Positions 1 to 64,000 of a stretch of 64,000 nt of DNA are shown here, in pieces (the stretch's first letter is position 1; the number at the start of each line of letters is the position of its first letter). A program made the position numbers and the translations under genes. The notes under the pieces are model-generated. The model did no database searches, was not told where the DNA came from, and worked only from the letters and a program-made list of their open reading frames with translations. This DNA comes from an uncultured Myxococcales bacterium (lineage in GTDB: Bacteria > Myxococcota_A > UBA9042), in the NCBI GenBank assembly GCA_903840165.1, contig CAIMEY010000029.1:62001-126000 (forward strand). The letters are read 5' to 3'.

Positions 1-225
1 CGTTTTTGATGCGTAATAGGCGTGAGGCTGGCCCCCAAGGGCACCTCAAGCGTCCGGCGGGCATTTCACGAAAATCTGCTGCTAGTTTACTCAGTTATCT
101 GATTGGATGGCTGCAATTGCGGCAAGAGTTCCTTGGGCTAGCCCTCAGCGATAGATCGCGCAACGGGGCCATGCTAACTTCGCTGCGCCGGGCCTTTGCC
201 GCCCGGAACCAGGGTCGGGTGCGCG

Positions 226-1245
226 ATGGCGACAATGAACATCATTCAGGCCGTGGGCGACGCGCTACACGTCGCCATGCAAGCCGATGAAAAAGTCGTG
301 GTGCTAGGCGAGGATGTCGGCAAGTTCGGCGGCGTTTTTCGCGCCACCGTCGGCTTGCAACAAGCCTTTGGCGATGACCGGGTGATCGACACACCGCTGG
401 CCGAAAGCGGCATCATCGGCGCGGCGATCGGCATGGCGCTCTATGGCATGAGGCCCGTCGCGGAAATCCAGTTCAGCGACTTCATCTATCCAGCGTACGA
501 CCAAATCGTTAATGAATTAGCGAAGTATCGTTACAGGTCGGCCGGCCTCTTTCCCAGCCCCTTGGTGATTCGCACCCCCTTTGGTGGCGGCATTCGCGGT
601 GGCCATTACCACAGCCAATCGCCCGAATCCGTCTTCGCCCACCAGGCCGGCTTGGTCTTGGTGGCACCGTCCAATCCCTATGACGCCAAAGGGCTTTTAC
701 TCTCAGCGATCTTTGCCGATGACCCGGTCATGGTGCTCGAGCCCAAACGCGTCTATCGCGGACCCGATCACGGGACCAACTGGGGCAGTCACAAGAAAAG
801 CGAAGTACCCTCAGGCGATTATCGGGTGCCCATCGGCAAGGCAGAGGTAGCCAGGCCGCGGACGGGGCGCGGCATTGCGGTCAGCCTCATCACCTACGGT
901 GCCATGGTACATACCTGCGATAAGGCTGCGGAATTGGCCGCTCAGGAAGGCATAGACGTCGAGATTCTCGACCTGCGCACCCTGGTGCCCTACGACCTCG
1001 AACGCGTGGCCGAAGCAGGGCGGGCGACGGGCCGCGTGGTTGTGGCCAACGAAGCGCCACGCATGTGTGGCTATGCTGCTGAAATGTCAGCGGTGATTCA
1101 AGAGCAGTGCTTTGATTGGCTGCAAGCGCCGATCGTCCGGGTGACGGGGTGGGACACGCCCTTTCCATACACCTTGGAAAACGACTACTTACCTAGTCCG
1201 GCCCGGGTTCTCGATGCCTTGCGCACCGTGGCCCATTACCGGTAG
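226..1245 (+). CDS. 2-oxoacid (pyruvate/branched-chain) dehydrogenase E1 component, beta subunit
   Basis: ORF with E1-beta signature (VVVLGEDVGKFGGVFRAT, RVIDTPLAESGIIGAAIGMA, FGGGIRGGHYHSQSPE); followed by E2 gene; ATG at 226 preferred over 196. Confidence 0.93.
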   Translation: MATMNIIQAVGDALHVAMQADEKVVVLGEDVGKFGGVFRATVGLQQAFGDDRVIDTPLAESGIIGAAIGMALYGMRPVAEIQFSDFIYPAYDQIVNELAKYRYRSAGLFPSPLVIRTPFGGGIRGGHYHSQSPESVFAHQAGLVLVAPSNPYDAKGLLLSAIFADDPVMVLEPKRVYRGPDHGTNWGSHKKSEVPSGDYRVPIGKAEVARPRTGRGIAVSLITYGAMVHTCDKAAELAAQEGIDVEILDLRTLVPYDLERVAEAGRATGRVVVANEAPRMCGYAAEMSAVIQEQCFDWLQAPIVRVTGWDTPFPYTLENDYLPSPARVLDALRTVAHYR

Positions 1246-1357
1246 AAACCCTGACGCGACGGGCAATCGCCGCCGCACGCGCGAGCAGGACTTGGTCCGG
1301 GCAGCGCAGGCGGCAAGAGCCGCGAAATCGCTTTACTTTTGAGAAGATGAGGCTTTC

Positions 1358-2638
1358 ATGGCATTCGAATTCAAACTGCCGGACATCGGCGAAGGCGTTG
1401 TCGAGGGCGAACTGACCAAATGGCTGGTCGAAGATGGCCAAGAAGTTTCTGAAGATACGCCGCTTTTTGAAGTGCTGACCGATAAGGTTTCGGCGACGAT
1501 CCCGTCCCCACGCAAAGGTCGCGTATCTAAACGGCATTTTCAAGAAGGCGACATGGTGCCCGTGGGCTCGGTGGTCGTCACCCTTGAGCTGGCCGCTGGC
1601 GCAGGGGCCGCCCAAGTAGCTGCTTCTATTGCACAATCCCCGGCAACGGCAGCAACCGCCCCAGTCGTTGCGCCCGTCGCGACAACCGCGCCCATCGCAG
1701 CTACCCGCGCCGCCGACGACAAAGTACGCGCCGCACCGGCCACCCGCAAGCTGGCGCGCGAACTGGGCGTTGAACTGCAAATCGTTCCAGGCACAGGAGA
1801 ATATGGCCGCGTCACCCGCGACGACGTGCAGAATTGGGCCAGCCAAATCGTAGCCAGCGCGGCCAGCCCGAATTCCCGCAGCGCTTCTGCGCCAACGCCA
1901 GCCCGGCCCCCCGTGGCGGCGACGACCTTGGCCCAGGGCCCCGACGAAGAGCGGCAAAAACTCAAAGGGTTACGGCGCAAGATCTACGCCAAGATGCGCG
2001 AATCCAAGGACCATGCCGCCCATTTCACCTACGTGGAAGAGGTTGACTTTACAGAGATTATTGCCATGCAGGCTGCCCTGACCCAAGCCGGTCTCAAGAC
2101 GACGTTCTTGCCTTTTGTGCTCAAGGCCGTGGTTCTGTCCCTGCTCAAGCCCGAATTTGCCTATCTTAATGCGCAGATCGATGAGGCAGCAGGCGAGATC
2201 GTCGTCAAGAAGCGCTACCACATCGGCGTGGCTGCGGCGACCGACCCGGGCCTGGTCGTACCGGTGGTCAGAGACGTCGACCGCAAGTCAATTCGCCAAC
2301 TGATCGAAGAAGTTCGCGAACTTGGCAATGGCGCCCGCGCTGGCACCTTACCCGGCGAGGCCTTGGCCGGCTCCACTTTCACCATCACCAGCTTGGGCAA
2401 GATCGGCGGCATGTTCGCAACGCCCATCGTCAATTACCCGGAATCGGCCATCCTGGGCCTGCACAAAGTCGAACCGCGACCGGTGGTGGTGGACGGGCAA
2501 ATCGTCATCCGCGACCGCATGTACATGTCGTGCAGCTTTGACCACCGCCTGATCGATGGCCATGTCGGCGCAGCCTTTGTGCAATCGGTGCGGAGCTACT
2601 TGGAGCAACCGGCCCTGATGCTCGCTGAGTTGGCCTAG
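1358..2638 (+). CDS. dihydrolipoamide acyltransferase (E2) of 2-oxoacid dehydrogenase complex
   Basis: N-terminal lipoyl domain (FKLPDIGEGVVEGEL...EVLTDKVSATIPSP), peripheral subunit-binding domain, C-terminal catalytic SCSFDHRLIDGHVGAAF. Confidence 0.95.
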   Translation: MAFEFKLPDIGEGVVEGELTKWLVEDGQEVSEDTPLFEVLTDKVSATIPSPRKGRVSKRHFQEGDMVPVGSVVVTLELAAGAGAAQVAASIAQSPATAATAPVVAPVATTAPIAATRAADDKVRAAPATRKLARELGVELQIVPGTGEYGRVTRDDVQNWASQIVASAASPNSRSASAPTPARPPVAATTLAQGPDEERQKLKGLRRKIYAKMRESKDHAAHFTYVEEVDFTEIIAMQAALTQAGLKTTFLPFVLKAVVLSLLKPEFAYLNAQIDEAAGEIVVKKRYHIGVAAATDPGLVVPVVRDVDRKSIRQLIEEVRELGNGARAGTLPGEALAGSTFTITSLGKIGGMFATPIVNYPESAILGLHKVEPRPVVVDGQIVIRDRMYMSCSFDHRLIDGHVGAAFVQSVRSYLEQPALMLAELA

Positions 2639-2733
2639 AACAGTCGCGTGCGGACGCGGGCCATCGTGCCCTGCCATCGCCGTGAATCGACGCGGCACCT
2701 GCTGCGTTATCTGCTTGAGACCTGGAGTTCGGC

Positions 2734-3345
2734 GTGAGCGACCTAGACGACCGCGATCACGAACAAGCCTTGGTTTCCGCAGCCTTGGATGGCGACCGGG
2801 CGGCGTTTGGCGAATTGGTGGACCGCCTCAAACGGTCTGTGTTCTGCGTCTGCATGGCGTACCTCAAGCAAGAGGCCGAGGCGATGGACCAGGTGCAAGA
2901 CACCTTCCTTAAGGCCTTCACGGAGTTGCAAACATTCCGCCGCGACACGAATTTCCGCGCCTGGGTGCACCGCATTGCCCGCAATGGCTGTATCGATCGG
3001 ATTCGCCGGCTTAAAGTGAGGCGTGCCGGCGAGTTAGACGACCACCTATCGGTCGAATCTCTGCACGAGGGCTCCTTGCCGGCGGTCAGCACCTTCGGCC
3101 GCAGCACGCCGATGCATGAAGTGGCCCGGCAGCAGTTGGGCCGCCGCCTACAAGCGGCTGTGGACACCCTGCCTGAGACCCATCGGCAATGCGTTATTCT
3201 ATGTGATGTCGAGGGGTTGTCGTACCAGGAAATCGCAGAAACCCTGGGAATTCCCAAGGGGACGGTCATGAGCCGGCTGTTCTACGCGCGCCGCAAACTG
3301 CAAGAAGAGCTCGCAGACTACCGGGAGGAGGCCAGCCATGGCTGA
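2734..3345 (+). CDS. ECF-type RNA polymerase sigma factor
   Basis: sigma-70 region 2 (DQVQDTFLKAFTELQTFRRDTNFRAWVHRIARNGCIDRIRR) and region 4 (LPETHRQCVILCDVEGLSYQEIAETLGIPKGTVMSRLFYARRKL). Confidence 0.93.
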   Translation: MSDLDDRDHEQALVSAALDGDRAAFGELVDRLKRSVFCVCMAYLKQEAEAMDQVQDTFLKAFTELQTFRRDTNFRAWVHRIARNGCIDRIRRLKVRRAGELDDHLSVESLHEGSLPAVSTFGRSTPMHEVARQQLGRRLQAAVDTLPETHRQCVILCDVEGLSYQEIAETLGIPKGTVMSRLFYARRKLQEELADYREEASHG

Positions 3346-3994
3346 TCAGAAACTGAGCACAGAACCGGCAATCAGCCCAGAGTTCCAAGGAGTTGACGCC
3401 ACACCAGCGATGGTCGACGCCTTGACTGAGGCCGAGATCGGCACGTTGCTGCTGCTGGTCGATGGCGAATTGGCCAGTGATGCTGTGGCTTTGGCTGAGG
3501 CCCAAGCCCTGATGGCGCGTTCAACGCTAGCGGCTGACTTCGTTCAGGATTGGCAGCACGCCAAGGTCGCGCTTCAGCAAGCGGTGTATGAACAAGCGGG
3601 CGCTGCGGACCTGTCGCGGGTGCGTGGCCGCGTCATGGCGCGCATTGTTGAGCCCGTGGCTACCAAGGAAGATCCTGAAAAAGCAACTGGTTTTTGGGGA
3701 TGGCTCGGTGAACTTGGCTTTGGCAAGGTGAGCTTTGTGGTCGGGGCGGCTGCGGCGGCTGCCGTGTGGCTGATCGTGTCGGCCGGGCCCGTGCAACCAC
3801 ACCATGACCGCGTGGCCCCAGTGGCTGGGACGCTGTCGCGCCCGGTTGAAGCATTACCAAACGGTGAGCCATCTGTTATTATTGAAGAAACAGAATCGGA
3901 CGGTTCGGTCATGGTCCGCCACGGCGAACATTCCGGCGACGCGACGATCATTTGGCACTATCAGCCGGCGCAAAATGGCAAGGGGGAAGGATGA
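3338..3994 (+). CDS. putative anti-sigma factor, single transmembrane helix
   Basis: overlaps the 3' end of the ECF sigma gene; cytoplasmic helical region followed by one TM segment (FGKVSFVVGAAAAAAVWLIVSAG). Confidence 0.6.
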   Translation: MADQKLSTEPAISPEFQGVDATPAMVDALTEAEIGTLLLLVDGELASDAVALAEAQALMARSTLAADFVQDWQHAKVALQQAVYEQAGAADLSRVRGRVMARIVEPVATKEDPEKATGFWGWLGELGFGKVSFVVGAAAAAAVWLIVSAGPVQPHHDRVAPVAGTLSRPVEALPNGEPSVIIEETESDGSVMVRHGEHSGDATIIWHYQPAQNGKGEG

Positions 3995-4536
3995 ATTGGC
4001 GAGGCCGTCTGCATACTTGGGCCGCAATTCGTCCGGCCAGCACACCAAGGGCCTGGCCCGTAGGATTGACCGTTGCAGCCTTGGTCTTACTTGGGATTAG
4101 CTACCTTGCGCCGGCAGTTCAGGCCCAGACACCGCCGGCCGCCGCGCCGCCGGCCCCGAGTCAGCCGGCCCAGTTTGCAGTCCGGGTGATTGAAGCGAGC
4201 CACCAAGCCACGGCGGCACAGGACCCGCAACTATCAGCAATTGCTAAGGAATTAGAGCACTTTAAGCACGAATTCAACACGTTTCACATCGTGCGGGATC
4301 AGACCCTGACCTTGGCGCTCAATGCCCGTGGTGCCGTGAAACTGCCTGATGGGCAAGAGTTTGCCATCACCATGCTGGGCCTTGTGCCGGGGCAGGTGGA
4401 GCGGGTGCGGCACAAGATCGAAATGCCGGGCACGCAGTCGACGCGGGTCATCGTCTATGGCGGCCGCACGTTGGACGTGTTGCCAGCGCCAACCAAGGCG
4501 ACGATCGTCTGGACGACGCTGCAGCCGCGCCGCTGA
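3991..4536 (+). CDS. exported protein of unknown function in sigma/anti-sigma operon
   Basis: ATGA overlap with upstream stop at 3991-3994; signal-peptide-like N-terminus (VAALVLLGISYLAPAVQAQ). Confidence 0.6.
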   Translation: MNWRGRLHTWAAIRPASTPRAWPVGLTVAALVLLGISYLAPAVQAQTPPAAAPPAPSQPAQFAVRVIEASHQATAAQDPQLSAIAKELEHFKHEFNTFHIVRDQTLTLALNARGAVKLPDGQEFAITMLGLVPGQVERVRHKIEMPGTQSTRVIVYGGRTLDVLPAPTKATIVWTTLQPRR

Positions 4537-4889
4537 CGGCCTTCGGGCACTGCGACGCCTACGCAAAAACACCTGAAAATCTCAACCCATCCACCCATGT
4601 GGCGGTCGTTGCCCTCACTCCCGGGGCGTGCTAGCATGGCCGAGTCGTCGGCGGTGCACTCGGAGCCAAGCGATCCGCCCATCGGTCACCGCGGTCTGTT
4701 TTTGACCGATGCGGCCGGTGGATGGCACCACACAACGACTTGTTCTTTCGACTGTTTTTCCTGTCTTGGCCAGCCGACGCCTCCCGCGAGTAGACCTGCG
4801 TCCATCGGCCAAGCTCCCCGTGATGCGCCCCGTGCAGGACTGGGCGCCGGGGACTGTGGCCTTGCCTTTGGCCCGGAGTTCGCGCTGCC

Positions 4890-6092
4890 ATGCGTCGATT
4901 TTGCGCTTTGATCGTCTGCAGTTGCCTATGCCTAGGCTGGACTGGCTTGGCATGGGCCGATCCCGGTCCGCCTCCCGTCGCCGACCCTCAAGTCGCGGCG
5001 CCGCCTCCAGCCCAGGCCGTAGAACCGCCTAAAACGGAAGCCGAAAAGCTCGCTGACCAAGGCCGAGACGCCTATCGCACGGGCAATTATGCCGAGGGGT
5101 ATCGCTCCTTTGAGCGGGCTTTTGTGCTCGACGACAATTCGCGATGGCTATACAACATGGCCAAATGCAAAGAGAAACTGGCCGATTACAAGTCAGCCGT
5201 ACGCCTGCTGGAGCGTTACCTCGAACACCACAAGCAGGCCCATGGCGGCCAAGCGCCCACCGATGCTGTGGATGCCGAACACCTGATTCGCGACCTAAAA
5301 CAGCGTGCTTTTGAGCAGTTGCCCGAGGTCGAGATCAAGAGCTCGCCCGTTGGCGCCCAGGTGCTGATGGCGGACGGCACGACCATCGGCTCGACGCCCG
5401 TCACCACGCACATGGAGCCGGGCAATTACAAGATAACGTTGAAATTGCCAAATCATTCTGAGGTGCAAGCCGAACTCGTCGTGCCCCTGGCGGGCAAGGT
5501 CAGCCTGATGTTTGGCCTGAAGTCCAAGCAGAAGAGGGCAGGCCTGAAGTTCTGGTGCAATGTGCGCAACGCCCAAATCGCCATTGACGGAAAAATCATG
5601 GCCGTGACGCCGTTTATGGGCCAGATCGAGATTGAGCCGGGCAACCACCAACTGACCCTGACGCGCATAGGCTTCAAGACGGCTGAGCGGGAAGTCACTG
5701 TTCCAGAAGACAAAACCTTGGTCAGTCGCTTTGTGCTGGTGCCCACGGTCACCCATGCCTCCTGGCGCGGCTGGCTCGGGGTGCCCCTGATGGTGATTGG
5801 AGCAGGGCTGCTGGGTGGCGGTTACTATGCGAAAACGCAAGCGGAAACGACCTACTCCGGGTCGACGACGCACAGTCAGCTGGGTACCGAAAATGCCTAT
5901 GGTTTTCAGCAGTGGCAGCAACTCCAGAATATTGGCTACGGTGCGGGGGCCGGGGCTCTGGCCTTGGGTCTGGGCCTGACGATTTGGGATACGGTTCGCG
6001 ACGGCATTGACGAAAACGACCGCGTCGGCGGAGACCTCCTGCCCGAAGGTAGCGAATTACAACCGTTTATGAGCAAGGAGGTCCAGCCGTGA
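4890..6092 (+). CDS. TPR/PEGA-domain exported protein
   Basis: signal peptide; TPR-like DAYRTGNYAEGYRSFERAFVLDDNSRWLYNMAKCKEKL; PEGA-like SSPVGAQVLMADGTTIGSTPVTTHMEPGNYKITLKLPNH; C-terminal hydrophobic segments. Confidence 0.75.
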   Translation: MRRFCALIVCSCLCLGWTGLAWADPGPPPVADPQVAAPPPAQAVEPPKTEAEKLADQGRDAYRTGNYAEGYRSFERAFVLDDNSRWLYNMAKCKEKLADYKSAVRLLERYLEHHKQAHGGQAPTDAVDAEHLIRDLKQRAFEQLPEVEIKSSPVGAQVLMADGTTIGSTPVTTHMEPGNYKITLKLPNHSEVQAELVVPLAGKVSLMFGLKSKQKRAGLKFWCNVRNAQIAIDGKIMAVTPFMGQIEIEPGNHQLTLTRIGFKTAEREVTVPEDKTLVSRFVLVPTVTHASWRGWLGVPLMVIGAGLLGGGYYAKTQAETTYSGSTTHSQLGTENAYGFQQWQQLQNIGYGAGAGALALGLGLTIWDTVRDGIDENDRVGGDLLPEGSELQPFMSKEVQP

Positions 6093-7273
6093 CCCACTCT
6101 GCCTTGCCAACTTGGCTCGCCGGTGCGTGCCGTCGTCCGTGCGCATTGTCCTTGGTATTCGCACTGTTCGCTGCCCTGAGTGGCTGTGCCGTGGGCCTAC
6201 CACCGCCGGCCGAAACGCCGATGGTTCAGGTGGCGGCAACGCCGAATTTCTGGTTCGGCTTTGGCGATAAAGGCTGCAAAATTCCTCAGGATGTTCAGGC
6301 ATGCACCACGGCCAAGTCCGCCGGCAAGAAGTTCAACCCCGGTACACCATCGCACGCCGTGGCCGTTGCCGCGTTTGCCCTGGATAGCCATGAAGTTACG
6401 GTGGAACAGTACCGCTACTGCGTGGACATGGGCACCTGTTCGTTGCCGGCCGGCTACAATGGACCACCGGGCGGCGCGTCGGACTACTACCTCAATGACA
6501 AGTACAACAAGAACCCAGTTATTTGGGTCTCTTGGGACCAGGCAACCGAGTATTGTGCCTTTGTCGGCAAGCGCCTACCTACCGAATTTGAATGGGAACG
6601 CGCCGCAAGTGGCCCATCTCAGGACCCGGCCCTGGCCGACAAGCGCGTGTTTCCAACCTCGATCGCGCCAACCCCTGGACCTGCCAGCGTTTTGCCGGCT
6701 AGCTGCGATGGCATCAACATTCCGGCCTGCTCTCATGGCACGGCGGACACGCGCCCTGTGGCGACCTCTGCCAACGACGTGGTCACGGAGAATGGCCAGC
6801 AAATCTTTGATCTGGCAGGAAATATCGCCGAATGGACCGCCAGTGACGATGATGACGCGGCCCGCGGCTATGCGGCGACCTGCGACTGGAGTGGCGGGAC
6901 AACGACGTACGATTGTACCAGTTGTGTCGCATGCTTACGCACCGCCAACAAGGATGCCGACTGTGCCACGCAATGCTTCGGCTGCAAGTGCGGCCCGAGT
7001 GGTAGCGACCCCAAGGCCGCTGGCTACGACCCCAAAGCTTCCTGCTACCAGCCCTGCGCCGCCCCTATTTGCCCCAAGTACCCAGATTCCCCTGCATTGA
7101 CAAGAGATTACAGCACAACGCACAAAACCGACAAACGCATCATTCGCGGGGGCTCCTTTTTGGCTGGCAGCGACCCAGACTGCGAAGATCGGTTTGATTA
7201 TCGGGGCTTTTCTCTCAAGCCTTCGGACGGTAGCTTTGCCCATCTGGGCTTCCGTTGTGCCCGCTCCCTGTAA
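6089..7273 (+). CDS. formylglycine-generating-enzyme (SUMF1)-like lipoprotein
   Basis: lipobox ALSGCA; FGE fold signatures (FALDSHEVTVEQYRYCVD, PVIWVSWDQATEYCAFVGKRLPTEFEWERAA, QIFDLAGNIAEWTAS, RIIRGGSF, LGFRCARSL); ATGA overlap with preceding gene. Confidence 0.85.
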   Translation: MTHSALPTWLAGACRRPCALSLVFALFAALSGCAVGLPPPAETPMVQVAATPNFWFGFGDKGCKIPQDVQACTTAKSAGKKFNPGTPSHAVAVAAFALDSHEVTVEQYRYCVDMGTCSLPAGYNGPPGGASDYYLNDKYNKNPVIWVSWDQATEYCAFVGKRLPTEFEWERAASGPSQDPALADKRVFPTSIAPTPGPASVLPASCDGINIPACSHGTADTRPVATSANDVVTENGQQIFDLAGNIAEWTASDDDDAARGYAATCDWSGGTTTYDCTSCVACLRTANKDADCATQCFGCKCGPSGSDPKAAGYDPKASCYQPCAAPICPKYPDSPALTRDYSTTHKTDKRIIRGGSFLAGSDPDCEDRFDYRGFSLKPSDGSFAHLGFRCARSL

Positions 7274-7292
7274 AGCCGCGCTACCCCGTCGC

Positions 7293-8297
7293 GTGCTGGT
7301 GAACAACGTGTCCGACCGCCCATTCACAGAACATCTTGGTTTTTCTCGACAAATGCCCGACGAGGTCATTGCGCAGCAAGCGCAAATGCTGGCAAACCGG
7401 GTTGTTAAGAATCTCAAGCATTTACAGGGGCGGATGCGCAAGGCCAAGATCGGCGCCTTTCGCCTGTATGATCGTGATATTCCAGAGATTCGCGCCGCCG
7501 TGGACTGGTACGAGGGTCACCTGCTGCTGCACGAGTACGTCCGCGACCAGGTCCCGCCGCATTGGCTGCCGGCCGTGGCCGAGGTTCTGGGACAGCGACT
7601 GCAAATTCCCAGCGATCGATTGCACTTACGCAAGCGGACGACGGGCGACCAACGCTACGAACGCCTGGGCGAGCAAGGGGAGCGTGTCGCCATCAGCGAA
7701 GGCGATGTGGAATTCCTTTGTAATTTAACCGATTACCAAGACACCGGCCTTTTCCCAGACCATCGACTCACGCGGCAGTGGGTCCGCAAGCAAGCGCAAG
7801 GCAAGGATTTACTCAATCTTTTCGCGTACACCGGCTCCTTTTCGCTCCAAGCCGCCAAGGGTGGCGCAGCGAGCACAACTTCGGTTGACTTATCAAGCAC
7901 CTACCTGGATTGGGCGCGGGACAACTTCGCCCACAACGGCCTGCTGGCCCCTGAGCATCGGTTCATCCGTTCAGATGTCTCGCAATTTCTGGCACGTACG
8001 GCGCAGGGTCGCGAGCGCTGGGGCGTAATTGTCCTGGACCCGCCGTCGCGGTCGACGTCAACAGCCATGCGCCAAGTGTTTGATATTCAAAGTGATCATC
8101 GGCAACTGATCGAGATGTGCCTGCCCCTGCTGCTACCGGGCGGCACGCTATGGTTTTCCACCAACCACCAACGCTTTGAGCCCGCACTGCAGGGCTTGGC
8201 TGTGGCTGAGTGCGTAGAGAAGACAGTGCTATCTGTGCCTGAAGATTACCGAAATCGCACGGTGCATCGCTTGTGGCAACTGACGATGCCGGGATAG
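7293..8297 (+). CDS. class I SAM-dependent 23S rRNA methyltransferase, RlmK-domain-like
   Basis: strong resemblance to the C-terminal half of RlmKL (NRVVKNLKHLQGRMRKAKIGAFRLYDRDIPE, NLTDYQDTGLFPDHRLTRQWV, DLLNLFAYTGSFSLQAAKGGAASTTSVDLSSTYLDWARDNFAHNGL, VIVLDPPS); start uncertain (GTG 7293 or ATG 7353). Confidence 0.85.
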   Translation: MLVNNVSDRPFTEHLGFSRQMPDEVIAQQAQMLANRVVKNLKHLQGRMRKAKIGAFRLYDRDIPEIRAAVDWYEGHLLLHEYVRDQVPPHWLPAVAEVLGQRLQIPSDRLHLRKRTTGDQRYERLGEQGERVAISEGDVEFLCNLTDYQDTGLFPDHRLTRQWVRKQAQGKDLLNLFAYTGSFSLQAAKGGAASTTSVDLSSTYLDWARDNFAHNGLLAPEHRFIRSDVSQFLARTAQGRERWGVIVLDPPSRSTSTAMRQVFDIQSDHRQLIEMCLPLLLPGGTLWFSTNHQRFEPALQGLAVAECVEKTVLSVPEDYRNRTVHRLWQLTMPG

Positions 8298-8366
8298 CCA
8301 TCCTATCGCGGTGACAGAAGGACCTTGGGACGGGCCAAGGCGGCCAATAACACCACGGAAAATCTT

Positions 8367-10583
8367 ATGAAATATCACGCCTTGGCGATCCTATTGATCA
8401 TCCATGTGAGCGCGTGTGGCAGCTCATCGACCCCAGTGACCGTCGATACGAGCAACGTCGCCCTGAGCACCTTCGACACAAGCAGCGGAGACCTAGGGGG
8501 CGTTGGCGACACCCAAGGACTGGATACTTATGATGTAATGGCCGATAGTGGCTCCAGCGTCGACGCGGCAGACAGCAGCACGCCCGTGGAGGAGAGCTGC
8601 GATCCGCTGCAACCTCAAGCATGTACGCTGCCTTGGCCCTCAAACCTCTACTTGAAAGCCGATCCGGCCCGGGTGACGGGCCTTACCCTGACCTTTGCGG
8701 GCGACAGCCTACCGCAGAATATCGCCGGTTCCACTATCGATCCAAAGCCTTATGCCCGACTGGACGGCTATAGTGTGGGCAGTTCTCTGCTGGTGCAGTT
8801 TCCTAATGTAGATATCAGCAGTCTAGCTCAGCAGACCAGTATTGAGTTGTCCTTGCAGCCCACTGCCAGCCTCTTGTGGCTGGAGGTCGACCCATCTGGC
8901 AAGATCGTCAGGCAAATCCCCTATTTCGTCGAACTCGACCAGAGGCCCAACGCCCCGAGCCAGCCGGGTACCGGCGACCTCGTCAAGATCGACCCGGCGA
9001 CGCAGGTGCTTGTGGTGCGGCCAGCCACAATTTTGGAGTACAACACTCGGTATGTCATAGGTTTTCGCAATTTGAAGAACACGCTCGCCCAGCCCATCGC
9101 GCGATCTCCCGCCTTTGAAGCGCTGGTCGCTGGCACAGCAACGGGCAATTTAGCCAAGCGCCAAGCGCAGTTCAATGACATCTTTGCCGTGTTGGCGCAG
9201 GCCGGCATGGACAAGACGACCCTGACCTTGGCTTGGGACTTCCATACCGAAAGTTCAGCGGCGATCCATAATCAAGTTGTGGCGTTGCGCGACACGTCGC
9301 TGGCTGTCGTCGGTACAAAGGGGCCGACCATCACCGTCACCGGCGTCAAGACCTACGCGCTGAGCGAAAAAGACGGCCAGGACATGGCCTTTGACGTCAC
9401 GGGCACGGTGCATGTGCCGTCCTTTGTGCACGCCGTGGATGTCGGCAGCGGCGCTACAGGCTGGCGATGGAATCTCAATGCCCAAGGACAGTTCGAGCAG
9501 AATGGCTACCGCGACGCGCCGTTTTGGCTGCGGGTACCGAGATCCTGCCTAGGTGGTCAAAATGCCTGCGATCTCTTGCAGTACGGCCACGGCCTCAACG
9601 GTTCAGGCACGGAGATCTTCTCGCACTGGGTGGCGCCCAACGCCAATCAGCGACACCTGATCTACTTTGCCAGCGACATGATCGGCATGGCCGAGCAGGA
9701 TGTAGCGACGATCTTTATGCTTTTCAACAATATGACCAACTGGCCCTGCCTGCCGGAAAGGGTGAGTCAGGGCCTGGTGGAACACATCCTGATTAGCCGG
9801 GCGATGCAGCAGCAGGCGGCGGGCCTGCAGGCACTGGTGGACAACGGCGTAAAACTTACTGGAAATATGTACTATTCAGGCAATTCTCAGGGAGGCATCT
9901 ACGGTCAATCGCTGCTGGCGCTGCAGACGGAAATCACCCGCGCCCATGTCGGCCAGCCGGGCCTGTTCTACTCGATGCTCCTAGAGAGATCCGCGGATTT
10001 TAACGACTATCTGCCGTTCTTCCAGGGCGCCTACCCCGCGCGGGTGGACCAAGTCGTCATGCTGGCGGTGCTGCAATTGCTGTGGGACCAAGTCGATCCA
10101 GGCACTTACGTGCGGCACATGAGCAAGGATCTGTTTGCCGGGACGCCGGCCCACACGGCATTGGCGGTCCTGCATCCCGGTGATTTTCAAGTGGATCCCG
10201 TGACCGAAGAAATGTCGCTACGCGCTGGCGTGTATCAACTGATGGCGCACTACGGCCATACCGTCGTTGGCGTAAGCGAACAGCCTTATCCTCAAACGAA
10301 ATCAGCGCTTCTGTCCATTGATTTTGGCAATCCTTGGGCCCATGCCGGCAACGTGCCCGCCGGTCCGAGCGCGGGGCAACTGTGCGGGGACCCTGGACAG
10401 GATGGCGGGGCGTGTCTGGGGACGGCCCTTTGTGATCCAAAGCAAAATTGGGGTGTTTGCGACCTTGACGACCCGCACGATCGCGCCCATGGCCTCGCAG
10501 CCCACAATGACCAGATGGTTCATTTCTTCCATACCGGCGAAATCGCAGACTTTTGTGGAGGAGATGGCTGCCAGCCTCAGTAG
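8367..10583 (+). CDS. lipoprotein with alpha/beta-hydrolase (bacterial lipase-like) signature
   Basis: lipobox HVSACG; lipase N-terminal-like region (PWPSNLYLKADPARVTGLTL); nucleophile-elbow-like YYSGNSQGGIYG. Confidence 0.6.
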   Translation: MKYHALAILLIIHVSACGSSSTPVTVDTSNVALSTFDTSSGDLGGVGDTQGLDTYDVMADSGSSVDAADSSTPVEESCDPLQPQACTLPWPSNLYLKADPARVTGLTLTFAGDSLPQNIAGSTIDPKPYARLDGYSVGSSLLVQFPNVDISSLAQQTSIELSLQPTASLLWLEVDPSGKIVRQIPYFVELDQRPNAPSQPGTGDLVKIDPATQVLVVRPATILEYNTRYVIGFRNLKNTLAQPIARSPAFEALVAGTATGNLAKRQAQFNDIFAVLAQAGMDKTTLTLAWDFHTESSAAIHNQVVALRDTSLAVVGTKGPTITVTGVKTYALSEKDGQDMAFDVTGTVHVPSFVHAVDVGSGATGWRWNLNAQGQFEQNGYRDAPFWLRVPRSCLGGQNACDLLQYGHGLNGSGTEIFSHWVAPNANQRHLIYFASDMIGMAEQDVATIFMLFNNMTNWPCLPERVSQGLVEHILISRAMQQQAAGLQALVDNGVKLTGNMYYSGNSQGGIYGQSLLALQTEITRAHVGQPGLFYSMLLERSADFNDYLPFFQGAYPARVDQVVMLAVLQLLWDQVDPGTYVRHMSKDLFAGTPAHTALAVLHPGDFQVDPVTEEMSLRAGVYQLMAHYGHTVVGVSEQPYPQTKSALLSIDFGNPWAHAGNVPAGPSAGQLCGDPGQDGGACLGTALCDPKQNWGVCDLDDPHDRAHGLAAHNDQMVHFFHTGEIADFCGGDGCQPQ

Positions 10584-10835
10584 CCGCTGGGGCGGACCGC
10601 GCAACAGGCGCAGGGTGACATGAACGGACCTTGACGACGCAGGTCGCCGTCCTACCTTGGGCTCGCTGCTTTGTGGAACGGCTCTGCTGCCTCTGGGAAA
10701 ATTACCTGGAGAATCGACAGATTGGCTTGACCAGGGGCAGCGCGACTCGCACTGCGCACATGTTGCGGAACCGACAACCTCCGATGCTTTGGCATCCAAT
10801 GGCGCCGATTGCGCCACCCAGACAGGAGTTTCCCT

Positions 10836-11126
10836 ATGAGTATTCGCCCCTTGTATGACAATATCCTTGTCCAGCGCGCCGACGCAGAAGAGAAGACCAC
10901 GGGCGGCCTGTTTCTGCCCTCCGCGGCTCAGGAAAAGCAGGTATTCGGCTTCGTCAAAGCGGTCGGCAAGGGCAAATTGCTCAAGGATGGCGGCACGCGC
11001 GAACCCACGGTCAAGGTCGGCGACAAAGTCCTGCTGGCCAAATGGGGCGGCAATGAGATCAAGTTTGAAGGCACGGACTACCTGATCCTCAAGGAAAGCG
11101 AGCTGTTGGCCATCATCAACGACTAG
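10836..11126 (+). CDS. groS: co-chaperonin GroES
   Basis: MSIRPLYDNILVQRADAEEKTTGGLFLPSAAQEK; immediately upstream of groEL. Confidence 0.96.
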   Translation: MSIRPLYDNILVQRADAEEKTTGGLFLPSAAQEKQVFGFVKAVGKGKLLKDGGTREPTVKVGDKVLLAKWGGNEIKFEGTDYLILKESELLAIIND

Positions 11127-11171
11127 TTCTTTTGCCGATCGCATCGCAGACCCGCTATCAACCGATTTTGA

Positions 11172-12772
<1,601 letters not shown>

Positions 12773-12773
<1 letters not shown>

Positions 12774-13498
12774 TGACATCTGCGTCGAAAAATCGTCCGG
12801 CAACTGGGGATTCAGTTGCGCACAATGGCCAAAGCACAGCGGCGGCGGATTCGGCTTCGGTCGATCCGTCCGCCGCTGCAGCGAGCGATCAAGCGCCTGC
12901 CGATCAGGGGCCGGACGTTCAATCCCAGGCAGACGCTACTGGTTGCGCGGCCGGTGCCAAGGTTGAACCCATGCCGACCAAGGCTGACCTGGACACCCTG
13001 CGCAAGAAGCTGGCCGATCGAGATGCTGAAGTCGCGCAACTGCAAGACCAGACTCGACATTATGCCCAGTCCTATGACAAGGCGCGCGCTGAGTTCGCGT
13101 CGGCACGCGAGCGTATGCAACGGGAAAACGAGCGCAGCCAGAAACGCGAACAAGCCAAGTTGGTGACGTCACTGCTCGATGTGCTTGATTCCTTGGATCG
13201 ATCACTGGAAAGTGTCAAGAACCAGCCGCCCGGACAGCCTTTCGTCGACGGCGTGCACATGATCCGCGGGCAGTTCAATCAGGCGCTGCAACAACTCGGG
13301 CTGCAACGATTTGATGGCCTGGGCGAGACCTTCGACCCCGCGCGACACCAAGCCGTCACGGTCATGCCCGTGCCTGACGCCGCGCAACACGATAAAGTGG
13401 TGCACAGCGTGTCGTCTGGGGCCCTGGTTGGCGACGAAGTTCTGCGACCAGCCAGTGTGGTTGTAGGCAAATTTACAGGCGATTCTCCGGTTCACTAA
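12773..13498 (+). CDS. grpE: nucleotide exchange factor GrpE
   Basis: GTG start overlapping groEL stop; GrpE head signature (LLDVLDSLDRSLES, GVHMIRGQFNQALQQLGLQRFDGLGETFDPARHQAVTV). Confidence 0.9.
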
Positions 13499-13775
13499 TC
13501 AGGACTCAGACCTAAGGTCTCGGCCTCCGGTGGCCTATGTCCACGGTCAGCGACTTGCGACCGCGGCAGAGCCTTGTACCCTCCTGTTGCGGCTGGCGCC
13601 GGCGCGTCATGCAACGGGCGTTTTGGCCCGACCCGCGGGTCTCCCTGGCTCGGTGTCAGAGACCGGCAAGGCGGGCTTTGGCCTGCCCAACCTGAAGAAT
13701 TATTGCTATTTTCCGCCGATTCAACAACCTGTAGCCGATGTGGTCGCCTGCGAATTGCATCTGCGAGCCAAGCCC

Positions 13776-14927
13776 ATGGTGTCCGAACTCGTCAGCCAGC
13801 GTCCTTTCGCCACCGAAGCGGGAACGGCTCGGTTTGTCCAACGTCATGGCGCAGTTCGCCATGCTGAGTCGTACCGTCATGTCGGTCACTTGCACCTGAG
13901 CACCCTTGGGATTGGCACCTATCTTGGGGCGGCGGATGACCAAACGGACGCAGCCTACCGCGAGGCCATCGTCGATGCCGTGCGCCGAGGCGTCAATATC
14001 ATTGATACTGCTAGCAATTACCGTAACCAACGTTCGGAGCGAGTCGTCGGCCAGGCCCTAGGCGATCTGACCCAAGCTGGCACCATCTACCGCAGTGAAG
14101 TGCTGGTTGCCTCAAAAGTTGGCTTTGTTTCCTTGCCTTGCACGCCCGAAGGTGACCCCCGGGCCCTGCTTCACGCCCAGACGATTGGCCGTGGCCTATG
14201 CCAACCGGATGAACTTGTGGCGCATTGTCATTGCATTTCAGCCGATTACATCACCGCTACGTTGCAGCAGAGTCGGTCCAACCTGGGCCTAGAGACCCTG
14301 GACGTCTACTACATTCATAACCCCGAGACGCAGTTGCAGTTTTTGGAGCGGCAGGTCGTCGAAGACCGGTTGCGGCAGGCCTTCGTTGCCTTGGAAGCCG
14401 CCGCCGATCGCGGGGAGATCCGCGTATATGGCCTAGCCACCTGGAGCGCGCTGCGGGCGCGGCCTGAAGAACGCGATTGGCTGAGTTTACAGCGAATTGT
14501 CCAGCTCGCGGAAGAGGTGGCTGGCCCGAGGCATCGCATGCGCGCGGTGCAATTGCCGCTAAGCCTGACGATGCCCGAAGCCGTGATTCGCAACAATCAA
14601 CCCGTTGGCAATGAATGGGTTTCTGCCATCGAGGCCGCCCAGCGCCTAGGCCTAGTGGTCTTCGCCAGCGGCAGCCTGCAACAGGGTCGCCTCAGCCGAA
14701 ATTGCACGTTACCCTATGAATTAATTCAAGTCCCCTCGCACATGAGTCAACCAGCGGCGCGGGCTCTGCAGTTTGCCCGTAGTGTTCAGGGCGTGACATC
14801 GGCCGTGGTGGGCATGGCGCAAACAGCTCATGTTGTTGATAATTTGCAGCTGCTGGACCACCCACGCGCGGACTCAGCGTGGCTGCAAGCGGTCATTGCT
14901 CACACGCAGAGCCGGGGCTGCGCTTAA
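13776..14927 (+). CDS. aldo/keto reductase family protein
   Basis: LHLSTLGIGTYLG, GVNIIDTASNYRNQRSERVVGQAL, LETLDVYYIHNPE, IRVYGLATWSAL, VTSAVVGMAQTAHV; start uncertain. Confidence 0.87.
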   Translation: MVSELVSQRPFATEAGTARFVQRHGAVRHAESYRHVGHLHLSTLGIGTYLGAADDQTDAAYREAIVDAVRRGVNIIDTASNYRNQRSERVVGQALGDLTQAGTIYRSEVLVASKVGFVSLPCTPEGDPRALLHAQTIGRGLCQPDELVAHCHCISADYITATLQQSRSNLGLETLDVYYIHNPETQLQFLERQVVEDRLRQAFVALEAAADRGEIRVYGLATWSALRARPEERDWLSLQRIVQLAEEVAGPRHRMRAVQLPLSLTMPEAVIRNNQPVGNEWVSAIEAAQRLGLVVFASGSLQQGRLSRNCTLPYELIQVPSHMSQPAARALQFARSVQGVTSAVVGMAQTAHVVDNLQLLDHPRADSAWLQAVIAHTQSRGCA

Positions 14928-15205
14928 TGTATGCCTTTACATACGCTGACTTGTCCGATGGAACGCGGGTCTTGATTGCAGCGGTGCAGGCCGATGGCCA
15001 AGTGCGGGTGTCTGCTGATCAGGTAGCCGAATTGGGCGGGCCGACTGAATTAACAGGGGAAATTGTTGAGCGCAGCGGTCATCGTTGGCCGTGTGCAGCG
15101 GCGCCAGTCGGGCAAGGCTATCGAATTGCGTTTGAATTGGCCGGAGACCAGTGGGCAGCGGCGCGCTTTGAGGCGCGATGGCCCTGTGCAAAAACGCCAA
15201 CTTGA
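14927..15205 (+). CDS. hypothetical protein
   Basis: small ORF with ATG overlapping the upstream stop codon. Confidence 0.4.
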   Translation: MYAFTYADLSDGTRVLIAAVQADGQVRVSADQVAELGGPTELTGEIVERSGHRWPCAAAPVGQGYRIAFELAGDQWAAARFEARWPCAKTPT

Positions 15206-15253
15206 CGGGCATCCGAAGGCGAAATTCTCCGAATTGGCGAAAATTGGACCGGC

Positions 15254-15547
15254 CTATCGCCGAACTTTACCGTCTTTTCCAAGGCTTCCAAGATTGGCGG
15301 CCGGACCTGTGGCGGCCGGACCTGTGGCGGCCGAACCTGTGGCGGAGGGACCCGTGCTAGGACTGCCAGCGACGCCGCGAGCCTTGTCGATGGTGCCGTC
15401 GATCGCGCGGTTGAACGTGCGGGCAGCTTGCTGTTGAACCTTGGCCTGCTGGCTGAGCATCTTCGATTTCGCTCGTATTTCAACGGAATCGATGCGGCCA
15501 CGAACCAAGCGCATGAAGAAATCTAGGATGGATTCGACGATATTCAT
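15254..15547 (-). CDS. hypothetical protein with AATGP pentapeptide repeats
   Basis: plausible helical N-terminus (MNIVESILDFFMRLVRGRIDSVEIRAKSKML) followed by tandem Ala-Ala-Thr-Gly-Pro units. Confidence 0.5.
   Translation of the reverse strand: MNIVESILDFFMRLVRGRIDSVEIRAKSKMLSQQAKVQQQAARTFNRAIDGTIDKARGVAGSPSTGPSATGSAATGPAATGPAANLGSLGKDGKVRR
15298..15356. repeat. 15-bp direct tandem repeat (unit ~GCGGCCGGACCTGTG), about 3-4 imperfect copies
   Basis: read directly: ggcggccggacctgtggcggccggacctgtggcggccgaacctgtggcggagggacccgtg. Confidence 0.85.
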
Positions 15548-15795
15548 ACCCACAAGCTAGCGATGGCACGGACCGCCGTCAACCGCCCAGCGCCGGGGAA
15601 AGTGCGTGGATGCGATGGGCGCCTAGCCTTGCAAGCCTAGGGTTGCAAGCATCGGCAGATGTGGTTAATTTGTCAGAGGAAGCGCAGGGCATCGCCGCTT
15701 GGATTGGGCCCGGGCACCGATGCAACCTCGTCGAACTCCACCTGGCGTAGCCGTCGCGTTGGGGTCTCGGTCATGGACACGAGCAGGGGAAACAC

Positions 15796-16596
15796 TTGAA
15801 TATTGAGCAGCATTTGCCTCAAGACCTGCCAGCGGTGGCCCTTGCGCCACGGTCCGGGCTGTTGGGCAACATCACCGCAAGAATGTGGCAAATGGCTTTG
15901 TGGATGCCTATTTGCGCGATCCTCAGTTGCAGGCACGACGCGCCCACCGAGGTGCACGCAGCGCAGGTGGCCACGGTGCCGTGGTACGAGCACAGCCGCT
16001 GGCTGAACCAACAGCAAACCCTGTCACGATCGCTGCAAGAGCGCTTGGATCTCTTGGCAATTCGCGCCGTTCTGCTGCCACCTCCTGGCCGGGCCAAGTT
16101 GAGCGAGCAACTCGGGCACCTGCAGGTGGACGCGGACCGGGCGGCCCTGCTGCTCGATCGGGCGCGGGATACGACCGCGATCGAATGGCCATCTCTACAA
16201 ACCGATACAGAACAGTCACTTGGGCGATTGCGCGACGATGTGCAGACGGTGCAGAACAGCCTGCCGCCCCAAACGCGCGTCGAAGCCCAACTGGCCGTCC
16301 AACACCTGAGCTGGGCAGGTCGGGCTGATCTGGCCGAGGTCGCTCGCGTACGTTTAGTCAGTCTAGACAGGCGGTTGCAGCGCCTTTCCCCGACTCAGGC
16401 CATGCCCAAGCAAGGAGAGGACACGCAGTTGGCCCAGTTGCGCGACACGGCAAGGGCCAACTTGACCGGGGCCGCCGATGTGGACTCCGACCACTGGGAG
16501 CTGTGGAAAGCCAGTATTCGTTCGCAGTTAGACCGCTTTGAAGACGCTGTCGTCGATGCCGAGCAGGCCCCGCAATCACGCCTGCAGCCGCGCTAG
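15796..16596 (+). CDS. hypothetical protein
   Basis: long ORF in otherwise empty interval; no recognised family. Confidence 0.45.
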   Translation: MNIEQHLPQDLPAVALAPRSGLLGNITARMWQMALWMPICAILSCRHDAPTEVHAAQVATVPWYEHSRWLNQQQTLSRSLQERLDLLAIRAVLLPPPGRAKLSEQLGHLQVDADRAALLLDRARDTTAIEWPSLQTDTEQSLGRLRDDVQTVQNSLPPQTRVEAQLAVQHLSWAGRADLAEVARVRLVSLDRRLQRLSPTQAMPKQGEDTQLAQLRDTARANLTGAADVDSDHWELWKASIRSQLDRFEDAVVDAEQAPQSRLQPR

Positions 16597-16638
16597 CCCC
16601 CAGTGTCGATCGATCTAAGCGCTTGTCTTTGTGACTTA

Positions 16639-17571
16639 TCAGGCCAGGGCTGCGTCCAGCAGCGCCTGTGCAATATCGGGTCCGCCCAGGTCGCGAATCT
16701 CCTGAATCCCCGTGGGACTGGTGACATTGATTTCGGTTAGTTTTTCACCGATTAGGTCAATGCCCACAAACACGTGCCCCGCAGCTTTCAAGTCTGGACC
16801 CAGGACGTCGCAAACCTTTTGCTCTGCGGGCGTCAGTGGTTTGAGTTCAACGGTCGCGCCAATGTGGATGTTGCCGCGCAGATCGTCGGCCGGCGGAATC
16901 CGCAGCAGTCCGGCCAAGGCGATGCCGTTGACCAAGATCACGCGCTTGTCGCCCAAAACGACTTCGGGCAAGTACGCTTGCACCAAAACAAATTGCTTGC
17001 CACCAGCCGTCGAAATTTCGATCAGGGAGCGGCTGTTCTTATCCCCTGGGTGCAGGGCGACGATGCCGGCTCCACCAGAAAAAGCCAGTGGTTTGACGAC
17101 GATAGACCCACCCACCTCGGCCTGAAAACGCCGAATCTCATCCATGTCGCGGGTGAGCAAGGAAGGGGGCGCCAACTGCGGGTAATGCAAGATGGAACAC
17201 TTCTCGTTCCAACTGCGCAGGGCTTCGGGGCGACTCAGAACCCGCGTCTTTTCTGGAGCTAGATCAAGCACATAGGTCGCCGCAATGTACTGCATGTCAA
17301 AGGGTGGATCCTTGCGCATCCACACCACGTCAAAGTGCCCCAAGGGCTGGCTTTGCACCGGACCAAAGTGCACGTGATCGCCGCGCAACGCCTGGACTCG
17401 GGTGGGGCGACAACGGGCAAAGCCTTGGCCAGATTGAGCAAAGAGTCCATCGGTGTCACAGGACCAAACGGCATGGCCGCGACCCTGAGCCGCGAGCATC
17501 AGCGCAAACGAGGAATCTTTTGTAATATCAATAGGCCCAAAGGGATCGACGACAAAGAGATGGCTGGGCAT
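16639..17571 (-). CDS. gshB: glutathione synthetase
   Basis: FVVDPFGPIDITKDSSFALMLAAQGRGHAVW, VVWMRKDPPFDMQYIAATYVLDL, KPLAFSGGAGI, GHVFVGIDLIGEKLTEINVTSPTGIQEI; ATG at 17571. Confidence 0.93.
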   Translation of the reverse strand: MPSHLFVVDPFGPIDITKDSSFALMLAAQGRGHAVWSCDTDGLFAQSGQGFARCRPTRVQALRGDHVHFGPVQSQPLGHFDVVWMRKDPPFDMQYIAATYVLDLAPEKTRVLSRPEALRSWNEKCSILHYPQLAPPSLLTRDMDEIRRFQAEVGGSIVVKPLAFSGGAGIVALHPGDKNSRSLIEISTAGGKQFVLVQAYLPEVVLGDKRVILVNGIALAGLLRIPPADDLRGNIHIGATVELKPLTPAEQKVCDVLGPDLKAAGHVFVGIDLIGEKLTEINVTSPTGIQEIRDLGGPDIAQALLDAALA

Positions 17572-17755
17572 GAACGGCTCCGACAGCAAGGTCTGCGCCA
17601 AGCGAGGCGCCACGGGGTGGCCAAAGGTAGGACAACCGTCCGCACCCGGCAACCGGACGCTGGGCAAATGCGCACGGCGGTTGGCACATCGCCGCAATTG
17701 GCAGCAGCGCAGGGGGCATTGTATGGTCCACAGCAGACCAAGGGCGAGGGCGAGG

Positions 17756-20700
17756 ATGGACACCAGGGAACGGCAGGGTCAACGGGCGAGATGGCCAAGC
17801 ATCCCGCTGGCTTTGTTGGTATTTTCGCCTTTGCGGCGCCTGCGCACGGCCTGGGCCTTGGTCCTGCTCCTCGGCCTTGGGACCCCGCTGCCGGAGGCTT
17901 GGGCCATGGCCCCGAGTACTGAGCAGCAACTCCTTGAAACTTTGAGTCAATCGCTGCTGCGCGCCAAACAACCGACGGCAATTGCCGAGTTGCTGGCAGC
18001 GGCTAGGCTCAGTGGCTCCCTGCCGCCCAGGATGATCATCCACAACCTGCTGCCGGTGCTGAACAAATGGCTGGCCGACCGCAGGATGGCGAACTGGCCC
18101 ATGACCTGGACGCTGCGCAGCTTTGTGCAGCAATGGGCAGCCCGCAGCGGGGATGCAGCGCTGGAGAAGCGCTTGAGCCAGGACACGGCGGACCTGCGCA
18201 ACTGGGCGTGGCTAGGGCCTTTTGGCGATGAACAGGGGTCGGCGTTCGCCCACAGCGGTCCGGTGGAAGCGCGGGCCGCGGAGCCGGTGCGCGCCGATCA
18301 GCCCGTGGCGGGGCGCAATGGGCCGGTCCTCTGGCAACCGGTGCCAGCCGATTTTGTCAGCCCAGGGCAACGCATCCCCTTAGAAGAACTGGTGGAACGG
18401 GCGGCAGACGCCGTCATCTACGTCCAGACGTGGGTCAAGCCCGGGCAGCCTGGCCCGGCCCAACTGCGCCTTGGGGTCGATGGCCGGGTGCGCGTGTGGC
18501 TCGATGGGCGCTTGGTCATGCAGCGCGATGCAAAGCCAGAACTCTATGGGATTGATGATCAATGCCCATCTTTGCCGATGGTCGACACCGCAGAAGTGAC
18601 CCTAAGGGCGGGGTGGCAGCGTCTGCTGGTCAAGTTGGCACCGGCTGGTCCTAGCCTGCCTTTGAGCGCCGGTTTCTTCGATGCCAAGGGCGCTGCTTTG
18701 TCCGTCGAATCAGCCGCTTTGCCGCCAGCGGATGCCTCAACGCCCACCAACGTCGATGCCACTGCGCCAAAGAACCAACCAGCGGCCCAACCGGCTGGAG
18801 TCAATCCACAATCGCCCTCCAAAGCTGCGTCGCCATGGCCGGCCTTGGTGGCCCTGGCTTGGCATGGCTGGCCCATGAACAGCGAATTGAGCGAGCAACT
18901 GCTGGCCGCTACAGCCGATGACCTGCCCGCCGACCCGCAATTGGCCTTGGGCGATGCGATGCTTGCCGGCGAACTTGGCGATCGGATTGACGGTTTGCGA
19001 CGTTGGGCCCTGCGCCTGCCTGACTCGGCAGAACTCCTAGTCGCGCAGGCCGAAGCCCTGGATCAAATGGGGAAAACCACGCAAGCACATCGCCTGTGGC
19101 ACGACTGGGTTGAGATTCACCAGCAACATCCAGAGGATGTCAGCATCCACGCCTGTTCGGTGCGGGTGGCGCTGTGGAACCGCCTGGGGGCCGACCTAGC
19201 TGCCGCGGAATTGCTCGAGAAATGTGGCAAGCGTTGGCCGCAGTCCCCGGCGATCTTGCAAGCGCAACTGCGGTTGGCCCAGGCCCATGACCAACTGGCG
19301 CAGACGGCACACTGGACAGACCTATTGCTTCAGGAAGAACCGGGACGATTAATGCGTCATATGGCGCACTTACAATCCCTCTTTCACCAAAGCGACGATG
19401 CGACACTGGTGGCCATCGCCGAGGGGATTACCAAGCGCTTTGGCCAGCGATCTCGGGCTTTTGAGGCCGTTGGGCAGTTGTTTCTCGCCCAGGACCAGCC
19501 TCAAGCGGCGGCGGCGCTCCTGGCAAGGATACCAGAGAGTCAAGTCCGCGCTTCTACGCTTGATTTGCGCGGCAGGGTTTGGGCGCGGCTGGGACAAACC
19601 CAAGCAGCGCTGACGGCTTGGAAGGCTGCGCTGGCTGCGGCCCCCGCCCGCGCCGATGTGCGCACTCGTCTGCAGTTGCTCAGGCCCGCAGGCGATTTTT
19701 ACGCATGGTATCAACGAGATCTATTGGCCTTGGTCCACAAGGAGAGGTCTGTGCCCCGCAAAGTGCCTCTGGAGCAGCGCTTGAGACAGACGGTGCTGCA
19801 GGTCGTCGGCAATGGGCAGCAGGCGCGTTATGACGCTGAAATCAACTACTTTGGCCCTGGAACCGAGCCCAATCACGACGTGACCATTGACTATGCCCCG
19901 AGCGTTCAGCGCGCAGAAGTGCTTGAAGCTGCTGTGATTCGTGCCGATGGACGTGTTGAGCGCAACATCGCCCAAGAGGCCGAGCAGGTCGGCGACGACG
20001 AGAGCGGCATGTACTTCGATCTCGAGCGAATTGTATTGCATTTCAAGGGGCTCAAAGCCGGTGATAGTGTCATCGTCCAATATAGCGTCCGCGACCTGCA
20101 GCCCACGGCGTTTGGCCTGGTTTTTGGCGAGCTGTTGCAACTCGGCGACATATTCCCGATTCGCGAGACGGACATTGCCGTTCTTCTCCCTGAAAATACG
20201 CCGTTTTATTATGAAGTGCACGACCCAGCACGGCCCGATCAAGCGCCTATCGTCCTGCAAAAACGCAACTTGCCCCGGCATGAAGCCGACCGCGATGACC
20301 CGGGGCCTTGGGACCAGTGGCGCCTGCAGTTGGGCCCTCAAGCAGGCGTAACCAATGAAGAACGAATGCCTGGTGGCACCGATTCTGTGGCCTACCTACA
20401 CATGTCCTCCTTTGCCGATTGGCCCGCGGCGGTGCAGTGGTACCGGACGCTGATGGCCGAAGCCCTGCCCCAGCCGGGGAGCGATGTCGCCCTGCACGAG
20501 ACGGCGCTGCGGCTTACGCAAGGGCTAGATTCCGTAGAGCAAAAGGCACGTGCACTGTACAATTACACGGCGGCTCAAGTGCGCTATGTCGGCCTGGAGT
20601 TTGGCATTCACAGCCTCAAGCCCCACGCGGCGCGCGAGGTCATGCAGCGGCAGTTCGGTGATTGTAAAGACAAAGCGACGCTGCTCGTCGCCCTGCTGGC

Positions 20701-21607
20701 CGAGGTGGGCATTGAGGCGCAGGTCGCCCTGGTGCGCACGGTGGATGAGGGGCGTCTACACGACCGTGTCGCATCTTTGGGCGTTTTCAACCATGCAATC
20801 GCGTACATCCCTGAGTTAGGTTGGTGGCTTGACGCTACCGCGCAGCGACACAGCCCGCTGGAACTACCAGCTGGCGACCGCGAGGGCATGGCGCTGCGGA
20901 TCGTGGGCCCCAAAGCCACAGCGCTGGCGCAGGTTGAGCGCTTGCCCCTGGGGCCGGCGACGTCGCACCAACGGCAGGAGACTGACCGGGTGCAAGTCCA
21001 TGCCGATGGCAGTGCCGACCTAACGATCCAATTGGATTTACAAGGATTACCTGCTGCTGACGTCCGCAGTCGCCTAGGTACGGCCCAGGCGCGCAAGGAG
21101 CACCTGGAACACGATCTGGTCGGGCGATATGCGGGCCTGCAAGTTCTTGATGTAACAACAGAAGGTATCGATCCTTTGGCTGACCATGTCCGCGTACGCA
21201 TCAAGGCCCATGTGCCGCAATGGGCCCAGCCGCGGGCCACGGGCTTGGTGTCGCGGCCCTTGCAGCCAGCAACGCCGTATTTACAAGGGATTGCGGCCGC
21301 CACTAAGCGCGTCCACCCCCTGGTTCTGGACCATGGTATGCAGGATGACCTGACGGTGGAAATCGTGCCGCCGCCGGGTTGGCAGGTCCAGCAGCAGCCG
21401 GCCGACGCCCAAGCGGAACAGGGGCCTCACCAATTTGCCAATCATTGCCAGATGCAGAGCTCCGCGCTGCGCTGCGAGTCTAAGGTTCGTATCGGCGAAC
21501 GGAGAATCGATCCCAAGGATTACAGTGGCTTTCGCGCTTGGCTTGGCAATGTCGACGCGGGCTTACGCGGCGAACTGCGCCTGATGCCGGCAGGAGGCAC
21601 GCCATGA
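17756..21607 (+). CDS. large TPR / DUF3857 / transglutaminase-like protein
   Basis: TPR-like N-terminal half; DUF3857-like beta region; transglutaminase core with Cys (RQFGDCKDKATLLVALL), His (FNHAIAYI) and Asp (WWLDATAQ); start uncertain (17723 or 17756). Confidence 0.78.
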   Translation: MDTRERQGQRARWPSIPLALLVFSPLRRLRTAWALVLLLGLGTPLPEAWAMAPSTEQQLLETLSQSLLRAKQPTAIAELLAAARLSGSLPPRMIIHNLLPVLNKWLADRRMANWPMTWTLRSFVQQWAARSGDAALEKRLSQDTADLRNWAWLGPFGDEQGSAFAHSGPVEARAAEPVRADQPVAGRNGPVLWQPVPADFVSPGQRIPLEELVERAADAVIYVQTWVKPGQPGPAQLRLGVDGRVRVWLDGRLVMQRDAKPELYGIDDQCPSLPMVDTAEVTLRAGWQRLLVKLAPAGPSLPLSAGFFDAKGAALSVESAALPPADASTPTNVDATAPKNQPAAQPAGVNPQSPSKAASPWPALVALAWHGWPMNSELSEQLLAATADDLPADPQLALGDAMLAGELGDRIDGLRRWALRLPDSAELLVAQAEALDQMGKTTQAHRLWHDWVEIHQQHPEDVSIHACSVRVALWNRLGADLAAAELLEKCGKRWPQSPAILQAQLRLAQAHDQLAQTAHWTDLLLQEEPGRLMRHMAHLQSLFHQSDDATLVAIAEGITKRFGQRSRAFEAVGQLFLAQDQPQAAAALLARIPESQVRASTLDLRGRVWARLGQTQAALTAWKAALAAAPARADVRTRLQLLRPAGDFYAWYQRDLLALVHKERSVPRKVPLEQRLRQTVLQVVGNGQQARYDAEINYFGPGTEPNHDVTIDYAPSVQRAEVLEAAVIRADGRVERNIAQEAEQVGDDESGMYFDLERIVLHFKGLKAGDSVIVQYSVRDLQPTAFGLVFGELLQLGDIFPIRETDIAVLLPENTPFYYEVHDPARPDQAPIVLQKRNLPRHEADRDDPGPWDQWRLQLGPQAGVTNEERMPGGTDSVAYLHMSSFADWPAAVQWYRTLMAEALPQPGSDVALHETALRLTQGLDSVEQKARALYNYTAAQVRYVGLEFGIHSLKPHAAREVMQRQFGDCKDKATLLVALLAEVGIEAQVALVRTVDEGRLHDRVASLGVFNHAIAYIPELGWWLDATAQRHSPLELPAGDREGMALRIVGPKATALAQVERLPLGPATSHQRQETDRVQVHADGSADLTIQLDLQGLPAADVRSRLGTAQARKEHLEHDLVGRYAGLQVLDVTTEGIDPLADHVRVRIKAHVPQWAQPRATGLVSRPLQPATPYLQGIAAATKRVHPLVLDHGMQDDLTVEIVPPPGWQVQQQPADAQAEQGPHQFANHCQMQSSALRCESKVRIGERRIDPKDYSGFRAWLGNVDAGLRGELRLMPAGGTP

Positions 21608-24600
21608 AACAGCCAGTGATTGAGCGCAATTGTCGAATTCGCGCGTTGCCTTGGGTGTGGGGCCTCCTGAGCCTGCAGATTGCCTGCTCGGCTCCGCTTG
21701 ATGTCCTTGATCGGCAAGTCGATGTGCCCCTAGCCCGTCGCCAAGCGGCCTCCTGGCAACAGGCCCCGGACACCGCGGCGGCCGGCCATCGGATGGCTGC
21801 GTGGCTCTGTCTGCTGCATGGCGAGGACTGCGGGCAAATTGCTGAACACGCTAAACAAGTTCCCTACGCCGCGGCCGAAGATGCGCTGCTACGCGCCCTT
21901 GCCCTGCAAGGTCAGCACGATGTCGCAGCGAGGGCCCAGGCATGGCTGGACGTCTTGGCCGTTCCGGCACCGGAGGCGGTCCATACAGTTGCGGCCCAAG
22001 CACTTGCACGCCTCGCTGTGCGGGACCGGTCTGCGGTGGTCCACGTGCTGCAAGCAAGGCACTCTGTGGTGCGAGACGCCCTGCAAGCACATGACTCTTT
22101 TGAACAATGGCGCAGATGGCAGGCCTTGGGCCCCCTGCTGACCCAAGCGGCGCACGCATCGCTGCCCGCAGTGCCGGCCGTGCAGTTGGATGTCCAGGTC
22201 TATCTTCCTGTTATTTCAAGGCGTCTACACACAGGTCTCCTGGACCTGCAGGTCAGCGCCGTGGACCCGCCCCTGGTCCCAACCGAGTCCGGCGGTCAAT
22301 GGTTGGCCCTGCCTCCCCTGAGTCAAGACGTGAGCACCACGCAACTGGGTGATCTTTATCCAATCCCGGTGCGCGACCCCGGCATTTGTGCGCTCAAGGT
22401 GCAACTACATCCGCCGCGACCAGGGGCCTACACCTTGGTGCTGCAGGCGCCGCGCGGCGTTCGGGCGTGGCTCGGCCAACAACCGTTGGAACTACAACGT
22501 GATGGTTCTACCCGGACCTGGAAGTCCGAACTGATGGTGGGCACAGACCCGGCCATTCTGCACCTGGCCGTAGCGGCCGCTTCATCCTCAGAATTGTTAA
22601 GCATTGCCGTTCTTCCTAGCCAATCCCGTCTGAGTCAAGGCACGCCGTGGGCCCAGACCCTGGCCGACCTGGTGCAAGCGCTGCGCGACCCAGATGGTCC
22701 AGCGAGGGGGCGGCTGGAGCGGGCGTTCACGGGGCCTGCCGCGGCCTTGGTGACCTTGGAAGTCGCGGATCCGGGCACGAGCGCGTCGGCACTGAGCGAT
22801 GCCGCAGACCGCGTTCTAGGGCTATTTCCCGCCCACATGGAGGCCCAGTTGACGCGAATTGCGCAAACGCGGGACGCCGGCAATCCGACGCTGGCGCTAC
22901 AAATGCTGCGCCAGCTGGGACCGGTGCTGCCTGCGCCGCCGGGACCACCGGAATTACGCATCGCAGTAGCTGAATCTCGCAGCGACCTGCTGATGGAACG
23001 CGCCCATGTGTTGCTGGCGGTGGGTCTGGCCGAAGAGGCGGCCCGCGTCGTCCGCCAAGCGTATGCAGCCCAACCGAATGATTGTGAAACCTTTTCTCTG
23101 GCGATGGCAGTCGGACAGGACAGCCTCGACCGTGCCCTGCTGCGCCATTTGCTGCAATCGCCACCGTCCTGCCCCGGTCAATCCCTTGTTTTAGCAAGGG
23201 GTTATGCGGCCATCGGTCAGCACGCCTTGGCCACAGCGCAGTTGCAGCGGGCCATGCGGCAGCCTTCGCTTGCGCGCGATGCCGTCCGTTTGTTGCAGGA
23301 GAACGCCGATGCGCTTGGTGAACCTGCACCGGCAATTCCGTCCTGGTTACAGGATGCTTCCGATCCGGCGTGGCGGGCGGCGCAGCAAGCAGCAGGGCGC
23401 CATGACCACCCGGCAGAGCACCGATATCTCAGCAAAATACTTAGCGATCCTGGCCAATCTCTGACCGCCAAACAAAGAGCGCTGCAAGCTGGAGCCCCGG
23501 CGCCATGGCAGCCCTTTGTGCGCAAGGGCGAGGAAATTGCGGCAAAGACCGATGATCCGCAGTTGATCCAAGGGGCTTCGACCGCATGGCTCCTCGACCA
23601 AGAACTGGTGGTGCTTCTGCGCGGTGGCGGGGCGATTCGTCGCGTTCACCAAGTCTTACGCGTGCTTGCCGACGAAGCGGCCGAAGGCGTCGGCGAGGTG
23701 CGGGTGGCCGAAGGGGCCGACCTCGAGATGGCGCGAACGCTGCTGCCGGACGGTTCGACCGTCCTGCCGGCAGAAACTGCGGACAAAGACACCATATCCC
23801 TACGCGCAGTTGCCGCCGGAACCTCCGTCGAATTCGCGCAAATTGCCTATGTTTCCGCAGATGATCCCGCCACGGGTGCCACACGATTGCCGAGCTTTGC
23901 CCTGCAAGCGGCGGACAGCCCGACCGTCCTGTCCGAATACATTGTCCTTGTTCCGCAAGGGGTTATACCCCAATGGAATGTCAGTGCGACAGCGCCAGCC
24001 GCGATTCGCAGCGAATTGCCGGGCTACACTGCCTATGTCTTTAGAAATCAGAATGTTCCTCGGGGCCACAATGAGCCGCGGGCGGTACGTCCGGAGACAG
24101 CCCTACCTTCGGTCCGGGTCACGGCGCAAGCGGATTTGCAATCTATTTTAGGGCCTTGGGCAGAGGCGCTGGCCTCCGCAGAGCAGATTCGCGATGCCGA
24201 CCTTGACCGCTGGGAGGCCTTTGCCCGCCGCCAACCGCCCGGGACCAGTCGCTGGCAGGCCGTTGCTCAGCGAATTGCTCAAGCGATCCAGCAGGGTCCA
24301 GAAGGTGGGCCTCCGGGGCGGCCCGATCAAACCCTGCAGAATCAGAAGGGAGACCGCGCTGCCCTGCTTTACGCGCTGGCCCGCCGCCTTGGTGAGGACG
24401 CGTGCTTGGTGCGGGTTCTACCATTGGCGCGAACGCCCGCACAAAAGCCTGAAGATCCAGATGATTGGGCGATGCAAGTCGTGCAGATTCGCCCGACCCA
24501 GGCGTCGGCGCCGACCGAGCCGCACAAAGATACGCCGACCGAGCCGCACAAAGATACACAGAAGGACCCGCACAGCGCCCAGCCCACAGGCGCTCAACTG

Positions 24601-25368
24601 CCTGATATTTGGTATGATCCTGGGCTCGAGAATGGCATCATCAACCACTTGCGCGCGGGACTTCGTGGCCGGCAGGGGCTCCAAGTGGGCTGCAAGGCGC
24701 TCAATCCCCACATCACGCTACCGCGTCTGGGGGATGGCCGGGATCTGCGTACGATTACAGGGGATTTGACATGGAATGCCGACGGCTCTGTGCAGGGCGT
24801 CGTGCGGGAAGTCCTATCGGGCTCTTTGGCTGCGCTGTTGCGGACTTGGCTGGTGGGTGCCAACGAACAGACTCAGGCTGAAGTGCTACAAAACTTAGTC
24901 GGTTCAAGTTATTCCGGCTTAACCGTACTGTGGCAGGAAATTCATGGGCTCAGCGGCGGGTCCGACGACACGCCCGTGACCTTGGCGTATACCGTGCAGG
25001 GTACAGCCTCGAAATCACGAGAAAATGCCCTAGACCTAGCCCTATACCCGGAAATGCTGGGGCAGACCTATGCAGGCCTGCACGAGCGGAGCACAGCCCT
25101 CTTGTTTAGTCATTCCCTGGATTTACGGGTCGAACTGCGGGTCCATGGACCTGCGACGCAGCACCTACTGGCGCCGGCAGCGGTCCATGTCGACCACCCG
25201 CTGATCCACTATGACTGCGAATCTACTGTAGAAAATAGTTCTGTTACCTTGCGCAAACGGGCCACGGCGACGCCAGCGGTGGTAGAACCTTCCCAATATC
25301 AAGGGCTTGCTATCTTGCTGCGCCAGACCGATGCCGCCGACGCCGTGCGATTGACGCGCGGGCCTTAG
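21604..25368 (+). CDS. large lipoprotein, DUF3857/transglutaminase-like paralogue with degenerate catalytic core
   Basis: ATGA overlap with upstream gene; lipobox-like LQIACS; DUF3857-like LVVLLRGGGAIRRVHQVLRVLADEAAEGVGEV; region equivalent to transglutaminase core reads QNQKGDRAALLYALARRLG. Confidence 0.65.
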   Translation: MKQPVIERNCRIRALPWVWGLLSLQIACSAPLDVLDRQVDVPLARRQAASWQQAPDTAAAGHRMAAWLCLLHGEDCGQIAEHAKQVPYAAAEDALLRALALQGQHDVAARAQAWLDVLAVPAPEAVHTVAAQALARLAVRDRSAVVHVLQARHSVVRDALQAHDSFEQWRRWQALGPLLTQAAHASLPAVPAVQLDVQVYLPVISRRLHTGLLDLQVSAVDPPLVPTESGGQWLALPPLSQDVSTTQLGDLYPIPVRDPGICALKVQLHPPRPGAYTLVLQAPRGVRAWLGQQPLELQRDGSTRTWKSELMVGTDPAILHLAVAAASSSELLSIAVLPSQSRLSQGTPWAQTLADLVQALRDPDGPARGRLERAFTGPAAALVTLEVADPGTSASALSDAADRVLGLFPAHMEAQLTRIAQTRDAGNPTLALQMLRQLGPVLPAPPGPPELRIAVAESRSDLLMERAHVLLAVGLAEEAARVVRQAYAAQPNDCETFSLAMAVGQDSLDRALLRHLLQSPPSCPGQSLVLARGYAAIGQHALATAQLQRAMRQPSLARDAVRLLQENADALGEPAPAIPSWLQDASDPAWRAAQQAAGRHDHPAEHRYLSKILSDPGQSLTAKQRALQAGAPAPWQPFVRKGEEIAAKTDDPQLIQGASTAWLLDQELVVLLRGGGAIRRVHQVLRVLADEAAEGVGEVRVAEGADLEMARTLLPDGSTVLPAETADKDTISLRAVAAGTSVEFAQIAYVSADDPATGATRLPSFALQAADSPTVLSEYIVLVPQGVIPQWNVSATAPAAIRSELPGYTAYVFRNQNVPRGHNEPRAVRPETALPSVRVTAQADLQSILGPWAEALASAEQIRDADLDRWEAFARRQPPGTSRWQAVAQRIAQAIQQGPEGGPPGRPDQTLQNQKGDRAALLYALARRLGEDACLVRVLPLARTPAQKPEDPDDWAMQVVQIRPTQASAPTEPHKDTPTEPHKDTQKDPHSAQPTGAQLPDIWYDPGLENGIINHLRAGLRGRQGLQVGCKALNPHITLPRLGDGRDLRTITGDLTWNADGSVQGVVREVLSGSLAALLRTWLVGANEQTQAEVLQNLVGSSYSGLTVLWQEIHGLSGGSDDTPVTLAYTVQGTASKSRENALDLALYPEMLGQTYAGLHERSTALLFSHSLDLRVELRVHGPATQHLLAPAAVHVDHPLIHYDCESTVENSSVTLRKRATATPAVVEPSQYQGLAILLRQTDAADAVRLTRGP
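24510..24557. repeat. perfect 24-bp tandem duplication encoding PTEPHKDT x2
   Basis: gccgaccgagccgcacaaagatac repeated exactly twice. Confidence 0.9.
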
Positions 25369-25410
25369 TCGGCTGCTACGGAACGCTGGGGCGCGAAAAG
25401 CAGTAAATGC

Positions 25411-27096
25411 CTAGGATTCCAGATTCTTGGCCAGTTGATGCAATACCTTCGCGGCTTCGCCCGCAGCTTGAACCCGGTTCTGAAGCAGAGTCTGGGTCGC
25501 TGAGGCGGCGCTGACAGCATTAGCCAATTCCATTTTCTTTTCAGCCACTTCTGCTGCAAGCCTTGCGCAATCGGCCCGCAATTGGCTGGCTTCCGCTTGC
25601 GCTGCACTCACGCGCGCCCCTTCCTGGGCCAAAGCTGCTGCTGCCGCGTGATTTTGGGCCTGCAATTGCGCAACTTGTTCACGGAGTTGAATGGCCTCGA
25701 GCGCTGCTTCTGGCCGGTGCAAGTCCTGCAAGCGGTTGACTTCACTGCGCAGTTGCTCATTCTCACCCTCAAGCCGATCGGCCACGGACGAGACTTCTTG
25801 CAATTTCTCCATAAATCCGCTAAGTTCAGACAGCATCGCCGTCGCGCCACTGGTCGGACGATTGCGGGCCGGCAGGGGCGAAGCGGCCTGGACTTCGGCT
25901 GCTGGCGCAACGACGACCGCAGCCTGAGCAACGGGCGTGGGAGTCGCCGCAACCGGAGTCGGAGCCGGAGCTGGAGTCGGAGCTGGAGTCGGAGCTGGAG
26001 TCGGCGCTGGAGTCGGAGTCGCTGCAACCACTGGCGGAGCAACCGCGGCCGGCGCAACCGCAGGCTCAGCGGTTGGTTCTGTCGGCAATTCCTCATCCTC
26101 TTCAAGAACTTCTAGCAATTCCTCTGCGAGTTCTTCAGAAGCGGTGGGCGGGGCCTCTGGCGCAGTGATCGCCACGGGTTCAGCGGCAGTTGCAACGAGT
26201 TCCGCGTCGAATTCCTCGACCAAATCATCCATTTCCAGCACTTCCTCAAGTTCGGTCGCCACGGCCGGGCTGGCTGGGGATGGCGCGGAATCACCTTCAG
26301 ATTCTGCCTGCAATTCTTCAACAAGCTCAATGGAATCGAGGTCTTCCAGGGCCTCAGAGCTATCTAGGCTTTCGACTTCAGCAAGATCGACCGGCTCAAG
26401 TTCCTCGACTAGGTCATCGATGGATAGCTCCAAGGTGGAACCCGACAACTCCATGAGTTCACTAGCAGAAATCTCCGAGTCTTCGTCATCCTCGATGAGG
26501 TCATCCTCCAGAATTTCGGCATCCTCAAGGTCTTCACTGCCCAAGGCGTGCGCCTGATCCGAGTCAAAGGCTGCACCATCAAAGGCACCGAGCAGGTCGC
26601 CCGGCGTCGGTGGCGGCTGATCGGTGCCGTCGTCGAGCTCAAGGATGCTCATCTCGCGCGTGGCGTCCTCGTTGCCCAGAGCAGCCAGAGCATCCATCGG
26701 AATTTCATCAAGATCTTCGGTCATTGCCCGGCTCTTGCCGGTCCAGAGTTCCTCGGCCATGGGCACCAAGTCTTTGCCGATCCGCGACTGCACCAAGTAA
26801 CGATCCGCTGTAATTTTGCCCTTTTGGTGGCGTTTGACTTCGTCACGCTGGTCGTCGCGGTAGACCACCAGCAGCTTGGGATCGGTTTGGCCTTCGCGGC
26901 GCAACGTCGACACCATGGCCAAGCTCCGCCTCAGCGTCGGGCCAAAAACCACAAGCGCGACCTTATGTTCCGTCAGGGCGCGCATGGCCTCGTCGATGGT
27001 GCCAACAACCACCTGGGGCGCAGAAATCGCTTGCTGCAAGGCGCGTTCCAGGATCTTGGTGCCACCCACCAGCAGGACAACGGATTCGGTCGACAT
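25411..27096 (-). CDS. pseudo-receiver-like domain + acidic linker + Pro/Ala/Thr repeats + coiled coil protein
   Basis: N-terminal alternating alpha/beta region (ESVVLLVGGTKILERALQQAI...KVALVVFGPTLRRSLAMV...KLLVVYRDDQ); Glu/Asp-rich middle; PTPA repeats; C-terminal heptad-like coiled coil; ATG at 27096. Confidence 0.7.
   Translation of the reverse strand: MSTESVVLLVGGTKILERALQQAISAPQVVVGTIDEAMRALTEHKVALVVFGPTLRRSLAMVSTLRREGQTDPKLLVVYRDDQRDEVKRHQKGKITADRYLVQSRIGKDLVPMAEELWTGKSRAMTEDLDEIPMDALAALGNEDATREMSILELDDGTDQPPPTPGDLLGAFDGAAFDSDQAHALGSEDLEDAEILEDDLIEDDEDSEISASELMELSGSTLELSIDDLVEELEPVDLAEVESLDSSEALEDLDSIELVEELQAESEGDSAPSPASPAVATELEEVLEMDDLVEEFDAELVATAAEPVAITAPEAPPTASEELAEELLEVLEEDEELPTEPTAEPAVAPAAVAPPVVAATPTPAPTPAPTPAPTPAPAPTPVAATPTPVAQAAVVVAPAAEVQAASPLPARNRPTSGATAMLSELSGFMEKLQEVSSVADRLEGENEQLRSEVNRLQDLHRPEAALEAIQLREQVAQLQAQNHAAAAALAQEGARVSAAQAEASQLRADCARLAAEVAEKKMELANAVSAASATQTLLQNRVQAAGEAAKVLHQLAKNLES
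25954..26020. repeat. 12-bp tandem repeat (GGAGCTGGAGTC-type) encoding (Pro-Thr-Pro-Ala)n on the minus strand
   Basis: read directly from sequence within the linker of the minus-strand CDS. Confidence 0.85.
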
Positions 27097-27496
27097 CGGC
27101 AACTCCACACGCGCAAGGCGAGGCACGGCAGGCGGCTGGTCGGCGAGCCCCAAGTCCTTGACGCAGTTGCGCAAAGGGTCGGGATCGGCGGGCCATGGCC
27201 GCAACGGTGAACCCGCAGCAGCGGGCTGGGAGGGCTCTATACCCTCTTGAAATATAAAGAGAACGCGGCACAGACAACCCGCAACGAGCTGGGAGCTGCG
27301 CCTCCTAGTGTCCTGCGACTGGGCCGGTGCGGTCAAGCGGGACCTCATTGCCTGGGCCCGATCGCTGCCTTGCCGGTCCAATTGTTTGAATAGACAATCT
27401 TTTTATCAACATCGCGGTGAATTGACCGCCGAGTTCCTGCAGAGTCGCCCCGGGCACACTTGCCAACGGCGCCTCGCTTGGGCGACCCTTGGAGTC

Positions 27497-28267
27497 ATGA
27501 AGACGCTCGCTCACTGGCAGTTACCGCTGTTTCCCCTTGTTTTCCTTAGCATTGTATCGCTATGCCCGGCCTGTGGTAGTAGGCAGAAGGTAGCGGACAA
27601 GACTGCCATCGGTGTTGAGGTGCCCCCAGAAGCCGGTGCCGACCAAGGGGAGACCACGCCCCAAGGCAAAGTCAGCATTACGGATGCGGAAATGAAGGCG
27701 GCGGCCAAGGCGGCCAAGCGCGCGCAGCGGTTGAGGCAACGTCCGGCTTCGTCTTCGGCCAATCAGGCCGGTCGCCGCGGGATGGCGGCGCCCAAGACGG
27801 CACCCGAAGAGCCTGATGATCCAGCAGATCCGGCGGAAACCAAGGCGAGCAACCTGCCGCCGGAGGAAGAGGATTTGCCGCGCGATCCCAGTCCGCCGAG
27901 CCATGTGCCCGCGCCTGCTGACGTCGCTTCTGCGCCGCCTGTGGCCGAGTGTCAGCCAAGTGGTCTTTGCGCCGTGGTTTTGCACGCGGGAACGGGGGCC
28001 ATTCACCCCACACCGGGGTCCAAGGTCGTCGTGCACTATTCGGGTTGGACGACAAATGGTAAAATGTTTGATAGTTCCGTGGTTCGCGGTGTTCCGCTGC
28101 GGATAGGCCTGGGCAACGTCATCCCAGGCTGGCGCGAAGGCGTGATGCACATGGTCGTCGGCGAGAAACGCCGCTTGTGGATTCCGGAAAAGCTGGCCTA
28201 TGCCGGTCGAGCGGGTGCCCCAGCGGGTCCCTTGGTCTTTGACGTGGAGTTGCTGAGAATCGAATAG
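27497..28267 (+). CDS. FKBP-type peptidyl-prolyl cis-trans isomerase, exported/lipoprotein
   Basis: AIHPTPGSKVVVHYSGWTTNGKMFDSSVVRGVPLRIGLGNVIPGWREGVMHMVVGEKRRLWIPEKLAYAGRAGAPAGPLVFDVELLRIE; lipobox-like CPACGS. Confidence 0.93.
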   Translation: MKTLAHWQLPLFPLVFLSIVSLCPACGSRQKVADKTAIGVEVPPEAGADQGETTPQGKVSITDAEMKAAAKAAKRAQRLRQRPASSSANQAGRRGMAAPKTAPEEPDDPADPAETKASNLPPEEEDLPRDPSPPSHVPAPADVASAPPVAECQPSGLCAVVLHAGTGAIHPTPGSKVVVHYSGWTTNGKMFDSSVVRGVPLRIGLGNVIPGWREGVMHMVVGEKRRLWIPEKLAYAGRAGAPAGPLVFDVELLRIE

Positions 28268-28351
28268 CTCTGGGCGACGAGCGTGCGGTTTGTCCTTGAA
28301 AACGAAGGATTTTACCTGCATAGCGAGCACCAGCGGCACAGGAGCCATGCC

Positions 28352-29668
28352 ATGCGCTGTTCTAGCGTCTGCCCGCGCACAGGGCGTGCGAACGACCGAT
28401 CCCCGCCAACCCTAAGTAAATACCGGGGATTCTTAGCCAGTAACTACCTTGGCTTGGGGCTATTGATCACCGTGTGGCTGGGCGCGTGCGGCAATTCGAC
28501 GACGCCAACGGCCTCGCTGAGCACGCAGGGAAAGGCGGACTCCGTCAATTCTTTGGAAACAGGCGACAATTCAAGTGACGCCAATGCAACCGATGTCCCC
28601 TCGACCGCCGACACCGGCTCTTCCGGCGAGGACGCCACGGGTGACCAGGCGACGGCAGACGCAACCATTGAAAATAACGAAATAGATGTCGCTGCTGAGG
28701 ATATCCCGGCCGATGGACAGGACGCGGACCTGGACGCCAGCCAGCCCCCGGTCGATGCCCTGGACCCACAGGATGGGACTGACGTAACCTCGCTTAATGA
28801 CGCCGCAATCGACACCACGGCCGACGTTGTTGGCCCTGCGGACGTGCCTGCCTGGGACGCCGGCCCCGCCGATGTAGTCGTCGACGCTGGCCCGGCCGCG
28901 TTGGGGCCCCTTACCGCGCCACTGCAGACGGCCGATGACGTTGCCAATCTTGTGCGCGCCCACCTGGTTGTGGCCGATGGCGTGCGCACCGTCGTCGAAA
29001 AGCAATATAGCAAAGGCAACGGCAACTGCCCAGGTTTCATGACAAAATTGGCGGACACCTATCTGGACGACTGGATCAACGCCTGCACGGTGACCAAGGA
29101 CAGCTATATCGTTGATGTCATGGGAAGTTGGCAGCTCAACTACACCGATCCGTGCGTCGCCGCGGCCCACCACCTGTATACGCTCAAGACGACGGGCGCG
29201 ACCTTCAAGGGCAAAGACAATGGCGTCAATGCGGATTTGGCGTTTGACGTGGCGATGAACGTCGACGCCAGCGACGCCGGCGTGGTCTACACGTGGCAAG
29301 GCAAAGCACAATTCAAAAAGTTGCCCAGCACTTGGCTACCCGACACGGCGGGCGTCCTGGCTGGCCACGTGATCACGGGCGTGAGCGCCCAGCGCCAGGG
29401 CAGCCTCAGCGGCGGCACAACCCTGAGTGGCTGGGTGGACATTGATGGGAAAGCTGGTCAATTCTTTACAGATCAGCCGATCATCTGGGCCGGCCCTGCG
29501 TGTGCCAACCCCGCAAGCGGCGTTCTGCGCATTCAAGGCCAAAGCACTGTTGTGATTACGTTTGCTGCCGGCAGCACCTGCGCCAAGCCAACCTGGACGC
29601 GCGATGGCCTAGCCCAAGGCGACCTCAGCCTTCAGTGGGCCGCATGGCCAAGCCATTGCAATAACTAG
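28352..29668 (+). CDS. lipoprotein of unknown function with Asp/Ala/Thr-rich linker
   Basis: ITVWLGACGNSTTP lipobox; long low-complexity linker before a globular C-terminal part; start uncertain. Confidence 0.65.
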   Translation: MRCSSVCPRTGRANDRSPPTLSKYRGFLASNYLGLGLLITVWLGACGNSTTPTASLSTQGKADSVNSLETGDNSSDANATDVPSTADTGSSGEDATGDQATADATIENNEIDVAAEDIPADGQDADLDASQPPVDALDPQDGTDVTSLNDAAIDTTADVVGPADVPAWDAGPADVVVDAGPAALGPLTAPLQTADDVANLVRAHLVVADGVRTVVEKQYSKGNGNCPGFMTKLADTYLDDWINACTVTKDSYIVDVMGSWQLNYTDPCVAAAHHLYTLKTTGATFKGKDNGVNADLAFDVAMNVDASDAGVVYTWQGKAQFKKLPSTWLPDTAGVLAGHVITGVSAQRQGSLSGGTTLSGWVDIDGKAGQFFTDQPIIWAGPACANPASGVLRIQGQSTVVITFAAGSTCAKPTWTRDGLAQGDLSLQWAAWPSHCNN

Positions 29669-29670
29669 CT

Positions 29671-30498
29671 TTATGGCTGAAGCGCCGTCGCCGGCAAGGT
29701 CCAGGTGCCATCGACCGGGCCAAAGGCCACTTGCACGCGCCCCAGGGAACCAACGTCGAGCCAGACGGTACCGAGTAGCCTGTACGGAATGACAAATTCG
29801 ACCTGCTGACCGGTCTTGAACTTGTCGACCGCTTGATTCGCCAGTTGCTGCAAGACGCCGAGAAGCACCGTCGGGCCAAAGGAAAACCTTGCTGTGACGG
29901 TGAGTTGACTTGCCTGAACCACCTGAGGCATGGTGAAACTCGGTGTACCGCCCTGCAGCAGGGTCACGCCTGAAGCGACTAAGAAATTGGTGCTCGCGTT
30001 CTGAAAATCGCTCAGGGATTTGATGTCGGACGCTTTGGAGACGCAGTCGCCAGGACCCGGCTGACCCGTGCAACCCGGCTGATCGGCAGCACAAAAGACC
30101 ACGCAGGCGGCCCCTAGGGCGGTCTGGCTCTTGTCCGGAAAGACGGTCGCTGCGGTGAGCAATTGGGCGACGGGAATAGGAAAGTTATTGGGATTATTCA
30201 CAGAAAAGTGCAGATCAAAGGCCACCGCCATCTGCGCGACACTCGGCGGCGAACCAAAGGCGGCAGCACAGGCCACGGCAGCGGAGCCCGGCAGTAGCAC
30301 GTCCGGCACAACCTGCGGGCAATAGTAGGCTGCCATCATGGACTTAGACGGCGCCTGCACCAACACGGCATCCTGATACGCCACGGTCGGCATGGAAGGA
30401 ACCTGCGTAGTGGCAGCCACTTGCGCCGCCTGCTGCAGCAGTTCGCAATGACTCAGCAGCAGCGGCAGGATCAGAAGACCTAAGACATTGTATCGCAT
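29671..30498 (-). CDS. lipoprotein of unknown function
   Basis: MRYNVLGLLILPLLLSHCELLQQ signal/lipobox-like; ATG at 30498. Confidence 0.65.
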   Translation of the reverse strand: MRYNVLGLLILPLLLSHCELLQQAAQVAATTQVPSMPTVAYQDAVLVQAPSKSMMAAYYCPQVVPDVLLPGSAAVACAAAFGSPPSVAQMAVAFDLHFSVNNPNNFPIPVAQLLTAATVFPDKSQTALGAACVVFCAADQPGCTGQPGPGDCVSKASDIKSLSDFQNASTNFLVASGVTLLQGGTPSFTMPQVVQASQLTVTARFSFGPTVLLGVLQQLANQAVDKFKTGQQVEFVIPYRLLGTVWLDVGSLGRVQVAFGPVDGTWTLPATALQP

Positions 30499-30807
30499 CG
30501 TGATGTGTCTCCTCGCCTGCAGCGACAGCGTCCTCAGTGTTGCGGTCACTGCGGCCGCCGTCAAGGGCTGGGGCTGGGTCGGCCTGGGTTGATTGGCCGG
30601 GCCGATCGCGGTTTTATCAATAGCAATCGAGTGGATACGCAGGTGTCTGGCGAAGCTCCACGCTCGATGCCCCGCCAGTGCTGCCTGACCGTGCGGGGTA
30701 AGCAGGCGGCATCCCTGCCTGAGATCGAGCACTTTGCCGTGGGTTGCCGAGGACAAGCCGCCCCGATACAGTGACGGCCGCGGCCAGCGTTGCCGCTAGG
30801 CGGTCGG

Positions 30808-31695
30808 ATGTCGACAACCGGTGTGCAGGTAGATTTACGCAGTGCACGCAACCGGTTACGCAATGCGTTGCCGACGGTACCGGGGGTGGATGCCCTGCTG
30901 CATTGGCTCGACGGTGTGCCGACGGGAACGGTGGCCCAAGAAAGTGCGATGCACCTGAGCGCGTCCGTCTCAGCAAATATCCAACGAATTTCCTTGTATG
31001 CCTGGGCTGCTGCGCCGGCCCTGGTGGCGCGGACGGCGCGATTCCTGGCCGAGGCCGAGGTCAGCGAAACAGAAATGCTGCGTTTTGCCGCCGCCTTTGG
31101 TGCCCTGGAGCCCGATCGCGTGGGCTCGTGGATCGAAATTGGGCCCCTGGGCATCGACGGCGGCTGGATCATGCCTGGCCCGATCGACCTGCAACAAGCG
31201 CAAACGTTTCTGCCCCCTGGCAGTCCGCGCGACAATCTCCTGGCCTGGGCCCGGCGCCACGACATCAGCAATTGCCTGCAACTACGCAGAGCTGTTGGTG
31301 AACAAGCGGCCTACAGTGAGGTACTTCTGCCCATGCCGGCCGGCGACCCGCGCCACCAGATGGCTATGGCCATGCAGGCGATCGAGGCCATGGGTGCAGA
31401 GCCGATCCCCCTTGAGATTCGTCAGGATATGCTGCGCCTAAACCGAGGCCCGGTTCTGCTGTCGGCGTGGCTGGTGCCCGATGGCCTAGCCAAGGTTGGC
31501 GTGCAACTGCCCGGTCCAGCGCCAGAATTGCAGACTTTGCTGTTGCAGGCCATCGCTCAGCCGGAATCGGACCTGGACCTGTTTACAGCCGCACTAGGCG
31601 CAAACGGCCCAGATCGCATAGAAATTCAAGAGCTTGCTTCCGGTCTTGACGTCGAACTCCACTTCGACCTCAGCGACCTAGCGCCAACCGATTGA
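30808..31695 (+). CDS. hypothetical protein
   Basis: long ORF, upstream of and same strand as DUF2505-like gene. Confidence 0.55.
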   Translation: MSTTGVQVDLRSARNRLRNALPTVPGVDALLHWLDGVPTGTVAQESAMHLSASVSANIQRISLYAWAAAPALVARTARFLAEAEVSETEMLRFAAAFGALEPDRVGSWIEIGPLGIDGGWIMPGPIDLQQAQTFLPPGSPRDNLLAWARRHDISNCLQLRRAVGEQAAYSEVLLPMPAGDPRHQMAMAMQAIEAMGAEPIPLEIRQDMLRLNRGPVLLSAWLVPDGLAKVGVQLPGPAPELQTLLLQAIAQPESDLDLFTAALGANGPDRIEIQELASGLDVELHFDLSDLAPTD

Positions 31696-31716
31696 CCTCG
31701 CCCATCAAGGAGCCCC

Positions 31717-32232
31717 ATGCAGTTCAAAGTGGAACACAGATACCGCGGCATTACTCTTGCGGATTTTGAGACGCTGTATTTTGACGAAGCGTACAACGAG
31801 GCCCAGTGCCTCGCCGTTCGGCTGCAACGGACCCTGGTGGCGCGAACGCTGCAAAACGGCCGCCTGCATCGGGAGGTCAAAGTGTCGCCCGACCGCGAGA
31901 TTCCACCCGCGGCACAGAAGATCCTTGGCGGTGCACGGATCGAATATACCGAACACCTGGATTATCAAGCCGGAACGTACCGCGGCACGTGGAAGACGAT
32001 TTCTTCCCTGCTGACCGACAAAGTCCTGTCCAGCGGCACCTTTTCCTTTCGCCAGCAGGGCGATGTGGTCGTGCGGACCTTGGAAGGCACGGTCGACGTC
32101 AAGATCATGCTGGTCGGCTCGGTGGTGGAAAAGTTCATCGTCGCCGACGTGGAAAAGTCCTATCAGCAGGCGTTCGAATACGGTCAAGCATGGATTACGC
32201 AAGGCAAAGCCATTGGCACGCCGCTCACCTAG
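31717..32232 (+). CDS. DUF2505 (SRPBCC-like) family protein
   Basis: MQFKVEHRYRGITLADFETLYFDEAYNEAQ...SSGTFSFRQQGDVVVRTLEGTVDVKIMLVGSVVEKFIVADVEKSYQQAFEYGQAWI. Confidence 0.6.
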   Translation: MQFKVEHRYRGITLADFETLYFDEAYNEAQCLAVRLQRTLVARTLQNGRLHREVKVSPDREIPPAAQKILGGARIEYTEHLDYQAGTYRGTWKTISSLLTDKVLSSGTFSFRQQGDVVVRTLEGTVDVKIMLVGSVVEKFIVADVEKSYQQAFEYGQAWITQGKAIGTPLT

Positions 32233-32317
32233 GCGCAGGCGATGGCCGGTGACTGCGTCGCGCATCTAGGTCATTTTCACCAATCATGACGTAGCGTTCA
32301 CCCATCAGGAGCACCGC

Positions 32318-33169
32318 ATGTGGTGGCAGAGTCCGGGCATTCGCGCCCTGATCGAGTTGGCGCTGGCCGAAGACGTTGGGACCGGCGATCACGCCAGTGA
32401 AGCAACCTTGGCACCGCAGCGACAGGGACACGCGGAGGTCCGGGCGAAATCCGCGGCAATTCTGGCCGGTGCGCCCCTGTTTGCACAAATCATGCAAAGG
32501 GTGGATCCGCAGATTACTGTTGAGCTTTTGGCCGAAGAAGGACAGGCGCTTGAGCCCGGTCAGGTGGTGTTGCGCCTGAGCGGGCCCTTGGCTTCGATCC
32601 TGACGGCTGAGAGAACGGCCCTGAACTTTCTCCAACGATTGTCTGGGATTGCTACGCAGACGCGACAGTATGTGCTGGCGTGTCAGCCGCACAAGGCGAG
32701 AATCACGGATACACGAAAGACCTTGCCGGGTTACAGAGCGTTGGACAAGTACGCTGTGCGCATGGGCGGCGGTTGCAACCATCGCACCGCGTTGGATGCC
32801 GGGATTCTTATCAAAGAAAATCATACAGTTGCAGCAGGCTCTGTAGCCCGAGCGGTGGAACTGGCGCGCGGGGTCGGTTCACACCTTTTGCGGGTCGAGG
32901 TCGAGGTTGAAGACCTGCACGACTTAGAAGCCGCGCTGCAGGCCGGGGCTGAGATCGTCCTGTTGGACAACATGGATCTGCTGCAATTACAAGAATGTGT
33001 GGCGCTCAATGCCGGTCGCGCCAAGCTCGAAGCCAGTGGCAACATGACGCTCCTGCGGGTGGCCGCGGTGGCCGCTACGGGCGTGGACTTTATCTCCGTG
33101 GGTGCGCTGACGCACTCTGTGATAGCTGCCGATTTTTCCTTGCGAATTCTCGCCAACCATGTGCAGTGA
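32318..33169 (+). CDS. nadC: nicotinate-nucleotide pyrophosphorylase (carboxylating)
   Basis: EDVGTGDHASEATL, TALNFLQRLSGIATQTRQYV, ITDTRKTLPGYRALDKYAVRMGGGCNHR, VEVEDLHDLEAAL, FISVGALTHS. Confidence 0.96.
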   Translation: MWWQSPGIRALIELALAEDVGTGDHASEATLAPQRQGHAEVRAKSAAILAGAPLFAQIMQRVDPQITVELLAEEGQALEPGQVVLRLSGPLASILTAERTALNFLQRLSGIATQTRQYVLACQPHKARITDTRKTLPGYRALDKYAVRMGGGCNHRTALDAGILIKENHTVAAGSVARAVELARGVGSHLLRVEVEVEDLHDLEAALQAGAEIVLLDNMDLLQLQECVALNAGRAKLEASGNMTLLRVAAVAATGVDFISVGALTHSVIAADFSLRILANHVQ

Positions 33170-33172
33170 GCC

Positions 33173-34021
33173 ATGCCTGACCTGCCGGCCCAAGCGCCAC
33201 CTCCCCTGGGACCTGAGTGGCTGCCTGCACTGCTGCTAGGCGAAGTAGACTCGACCCAGACGCGATTATCATTAGATTTCAGCCGATTCCCATCGACCGA
33301 CTCACGGTGGCGCCTGTGCTTGGCCCGCAGTCAGACCCAAGGCGTCGGGCGCAGTGGCGCGCGGTGGCTGGCTCCGGTAGACAGTGCGCTGCTGATGACG
33401 ATTGGCGCGCAACTCATTATTTCGCCAAGTATTCTTCCGCGTGCATCTCTGGTGGCAGGCCTAGCTGTGGCGCAGACTTTGGTCCGGCTAGGCGCGAGCG
33501 TTCGCATCAAATGGCCTAATGATCTGATGGTATTGCACCAAAACCGCTGGCTCAAACTAGGCGGCATCCTGTGCCAAATGCTGGCGGGACCGCGCGGGGA
33601 TCCCATTTGGTTGTGCGGCCTTGGCCTCAATGTCTCGCAGGTGGACCCGAGCTTGGCTGGGCACGCCATCGCCTTGCAGGACCTGGGCATTCAAGTGCCG
33701 ATTCCTGAGCTGGCAGGCACCCTTGCCCAGGCCATACGCCAGCAATTCCTAGCTTGGCAGCAACGCGGCGGGGCGCTGGACGTTGCGGCGACCCAAGCGC
33801 ACTTGTGTTTCCTTGGTGATTCCGTCAGTTTGGACTGTGGTGGTCCCCTGCCTTTGCGCGCAGTGCTAGTGGGCATCGACCACCAAGGGGCGCTCATTGT
33901 GCGCAACAGCCAGCAATCCTTAACAACTTGCACGCCCCTGCATATTGCCGCGAGCTTTGGCTCCCCCGGGTGGCAGCCTCGGGGAACGGACGGCATAAGT
34001 TGCGCAACTTCAGACAGGTAA
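33173..34021 (+). CDS. birA: biotin-[acetyl-CoA-carboxylase] ligase
   Basis: EVDSTQTRL, ARSQTQGVGRSGARWLAP, VRIKWPNDLMVL..KLGGILCQM, LCGLGLNVSQ. Confidence 0.88.
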   Translation: MPDLPAQAPPPLGPEWLPALLLGEVDSTQTRLSLDFSRFPSTDSRWRLCLARSQTQGVGRSGARWLAPVDSALLMTIGAQLIISPSILPRASLVAGLAVAQTLVRLGASVRIKWPNDLMVLHQNRWLKLGGILCQMLAGPRGDPIWLCGLGLNVSQVDPSLAGHAIALQDLGIQVPIPELAGTLAQAIRQQFLAWQQRGGALDVAATQAHLCFLGDSVSLDCGGPLPLRAVLVGIDHQGALIVRNSQQSLTTCTPLHIAASFGSPGWQPRGTDGISCATSDR

Positions 34022-34048
34022 ACCATCGCTTTGCCTGACAGGATAGCC

Positions 34049-36148
34049 ATGACCGCAACCGACAATCCTCTGCTAAACCACGCCTATCACGGCGGTATTC
34101 CTGACTTTACGGCCATCACGGCTGATCATGTCGTGCCGGCGCTGACCACGCTGCTGCAGCAGGCGAGGACGGAATTGACTCAGCTGGCCAAACTGGGGCC
34201 CGAAGAACTCCCGGAATTGCTTGATGGTCTTGAGGTAGTTGGCGATGGCCTGGGTCGGGCTTGGGGCGTGGTCGATCACATCCTGGCCGTGCGCGACAGT
34301 GAGCCGATGCGGCAGGCTCAAGAAGCGCTGCAAGCCGACGTGGTGGCCTTTAGCCTGGAGATTGGCCAAAATAGCGATATTTTTCGCACATTTACTGCAG
34401 CATCAGCCCAGTTGGAGACGCTAAGTGCGGCCGACGCGAGGACCGTGACCCAACAGCTGTTGGCGGCGCGCTTGGCGGGTGTTGCGCTCACCGGCGATCA
34501 AAAGGCTGAATTTTTAGGGATTCAGCAGCAGTTGGCGGAACTGAGTACGACTTTTGCCCACCACGTGCTCGATGCGACTAAGGCATTTGCGTTGGATATC
34601 AGCGATGTTGCCGAAACTGCGGGCTGGCCCAGCAGCCTGCGTCAACAAACGGCTGCCGCCTGGGCTCAAGCACACGCAACCGCTGATCATAACTGGGAAA
34701 CTGGGCCGTGGCGGGTGACCTTGGACGGTGCCTGCGTGGTCCCCGTGTTGCGCAATAGCGCGCACCGGCCTTTGCGCGAGGCCGTGTACCGGGCGTATGC
34801 AGCCAGGGCCACCAGCGGCGATCTCGATAATGCCCCGATTTTACTCATGATTCTGCACCTACGGCACCGCCAGGCCCAACTGCTGGGCTTTGCCGACTAC
34901 GCAGACCAATCGCTGGCTAGCAAGATGGCCCCGTCGGCCGGCGCTGTCGTTGAATTGCTTGAACAATTGCGGCAGTCCAGTTGGACGGCTGGACTGCAAG
35001 ACCTTGAAGATTTGCGTAGTTGGGCAAGGCAGCAGGGCGCGGCCGAGGCTGAGGCCTTGCAACCCTGGGATGTGGGGTACTGGGCCGAAAGACTTCGCGA
35101 ACAACGCTATGATTACAATGATGAAGCGCTGCGTCCCTATTTTCCCTTACCGCGGGTGCTAACGGGCTTGTTCGCCTTGGCCAAGGACCTCTTTGGCATT
35201 GAGGTGAAGGCCTGCACCCAAGCCGTGCCCTTGTGGCATCCCGACGTGCAATACTTCAACATAACAGGGCCCTTGGGTGAACCAATCGGCTCCTTTTTCC
35301 TTGACGCCTATAGCCGGCCTGCCACCAAGCGCGGCGGGGCGTGGATGAACGAATGTCTCGGTCGTTCCGCGGTGTTAGGTACACCTGGCCAGCCACGACT
35401 ACCGGTTGCCTACTTGGTGTGCAACGGCACGCCGCCCGTGGCCGGACAGCCCTCGCTGATGACCTTTGGCGAAGTCGAGACGCTGTTTCACGAATTTGGC
35501 CATGGTCTGCAGCATATGCTGACCCGCGTCGACCGCGGCCAAGTGGCCGGCATTTCCGGTATTGAATGGGACGCCGTTGAACTTCCCAGCCAATTCATGG
35601 AGAACTGGTGCTACCACGCGGGGACCATGGCGCGCATTTGCGGCCATTGGCAGACGGGCGAGGCCTTACCCCTTGATATCTTTGCAAAAATCTGTGCAGC
35701 CCGGACCTATCGCGCGGGATCAGACATGCTCCGTCAGGTGGGCTTTGCCTTAACAGACTGGCAGTTGCACAGCGGCACGCCCCCTGAGACCGCGGAGGCC
35801 GTGTTTGATTTGGCGCGACAGGTGGCCATGCGCACAGCCGCCCTGCCGCCGCTGGCCGGGGATCGCTCCCTTTGCGCATTTTCCCATATCTTTGGTGGTG
35901 GTTACGCAGCAGGATACTACAGTTACAAGTGGGCAGAAGTGCTCAGCGCCGATGCCTTTGGGGCCTTTGAGGAGGCGGGCCAGGACGACCCAACCGCGAT
36001 CGAAGAGGTGGGCCTGCGTTTTCGCGAAACAGTCCTGGCTTTAGGGGGTTCTGTGCCGCCTATGGACGTGTACGTGCAGTTTCGCGGCCGCCCACCCACC
36101 GTGGCCGCTCTGCTGCGTCATGCGGGGTTGAAGTCAGGCCCGGGGTAG
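34049..36148 (+). CDS. M3-family metallopeptidase (oligopeptidase A-like)
   Basis: zinc motif LFHEFGHGLQHMLTRVD; GIEWDAVELPSQFMENWCY; C-terminal FGGGYAAGYYSYKWAEVLSADAF. Confidence 0.96.
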   Translation: MTATDNPLLNHAYHGGIPDFTAITADHVVPALTTLLQQARTELTQLAKLGPEELPELLDGLEVVGDGLGRAWGVVDHILAVRDSEPMRQAQEALQADVVAFSLEIGQNSDIFRTFTAASAQLETLSAADARTVTQQLLAARLAGVALTGDQKAEFLGIQQQLAELSTTFAHHVLDATKAFALDISDVAETAGWPSSLRQQTAAAWAQAHATADHNWETGPWRVTLDGACVVPVLRNSAHRPLREAVYRAYAARATSGDLDNAPILLMILHLRHRQAQLLGFADYADQSLASKMAPSAGAVVELLEQLRQSSWTAGLQDLEDLRSWARQQGAAEAEALQPWDVGYWAERLREQRYDYNDEALRPYFPLPRVLTGLFALAKDLFGIEVKACTQAVPLWHPDVQYFNITGPLGEPIGSFFLDAYSRPATKRGGAWMNECLGRSAVLGTPGQPRLPVAYLVCNGTPPVAGQPSLMTFGEVETLFHEFGHGLQHMLTRVDRGQVAGISGIEWDAVELPSQFMENWCYHAGTMARICGHWQTGEALPLDIFAKICAARTYRAGSDMLRQVGFALTDWQLHSGTPPETAEAVFDLARQVAMRTAALPPLAGDRSLCAFSHIFGGGYAAGYYSYKWAEVLSADAFGAFEEAGQDDPTAIEEVGLRFRETVLALGGSVPPMDVYVQFRGRPPTVAALLRHAGLKSGPG

Positions 36149-36237
36149 ACGCCGGTCGTGGCCCCTGGGGAGCCTGAATTGCGCCACTACCGCAGTCGTT
36201 CTTTACAAATCGTCGTTTCACTTTAGGAGGTTTCACC

Positions 36238-38241
36238 ATGCCACGCGCCTGCTGGCTGTACACGGACGAGACCTTTCCCGCCTGGGTGGATGAAGAGGCC
36301 AAACCCTGCCAAGTCGTTCTTGTGGCTGGGCTTTCGCTGGATCGGCCCGTGGGGCCCCAAGCTGGGCAGAATCCACAATGGCTGATCGAGGCGTTGCGCA
36401 CACCCCATGCCACCGATCTTGCTAGGCAAATTGGCCAATCGAATCAAAAATTCCCTGCCCTGCTGGGCGACGGCATCCTGCGTGGCCTTTGGCAGCAACA
36501 CCCGGCGGCCCACCTATCGGTGCTGGGAACCACCATGTATGACGGGCAGTTAGATGCCGCCATTGACGCCCTGAATCTCGCGCTGGTGGTTCACGTGATT
36601 CTGCGCGAAGGCCTGGGCAGTGGCGACACACTGCATATCTTCCCGGAGCGCCGTGCCGAAGATTCCGGTTTAGTTACAATGGGGCGCTTTGCGTCCCTCA
36701 CGGGTGCGCTGCGTTGGCTGCCGGCCCTGCCTCGCGGTGTGCCGCGGGTGAAGGTGGAGGTCTTCCCCAGTGAAGCCCATATTTTAATTGGCCAAACGGT
36801 TGTCGACTTTGGCCTATGGAACCTGCAGTCCGCGCTCAAGCACAGCCGAGAGACCGACTGGCTGGCCGTGCTGCAAACGCGTCTGGCCGAACTGCGCCTG
36901 CAGGACCGGATTCACGTCGACCGCGTGCCGGCCCTGGAGCAGTCCGATGCCGCCGTCGCTTGGCAACGCATGATCTTAGGCCATTTTCAAGGACTTTCCT
37001 GGCGGTCCCTGGCTGCTGTGCCCTTGCAAGACGTGGTGCCCGGCCTGCAGCGCGAGTTGGCCGCCTTGCCGGAGGCGGAACGCTCCTCGGTACTCCACGA
37101 TGCGGCGATTCAGCTACAACCCCTTGTACAGAATGAAGATTTGCGAGAGCGGCGGGCGGTGCAGCCGGGCGCCTTGGCACCGCTGCTAGCCGTGCTTCTG
37201 GAAGCCCTCAAGGAGGACCATGGCCGGCAAGCGGGCGTCATTGCTTCCCAATTACAAGCCCTACTGGTGCGGGCTTGGATGCAAGCAGGGCAACCCGCGC
37301 GCGCCTGGCAGGTGTGGCAGCCGTGGCGGGACCAAGTTCTCGCGCATCCGCCGAAGAGTCCTGACTATTTGCTGGAAGCCCTCGATGGCCTCGGTGCGGG
37401 TGTCGCGATTCTGACCGACTTGCGAAGGGGAGCCGCAGCCCATGAATTGGTCGAATTGCTGCTGCGTTGGGCCGAACCGTTGCGGGTATTCCCCCGGGTC
37501 CCAGCGGTCGGCCGCGTGCGTGGCGCGTTGGGGCAACTCCTGCTTCTCACGGGGCACCCGGAACAGGCTTGGCCCGAGTTCCTGGAGCAGTTGGACCACG
37601 TGCGCGAACCGGCCGATCTTGCCGTCGGCTACGGCTTTGCCTTGGCGGCCTTGGGGCGGGGTGCCGTTCGCCAAAAGCCTGGCCAACGCACCCTGACCAT
37701 GCTGCGCGAGGCCTTGACGCGTTTGAGCTTGACGGACAGGCAGTTCGATCAGCATCCCGTGCTGCTTTGGGGTGCCCTGGAAGCCGTGGTGGGTCTGGCC
37801 CCCGAACAGCGCAGCTTGCTGGGCGGTCTTGGCGACGCCGTGCTCAGCGCGGCCGGTGCGGCTGTGGATCGGGCAAGGCAGTCCGATCGGTGGCCCAACC
37901 CCTTGCCGCTGCTGGCCCGTGTACTCGGCCAGTGGCACGCCGACGACGACCTATTCGCCTTGGCCTATGCGCACATGCCCGTGGGCACCAAGCTGCGAGA
38001 AGGGGGTGCCTATGGCCGCCAACGCCTGCGCACCGTGGCAGCCTGGGCCGTCTTTGGTCGCGGAGGCCCGGCCCTGAACGAGGCGTGGCAAGCGGCCAAG
38101 TCTCATGTCCAGTCTGCGCTCGAAGACATCAAAGAAGGCTCTGAGTTCGACGAGTTGCGCGCATACCTGCAGTGCTTTGCTGAACTCCAGGCTACCAACC
38201 CCTCGGCATGTCAAGCGTTTCTTGCCCGTGGCGAGGCTTGA
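36238..38241 (+). CDS. DUF3800-like (RNase H-fold-like) N-terminus fused to long helical/TPR-like region
   Basis: CWLYTDETFPAWVD...PCQVVLVAGL; VHVILREG..DTLHIFPER; VKVEVFPSEAHILIGQTVVDFGLWNLQSAL resembles the terminal acidic 'ADF..W' helix of DUF3800; Arg/Leu/Ala-rich helical C-terminus. Confidence 0.45.
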   Translation: MPRACWLYTDETFPAWVDEEAKPCQVVLVAGLSLDRPVGPQAGQNPQWLIEALRTPHATDLARQIGQSNQKFPALLGDGILRGLWQQHPAAHLSVLGTTMYDGQLDAAIDALNLALVVHVILREGLGSGDTLHIFPERRAEDSGLVTMGRFASLTGALRWLPALPRGVPRVKVEVFPSEAHILIGQTVVDFGLWNLQSALKHSRETDWLAVLQTRLAELRLQDRIHVDRVPALEQSDAAVAWQRMILGHFQGLSWRSLAAVPLQDVVPGLQRELAALPEAERSSVLHDAAIQLQPLVQNEDLRERRAVQPGALAPLLAVLLEALKEDHGRQAGVIASQLQALLVRAWMQAGQPARAWQVWQPWRDQVLAHPPKSPDYLLEALDGLGAGVAILTDLRRGAAAHELVELLLRWAEPLRVFPRVPAVGRVRGALGQLLLLTGHPEQAWPEFLEQLDHVREPADLAVGYGFALAALGRGAVRQKPGQRTLTMLREALTRLSLTDRQFDQHPVLLWGALEAVVGLAPEQRSLLGGLGDAVLSAAGAAVDRARQSDRWPNPLPLLARVLGQWHADDDLFALAYAHMPVGTKLREGGAYGRQRLRTVAAWAVFGRGGPALNEAWQAAKSHVQSALEDIKEGSEFDELRAYLQCFAELQATNPSACQAFLARGEA

Positions 38242-38276
38242 GGTCGCGTAGAGGCACGGTTCTCAAGCAGGACCGG

Positions 38277-39191
38277 TCAGCGCATCGAATCAGCAAAACG
38301 TCCGAACATCGCAGGCAAAACCGACGTGAATGACAGAGGTGCACCGGTCACAGGATGCGTAAAGCCCAACGTTTGCGCGTGTAAAGCCAGGCGCGGGTGA
38401 GGCCAATGTGGATGCCGCGCGCGTTCGGACTGATAACGCACGTCTCCGAGGACCGGATGGTGATGTTCGGCAAAATGCACGCGAATTTGATTTCTTCGCC
38501 CCGTTTCCAGTTGCACTTCGACCCAGGTCGCATCGCGAAAACGTCGGACCACGTTGAAATGGGTAATGGCCAGCTTGCCTTGGCTTGGGTCGGTGGTCGA
38601 GTACTGGTCTAGGTCAGCATTGGTGGTCAGGTAGCTGCGATAGGTGCCGGAATTTTCAGGCAAAACGCCAGCCACAATGGCCACGTAGCGCCGCGTAGGC
38701 TTGCGCGCCTCAAACTGCGCTTTGATGGCATGGGCCACGTCTTCGCTGCGGGCAAAAACCAGCAATCCTGAGGTGTCTCGGTCCAAACGGTGAACAATGT
38801 GGGCCCGCCGCGTGATCCGCGCGCCTCGGCTCAGGTGCTGGGCCACTTGGTGCACCAAGGTGTTGTCTTCACAGCGATCTGTCGGAACCGTCAGCACGCC
38901 AGCGGCTTTGTTGACGACGATAAGGTAGGCGTCTTCAAACACGACCTGGAAATCGCGATGACCCCGTTCAATCGGTTTTTCCTTGTATTTTCGCTGATCA
39001 TCGTAGTGCAGGCTCAGCAGAGCCCCGGCGGCAACGGCCAAACCGGCCTCGGCACAAGGTCTTTGGTTGAGCGTCACACAACCATGTGAAAACATGCCAC
39101 GAACTACCGCGCGCGACTGCCCCGTCCAGGCTTGAACGACGAGGTCGAGACGCGGTGTGCCCTCCGTGAGGACAGCTTGACGGTGTTGCAT
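38277..39191 (-). CDS. RluA-family pseudouridine synthase
   Basis: HIVHRLDRDTSGLLVFARSE, YLIVVNKAAGVLTVPT, S4-like N-terminus; start uncertain. Confidence 0.93.
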   Translation of the reverse strand: MQHRQAVLTEGTPRLDLVVQAWTGQSRAVVRGMFSHGCVTLNQRPCAEAGLAVAAGALLSLHYDDQRKYKEKPIERGHRDFQVVFEDAYLIVVNKAAGVLTVPTDRCEDNTLVHQVAQHLSRGARITRRAHIVHRLDRDTSGLLVFARSEDVAHAIKAQFEARKPTRRYVAIVAGVLPENSGTYRSYLTTNADLDQYSTTDPSQGKLAITHFNVVRRFRDATWVEVQLETGRRNQIRVHFAEHHHPVLGDVRYQSERARHPHWPHPRLALHAQTLGFTHPVTGAPLSFTSVLPAMFGRFADSMR

Positions 39192-39323
39192 GGCCACAAG
39201 GCGCATTGCAACACGATGCGTGGCAAAGAGATAGAGGGCGGCGCCATCGGCTCGATCGGTTTGAGCGGCTCGACCAAGGCCTTGGGGCCGCGGGTGCTGC
39301 AAAAAAACCTTTATTCTAATGAC

Positions 39324-41399
39324 TTATCGCACCCACACTTGAACATGGCTAAAGCCAAACGATTCGTCACTGACGGCCTGATCTAGACCGGTGCGGAACT
39401 CCAGCTTGAGCGTAGCAGCACCGTGGTTGATAAGCCCTAGGCCCGTTTCCACTGTCCAATAGCCCTGTTCCGCTGCTCCACCCCAAGGCGCAGGTGCGAA
39501 CGCGGCATCGATCCAGCCCGGACCGGCACCGGGCGCGCCGTACTGCTTGTTTTTGCTCCAGACTAGGCCTCCGTCGACGATGCACTGAGCGCCATTGTTC
39601 TCATTGTCCCAGCTGTCGATGGCGTAATACCGTGCACGAATGCGCGCTTGCGTATGGGGAAAGCCGGTCGCAAAGGTCTTGTAGCCGCCACCGCCCGTGC
39701 CCCACATGCCGTGAACCTGCGTTGCAGCCCCCGCGACCGTAGCGTTGGTCAAGGTGCCATCACTCCAACCCGCTGCATCCGCTGTATTTTCAAGAGCAAT
39801 TTGCGTCCAACCGCCGCCATCGGTGGTCATATCGCAGACCACCTGAGTGGCGACGTTATTTTGTAAAATCCAGTAATTTCCATCTTTTGCCGAGGGCATC
39901 TTGGTCAGGATGTCCTTGCAACTGGCACCCGGATTCTGCTGAGTGCCCACAACCACCAGCATCAGCGGGAAGTAGTCCGTACCATTGCAGATATACAGGG
40001 CTTTATCCTGGGTGTTGTAGTATGTAGCACCGGCTTGGGTCAAATCGCAGGGCACTGGGTTGCTGACGGCATTCTGAAACTGGAACAGGCCGAGCGCCTT
40101 GACCTTTTTGCCCGACAAGGTCTGCACCGTCAGGCTCCAACTGTTGAGCTGGCCATCATTGCCACCGCCGGAGAAATTGTTGTCGACCACGGTCAAAGTC
40201 CAGACACCCTTTGGGTTTTTCCCCACCCAGTCACCTAGGCTGCCCACGGCAATCTTGGACTTATCGCTAAAAGCCGTCTTGAGGGTGTTGCCACTGCCCG
40301 TGCTGTCATAGAGCGTGTAGCTGACGCCGTCTGGAGATTTCACCAATACTTTAAAAAACTTACTTACGTCCGAGTTGGCAATATCAACGGTGATGTTGAT
40401 GCCTTGGGCCGTTCCGTAGTCGGGCCAGGTGATGGTGTCGGAGACGCCTTTCGGATTGTAATCCGGGATCTTCACTGGCGTTGTGCTGCTCACGGCCGTG
40501 TCGGTGATCTGGTCGGTCAGCAAGCCATTGGATACCTTGGCTAGGCCGTCGGCCGGTAGGTTGTTGACGTCGAGACTGGCCACGCAATCGTAGCTGCCGT
40601 CTGCATTGAAACCGCGCAGAACCAATCCACTTCCGCAGGATTTGCCCAGGGCAATCCCGCCACTCAGGTCGGCATAGGCACCGGTGGTTGCGACGCTCGC
40701 TACGTCGGATTTCTTAAGAAAAACAGCGGTGTCTGGGGCCCCTAGCAGGTCGCTGAACTGCCCTGATGTCGCCACCTTGGCCAGCGCCGCACTTTGGGCA
40801 AACACAGACAGGTCGGGTAAGCCAATCAAGTCGGCATACTTGCCTGAGAGCGCCGAGGCAGCCAGGGCAGGAATCCCTTGCAAGTCAGCGTACTGGCCGG
40901 ACGTCGCCACCTTGGCCAAATCAGCCGTCTTGGCCAACCCGCTGAACACCTTGGGGTCCAGGGCCTGCAACGTCACGCAAGCGCTGCAGTCTAGACCTTC
41001 CGCCATGCCTGCGCGAAGAGAAAAAGGCACAGAAAGCAATGGCTTGCGTGGCATCTCTGGGTCATCGCCGACACTGACACCTAGCCAAGGCGCCGGCAGA
41101 TTCGCCAAAAGACTGCCGGGAAGGGGTGTGGCGCTGCCCAGTTGCCAAGCAAACTGGCCGTTCTTGACCGGCACCGGCGTGGCCACCTCGCTCCACTGCG
41201 GCACACCGCCGGAAGCATCTTTATACAAAGAAAACGTGAGCTTATAGTTGCCATCGGCTGTAGGCCCAGCACCGCTTTGCAGCACGCCCTCAACCCCGAT
41301 GGCCGCCGGCACCGCAGCCTGGGCAATTTGCGCGGACGCCGCCAAGGCGATCACCGCTAAGAAGCTCATTGTAAAGAGAATTGGGCGATGAATTCGCAT
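39324..41399 (-). CDS. exported protein with VATSGQYADL-type repeats, P/homoB-like domain and fibrinogen-like C-terminal segment
   Basis: signal peptide MRIHRPILFTMSFLAVIALAASAQIAQA; P-domain-like ITWPDYGTAQGINITVDIANSDVSKFFKVLVKSPDGVSYTLYD...GVWTLTVVDNNFSGGGNDGQLNSWSLTVQ; CDMTTDGGGWTQI. Confidence 0.75.
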   Translation of the reverse strand: MRIHRPILFTMSFLAVIALAASAQIAQAAVPAAIGVEGVLQSGAGPTADGNYKLTFSLYKDASGGVPQWSEVATPVPVKNGQFAWQLGSATPLPGSLLANLPAPWLGVSVGDDPEMPRKPLLSVPFSLRAGMAEGLDCSACVTLQALDPKVFSGLAKTADLAKVATSGQYADLQGIPALAASALSGKYADLIGLPDLSVFAQSAALAKVATSGQFSDLLGAPDTAVFLKKSDVASVATTGAYADLSGGIALGKSCGSGLVLRGFNADGSYDCVASLDVNNLPADGLAKVSNGLLTDQITDTAVSSTTPVKIPDYNPKGVSDTITWPDYGTAQGINITVDIANSDVSKFFKVLVKSPDGVSYTLYDSTGSGNTLKTAFSDKSKIAVGSLGDWVGKNPKGVWTLTVVDNNFSGGGNDGQLNSWSLTVQTLSGKKVKALGLFQFQNAVSNPVPCDLTQAGATYYNTQDKALYICNGTDYFPLMLVVVGTQQNPGASCKDILTKMPSAKDGNYWILQNNVATQVVCDMTTDGGGWTQIALENTADAAGWSDGTLTNATVAGAATQVHGMWGTGGGGYKTFATGFPHTQARIRARYYAIDSWDNENNGAQCIVDGGLVWSKNKQYGAPGAGPGWIDAAFAPAPWGGAAEQGYWTVETGLGLINHGAATLKLEFRTGLDQAVSDESFGFSHVQVWVR

Positions 41400-41654
41400 C
41401 TCACCTCCTGAGGGTGCCCGCCAACTGGAGCTATGGTGCGGCGCACATGGGCGCGCGATACCAACGCCCGAGCTACGCTGACTTGGCGCAGGCAATCCAG
41501 GCACTTGTAACCGACACTCGCGCCGCGGGTCAAGGCCTATGCGGGCGGGGATCGGCATTTCCACCCTGATTTCCGACGTTACGTGCATGTGGCGCCCCAA
41601 CGCAGTCGGGCGTATGCTGCCAGCGTGGCCCATATCTGCCACGCGGAGGTTGCA

Positions 41655-42365
41655 ATGACGACCCGATGGATAACCGGCATAAATACGCACAACTGGCTGG
41701 CATCGGCCCTGCTGATCTCAACGGCCATCGCCTGCGTCGATGGACAAAGCGGCCTCACTGCTTCCGACAATTCCATTGCACAATCAGGCGCTTGCATTGG
41801 GCCAACCCCAACTGCCGCTTCTTGGCACGCGACGCCATCACCACTCGCCGGCAGTGCGCCCCAGCAAGCAACTTCGACGGTCGGCGAACTGGCTCCGGAT
41901 TTCGCGCTGACCGACGTGCAGCCGCTTTCCTGTGGATATAAGGCGACTTACGGCCTACGCACCTTCATCGGGCAACCCACCTTGGTGGCCCTGCTCGCCG
42001 GGTGGTGAGGCTACTGCCAATCCCAGGTTGGGATGCTGGAACAAATGCGTTTAGAATTCGCGAAGAACGGACAAAATGTTCAGTTCCTGGCGATCAATAA
42101 GACCGATGCCGTTGATTACCAAAGTAAACTGACGGATCGCGCCTCCTTTGCCATCCTGCAGGACCTGCCCAGTGTGGAGGTTTGGTACACGCAACTAGGT
42201 GGTAATAAGGACGATTTCTACATGTTCGCCGCCGATGGTCGCTTGGTCGATTACCTGCCAGTCATCGGCCCGCGCAACACCAACTTATCAACGCCCGATG
42301 GCTACGCGCTGGTCAAGGGCGTTGTCAGCCAAGCCCTTGAGGCGAGCCCAACTGCATCACCGTGA
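41655..42365 (+). CDS. candidate selenoprotein: exported SelenoP-N-domain-like/thioredoxin-fold lipoprotein, with UGA (42006-42008) read as selenocysteine in a UxxC motif
   Basis: ORFs 41583-42008 and 42033-42365 lie in the same frame with a single TGA between them; joined product ...GQPTLVALLAGW-U-GYCQSQVGMLEQMRLEFAKNGQNVQFLAINK...VWYTQLGGNKDDFYMFAADGRLVDYL...; lipobox LLISTAIAC; hairpin immediately 3' of TGA; stop codon overlaps the next gene start. Confidence 0.85.
42017..42039 (+). promoter_or_regulatory. putative bacterial SECIS (bSECIS) stem-loop
   Basis: CCAATCCCA-GGT-TGGGAT(GC)TGG: 9 bp with a 2-nt bulge and apical GGU loop, 17 nt between UGA and loop. Confidence 0.75.
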
Positions 42366-43396
42366 AGTACCTAGATTTTCTTAGCATTGTCGGCGTGGTC
42401 ACGGCGTTTCTGACGGCTTGCGCAGACCCCCAACCAGCGGCCGACGCCGCGGTGTATTTGCGTTACTGCGCCCTCTGTCATGGCGAAGAAGGCCTTGGAT
42501 ATCAAGCTGATGGCGCCAACGCCCTGGCCAACCCGACTTTTCTGGCCAGCGTCGACGACGACTTCCTGCGCACCGCCATCGTCCACGGCCGGCCGGGCAC
42601 GCCTATGTCCGCGTGGTCCAAAGCGTTGGGCGGGCCCCTTAGCGACGCCGATGTGGAGGCGATTATCCACTGGTTACGCAGCAAACAGCCTCAAGACGCA
42701 GCGTTCTTGGCCGGAGATGCCGTGGGCCCGGGGGTAGCCGACCGCGGTGTTGCCGTCTACAACGTCCATTGCCGCAGTTGCCATGGCGAGGCAGGCGCCG
42801 GCAAGCCCTTCTTGACCATCAACAACCCATGGTTTTTACACACTATCTCGGATGCTTGGTTGCGCCATGTCATAGTCCATGGTCGACCGGACACGCCGAT
42901 GCCGGGCTTTGGCCAGGAACTGACCAGGCAGAATGTCGACGATCTCGTTGTTTTGATAAGGAGTTGGCAGCGCCCACCGACCGACCAAGCAACACCTGCA
43001 GCCCCAGCACAATGGCCCAACCCTGTGCAACATGCGGGCAGTCAATCGCCTGATTTTGCAAGCCAATCAGAGTTGTACGTAGAGGCTGCGGCAGTCAAGG
43101 CGGCCTTGGACAATCAGCGAGAAATCGTTCTGGTTGATGCACGACCTACTGGAGATTATTCCATTTTTCACCTGCCGGGTGCCGTCTCCGTGCCGTTTTA
43201 CGCCATGGCCGATCTTGCCGCGCAGTTGCCGGCCGAGGCTTGGACAGTGACGTATTGCGGGTGTCCCCATGCAGAAAGCACTGCAGCTGCGCAGGCTTTG
43301 ATCAAGGCCGGACACGAAAAGGTCAAGGTGCTCGACGAAGGAATCCTGTTCTGGCAGGCCCAAGGCTGGCCCCTACACACAGGTAATCTCCCGTAA
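42362..43396 (+). CDS. diheme cytochrome c - rhodanese fusion lipoprotein
   Basis: GTG start overlapping upstream TGA (GTGA); LTAC lipobox; heme motifs CALCH and CRSCH with GTPM/DTPM Met-ligand regions; C-terminal rhodanese (IVLVDARPTGDYSIFHLPGAVSVPF, TYCGCPHAESTAAAQAL, VKVLDEGILFWQAQGWPL). Confidence 0.92.
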   Translation: MKYLDFLSIVGVVTAFLTACADPQPAADAAVYLRYCALCHGEEGLGYQADGANALANPTFLASVDDDFLRTAIVHGRPGTPMSAWSKALGGPLSDADVEAIIHWLRSKQPQDAAFLAGDAVGPGVADRGVAVYNVHCRSCHGEAGAGKPFLTINNPWFLHTISDAWLRHVIVHGRPDTPMPGFGQELTRQNVDDLVVLIRSWQRPPTDQATPAAPAQWPNPVQHAGSQSPDFASQSELYVEAAAVKAALDNQREIVLVDARPTGDYSIFHLPGAVSVPFYAMADLAAQLPAEAWTVTYCGCPHAESTAAAQALIKAGHEKVKVLDEGILFWQAQGWPLHTGNLP

Positions 43397-43423
43397 TAAA
43401 ACGAGAAATTGGCGATCCGCCGA

Positions 43424-44023
43424 CTAGGAACGCCGGTACAGCCAGCCAATGCCGTGTTCGACCTGCTCCACCGTCGCCGTGTAAACAGTGACCGGCAAAC
43501 GTACCAACAAATCAAGGGCTTTGACCAGTTCATCTTGTTCGGCTTCAGGCTTGCACGTGGCAAAGCAAATGCCCTCCGTGTTCCAACCCACGGGCACGAA
43601 CTGGCCGCGCCGACACATGTCTTCGGTGAACAGCGCCCGGGCATCGCCGGCAGGAAAAGCGTCTGGCCATGCATGGTTTTCGCGCATGCGGAAGAACTCC
43701 TCGACCGTGATCTGGTCGGGCCCGATCTGCCCTTGGTAGAGCAGGTCGAAGAAGTCGGTCAATGTCAGGCCAAGTACGGCTGGCGACAAGGTAAAATCCC
43801 GCGCGATGATCTCGCTGGGAATCCGATCCGTGTTGCGATTGCGCCGCGGGGATGGCGCGGCCGGCAGCGGGGACTGAGGCTGAGGCACGGGTCCCCCTTC
43901 GGCGCGGACAGAGGAACGCGTCAACTCTGCGAAATCTTGAACAACAGTACGTGGTTCCATGACAAGTTCCGGGGCCGGCTTCTTCTTGCCCGGGCGACCC
44001 GCCGGTCCTGTAGGGATGGCCAT
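43424..44023 (-). CDS. hypothetical protein with GspE N-terminal/MshEN-like segment
   Basis: ARALFTEDMCRRGQFVPVGWNTEGICFATCKPEAEQDELVKALDLLVRLPVTVYTATVEQVEHGI resembles the N-terminal domain of type II secretion ATPases; no ATPase domain. Confidence 0.45.
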   Translation of the reverse strand: MAIPTGPAGRPGKKKPAPELVMEPRTVVQDFAELTRSSVRAEGGPVPQPQSPLPAAPSPRRNRNTDRIPSEIIARDFTLSPAVLGLTLTDFFDLLYQGQIGPDQITVEEFFRMRENHAWPDAFPAGDARALFTEDMCRRGQFVPVGWNTEGICFATCKPEAEQDELVKALDLLVRLPVTVYTATVEQVEHGIGWLYRRS

Positions 44024-44063
44024 ATGACCTCCAATCGGCGCGATTCAGCTAACCGCGTCTAGA

Positions 44064-45815
44064 CTAAGACAAATACCACCCAAATCGTCGCCGTGCCAGC
44101 CAGGCCGCCAGCAGCCCAAGGGCCCACCAAGGGGGAGCGCCTCGCCTAGTTGTCGCGCAACCACTTGCTGCTCCAGATGTTTGTCCGCCAGCAACCCCCT
44201 GCCCGCCAGCGTCGCCCAGTGCGGCGCTGTCCCCAGAGATTTGGGCCGCGTCATCAGCACTAGCAGACAGATCCGCCGTTGTTCCAGCGTCTTTCCCAGC
44301 AGCCGTACCAACATCGGCCGCCCCGCCGTCCTGCAGCGGGCCCGCATCGGCCTCGCCCGAATCACCCTGACATGCGTCCCCTAAGCCATCGCCATTGCTG
44401 TCTTTTTGGTCTGGATTGGCCATGGTCGGACAGTTGTCGGCAGCATTGGCGATGCCGTCGTCATCGAGGTCATCATCGCAAGCGTCGCCCAACCCGTCAC
44501 CGTCACTATCATTTTGGTCTGGATTGGCCAGCTTAGGACAGTTATCGTAGGGACCAACCGGTCCTTTATCCGGCACGCCGTCGCCATCGACGTCGGGGTC
44601 GCAGACGTCGCCAATTCCATCTGAATCCGCGTCTAACTGATTGGCATTGCTGTCATTTGGGCAGTTGTCCGCCGCGTTAGCGACGCCATCGCCGTCCAGA
44701 TCGGGATCGCAGGCATCGCCCACACCGTCCTGGTCCGTGTCCACCTGCCCCGGATTGGCAACCTTGGGACAATCATCTTTAAAATCGGGAACTCCATCGG
44801 CATCCTGGTCCTGGTCGCAGGCATCGCCCTTGCCGTCGCCGTCACTGTCTTTTTGGTCGGCATTGGCTACAAGCGGGCAATTGTCTTTTGAATTAACAAC
44901 ATTATCGCCATCAATGTCGTTGTCACAGGCGTTCCCTTGGCCGTCTTTGTCTAGGTCAGCCTGATCGGCATTGGCGACCAGGGGGCAGTTGTCACTTCCA
45001 TCAAGGATTCCATCATTGTCGTTGTCGGGATCGCAGACGTCGCCTTTGCCGTCCTTATCGGTGTCAAGCTGATTGGGATTGGCCACATTGGGGCAATTAT
45101 CTTTGCTGTTTGCGATCTTGTCTCCATCAATGTCGTCATCGCAGGCGTCGCCAAGGCCGTCTTTGTCGAGGTCTGCTTGGTTGGCATTCTTGACCTTGGC
45201 GCAGTTGTCCTTGCTGTCGGGCACACCGTCGCCGTCGGTATCGACATCGGAGACCAAGTTCGCCCGGCGGCGTCCCGCGTAAATGGATGAAACTGGGCGT
45301 AAATCATGAACGCAGCCATAGGCGCAGCCCTTGCATTCCCAGGCCCAGACATTGCCGGCTGGGTCGCCGGAGTCGTACAGGAAGATGTGGCCTTCGCCAT
45401 TGGAATTATAGACAAAAGCGTCTGCTTGCTTGACCGCTGTCTTGGCGACCGGCGTCCAATACGACGAAGCAGCTTGGAAATTCACCGTACTGTAAGGATG
45501 CGAATCCTGGGTAATTGCAATCGGTCCAGGGACTTGCCATGCCTTTGCCGCAAACCCAGAGCAATCAGCGCCATAGCTGCCGGTGTGGCTACAGCTTGGA
45601 CAACCACAGCCGCTGCAAGTCCCTTTGCATGCACCGGGTTGCGCGCCGTCCATGCGGTAGGCGCCGTGGCCCCACCAGTAAGAGTAACCGACGACGTGCT
45701 TGGCCAAATCGACGATGGCGGCGACCGTCATCGGCTGAGGCGCTGCGTCGAGGTGCGGCGCATGAAGTACGCAAAATAATAGACCTATCAGCTGAATCCA
45801 GCGCGCGCGACTCAT
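44064..45815 (-). CDS. exported NlpC/P60-like cysteine peptidase with thrombospondin type-3 repeats and MYXO-CTERM-like C-terminus
   Basis: GADCSGFAAKAWQV and GEGHIFLYD; many DxDxDGxxDxxDNCP repeats; C-terminus GCATTRRGAPPWWALGLLAAWLARRR. Confidence 0.82.
   Translation of the reverse strand: MSRARWIQLIGLLFCVLHAPHLDAAPQPMTVAAIVDLAKHVVGYSYWWGHGAYRMDGAQPGACKGTCSGCGCPSCSHTGSYGADCSGFAAKAWQVPGPIAITQDSHPYSTVNFQAASSYWTPVAKTAVKQADAFVYNSNGEGHIFLYDSGDPAGNVWAWECKGCAYGCVHDLRPVSSIYAGRRRANLVSDVDTDGDGVPDSKDNCAKVKNANQADLDKDGLGDACDDDIDGDKIANSKDNCPNVANPNQLDTDKDGKGDVCDPDNDNDGILDGSDNCPLVANADQADLDKDGQGNACDNDIDGDNVVNSKDNCPLVANADQKDSDGDGKGDACDQDQDADGVPDFKDDCPKVANPGQVDTDQDGVGDACDPDLDGDGVANAADNCPNDSNANQLDADSDGIGDVCDPDVDGDGVPDKGPVGPYDNCPKLANPDQNDSDGDGLGDACDDDLDDDGIANAADNCPTMANPDQKDSNGDGLGDACQGDSGEADAGPLQDGGAADVGTAAGKDAGTTADLSASADDAAQISGDSAALGDAGGQGVAGGQTSGAASGCATTRRGAPPWWALGLLAAWLARRRFGWYLS
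44390..45250. repeat. array of thrombospondin type-3-like coding repeats (Ca-binding DxDxDG motifs)
   Basis: recurrent CDPDxDGDGVxDxxDNCPxVANxxQxDxDxDGxGDAC in the minus-strand CDS. Confidence 0.9.
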
Positions 45816-46894
45816 GGCTGCACCCGCCATACGGCCACGCCTTGCGCACGCGCCTGCAGGCCATACAGCGCCCCGCTAGCGGCCAGACGGACGGGGCGGA
45901 AATGCTCTTCAGGCCCTTGAGGAATCGGTAGTTCCACGCGACGATCGCCACTGCCATCGGCACCCAGCACCACGGCCGTCAGGTGTTCATCGACGCTGCG
46001 ATCGCCCTGTTCCAAGGCGGTCGCCACCACAATGATGGCTCGTCCTTGAGGGTCTATGCCCCATTCCCGCACACCCAAGATAGCCTGGCGCATCGTGATT
46101 TTGCGCGTGAAGAGCCGATCACCGTTGGCGTTCAGCACGCTGACAGCCACTTGGTTGGCGGCGACAACTGCAATCGAAATAAGATGTTGTCCATCTGCAC
46201 TCGGCCGCGCCGGCAGCCTGCGTACGTGTTGAGGCACCATCCCCCCCGCACCAGCAAGCCAGCGCAGGCTACTGTGCGTCAGTTCCAGCCACACGCCATC
46301 CTGGGCCGGGAAAAGACCTGTCACGGCAGCCGGTTCTGTTAGATCTTCGCCCGCAATTGGCACCGACCATTGGGCACCGGGCGACAGTCCGACCACCTCC
46401 GGCGTGTGCAGACGATCGAGCGCAAACAGGTGACCGGTTGGGTCAAAGGCGATGTCCTGAAAGGTCGGCCTAGACAGAGGGATAATCTGCGTCTTTTCAA
46501 GGGGCTGACCGGTGGGTGCCAGCAACAGAACCCGCGAATTGACCTGGTCCAGCACCGCTATTTGCCCGGACGGTGCCACAGCCAGGGCCATGGGACCTTC
46601 AGGCATCGCTTCGGCATCGCGGCGGTGGCCCACCTGCGCGACAGCCGTTCCCCAAGGCAAGATCTGCAGAATCAAAGGCTTCTCGTCCGGCACAGGAGCA
46701 GCTACCGTGACTGCTGGCGCGACCAAGGGCCCCTGAGACGGCCGGCGGTCAGCGACTTGTGTCGGTTGCGCGAGGGCCGTTTGACTTTGCACAAAGCGCG
46801 GTTGGGCCGGAGTTCGCGCCTCAACGCACGCCACCATGAGCAACCCGCTGCCGCAGATGCCGACCATGCCCCGCACAATTCGCCAGCCCGCCAT
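45812..46894 (-). CDS. lipoprotein of unknown function, possible beta-propeller
   Basis: LLMVACVE lipobox; repeated beta-rich segments (GPMALAVAPSGQIAVLDQVNSRVLLLAPTGQPLE; DIAFDPTGHLFALDRLHTPEVVGLSPG). Confidence 0.65.
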   Translation of the reverse strand: MAGWRIVRGMVGICGSGLLMVACVEARTPAQPRFVQSQTALAQPTQVADRRPSQGPLVAPAVTVAAPVPDEKPLILQILPWGTAVAQVGHRRDAEAMPEGPMALAVAPSGQIAVLDQVNSRVLLLAPTGQPLEKTQIIPLSRPTFQDIAFDPTGHLFALDRLHTPEVVGLSPGAQWSVPIAGEDLTEPAAVTGLFPAQDGVWLELTHSSLRWLAGAGGMVPQHVRRLPARPSADGQHLISIAVVAANQVAVSVLNANGDRLFTRKITMRQAILGVREWGIDPQGRAIIVVATALEQGDRSVDEHLTAVVLGADGSGDRRVELPIPQGPEEHFRPVRLAASGALYGLQARAQGVAVWRVQP

Positions 46895-47001
46895 GATCAC
46901 TCCTCGGTCTAGGCGCTCAAGCACCTACGCCTTGGGCAGTGTGCCGCCATTGGAGTCGATTGACCAGGGGCGCTGATGGCAAGGGCCTTGTTACTGGCTA
47001 A

Positions 47002-47847
47002 TCAAGGAGATGGCTCAACAATTCGCCCCGGAGCGCCGTTGACGCCTTGGGTGGTGTGGCACGAGTTGCAGTCGCCATCGGTCTGCGGTGCAAACATCTT
47101 GCGCGATAGGGCACCCGCTATGACGCGCGCTTTGTACGGAATCGCAATATTCTGGCTAAAGTAGAAGTTCCCCGCACTGTTGGTCGTCGTCGTGAAGACC
47201 TTTCCGTCTGCGCCAGTCAGTTCCACTGTGATGGTAGGGCTGCCGTTGCACTTGTCGACCGCGGTTGGGCTCGGATAGACGGTGCCGGCGGCAAAGAAGC
47301 CCGGCCCTTCCCCGTTGCTATGACACGCGATGCAGGCCATGCCCGGTTCCATGGACTTGGACCCGCTGGTTCCCTTGGTCCATTTCTTGGCAGAAGGGCA
47401 GGCCGGGTCTGCACCTGGGGGCAAAGTCGGCCAAATGCTGCCCGAACCCGTGTCATCGGCTGGGACGTCTGGTGCTGGCACATCGGCTACGGGCACATCG
47501 GCTACGGGCACATCGGCTACGCCGACATCGGGAACGCCGACGTCAACTAGGCCCGCGTCGACAACTCCGGTGTCGTTCTGCGTGTCCGTCCCTGGCACGT
47601 CAGGTAAGGCCCCGCCATCGGGCCGCGGCAGGACTGGGCCTAAATCCTCAGCATTAGCCTGGGCATCCTGCCCCACGTCGCCTGCGCCAGTGCCATCAAT
47701 GCCGGCCGTCGCGTCCGAAGCATTGCCGCCTAAGGCAGCAAAGGTGCCGCTGGAGCCCGTCGCACTTTCACACCCCAGCGCTGTAACGCCAATGGCCACG
47801 CTGACAACCAAGGGCAACAATGACAAGAGCTTGATTCGACTACCCAT
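47002..47847 (-). CDS. lipoprotein with VADVP-type repeat linker and two CxxCH heme motifs
   Basis: GVTALGCES lipobox; (VADVP)n repeats; CIACHSNGEG and CNSCHTTQGV heme-binding motifs. Confidence 0.75.
   Translation of the reverse strand: MGSRIKLLSLLPLVVSVAIGVTALGCESATGSSGTFAALGGNASDATAGIDGTGAGDVGQDAQANAEDLGPVLPRPDGGALPDVPGTDTQNDTGVVDAGLVDVGVPDVGVADVPVADVPVADVPAPDVPADDTGSGSIWPTLPPGADPACPSAKKWTKGTSGSKSMEPGMACIACHSNGEGPGFFAAGTVYPSPTAVDKCNGSPTITVELTGADGKVFTTTTNSAGNFYFSQNIAIPYKARVIAGALSRKMFAPQTDGDCNSCHTTQGVNGAPGRIVEPSP
47478..47552. repeat. 15-bp tandem repeat (ACATCGGCTACGGGC-type) encoding VADVP/VGVPD units
   Basis: acatcggctacgggcacatcggctacgggcacatcggctacgccgacatcgggaacgccgacgtc. Confidence 0.85.
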
Positions 47848-47941
47848 ATTCCCTCCATATTCAAAGACTTCTCGCCAACTCAGCTTGACCACAACAGCCA
47901 CGGTACTTGATGTATTCTGCCCGCACCAAGGGCCTTTACAA

Positions 47942-49339
47942 TCATGCATGGTTGTCCACGCCGTGCGATGGTGGCCGGCTAAACTCTGTCGGCGGCAAGG
48001 GTAGTTGAGCCGGTCCTACCTCGGCACGGAGTGCGGCCCCATCGTCGGCCGTTTCATCGTCCGGCTGGCTCCAACCGGGGACAAGGCTGAGCAGCAAGAC
48101 GTTAAGCCAGGTTGGCAGACCAAATACGCCCGGCGCAGACAGAGAACTGACCAACGTTCCGCAGGCGGCAGCGATGAGGGCGCGGCCGTACGTCGCATCG
48201 GTGCGCCATCGCCCCACAACTGGGTAGCTTAGCGTGATTACACCAATCAATATAGCAAAGTAAAACACTGCCAGTGGAACGCCATAGCCGGTCGCCATGA
48301 CCAAGGCGCTCGAATGAGGCGGCTCATTGACGGCCCCTCGGGTTTCGACCTGGCGCCATGCGTAAAAACCGCCCGTACCGTGGCCGACAAACGGACGATC
48401 TGTAATCATCTTAGCGGCTAAGCGTGAGTGATCGAGACGCGAGTTGGAAACGTCCTTCATCTTGGTTTCACCGGTGAAGGTGCCAATCACCCGGTCGCGG
48501 AAACTCGTGGGCGCAACAGCACTGACCACTACGACCAAGCTGAGCGCAGCCCCAAGCAGTCCGAATCGCTTCACCAAAGAACCACGTGCCAAGAGCACCA
48601 AGACCAAGATGCCGACAAGAAAGCTAATCGTTCCGGCCCGGGAGGCCGCGGCAAACAACGTATAGAGGCCAAAGACGAAGGTGCCCAACGCCAGCGCACG
48701 CGCCAACCGGGTGAGCGTACGATCCGCCACGATGGCCAGCGCATACGGCACATGCAGTGCGACAAAATCGCCCAATCCATTGGCCTGGCCCATCGGACCC
48801 GACGCGCGCACCGAGCCGGCCATCATCGCCTGCCAGGACACTTCACGCAGTACCCAGATATCGATGGCCGCGAGATTTGCAACCTGATAAAACATAAACA
48901 ATTTCAATGATTTGCGATTGACAATGAACTGAACCATCGCCATGTAGACCGCAGTAGTGCCCAAGAAATCGACAACGTGGACCATGTCGAGGCCGTAATC
49001 ACTCGTTACTTCGCGAGTTACTACAGCAATCAACAGGGTGGCAAAGGCCAAACCAAAGGCACGGGGCGGGGCGCGAAGTTGCCGCGTGATGATAAACACT
49101 ACCATTATTTCAATAGTTAAGACCGAAAGTGCAATCTTGAACGGTGTGAAGAACCCTGGCAGGATCGAACCCCAATAGTGCAACGCAACCGTTAGTCCAA
49201 GCAGGTGTTTTGGGCGTCGGGCAACCGCATAGGCCACGGGGAGGCCAATGATACCCGCAACAGCCATAGTCCCGACGTTGGCTGTGAGCGCCAAAACCGC
49301 CAGCGCAATGATTGCAGCGACACCAAAAACAACAAGCAT
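47942..49339 (-). CDS. O-antigen ligase/polymerase-like multi-pass membrane protein
   Basis: about 10 hydrophobic segments and Wzy/WaaL-like loop (RDRVIGTFTGETKMKDVSNSRLDHSRLAAKMITDRPFVGHGTGGFY). Confidence 0.75.
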   Translation of the reverse strand: MLVVFGVAAIIALAVLALTANVGTMAVAGIIGLPVAYAVARRPKHLLGLTVALHYWGSILPGFFTPFKIALSVLTIEIMVVFIITRQLRAPPRAFGLAFATLLIAVVTREVTSDYGLDMVHVVDFLGTTAVYMAMVQFIVNRKSLKLFMFYQVANLAAIDIWVLREVSWQAMMAGSVRASGPMGQANGLGDFVALHVPYALAIVADRTLTRLARALALGTFVFGLYTLFAAASRAGTISFLVGILVLVLLARGSLVKRFGLLGAALSLVVVVSAVAPTSFRDRVIGTFTGETKMKDVSNSRLDHSRLAAKMITDRPFVGHGTGGFYAWRQVETRGAVNEPPHSSALVMATGYGVPLAVFYFAILIGVITLSYPVVGRWRTDATYGRALIAAACGTLVSSLSAPGVFGLPTWLNVLLLSLVPGWSQPDDETADDGAALRAEVGPAQLPLPPTEFSRPPSHGVDNHA

Positions 49340-49406
49340 TTCAACCTATTAGGCACAGAAGGTCGTCTTGGGCACCAACGGCTCCGGCGCGCAGGCCGAG
49401 CGGAAA

Positions 49407-50840
49407 TTATTGCACGGCTAGCGCCCAATCGTCCACGAGCACGGCCGCTTGACCGGTCCACGAGGCTGCAACATCGTAAAGCCGAACCATTGCACGCGCA
49501 TAGGCTGCATCAGCAGGGACCGCCGTCGTTACGCTCAGTTGTTGCCAAGCGGCGCTATCAGCCGAATAAGCGCCTGAATAGGCTGTTGCCGCTGTCGACG
49601 GCGACTTGTCAGCCTTGAAGAACGATACGGCTACCCGACCGCGGCCGGCCTTGTCATTGTCCAAAAACCAAACAGAAAAGCTTACTTTGCCGCCAGCGAG
49701 CACCGGAGCGTCGTACTGAGCCACCAAGTCCTGGTTGGCATTGCTTGTCCAGGTCAGCTGACAACTGCCCTTGCCGTTGTGGGCCGCGGAGGTCGTGCGG
49801 ACCGCTGTAAAACCGGTGGATGCTTTGGTAAATCCAGGAGGCGGGTCAGCTGTGCTGGGCTGCTCAAAGCCCCAGTTCGCCATGTCTGCGGCCACGGCTC
49901 CTGCACAGCCGCTTGTGCCAAGCGCAGCGATATCCTTAGCGCCGTTGAGCAGTTGCACGCGCCACAATCCCGCGTACTCGGTCAACACCCCAGCGCTCAA
50001 GGTCAAGGTCGCGCCGGAGCAGAGGTTGGTGACGCCTTCTACGCGCAGGGGGAGGTCGCCGCCTACCGGCAATTGCACCACGCCGTCCTGGCCAACAAAG
50101 GTCGACACCGCCAGCTGCGTACCAGTCAATAGCCTGCTTTCATTGACTTCTGTCAATTCGCCAGCGGCCACCGTGTTGAGGTTTAAGGCAAAGGCTGCCG
50201 GGTCGCCTTGCCCCGTGACAACGGGCGCGTCGGCCAAGGTCGCCTCTTGCTGCAGCTTGAAATTACTCAGTTCACTCACGTGGACACTGACGACGTCGCC
50301 GGGATTCGGCTTGGCATAGGTCCATTGACCAGCGGGTGCCACGTACATTTCTAGACCGTGGGTCGTGCTGGTGTCGGCAATAAAATAGCCTTTGTCAAAG
50401 ACATAGGTGACCAGAACATTGTCCAGCGTGTAGTCCACGACATGTTCGCCACAAGCGAGCAAATGAGCAATGTCGTGAAAAGGCCCGCAGTTAACCGGCG
50501 TGCCAACGTCGATTGCGATGGTATCTTCAGGACCCGAGTCTACTGGGGGCAGGTCTTCGCCCTGTTGCCCTGTATCTGCAGGGGGTTGCCCTATCTCTTC
50601 GCCGGCGTCAGACACCCATTGGTCCTCAGGTGCCCGGTACGAACCGAGGTCACCGGCCGCCTGGACATCGGCCGCGCCCGTCAGACCGGTGTCCGAGTTG
50701 CCATGGGCCTCGCTGGCCGTCGCATCAAAGTCTAGGACGACCTTTCCCAGCGTGTACTTGTTGTAACTACCTGTACTAGCGAGCTGATTTCCACAGGCGG
50801 CCAGGATCAGCAGCAGTCCAAATGCGCATGCGCGGTTCAT
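49407..50840 (-). CDS. lipoprotein of unknown function with C-terminal carbohydrate-binding-like beta domain
   Basis: LLLILAACGNQL lipobox; C-terminal NWGFEQPSTADPPPGFTKAS...GKGSCQLTWTSN...SWTGQAAVLVDDWALAVQ resembles CBM-type jelly-roll. Confidence 0.65.
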   Translation of the reverse strand: MNRACAFGLLLILAACGNQLASTGSYNKYTLGKVVLDFDATASEAHGNSDTGLTGAADVQAAGDLGSYRAPEDQWVSDAGEEIGQPPADTGQQGEDLPPVDSGPEDTIAIDVGTPVNCGPFHDIAHLLACGEHVVDYTLDNVLVTYVFDKGYFIADTSTTHGLEMYVAPAGQWTYAKPNPGDVVSVHVSELSNFKLQQEATLADAPVVTGQGDPAAFALNLNTVAAGELTEVNESRLLTGTQLAVSTFVGQDGVVQLPVGGDLPLRVEGVTNLCSGATLTLSAGVLTEYAGLWRVQLLNGAKDIAALGTSGCAGAVAADMANWGFEQPSTADPPPGFTKASTGFTAVRTTSAAHNGKGSCQLTWTSNANQDLVAQYDAPVLAGGKVSFSVWFLDNDKAGRGRVAVSFFKADKSPSTAATAYSGAYSADSAAWQQLSVTTAVPADAAYARAMVRLYDVAASWTGQAAVLVDDWALAVQ

Positions 50841-51103
50841 GCCAAGCGCCCCGTACGCCATGGTGGCGCCTGCGCAGTATAGCCGAATTCGCCGCCGTGC
50901 CGCCCTATGGGGCGGTTCGGTAAGGTCATCGTACCCGGAGCCAAATCCGCCGCCACGAGATTCCACTCCAGGTTCAATGGGTTTACTCATCACCGTGGAC
51001 TTTGCTACGACGGACCTGCAACCCGCCTTGACGTGGCCAAAATGGCCGACACGTGGATCTCCGCGCGCCACAGTGGCAGCATCGCCCGTCCCAAGGAGGC
51101 ACG

Positions 51104-52762
51104 ATGAAGCGCGATCAAGGCAGTGGCCCACGCCAAACCCGCATAGTTGCTACGATTGGCAACAGCCACGACCAGCCCTACCCCACGTTCCTGGGCGAGT
51201 TGGTCCAAGCAGGGGTGGACGTGCTGCGGCTCAACATGAGCCACGCAGACGCGGGATATGCCAAGGAACAGGCGATCTTAGACTGGGCCAACCAGGCCCT
51301 GCCCGACCGTGAATCCCCAGCTGTCGCGGTCATGGCGGACCTCCAGGGCCCTAAGACGCGGATCGGCCGAATGCCGGGCGACGGACTTCCGCTGGAAATT
51401 CATCAGGCTGTGCAACTGGTGAGCGAAAACCGGCAGAATTCGGCAGCGCCCAGCGATGTTGCCATAGCCGAAATTCCCGTTCCTGAGCTGCTATTTACAG
51501 CCATCACCTCCGGTCTGGCCGCCGTGCTGCAAAGTCGTCCCGGCGTCAAGCCCTACATCTTGTTCGGCGACGGCGACATCGCTATGGAAGTGCTTGAATC
51601 TGTTTCAGACTCTGTGCGTGGCATCGTGGTTGCGGGCGGAGTCCTGGGTTCGCGCAAGGGCATCACCGTGCGCGAGATCGATCTGGACTTGGACCCCTTT
51701 CCGATGAAAGATCAAGAGGATCTTCGATTTGCGCTGCGCAATCGTGTCGACGCTGTGGCCATCTCCTTTGTGCGCACGACCGAAGATGTGCTGCGAGTTC
51801 GCGCCTTTATCGATGCGGCGCCGGAGCGCGATCGCAGCAGGCCTCCTCCCTTGGTGATCGCCAAGATCGAAACGCTATCGGCCATCGAGCACATCGACGA
51901 TATCCTGAACAATTGCGAAGGTATTATGGTGGCCCGAGGCGATCTCGGACTGCAACTGGGCGTCGAAGAAGTGCCGATGGTGCAAAAACAGTTGATCAAC
52001 GCCGCCCGGCGCCATGGCAAGCCGGTGATCGTGGCCACGCAGATGCTTGAGTCGATGATCGCCAACCCGACTCCCACGCGCGCCGAAGCGACCGACGTGT
52101 TTAACGCCATCCTTGATGGCGGCGATGCTGTGATGTTGTCAGGGGAAACGTCGGTTGGCACTCGCCCTGTGCAGGTGGTCCGCGTTATGGATCGACTGGC
52201 GCGCAAGGCCGAGGCTTGGTGTCGAGATCAACAAGCCTTGGGCCAAGCGCCGCGCCTGCCGCGTCCGGTCGATCCTCAAGACGGACAGCCACATCTACGC
52301 AGAATTAATGATGCTTTTGCATTGACCGCTGTCCAATTTGCCGAGCACTTGCCGGCGCGAGCGATCATCTGTTCGACGCGGACGGGTCGAACCCCCGAAC
52401 GCCTGTCGCGCTATCGACCGACCGTGCCGGTGCTGGCGTTTGTCTACAGCGAAGCGGTGGCGCGGGCCCTGCTATTTTACTACGGCGTTCACCCCGTGCT
52501 CTTGCAACTTCATGAATCTGAACGGCAAAAGTCCGAGATGATCGACCTTGCGCGGTCTATCCTGCGACGCCAATACGGCATGACGGCGGCTGAGCCCTTG
52601 GTGGTGACCGCTGGCATGGACTGGCCCAAGGGCGGCACCAACGTGCTGCAAGTTTTGATTGAAGATCAAGAGCTTGCGGCGCAGCTGCCCCTGGTTTCCC
52701 GCGAGCTTACGCCGCAAAGTGTCTCGGGTACCTGGCGCGTCGGCCATTTCGGGCAGGGATAG
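51104..52762 (+). CDS. pyk: pyruvate kinase
   Basis: RIVATIGNSHDQPYPTFLGELVQAGVDVLRLNMSHAD, VIAKIETLSAIEHIDDILNNCEGIMVARGDLGLQLGVEEVPMVQKQLI, PVIVATQMLESMIANPTPTRAEATDVFNAILDGGDAVMLSGETSVG. Confidence 0.96.
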   Translation: MKRDQGSGPRQTRIVATIGNSHDQPYPTFLGELVQAGVDVLRLNMSHADAGYAKEQAILDWANQALPDRESPAVAVMADLQGPKTRIGRMPGDGLPLEIHQAVQLVSENRQNSAAPSDVAIAEIPVPELLFTAITSGLAAVLQSRPGVKPYILFGDGDIAMEVLESVSDSVRGIVVAGGVLGSRKGITVREIDLDLDPFPMKDQEDLRFALRNRVDAVAISFVRTTEDVLRVRAFIDAAPERDRSRPPPLVIAKIETLSAIEHIDDILNNCEGIMVARGDLGLQLGVEEVPMVQKQLINAARRHGKPVIVATQMLESMIANPTPTRAEATDVFNAILDGGDAVMLSGETSVGTRPVQVVRVMDRLARKAEAWCRDQQALGQAPRLPRPVDPQDGQPHLRRINDAFALTAVQFAEHLPARAIICSTRTGRTPERLSRYRPTVPVLAFVYSEAVARALLFYYGVHPVLLQLHESERQKSEMIDLARSILRRQYGMTAAEPLVVTAGMDWPKGGTNVLQVLIEDQELAAQLPLVSRELTPQSVSGTWRVGHFGQG

Positions 52763-52803
52763 CTAATTCTCAGTATTTTCAAGAACCAACTGAGTCCGCA
52801 GAT

Positions 52804-53919
52804 TCAAGCTTGGCCGCTGGCCAGAATCCGTTTGGCTGCGCGCGCCACGTTTTGATTGACGTCCCGACTGGACGCCACATCCTTGAGATCTTTGCCGTTG
52901 AGCGTCCGAAGGAAGGTCATCGAGAACGGCAGCGGCGTCTTGGGGTTCATGACTAGGGCCCGGCGTACCGAATAATCCTTTGTCCACTGACGGTTACGGC
53001 AGATTTGCGACAAAATGTCTTCGGCCAACGCCTTGTTCGCGGCAAATCCTGTGATCTCCCCATCCGTGAGGCGCGGCGATTTGAGCACGGCATAGGCGAC
53101 CATTTTCTTGGGGTCGCGAATCAAGAGCTTGCGCACCTGACCGTCGCCGACGCTGGCCAAGCGCACCTTCTGCGCTACGGACATCTTCATGATCAAAACC
53201 TGAATATTGTTGGTTTTTCTCTCCTCTTCGCCCGGTTTAACAGCCGCCGCAACTTGTTCGCCTTGTCCGATGGCCACCAACATCGCCACGGCAAATTCCG
53301 CATCTGAAAGGCCCTGTTCCGTGTCTGCTCCGCGCTCTTCGCCGAGCAGCAGGGCCTTGGTCTCGCGAAAGCCAACAATATGATCAAGCGAAAGATTCTG
53401 CCGAACAGCGAGTTCCAATAGGCCTTGGGTCGGCCCCTGGGCTGCACGCGGATTGAGGTAGAGCGCTTCAATGATCGCGGGGTGCCTCAGGGCGCGAACC
53501 TGGTTTTGACTAATAATATCGCAAACTTCCTTACTACCTACGCCGGCCAGCCAGCGCAGCGTGTCGTCCGCGGTGGCGTGATTGAGCAGAATTTCTCGGC
53601 TAAATGCGTCGGTTTTGTAGAGAAGCCGGGCAGCTACGTCGAGCATTGCCGGCTCCTTGAGCCCGCGCAGCACCGGTCCCAGCAGATCCGCCGGCATTGT
53701 ACCCAGAGATTCCCGAACAGCCGCCTTAACTTGAGCCTCAGGGTCGCTAAAAAGCCACAGCATGGCAGGGACCAGCGCTTCGGGCGGTGCCGGCAAAAGC
53801 CCTTTGGCAACGCGCATTCGCCGCGTGAGGTCCGCTTCCCGCGCGACGAAGGGCTGCAACTGCGCGATCACGTGATCGATCGTAGGCGGAGTACCGGACA
53901 CGAAGACGGGCAGCGACAT
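52804..53919 (-). CDS. helical-repeat (HEAT-like) protein of unknown function
   Basis: repeated amphipathic helices (PEAQVKAAVRESLGTMPADLLGPVLRGL...); ATG at 53919. Confidence 0.55.
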   Translation of the reverse strand: MSLPVFVSGTPPTIDHVIAQLQPFVAREADLTRRMRVAKGLLPAPPEALVPAMLWLFSDPEAQVKAAVRESLGTMPADLLGPVLRGLKEPAMLDVAARLLYKTDAFSREILLNHATADDTLRWLAGVGSKEVCDIISQNQVRALRHPAIIEALYLNPRAAQGPTQGLLELAVRQNLSLDHIVGFRETKALLLGEERGADTEQGLSDAEFAVAMLVAIGQGEQVAAAVKPGEEERKTNNIQVLIMKMSVAQKVRLASVGDGQVRKLLIRDPKKMVAYAVLKSPRLTDGEITGFAANKALAEDILSQICRNRQWTKDYSVRRALVMNPKTPLPFSMTFLRTLNGKDLKDVASSRDVNQNVARAAKRILASGQA

Positions 53920-54152
53920 CGGGGACCTCCGCGGAAAAAACCGCGTGACTTTCAAGACTTCTATAGGCACACGCCAGTAGCCGAGGCTGTGGCGAGTTGG
54001 GCCAGAGCGCACGGGCCAGCGTCGAGCCGGCGCAACAAGACGACGGCGTGCTGTTGTACAACGCCCGGGCAGTCACGAAAAGTCCTTGCCCGACGCAGCC
54101 TCCGCAGCCACGGGTTGACAGCGCCGGCCTGCCAGCGTGCAATCTCGTGCCC

Positions 54153-54611
54153 ATGCGCATCGACGTCCTCCATGGAGCCAACCTCAATCTGCTGGGCGAA
54201 CGCGAACCCGCCATCTATGGCCGGGCGACGCTGGCCGATATCGACCTACAATTGCAGAGACTTGCTAAGCAATTGGCCGTGGAAATCCACACCTTTCAGT
54301 CCAACCACGAAGGTCAATTGGTCGACCGGGTTCAGGCGGTGCGCCACGCCACGGACGGTTACATCCTCAATCCGGGCGGCTATACTCACACCAGCGTGGT
54401 GCTCCGCGACGCTTTGCTGGCCAGCGGTCGGCCTTTTGTCGAAGTGCACCTGAGCAATCCCGATGCGCGCGAGCCTTTTCGTCGCATCTCCCTGCTGGCC
54501 GACGTGGCCCTGGCTCGAGTTCAGGGCTTTGGCGCAGTTGGCTACGAACTTGCCCTGCGCGGACTGGTACAGCACCTGCAAGGCGGCGCTCCTTCTGCCG
54601 ACGAGAGATAG
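54153..54611 (+). CDS. aroQ: type II 3-dehydroquinate dehydratase
   Basis: MRIDVLHGANLNLLGEREPAIYG, QSNHEGQLVDRV, ILNPGGYTHTSVVLRDAL, VEVHLSNPDAREPFRRIS. Confidence 0.97.
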   Translation: MRIDVLHGANLNLLGEREPAIYGRATLADIDLQLQRLAKQLAVEIHTFQSNHEGQLVDRVQAVRHATDGYILNPGGYTHTSVVLRDALLASGRPFVEVHLSNPDAREPFRRISLLADVALARVQGFGAVGYELALRGLVQHLQGGAPSADER

Positions 54612-54683
54612 CAATTTGGACTCGATTCCCTCAAAGGAATCAAGCGATTAACGGCCGCCATGGCGCGGCGCGATAGGACGATC

Positions 54684-55256
54684 ATGGCGCAGAGCATCGA
54701 CACTTCTGAATTCCGCAAAGGCCTGAAAATCGAGATCGAAGGCTCTCCGTGGGAAATCGTTGAATTTCAACACGTCAAACCCGGCAAAGGCGCGGCCATT
54801 GTCCGCACCCGCATCAAGAACCTGCTAAGCAACAACACGATCGACCGCACCTTCCGCTCGGGCGACCGCTGCGATCTGGCGGAGTGCGAGGAAATCGAGT
54901 GCTCGTTCATGTACAATGACGGCACCAGCTTTCACTTCATGAACCAGGAATCCTTTGAATCCTTTGAGGTTCCGCCAGAAGCGGTCGGTGATGCGGCCAA
55001 CTTCCTGACCGAAAACCTCAAAGTCAGCATTTTGCTGTTCAAGGGCAAGGCGATCGCGATTGAACTGCCCAACTTCATCGTCGCCAAGATCACGCATTGC
55101 GAGCCTGGCGTCGCCGGTAACACCGCCCAAGGAGCCACCAAGGCGGTGACGGTGGAGACGGGCTATAGCGTGCAAGTGCCCTTGTACATTAGCGAAAACG
55201 ACGTCCTCAAGATTGACACCCGCGACGGCCGCTACGTCGAGCGCGTCAACAAGTAA
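54684..55256 (+). CDS. efp: translation elongation factor P
   Basis: DTSEFRKGLKIEIEGSPWEIVEFQHVKPGKGAAIVRTRIKNL, PLYISENDVLKIDTRDGRYVERV. Confidence 0.97.
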   Translation: MAQSIDTSEFRKGLKIEIEGSPWEIVEFQHVKPGKGAAIVRTRIKNLLSNNTIDRTFRSGDRCDLAECEEIECSFMYNDGTSFHFMNQESFESFEVPPEAVGDAANFLTENLKVSILLFKGKAIAIELPNFIVAKITHCEPGVAGNTAQGATKAVTVETGYSVQVPLYISENDVLKIDTRDGRYVERVNK

Positions 55257-55375
55257 GCACGGGCTTGAACTGTCCTGCCCTGCGCCCTGGCAGGCTGCCA
55301 CTGCGCCGCGCACACCGCGCCCAGTTGTGGCACAAAGGGCGTAGGTTAGGCCTGCACTGACCGACGAGCGACACC

Positions 55376-57103
55376 GTGGCCAACCCTGCGACGCAAGAAT
55401 CCGGCAAGTTCAAGCGCGGCGGCGAGGCGTCGGCGAGCGTTTCTGCCGAGGCGCGGGACCGTCTGCTGCAAGTCGAAGAGCTGCATAAGGCGGGTCGGGT
55501 CGCAGAGGCCGTTGAAGAACTTTTACATGTCGGGCAGTTATACATTACGCACGCGGTGCCGGTCAAGGCGGTGGCGGTCCTGAGACAGGCCGTGCGCTTC
55601 CAGCCCGACTCGGCGCCGGCACGGTTGATGTATGGCGACGTCCTGGTGCAGATGCGGATGCAGGAAGACGCCGCGCGTGAATACGCAGCTGCGAGTCAAC
55701 TGTTTGAAGCGACAGGGCAATACGATCAGTGGTTGCTGGTGATGCGGCGCCTGCTCGACCTGGATCCCGACAACTTGCACGGCCGCCTGCAGTTGGCCGA
55801 GGCGCTAAGTCGTGCAGGCAAGAATCGCGAGGCCGCTGAAGCCTTTGCCAATCTTGCTGAAATGCTGCTGCAGCGCGACGACATCGAGGACTGGGAACGC
55901 GTCGCCGAACGCGTGGTCTACCACGAGCCGGGAAATACCACTGTTGCCCATGACTTAGCCTTGCATTACGTGCGTTCGGGTCGCCACGCAGAGGCCTTGG
56001 CCAAGCTGATCGTTTGTTACGAGGCGACGCCCAACGACGCAGAAGTGCTGGAATTGATCATTGACACGCTGGAGGCGCTGGGGCAACCGGACAAGGCCGC
56101 ACTGCTGTGTCGGGAATTGGTAAATAATTACAAACGAATAGGCCTACAGATCGAGGTGGAGCGGGTCTGGCAGCGCCTGTACAGCCTCGATCCCACGGAC
56201 CCGGATGCACGTGAGGCCCTGGGCGTTCTGCACGCTGAGATCCAGCAAGGCATGGTGATTGAACTGGATTCCAGCGCGGCACCACCGCCGCGGCGGCGGC
56301 CAGAGAGCCAGGGACAGGTGGCCCACCCGCACTTTGACCCAGAGCGCACGGGGCCTTTGCCAGCTCGGCGTCCGACGCCGGGAAGGACAACGGACGTCTC
56401 GGACGTGCCTGTGGTGCCAACGCGACGGCCTTCTGTGCGCATGCCCGCTGAACTTGCAAACCTTTCGTCGGCGCCGGTGGTGGTTCCGCCTCGCTCAGGC
56501 GCGACCTCTGGCGGCAATGCAGCCGTGGTGGCTGGCGGTTCCGGTGGTGCCTCGGTAGATTGGGCCGACGGGCCGACCCTGCGCGCGCCCAATGGCCCCA
56601 CAGGAAATGCGCCATCTTCCAGCAAGTTGCGCAAGACGCAGATGCAGGCCCTGGATGCGCTAGCATCGTCCATGCACGGGCAGATCACAGAACCAGAGCC
56701 CCCCGCTGAGGACGAAGACGAGCCAGGCTTTGATGTCGAAGACCGCACCATCTTCCAACCCAGTGAATTTGATGAAATTTTACTCCGGGGCATTTCCCCC
56801 GCAACGGTCGCAGCAGCGCCGTTGACAACGACCTCGCCGGCGGTTGACGAACCCGTGGCGTCGGCACGCCGCCGCTCCAACTCCTTGCCCCGCCCACGGC
56901 TGGCGCGGCGCATGGGTACCTCAAGCGACCTGCCCAGCGTAGCCCGGGATATGTCTAAAGATTTAGGGACTTTGGACTTCTTCATCGAGAGGGGCTTCTA
57001 TGATTCGGCAGTCGCGCTGCTCGACGCATTGGCCAAGCGCCATCCGGACCATCCCGAACTTTCGCATTACCGTGAGATGATTGAGCGAATGCCGCGGAGC
57101 TAG
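55376..57103 (+). CDS. TPR-repeat protein
   Basis: GTG start; consecutive TPR-like helices (AVAVLRQAVRFQPDSAPARLMYGDVLVQMRMQEDAAREYAAASQLFEATG); C-terminal TPR after a low-complexity linker. Confidence 0.75.
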   Translation: MANPATQESGKFKRGGEASASVSAEARDRLLQVEELHKAGRVAEAVEELLHVGQLYITHAVPVKAVAVLRQAVRFQPDSAPARLMYGDVLVQMRMQEDAAREYAAASQLFEATGQYDQWLLVMRRLLDLDPDNLHGRLQLAEALSRAGKNREAAEAFANLAEMLLQRDDIEDWERVAERVVYHEPGNTTVAHDLALHYVRSGRHAEALAKLIVCYEATPNDAEVLELIIDTLEALGQPDKAALLCRELVNNYKRIGLQIEVERVWQRLYSLDPTDPDAREALGVLHAEIQQGMVIELDSSAAPPPRRRPESQGQVAHPHFDPERTGPLPARRPTPGRTTDVSDVPVVPTRRPSVRMPAELANLSSAPVVVPPRSGATSGGNAAVVAGGSGGASVDWADGPTLRAPNGPTGNAPSSSKLRKTQMQALDALASSMHGQITEPEPPAEDEDEPGFDVEDRTIFQPSEFDEILLRGISPATVAAAPLTTTSPAVDEPVASARRRSNSLPRPRLARRMGTSSDLPSVARDMSKDLGTLDFFIERGFYDSAVALLDALAKRHPDHPELSHYREMIERMPRS

Positions 57104-57106
57104 CCA

Positions 57107-58081
57107 ATGGTTGTTGGTTCAGACACAGAGGATGGGCGGCCGGATCTGGCCGGACAGGTTCAAGCGCTTGAGTCTGCACAACAGCTTCAATTAACTGAAC
57201 TTTCGCGCCAGTGCATCACGCTGGCTCTGCGGGCGAGTGACTTGGCCAGCTTTGGTCTGGCGCTCACCGGTCCTCCAGAGACAGCCAAACAAGAACCTGA
57301 AATAAATACGGAATCTGTCGTAGCGCTGGCGCAAGAACTGGCAAGAGCCTTGCGTAGCTTGCAAGCCGAGGCCGAGACACAACGACAGGCTTGGTTGACC
57401 ACGCGCCTGCACCAGCTGGCGGAGGAGAGAACGGCGCTGACGCATTTTGCAGGCCAACTGCTTATGGCGGAAGAGAATTTGGAGTTGCAACGCCGGGCTT
57501 GGCTGCTTCAACCCGGGCTCCCTGGTGCGCCGATGGACCTGCCTCAAAGGTTACCGCTGCTGCCTGTCCCTCCGAGCCATCGGCATTTTGGTCAAACAAC
57601 ACATGGGGTTGCGGCACCGGTCTGCGCATCAACACCTGCCTCGGCGATTACGCGACGCCTCGGTTCCACGCTGCCCAGCATCGGCCCGACAACTGCAGCG
57701 ACAGAGTCGACAACGCGAACGCCAACGGTCCCCAGTATTCGCCCCGTGCACATGGTCGGTGCGGAACAGGAGCCGGCGCCCAAAAGGGATTCTCACGCCG
57801 TGATGCCGCGCGCGGCGACCGATCCGCGCCACGCTGAGACCATGACCATGTCCCCCGATGAGGCAGAGCATTTCGACGCGGCCGCACGCCCAAAGCCCTT
57901 TGGTCCGCCGCGTCGAGGCCGAGCGTTGCCTGCCCCAGTGGTCGTTCCGCCTGCAAAAAAGCCGAGTTCCACGCGCATTGAAGCCGTGACCGTGCTGGCG
58001 ACGACCACGCCGTTGCCCATGGACAGCGCTCCGCCGGCCATTCCGCCGCCTCCTCCCGGTCCGGCACCGCAAAAGCACTAG
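57107..58081 (+). CDS. hypothetical coiled-coil protein with Pro-rich C-terminus
   Basis: starts 3 nt after the preceding stop; helical N-terminus, Pro-rich tail. Confidence 0.55.
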   Translation: MVVGSDTEDGRPDLAGQVQALESAQQLQLTELSRQCITLALRASDLASFGLALTGPPETAKQEPEINTESVVALAQELARALRSLQAEAETQRQAWLTTRLHQLAEERTALTHFAGQLLMAEENLELQRRAWLLQPGLPGAPMDLPQRLPLLPVPPSHRHFGQTTHGVAAPVCASTPASAITRRLGSTLPSIGPTTAATESTTRTPTVPSIRPVHMVGAEQEPAPKRDSHAVMPRAATDPRHAETMTMSPDEAEHFDAAARPKPFGPPRRGRALPAPVVVPPAKKPSSTRIEAVTVLATTTPLPMDSAPPAIPPPPPGPAPQKH

Positions 58082-58319
58082 GCAATTCACAATCCCCGCG
58101 ATTTGGCGTCCTATTGGCCGCAAGCTGCCTCGCCCCACAATGCACGGGCGCTGGGCGATTCGGGAATAACAGCAACGGCCAGCGGTTTGACGAGCAGGGC
58201 CCTCCCGACTACGCTGCCACGGGTAGAAGCCGCGGCTGCGCCCAGGGCTTAGGCAATTGCGGCCACGTGGGCACCGCATCGCCGCGCAAGACGTGCCCAG
58301 ATACCTGCACCTGGAAGTG

Positions 58320-58811
58320 ATGATGTTGATGCGACTTTTCTCGAAGCTGCTGCCAAGTCTCCTGATGCTGACCCTGCTAATGGGCTGCGGGCCCGGTTAC
58401 CTAGACCTGGACAAGAAGGTTGAGGCGACCGAAGAAAATAAGCAGGTTTTCGAGGTATTGAAAGCGTATCACGCCGCCATTGAGGAAAAGGACATCGAGT
58501 CGATCAAGGCACTGGTGTCACCGCGCTACCATGAGAATGCCGGTACGACCGACAACCCCGCGGATGATTACGGCTTTGACAAGTTGGCGCAGCGGATGAC
58601 CATGCTGCGCGACAACGTCAAGAAGGTTCAACTGCGCTTAAAGCTTCGCGAAATCGACATCAAGGGCGACGTGGCGACCGTCGAATACGAGTTCGTCGGC
58701 CGGGTGCTGGTGACCGAGGGAGGCGTCGACAGCTACAAGTCTTGGGACGACTTCAACCAAATGCGAATGGCCCGGGAAGAGGGTAAGTGGAAGATTGTCG
58801 GAGGGTTATAG
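58320..58811 (+). CDS. small lipoprotein, NTF2/SnoaL-like
   Basis: LLMGCGPGY lipobox; EVLKAYHAAIEEKDIESIKALVSPRYHENAG...VEYEFVGRVLV...KWKIVGGL. Confidence 0.7.
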   Translation: MMLMRLFSKLLPSLLMLTLLMGCGPGYLDLDKKVEATEENKQVFEVLKAYHAAIEEKDIESIKALVSPRYHENAGTTDNPADDYGFDKLAQRMTMLRDNVKKVQLRLKLREIDIKGDVATVEYEFVGRVLVTEGGVDSYKSWDDFNQMRMAREEGKWKIVGGL

Positions 58812-58884
58812 CCCCCGCCAGCGACCAAGGCGCGCGCCTTACGCCGTCCGCCGGCCAGATTCGGGCAAATGACCGCGGCCGGGG

Positions 58885-61800
58885 ATGCCGATAGCCATGG
58901 CCAACTTCTCAAAACTACATGCTATGCTCCTGTTGCTGCCTGCGGCTCTACTGGCCCAGAATTCGGCGTTCGCCCTTCCGACCGGCGACCAAGAGTCCGC
59001 TCTGGCACGCGAGACGGCCGACTTCATCCTGCACGGTCAGACCCAGGCAGCGCTGCAGCGATTTACGGCCTACGCTCAGGCACATGGCCCTGCTGGCGTG
59101 TCGGCTGAGGTGACGTTGACCCAAACGTCCTGGCACCCGCAGGAAGCGGTGCTGCTGGCCGAGGCGCTCGCTGCCAGCGGTCAATATACGCAAGCCCGCC
59201 AAATTCTTGAGCCTATCGCCTTGGCGCGCGGGGTAGCTTTGCCGGTGGCGCTCGCGTATGTGAGCCTGCAAAAGGCTTGTAGTACACTCAATGAACGCCT
59301 GAAAAGTGTTCAGAAAATAGTCGCCAATGCCACCGCTTCGGGCCAAGGCTCCGAACCTCGCCTTCTGGTCGCCCTGGGCGAGGCCCTGATCGAGGCTGGC
59401 AAGAACGTAGAAGCCCGCAGAATCTTGGACCCATTGGCAGATCGCTATGAAGCGGAGGCTTTCCATGAGCCGCTGGACCTCGTGGCTGTCGCTGATTCTC
59501 TGGCGGACAATGGCTATGTCCGTGATGCGGCAAAGGTTTACCAGCAAGCTGCGCAGGCGGCCGCCGAACCGGAGGAGCAGGTTGTGGTCGAGTTGCACTA
59601 TGCGCAACTGCTTATGACGAAAAACAATTGGCGCGATGCTGATACCGCCCTGGGCAAAGTGTTGGCGATCAATCCGCACCATGGGCAGGCCATTGCCGCA
59701 ATGGCGCAGATCGACGTGCAAAGTGACCACGACATCGCCAAGGCGCGAGGACGCGTGGATGCGGCCCTGCGGGACAACCCCAATCACTTAGAATTGTTGA
59801 CGGTCCGCGCAGAGATCGCCATGCATGATGAGGATTTTCCCGCCGCCTACGGCTACTTGCAGCGGGCCCAGGCGGTCCGGAGCGATGCCCAGGAGGTGCT
59901 TTGGGACCTGGGCGCGCTGGCACAACTCACTGATAACCAATCGCTTTGGCAGCAAGTGGTCAAGCAGTCTCTGCCAGGCGACGGGCGTTTGTGGCTAACG
60001 GCGGCGACGTGGCTCGAGCAGAACCATCGCTACCGCGAGGTGATGATTCTGCTGCGCCAAGCGCTGGCCCGCCAGCCCGATTTAGCCAGGGCGCACGCGG
60101 CGTTGGGCTTCTCGTATGCGCGCGTGGCCGACGACGTGCAGGCCCGCAAGGAGTTCGATGTCGCCGAGCGCAGTGATCCTTTCCACGTGCCGACGCACAA
60201 TCAGCTCGACGTGCTGTACGACGGTGTGCTCAAGCAAATGGTTATTTTGCAAGGAAAAAACGTCAACCTGCGCATTCACCGCAAGGACCGCAAGGCCCTA
60301 GAACCCACGGTGATGCCCTTCCTGCAGGCGGCGGTGGACGGTTTGAGTCGCAAGTACGGGTTTTCACCCGAAAAACCCCTGCAGGTCGAGATCTTTCCAG
60401 AAGTCGAACAGTTCAGCGTGCGCACGGTCGGGTTGCCCCAGCTCGGGGCCCACGCGGTTTGCTTTGGCCACCTGATTACGTCGCGAAGCCCAATCGAGCA
60501 GCCATTTAACTGGAAAATGGTGCTGCAACATGAACTTAGCCACGTGTACCACATCCAAGCTGCTGATGGTCGGATGCCGCGCTGGCTGACCGAAGGGCTT
60601 GCAATGATGGAGAGTTCCTGGGCCAATCCGCGCTGGCAGATGCACCTGGACCGTCAGGCGTGGCAACGCTGGAAATCCGGGAAGTTGGCGACCATTGAAC
60701 AGTTCAATCTTGCTTTTACCCAGGCCCGCAGTCTGGATGACATCGTGCAGGCGTACTACCAAGCCTCCCTCTTGGTGGAATTCCTTCATCAAACCTATGG
60801 CTTTGACAAGATTCGCACCTTGGTCGCCAGCTATGCCAAGGGGGGCACGACCGATTCGCATCTCCGTGCAATCTTTGGCCAATCGGCCCAGGCGCTGGAC
60901 CAGCAGTTCCTGGCTTGGCTGCCCCAAAGGCTTGGGCGCTACGATCGGGATTTTCGCTTCGATTCTGAGATGTTGACGCGCAAGACACCGGAACCAAGCC
61001 AGGCTGTCACCGGCGAGCCCATTCGCGCGGCTTGGCAGCAAACCGCCGAGGCGTTACGCCACGGACAAGTCGCCGCCGCCCAAGAGTCGCTGCGGGCCCT
61101 GCTGACGCTTGAGCCGAGCGACAACAAAGAACTCTGCAAAGTCAATGCATTACTGATGGATCTGGCGCGGACCACCAAGGATACGGCCCAGGCTGTGCAG
61201 GCGGCCGAACGGCTCATCGCCTTTGCGGGCGGACAGTGCGACGGCAGTTTGCAACGATTTGTCCGGGCTTTGGCGCTTAAGAACCAGGGAAAACTATCTG
61301 AATCTATGGCTGATATTCGCAAGGCGAGCGAGTTCGATCCGGAAGATGGGGGGCCCCAGGCGCTGGTGCTTGAGTTCGCCCAACACGCCCTGACCCAGTG
61401 GCAGGCGCAGGTCAAAGCCGGCAAAACCGTTGTCGATAAGCAGGATTGGCTCGGAGCCTTTGCGCCCGCGCGGTCCTTGCGCGCCGTGGCCCATGCCGTA
61501 GCGAGTGTGGTGAACGCCCAGGCCAATGACCCGCATCCCCCGAAATTGCTGGGGGAAATCGCTTGGGCTGAATGGCAAACGACGCCCAGCCCGGCGGCCG
61601 CAGCTGACCTAGCCTTGGCAGCCGACGCCTTGACGGAAACCGAGCCCGGCCATGGCGATGCGTGGCTGGCCAGTGCGCGCGCCGAAGTAGCGGCAGGAAA
61701 ACCGGAAGTGGCAATTACGTCCTATCGGCTGTCGGCTCAAGCCGCCCAAGGCGCAGCCCAAAGGCGGGTGGCTTGGTGCGAGGCTGAGTCCGCTGCCGCC

Positions 61801-61893
61801 AAGGCCAACCGCCCGGAAGAACAAGCAGAAGCCAAGCGTCATTGCCAAGCGGCGGGCAGTGATTCGCCAGCCCCAACCGGGGATCCTCCGTAG
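58885..61893 (+). CDS. TPR protein with gluzincin (peptidase MA-like) metallopeptidase domain
   Basis: tandem TPRs; HExxH motif in WKMVLQHELSHVYHIQAADGRMPRWLTEGLAMMES; signal peptide. Confidence 0.82.
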   Translation: MPIAMANFSKLHAMLLLLPAALLAQNSAFALPTGDQESALARETADFILHGQTQAALQRFTAYAQAHGPAGVSAEVTLTQTSWHPQEAVLLAEALAASGQYTQARQILEPIALARGVALPVALAYVSLQKACSTLNERLKSVQKIVANATASGQGSEPRLLVALGEALIEAGKNVEARRILDPLADRYEAEAFHEPLDLVAVADSLADNGYVRDAAKVYQQAAQAAAEPEEQVVVELHYAQLLMTKNNWRDADTALGKVLAINPHHGQAIAAMAQIDVQSDHDIAKARGRVDAALRDNPNHLELLTVRAEIAMHDEDFPAAYGYLQRAQAVRSDAQEVLWDLGALAQLTDNQSLWQQVVKQSLPGDGRLWLTAATWLEQNHRYREVMILLRQALARQPDLARAHAALGFSYARVADDVQARKEFDVAERSDPFHVPTHNQLDVLYDGVLKQMVILQGKNVNLRIHRKDRKALEPTVMPFLQAAVDGLSRKYGFSPEKPLQVEIFPEVEQFSVRTVGLPQLGAHAVCFGHLITSRSPIEQPFNWKMVLQHELSHVYHIQAADGRMPRWLTEGLAMMESSWANPRWQMHLDRQAWQRWKSGKLATIEQFNLAFTQARSLDDIVQAYYQASLLVEFLHQTYGFDKIRTLVASYAKGGTTDSHLRAIFGQSAQALDQQFLAWLPQRLGRYDRDFRFDSEMLTRKTPEPSQAVTGEPIRAAWQQTAEALRHGQVAAAQESLRALLTLEPSDNKELCKVNALLMDLARTTKDTAQAVQAAERLIAFAGGQCDGSLQRFVRALALKNQGKLSESMADIRKASEFDPEDGGPQALVLEFAQHALTQWQAQVKAGKTVVDKQDWLGAFAPARSLRAVAHAVASVVNAQANDPHPPKLLGEIAWAEWQTTPSPAAAADLALAADALTETEPGHGDAWLASARAEVAAGKPEVAITSYRLSAQAAQGAAQRRVAWCEAESAAAKANRPEEQAEAKRHCQAAGSDSPAPTGDPP

Positions 61894-61939
61894 AGGCGGG
61901 CCGAGGTGCCGGAAATCTGCGTGCGAAGGATGTGCAACA

Positions 61940-62524
61940 ATGTGCTATGACAAACAAAACGGGCGAACTGCCCAGGACTTTCGCCCCTTCGGCCGTGTAC
62001 GTCTCGCGTCGCGGCTGGCGCTCGGGCTGACGGCCCTTTTGACGCCGCTGCACGCCGGGGCCGCGGAACCCGCGACCATCGAACTCGCTATGGCGGCACA
62101 ACAAGCGGATGCGATTGCGGTTTACCAAGTTGGCGATCCACCGTCGACGGTCATTGCCGTACCCGTACCGGTGCCCAAGGGGCAGGCCGCCGTGCCTGCG
62201 TTCCAGAGGTATGTTCGACATCTTGAACGGAAACAGCTGGTTTGGGGACGGCCACCTCAGAGTCTGCGCGTCGACGAGCCACACTGGCTAGCGCACCTGC
62301 AGGCGCACAAACGCTGCCAACTAGAGAAGATCTGTCACGAATTGGAGGAGATCTCCTACGTCTCGACCTTGGCCCACGAGCCCAAGCCCGGCGATCAAGT
62401 GCTGGTACTCCTGCGCAAGCTGCCTGGCAATCATTGGGAATTACTTGCAGATCGCGCCATGGACTCTGCCGACCGCGTGCCCGAACTCAAGGCCCTGCTG
62501 GCAAAGCGGGGCAAGCACAATTAG
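61940..62524 (+). CDS. exported protein of unknown function
   Basis: signal-like segment RLALGLTALLTPLHAGAAE; globular remainder. Confidence 0.5.
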   Translation: MCYDKQNGRTAQDFRPFGRVRLASRLALGLTALLTPLHAGAAEPATIELAMAAQQADAIAVYQVGDPPSTVIAVPVPVPKGQAAVPAFQRYVRHLERKQLVWGRPPQSLRVDEPHWLAHLQAHKRCQLEKICHELEEISYVSTLAHEPKPGDQVLVLLRKLPGNHWELLADRAMDSADRVPELKALLAKRGKHN

Positions 62525-62575
62525 CCGATCGGTCTGAAGAGCGATGTTCGGAAAAAGCGATTCCTAAACAATCAC

Positions 62576-64000
62576 TTACCAGACACTGCAGGCATGCACC
62601 GGCACCATGGGCGAGCCGACCTTGCATTGAAAAGCAGCTGCAAATTCAGGCAGATCGGCCAGGGGACCGTTGACGCGAAAGCGCGCCGTGCTATGGGGAT
62701 TGGTCTGAACTTGTTGCCTTTCGGCCTCAGGACGCATCGCGCCGCACCAGGCTTGGGCATGAGCGAGGAAGAACTGCTGATCTTCATTGAACCCTTCGGC
62801 GACAATGCGCTGCGCAGCCCCGAGGCGCAGCTTGCGGTAAGCCGCAAAGGCCAGCTTGACGCCGCCGAGGTCGGCAATGTTCTCACCGAGGGTCAGTTGG
62901 CCATTGAGATGCAAGCCTTTTTGCACCTCGTAGCCATCGTACTGTTGGGCGACGCAGGCGGTCTTGGCCTCAAAAGCCGTGCGCGTTGCCGGCTGCCACC
63001 ACTGGCGGAAATTGCCTAAGGCATCGAATTGACTGCCTTCATCATCAAAGCCGTGGGTCAATTCGTGACCGATCACCATGCCAATGGCCCCAAGATTCAC
63101 CGGCAAGTTTGCTTTAGCATTGAAGAAAGGCGGCTGCAGGATGCCGGCAGGAAACACCATGTGGTTCTTGCTGGGGTCGTAGTAAGCGTTGACCGTCGGC
63201 GGCGTCATCAGCCATTGCTCGCGGTCGACGGGCTTGCCCAAGCGCTTGAATTGACGGGACACCTCCGTCTGGAGCCCCTGCAGGAGATTGCGCAGGTGGT
63301 CGGGCCCCGGCACCCAAGCGTAGGTCCGCCACGCCTTGGGACGACCAATGAGGTAGGCCATTTGCTCAGCCTTCTGCGCCGCTTTCTTCTTTGTTTCTGC
63401 ATCCATCCACGTGAGCGATTCCAAATTGCCGACAAAGGCTTGAGCGATGGTCCGCACCATGCGCTCGGCCTCGGATTGGGCCTGCGGCGGGAAGTTGCGC
63501 GCCACGTAGGGCTGGGCAAGAATTTCGCCCAAAACTTGGTCTGTTGTGTCCAGGCAGCGTCGCCAGGGCGCCTTGATTTCCGGCTGACCGGTAATCGCGT
63601 GCTCCAGGGCAAAGGCCTCCTGCTGCCAGGGTTTTCCCAGTTGCGGAGCTAGTTTGCGCAGCACATGCCATCGCAGGTAGTGCTTGAGTTCGGGCAGGGG
63701 CCGTTGCAGCCAAACAGCTGATAATTCCTGAGCAAAGGCCGGAGCTGTGACCGAGAGCTTGGCTTGATCGGAGGCCCCAAGGGCCGCGAACACCGTCTGC
63801 CAGGGAAAGGCCGGCGACTGGGCAAAAAACTCTTTCTCGGTCATGGGGTTATACAGGGCCTTGGGCTCACGCCTCTCGACGCGCGTCTTGCTCGCTTTGG
63901 CCAGCGTCGTCTCCAGGGCAAAGACTTGGGCCGCCGCCTCTTTGGCCTGAGGCGCTGCAAAACCTGACAAAAGCAGCATCCGTTCCATATGTTGCGCGTA
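62576..64000 (-). CDS. M13-family metallopeptidase (neprilysin/PepO-like), N-terminus beyond window edge
   Basis: NAYYDPSKNHMVFPAGILQPPFF, GAIGMVIGHELTHGFDDEGSQFDALGN, ENIADLGGVKLAF; frame open to right edge. Confidence 0.95.
   Translation of the reverse strand, partial: YAQHMERMLLLSGFAAPQAKEAAAQVFALETTLAKASKTRVERREPKALYNPMTEKEFFAQSPAFPWQTVFAALGASDQAKLSVTAPAFAQELSAVWLQRPLPELKHYLRWHVLRKLAPQLGKPWQQEAFALEHAITGQPEIKAPWRRCLDTTDQVLGEILAQPYVARNFPPQAQSEAERMVRTIAQAFVGNLESLTWMDAETKKKAAQKAEQMAYLIGRPKAWRTYAWVPGPDHLRNLLQGLQTEVSRQFKRLGKPVDREQWLMTPPTVNAYYDPSKNHMVFPAGILQPPFFNAKANLPVNLGAIGMVIGHELTHGFDDEGSQFDALGNFRQWWQPATRTAFEAKTACVAQQYDGYEVQKGLHLNGQLTLGENIADLGGVKLAFAAYRKLRLGAAQRIVAEGFNEDQQFFLAHAQAWCGAMRPEAERQQVQTNPHSTARFRVNGPLADLPEFAAAFQCKVGSPMVPVHACSVW

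Follow-up and report, generated by a model that had tools for sequence, protein, structure and literature searches.

A transglutaminase-like enzyme and its Cys-less paralogue, a probable envelope pair of Myxococcota

The window analysed here, a stretch of 64,000 nucleotides from an uncultured Myxococcales bacterium (contig CAIMEY010000029.1), carries two overlapping giant genes, called gene 1 and gene 2 below. A preliminary description of the sequence had read them as a catalytic/non-catalytic partner pair, which raises the question of whether gene 2 has lost the activity that gene 1 keeps and, if so, why the two would be maintained together. The features of the locus are collected in Table 1, and the ATGA overlap noted between the genes is exact in its coordinates and frames.

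Table 1. Positions of the two genes and of their main features in the window.
Feature	Position	Strand	Remark
Gene 1, TPR + beta-sandwich + DUF3857 + transglutaminase-like + DUF3858-like, 1283 aa	17756..21607	+	Predicted exported
Gene 1 DUF3857 domain, aa 706-825	19871..20230	+	Pfam PF12969, E=1e-14
Gene 1 Transglut_core match, aa 916-1023	20501..20824	+	Pfam PF01841, E=2e-9
Gene 1 Cys970, at the start of the active-site helix	20663..20665	+	119/119 homologues
Gene 1 His1013	20792..20794	+	119/119 homologues
Gene 1 Asp1026	20831..20833	+	119/119 homologues
ATGA stop/start overlap of gene 1 and gene 2	21604..21607	+	Shine-Dalgarno-like AGGAGG just upstream (by eye)
Gene 2, predicted lipoprotein and Cys-less pseudo-transglutaminase, paralogous to gene 1, 1254 aa	21604..25368	+	
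Gene 2 predicted lipidated Cys28 (LQIAC)	21685..21687	+	Gln at -3 atypical here; most orthologues canonical
Gene 2 divergent DUF3857, aa 730-819	23791..24060	+	Pfam E=0.021, below cut-off
Gene 2 K915-G916-D917-R918, replacing the GDCKDK active-site loop	24346..24357	+	Gly and Arg conserved
Gene 2 Met957, at the place of the catalytic His	24472..24474	+	Strand start in models; column variable
Gene 2 low-complexity insert PTEPHKDTPTEPHKDTQKDPHS, separating the His and Asp strands	24505..24590	+	From alignment
Gene 2 Asp1005, counterpart of the triad Asp	24616..24618	+	52/92 homologues

Gene 1 passes the Pfam cut-offs for both DUF3857 (55.4 bits vs. 24.6) and Transglut_core (38.1 bits vs. 23). 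The full Cys/His/Asp set previously described in it was borne out as C970, H1013 and D1026, which lie within FGDCKDKATLL, FNHAIAYI and WWLDATA and were confirmed at the codon level. Sequence prediction gives gene 1 and its orthologues an ordinary Sec signal peptide, with no lipobox in gene 1, and the protein is probably secreted via Sec as a transglutaminase-like cysteine enzyme that may be a peptidase, a deamidase or a cross-linker. The signal peptide of gene 2 ends in a lipobox Cys. Orthologues of gene 2 mostly have canonical lipoboxes (LAAC, LTAC, FAGC), and since the window protein has Gln at the -3 position, its lipidation is predicted mainly from those orthologues. This agrees with the earlier reading of gene 2 as the only lipoprotein of the two, and because of the signal peptide and the lipobox we place the pair, putatively, in the envelope.

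The domains of gene 2 are harder to recognize. Its DUF3857 score (15.3 bits vs. 24.6) fails the Pfam gathering threshold, no Transglut_core match was found, and no Pfam cut-off is passed by gene 2 of the window alone; NCBIfam gave no match above its cut-off. A Myxococcus homologue of gene 2 does pass the Pfam cut-offs for DUF3857 and DUF3858 (PF12970), with no Transglut_core match at the thresholds used. Between the two window proteins, BLASTP finds 24% identity in the C-terminal part (E=2e-4), and since this is weak, paralogy was tested with profiles. Alignments of the C-terminal halves of 29 gene 1 and 22 gene 2 sequences matched each other over 571 columns (hhalign probability 100, E=1.6e-40), making the homology unambiguous and far beyond chance. 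The N-terminal halves, composed of a beta-sandwich and TPRs, also align (probability 97.6, E=3e-12, 366 columns), in keeping with the TPR-like N-terminal halves first described for both proteins. The DUF3857-like middles described alongside them are evident in gene 1; in gene 2 the domain is divergent and stays below the Pfam cut-off.

AlphaFold2 models of the C-terminal halves have pLDDT values of 91.4 (gene 1) and 91.6 (gene 2). For both models the best PDB match found by Foldseek is 3kd4 (E=1.1e-32 for gene 1 and 2.3e-24 for gene 2, the latter with a TM score of 0.67 by target length), which is also the top sequence-profile match. This structure (BDI_1141 of Parabacteroides distasonis, a "putative protease") is a solved DUF3857-transglutaminase-like-DUF3858 protein with the same three-domain C-terminal half; it differs in having about 505 residues and no TPR/beta-sandwich half. 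Judging from the models, gene 1 and gene 2 share a fold over their three C-terminal domains, and the profile and structure comparisons that had been suggested as checks on the pair thus returned both homology and a common fold.

The complete Cys-His-Asp triad is present in all 119 gene 1 proteins scored. Because many of these loci had been picked with the GDCKD pattern, which contains the Cys itself, the Cys was counted separately in the other loci, and all 50 alignment rows from loci found without a Cys-containing pattern carry the full triad. The corresponding segments of gene 2 are QNQKGDRAALL, WAMQVVQI and IWYDPGL, and none of the 92 gene 2 proteins covering the site has a Cys there. In its place gene 2 proteins conserve Gly-[Asn/Asp/Ser]-Arg, with G916 in 92 of 92 and R918 in 81 of 92; the minority without Arg, for example in acidobacteria, have Pro, Ser, Gln or other residues. 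The preliminary description had aligned the Cys with Lys, which proved to be a register artefact, as the K915 column is not conserved (R/K/S/T/Q/A/E) and the models pair the Cys with Arg918. According to DSSP, both models run through a helix and a short strand into the active-site helix, whose first residue, in fragment numbering, is C326 for gene 1 and R289 for gene 2; the helix is three residues shorter in gene 2, with G324-D325-C326 opposite G287-D288-R289. Cys970 would therefore pair with Arg918 by secondary structure, whereas hhalign places a three-residue deletion in gene 2 over Asp-Cys-Lys; under either register the nucleophile is gone.

The other two triad positions have been lost less uniformly. 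Met957 does begin the same strand as His1013, as its proposed alignment with the His implied, but the column is variable among homologues and holds His in 8 of 92. Asp1005 likewise matches Asp1026, so an Asp is retained in the window protein as claimed, though homologues keep it in only 52 of 92. The insert separating these strands is peculiar to this genome, with pLDDT below 50 in parts. An active enzyme of this type would have a nucleophilic Cys and a general-base His, found in 0 of 92 and 8 of 92 gene 2 proteins, respectively. Since the nucleophilic Cys is missing, we consider gene 2 catalytically inactive, and its loss of catalysis is strongly supported.

How closely gene 2 is tied to gene 1 was examined at 100 gene 1 loci with at least 2.5 kb of sequence downstream. 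At 85 of these, gene 2 follows directly on the same strand, and an NTGA overlap is found in 45 of the 63 pairs where the lipobox start could be placed. Upstream in the window is a divergent glutathione synthetase gene (gshB), a neighbour that recurs at 7 loci, and a convergent gene lies downstream of gene 2. A larger operon was rejected since the flanking genes differ between genera and none accompanies the pair consistently across the compared loci; the pair is a two-gene unit. In Myxococcaceae and Archangiaceae (Myxococcus, Archangium, Pyxidicoccus and others) gene 1 stands alone, unlinked to gene 2, which could be taken as evidence against a partnership. However, a gene 2 homologue was found elsewhere in all 8 genomes of these and similar groups with a lone gene 1, for example at a distance of about 45 kb in Myxococcus qinghaiensis and of about 107 kb in Archangium. 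The unlinked copies that were read lack GDC and most have G[SN]R. Since the genes lie tens of kb apart in these families, coupled translation is not essential, and the fact that both are kept once separated is the strongest sign in this analysis that genes 1 and 2 work together, beyond being co-transcribed.

The proposed check on co-occurrence gave a similar picture. Among 36 related genomes, 27 have both genes, 7 lack both and 2 are discordant, each of the latter with the locus cut by a contig end (Fisher p=7e-6, with kinship ignored). The gene 2 profile matches in 150 of 284 Myxococcota genomes, where the weaker matches may be gene 1 or other DUF3857 proteins, and the pair is also found in Acidobacteriota (loci L149-L151, L177 and L201, and further pairs). 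In a quick tree of 37 gene 1 and 35 gene 2 rows, a single branch with a support of 99 divides the two families, with one change and 0 of 500 shuffles as low. Such a split is better explained by a single loss after an old duplication than by repeated decay. Gene 2 proteins thus form a retained clade that has lost its catalytic residues and is genomically associated with the active paralogue, as would be expected of a pseudoenzyme partner. The maintenance of an active and a dead copy together across myxobacteria and in some acidobacteria suggests that gene 2 is needed as a partner rather than being a remnant.

We consider it probable that an ancient duplication gave rise to an enzyme and a pseudoenzyme here, gene 1 being the exported enzyme and gene 2 a non-catalytic lipoprotein that tethers it and scaffolds it, activates it or positions its substrate. 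The triad kept in one and lost in the other, the linkage and the co-occurrence all support the partner pair as first proposed. The proteins would be produced together via translational coupling, and gene 2, its Cys permanently and its His usually lost and with a conserved Gly-x-Arg of its own in the loop, would most likely hold gene 1 at the membrane as a non-catalytic subunit. Direct binding between the two is putative, as is the regulatory or anchoring role of gene 2. However, two envelope proteins acting independently in one pathway could show the same operon structure and co-occurrence, and the distance between the genes in Myxococcaceae and Archangiaceae and the gene 2 proteins without the Arg motif also weigh against a partnership.

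These points bear on the main alternative, which we find unlikely but the strongest of those considered: gene 2 could be a stand-alone pseudoenzyme lipoprotein whose fold has been reused as a binding module for a glycan, a peptide or another protein, sharing only a pathway and a transcript with gene 1. The TPR and beta-sandwich halves of both proteins would suit binding, the conserved Gly-x-Arg belongs to gene 2 itself, and the unlinked loci agree with this reading. It accounts less well for the almost always joint presence or absence of the genes, for their adjacency at most loci, with overlapping ends in many, and for a conservation within the bacterial family that is similar for both genes.

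It is far less probable that gene 2 has remained an enzyme by using a nucleophile of another kind or at another position. Papain-like enzymes are able to shift their catalytic residues (PMC10318531), and the persistence of the triad Asp in some homologues and the conserved loop Arg could be seen in this light. Nevertheless, when Cys and His columns were tallied over 96 gene 2 homologues, no alternative conserved Cys was found: the commonest column holds Cys in 23 of 88, none exceeds 27% and none is at the site. C934 occurs mainly in the window's own bacterial family and sits on a strand rather than on the active-site helix, while the best conserved His, H682, is inside the DUF3857 domain and thus in a different domain. 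No column was suitable for a substitute catalytic Cys or His, and the tally therefore leaves the active site of gene 2 without the alternative residues that would have spoken against the original reading. Finally, a functionless, decaying duplicate or recent pseudogene, to which the weak Pfam score and the low identity to gene 1 over the BLAST alignment might point, can be dismissed given the phylum-wide conservation of gene 2: dozens of genera have it as an open frame of full length, its C-terminal half is 46-53% identical to those of the nearest genera (comparable with gene 1), the lipobox and the motif are conserved, and the gene is retained even when unlinked.

Returning to the enzyme/pseudoenzyme pair, a second arrangement of this kind was found in the same bacterial family. 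Two genomes (G001 and G004) carry a separate tandem of DUF3857/transglutaminase-like proteins of about 650-675 aa, unrelated to the main pair, in which the first member is intact (NGDCKDKA) and the second has its Cys replaced (SGDAADKA, NGTAAEKT) with His and Asp kept. A Cys-less member is also present in two further genomes (RATAAQKA, RGTPAEKA), so that a Cys-less member occurs in 4 of 4 genomes where this second type was found, the tandem partner having been read in G001 and G004; the type is absent from the genome of the window itself. More tentatively, and with some doubt, an active DUF3857-transglutaminase with a Cys-less paralogue may be a general envelope design reached more than once, as the 1250-aa pair of Myxococcota and Acidobacteriota and the 650-aa tandem of this family. 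Gly-x-Arg would then serve as a conserved site of ligand binding or activation through which the anchored pseudoenzyme turns on the exported enzyme.

Bacteria commonly carry DUF3857-transglutaminase proteins. Among the open-access papers searched, a single one names DUF3857, in passing; they offer no informative function for it or for 3kd4, and none describes a bacterial transglutaminase-like enzyme encoded together with an inactive paralogue. Extracytoplasmic Cys-His-Asp enzymes, as predicted for gene 1, are known among the BTLCP proteins (LapG, HvyA) and TgpA, and the function of HvyA depends on its triad (PMC4241560). These differ in having neither DUF3857/DUF3858 nor a pseudoenzyme paralogue; they are set apart by annotation, and no BTLCP Pfam match was found in gene 1 or gene 2. 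The inactive transglutaminase-like/papain-like proteins of eukaryotes EPB42, CC2D2A, FBXO21 and menin have scaffold roles (PMC10318531) and, like gene 2, keep the fold and lose the catalytic Cys. Their domain architecture is unrelated, however, and that source does not describe them as partners kept alongside an active paralogue and translationally coupled to it. An active/inactive pair retained together across a phylum is a genetic handle on the apparently uncharacterised DUF3857-transglutaminase proteins, and it would give pseudoenzyme research a bacterial, translationally coupled example.

The repetitive insert of gene 2, the lipoprotein paralogue, is missing in every relative aligned. The protein with a response-regulator-like start, which has a long, acidic, Ala/Pro-rich middle and a coiled-coil end, gave nothing above the cut-off against Pfam; by eye, its sequence recalls FrzS-type pseudo-receiver proteins, and relatives of it occur in L042 and L045.

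Features and their coordinates
Feature	Position	Strand	Remarks
Protein without Pfam match	window 25411-27381	-	N-terminal start response-regulator-like
Tandem DUF3857/transglutaminase-like pair	L223 3947-7848	+	proteins ~650-675 aa
Tandem DUF3857/transglutaminase-like pair	L224 2818-7007	+	proteins ~650-675 aa
Repetitive insert PTEPHKDTPTEPHKDTQKDPHS	window 24505-24590		within gene 2, pseudo-active-site domain

Some genus g5 genomes (L044, L046) have a short PAAR-like protein directly upstream of gene 1, and the genes near it resemble, by eye, a respiratory complex. A gene-1 locus is also present in BNCN01000002.1 (L154), titled Comamonas sp. KCTC 72670; since this locus closely resembles that of Myxococcus sp. 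CA023 (L156), the title is probably a wrong name.

The tandem pair of L223 and L224 is independent of the gene 1/gene 2 pair. Its first protein is intact and the second has its Cys substituted, the site reading GDA or GTA. The Cys-less member is also present in two further genomes, L230 and L231, with the site reading RAT and GTP. Cys-less members of this type retain His and Asp despite the Cys loss.
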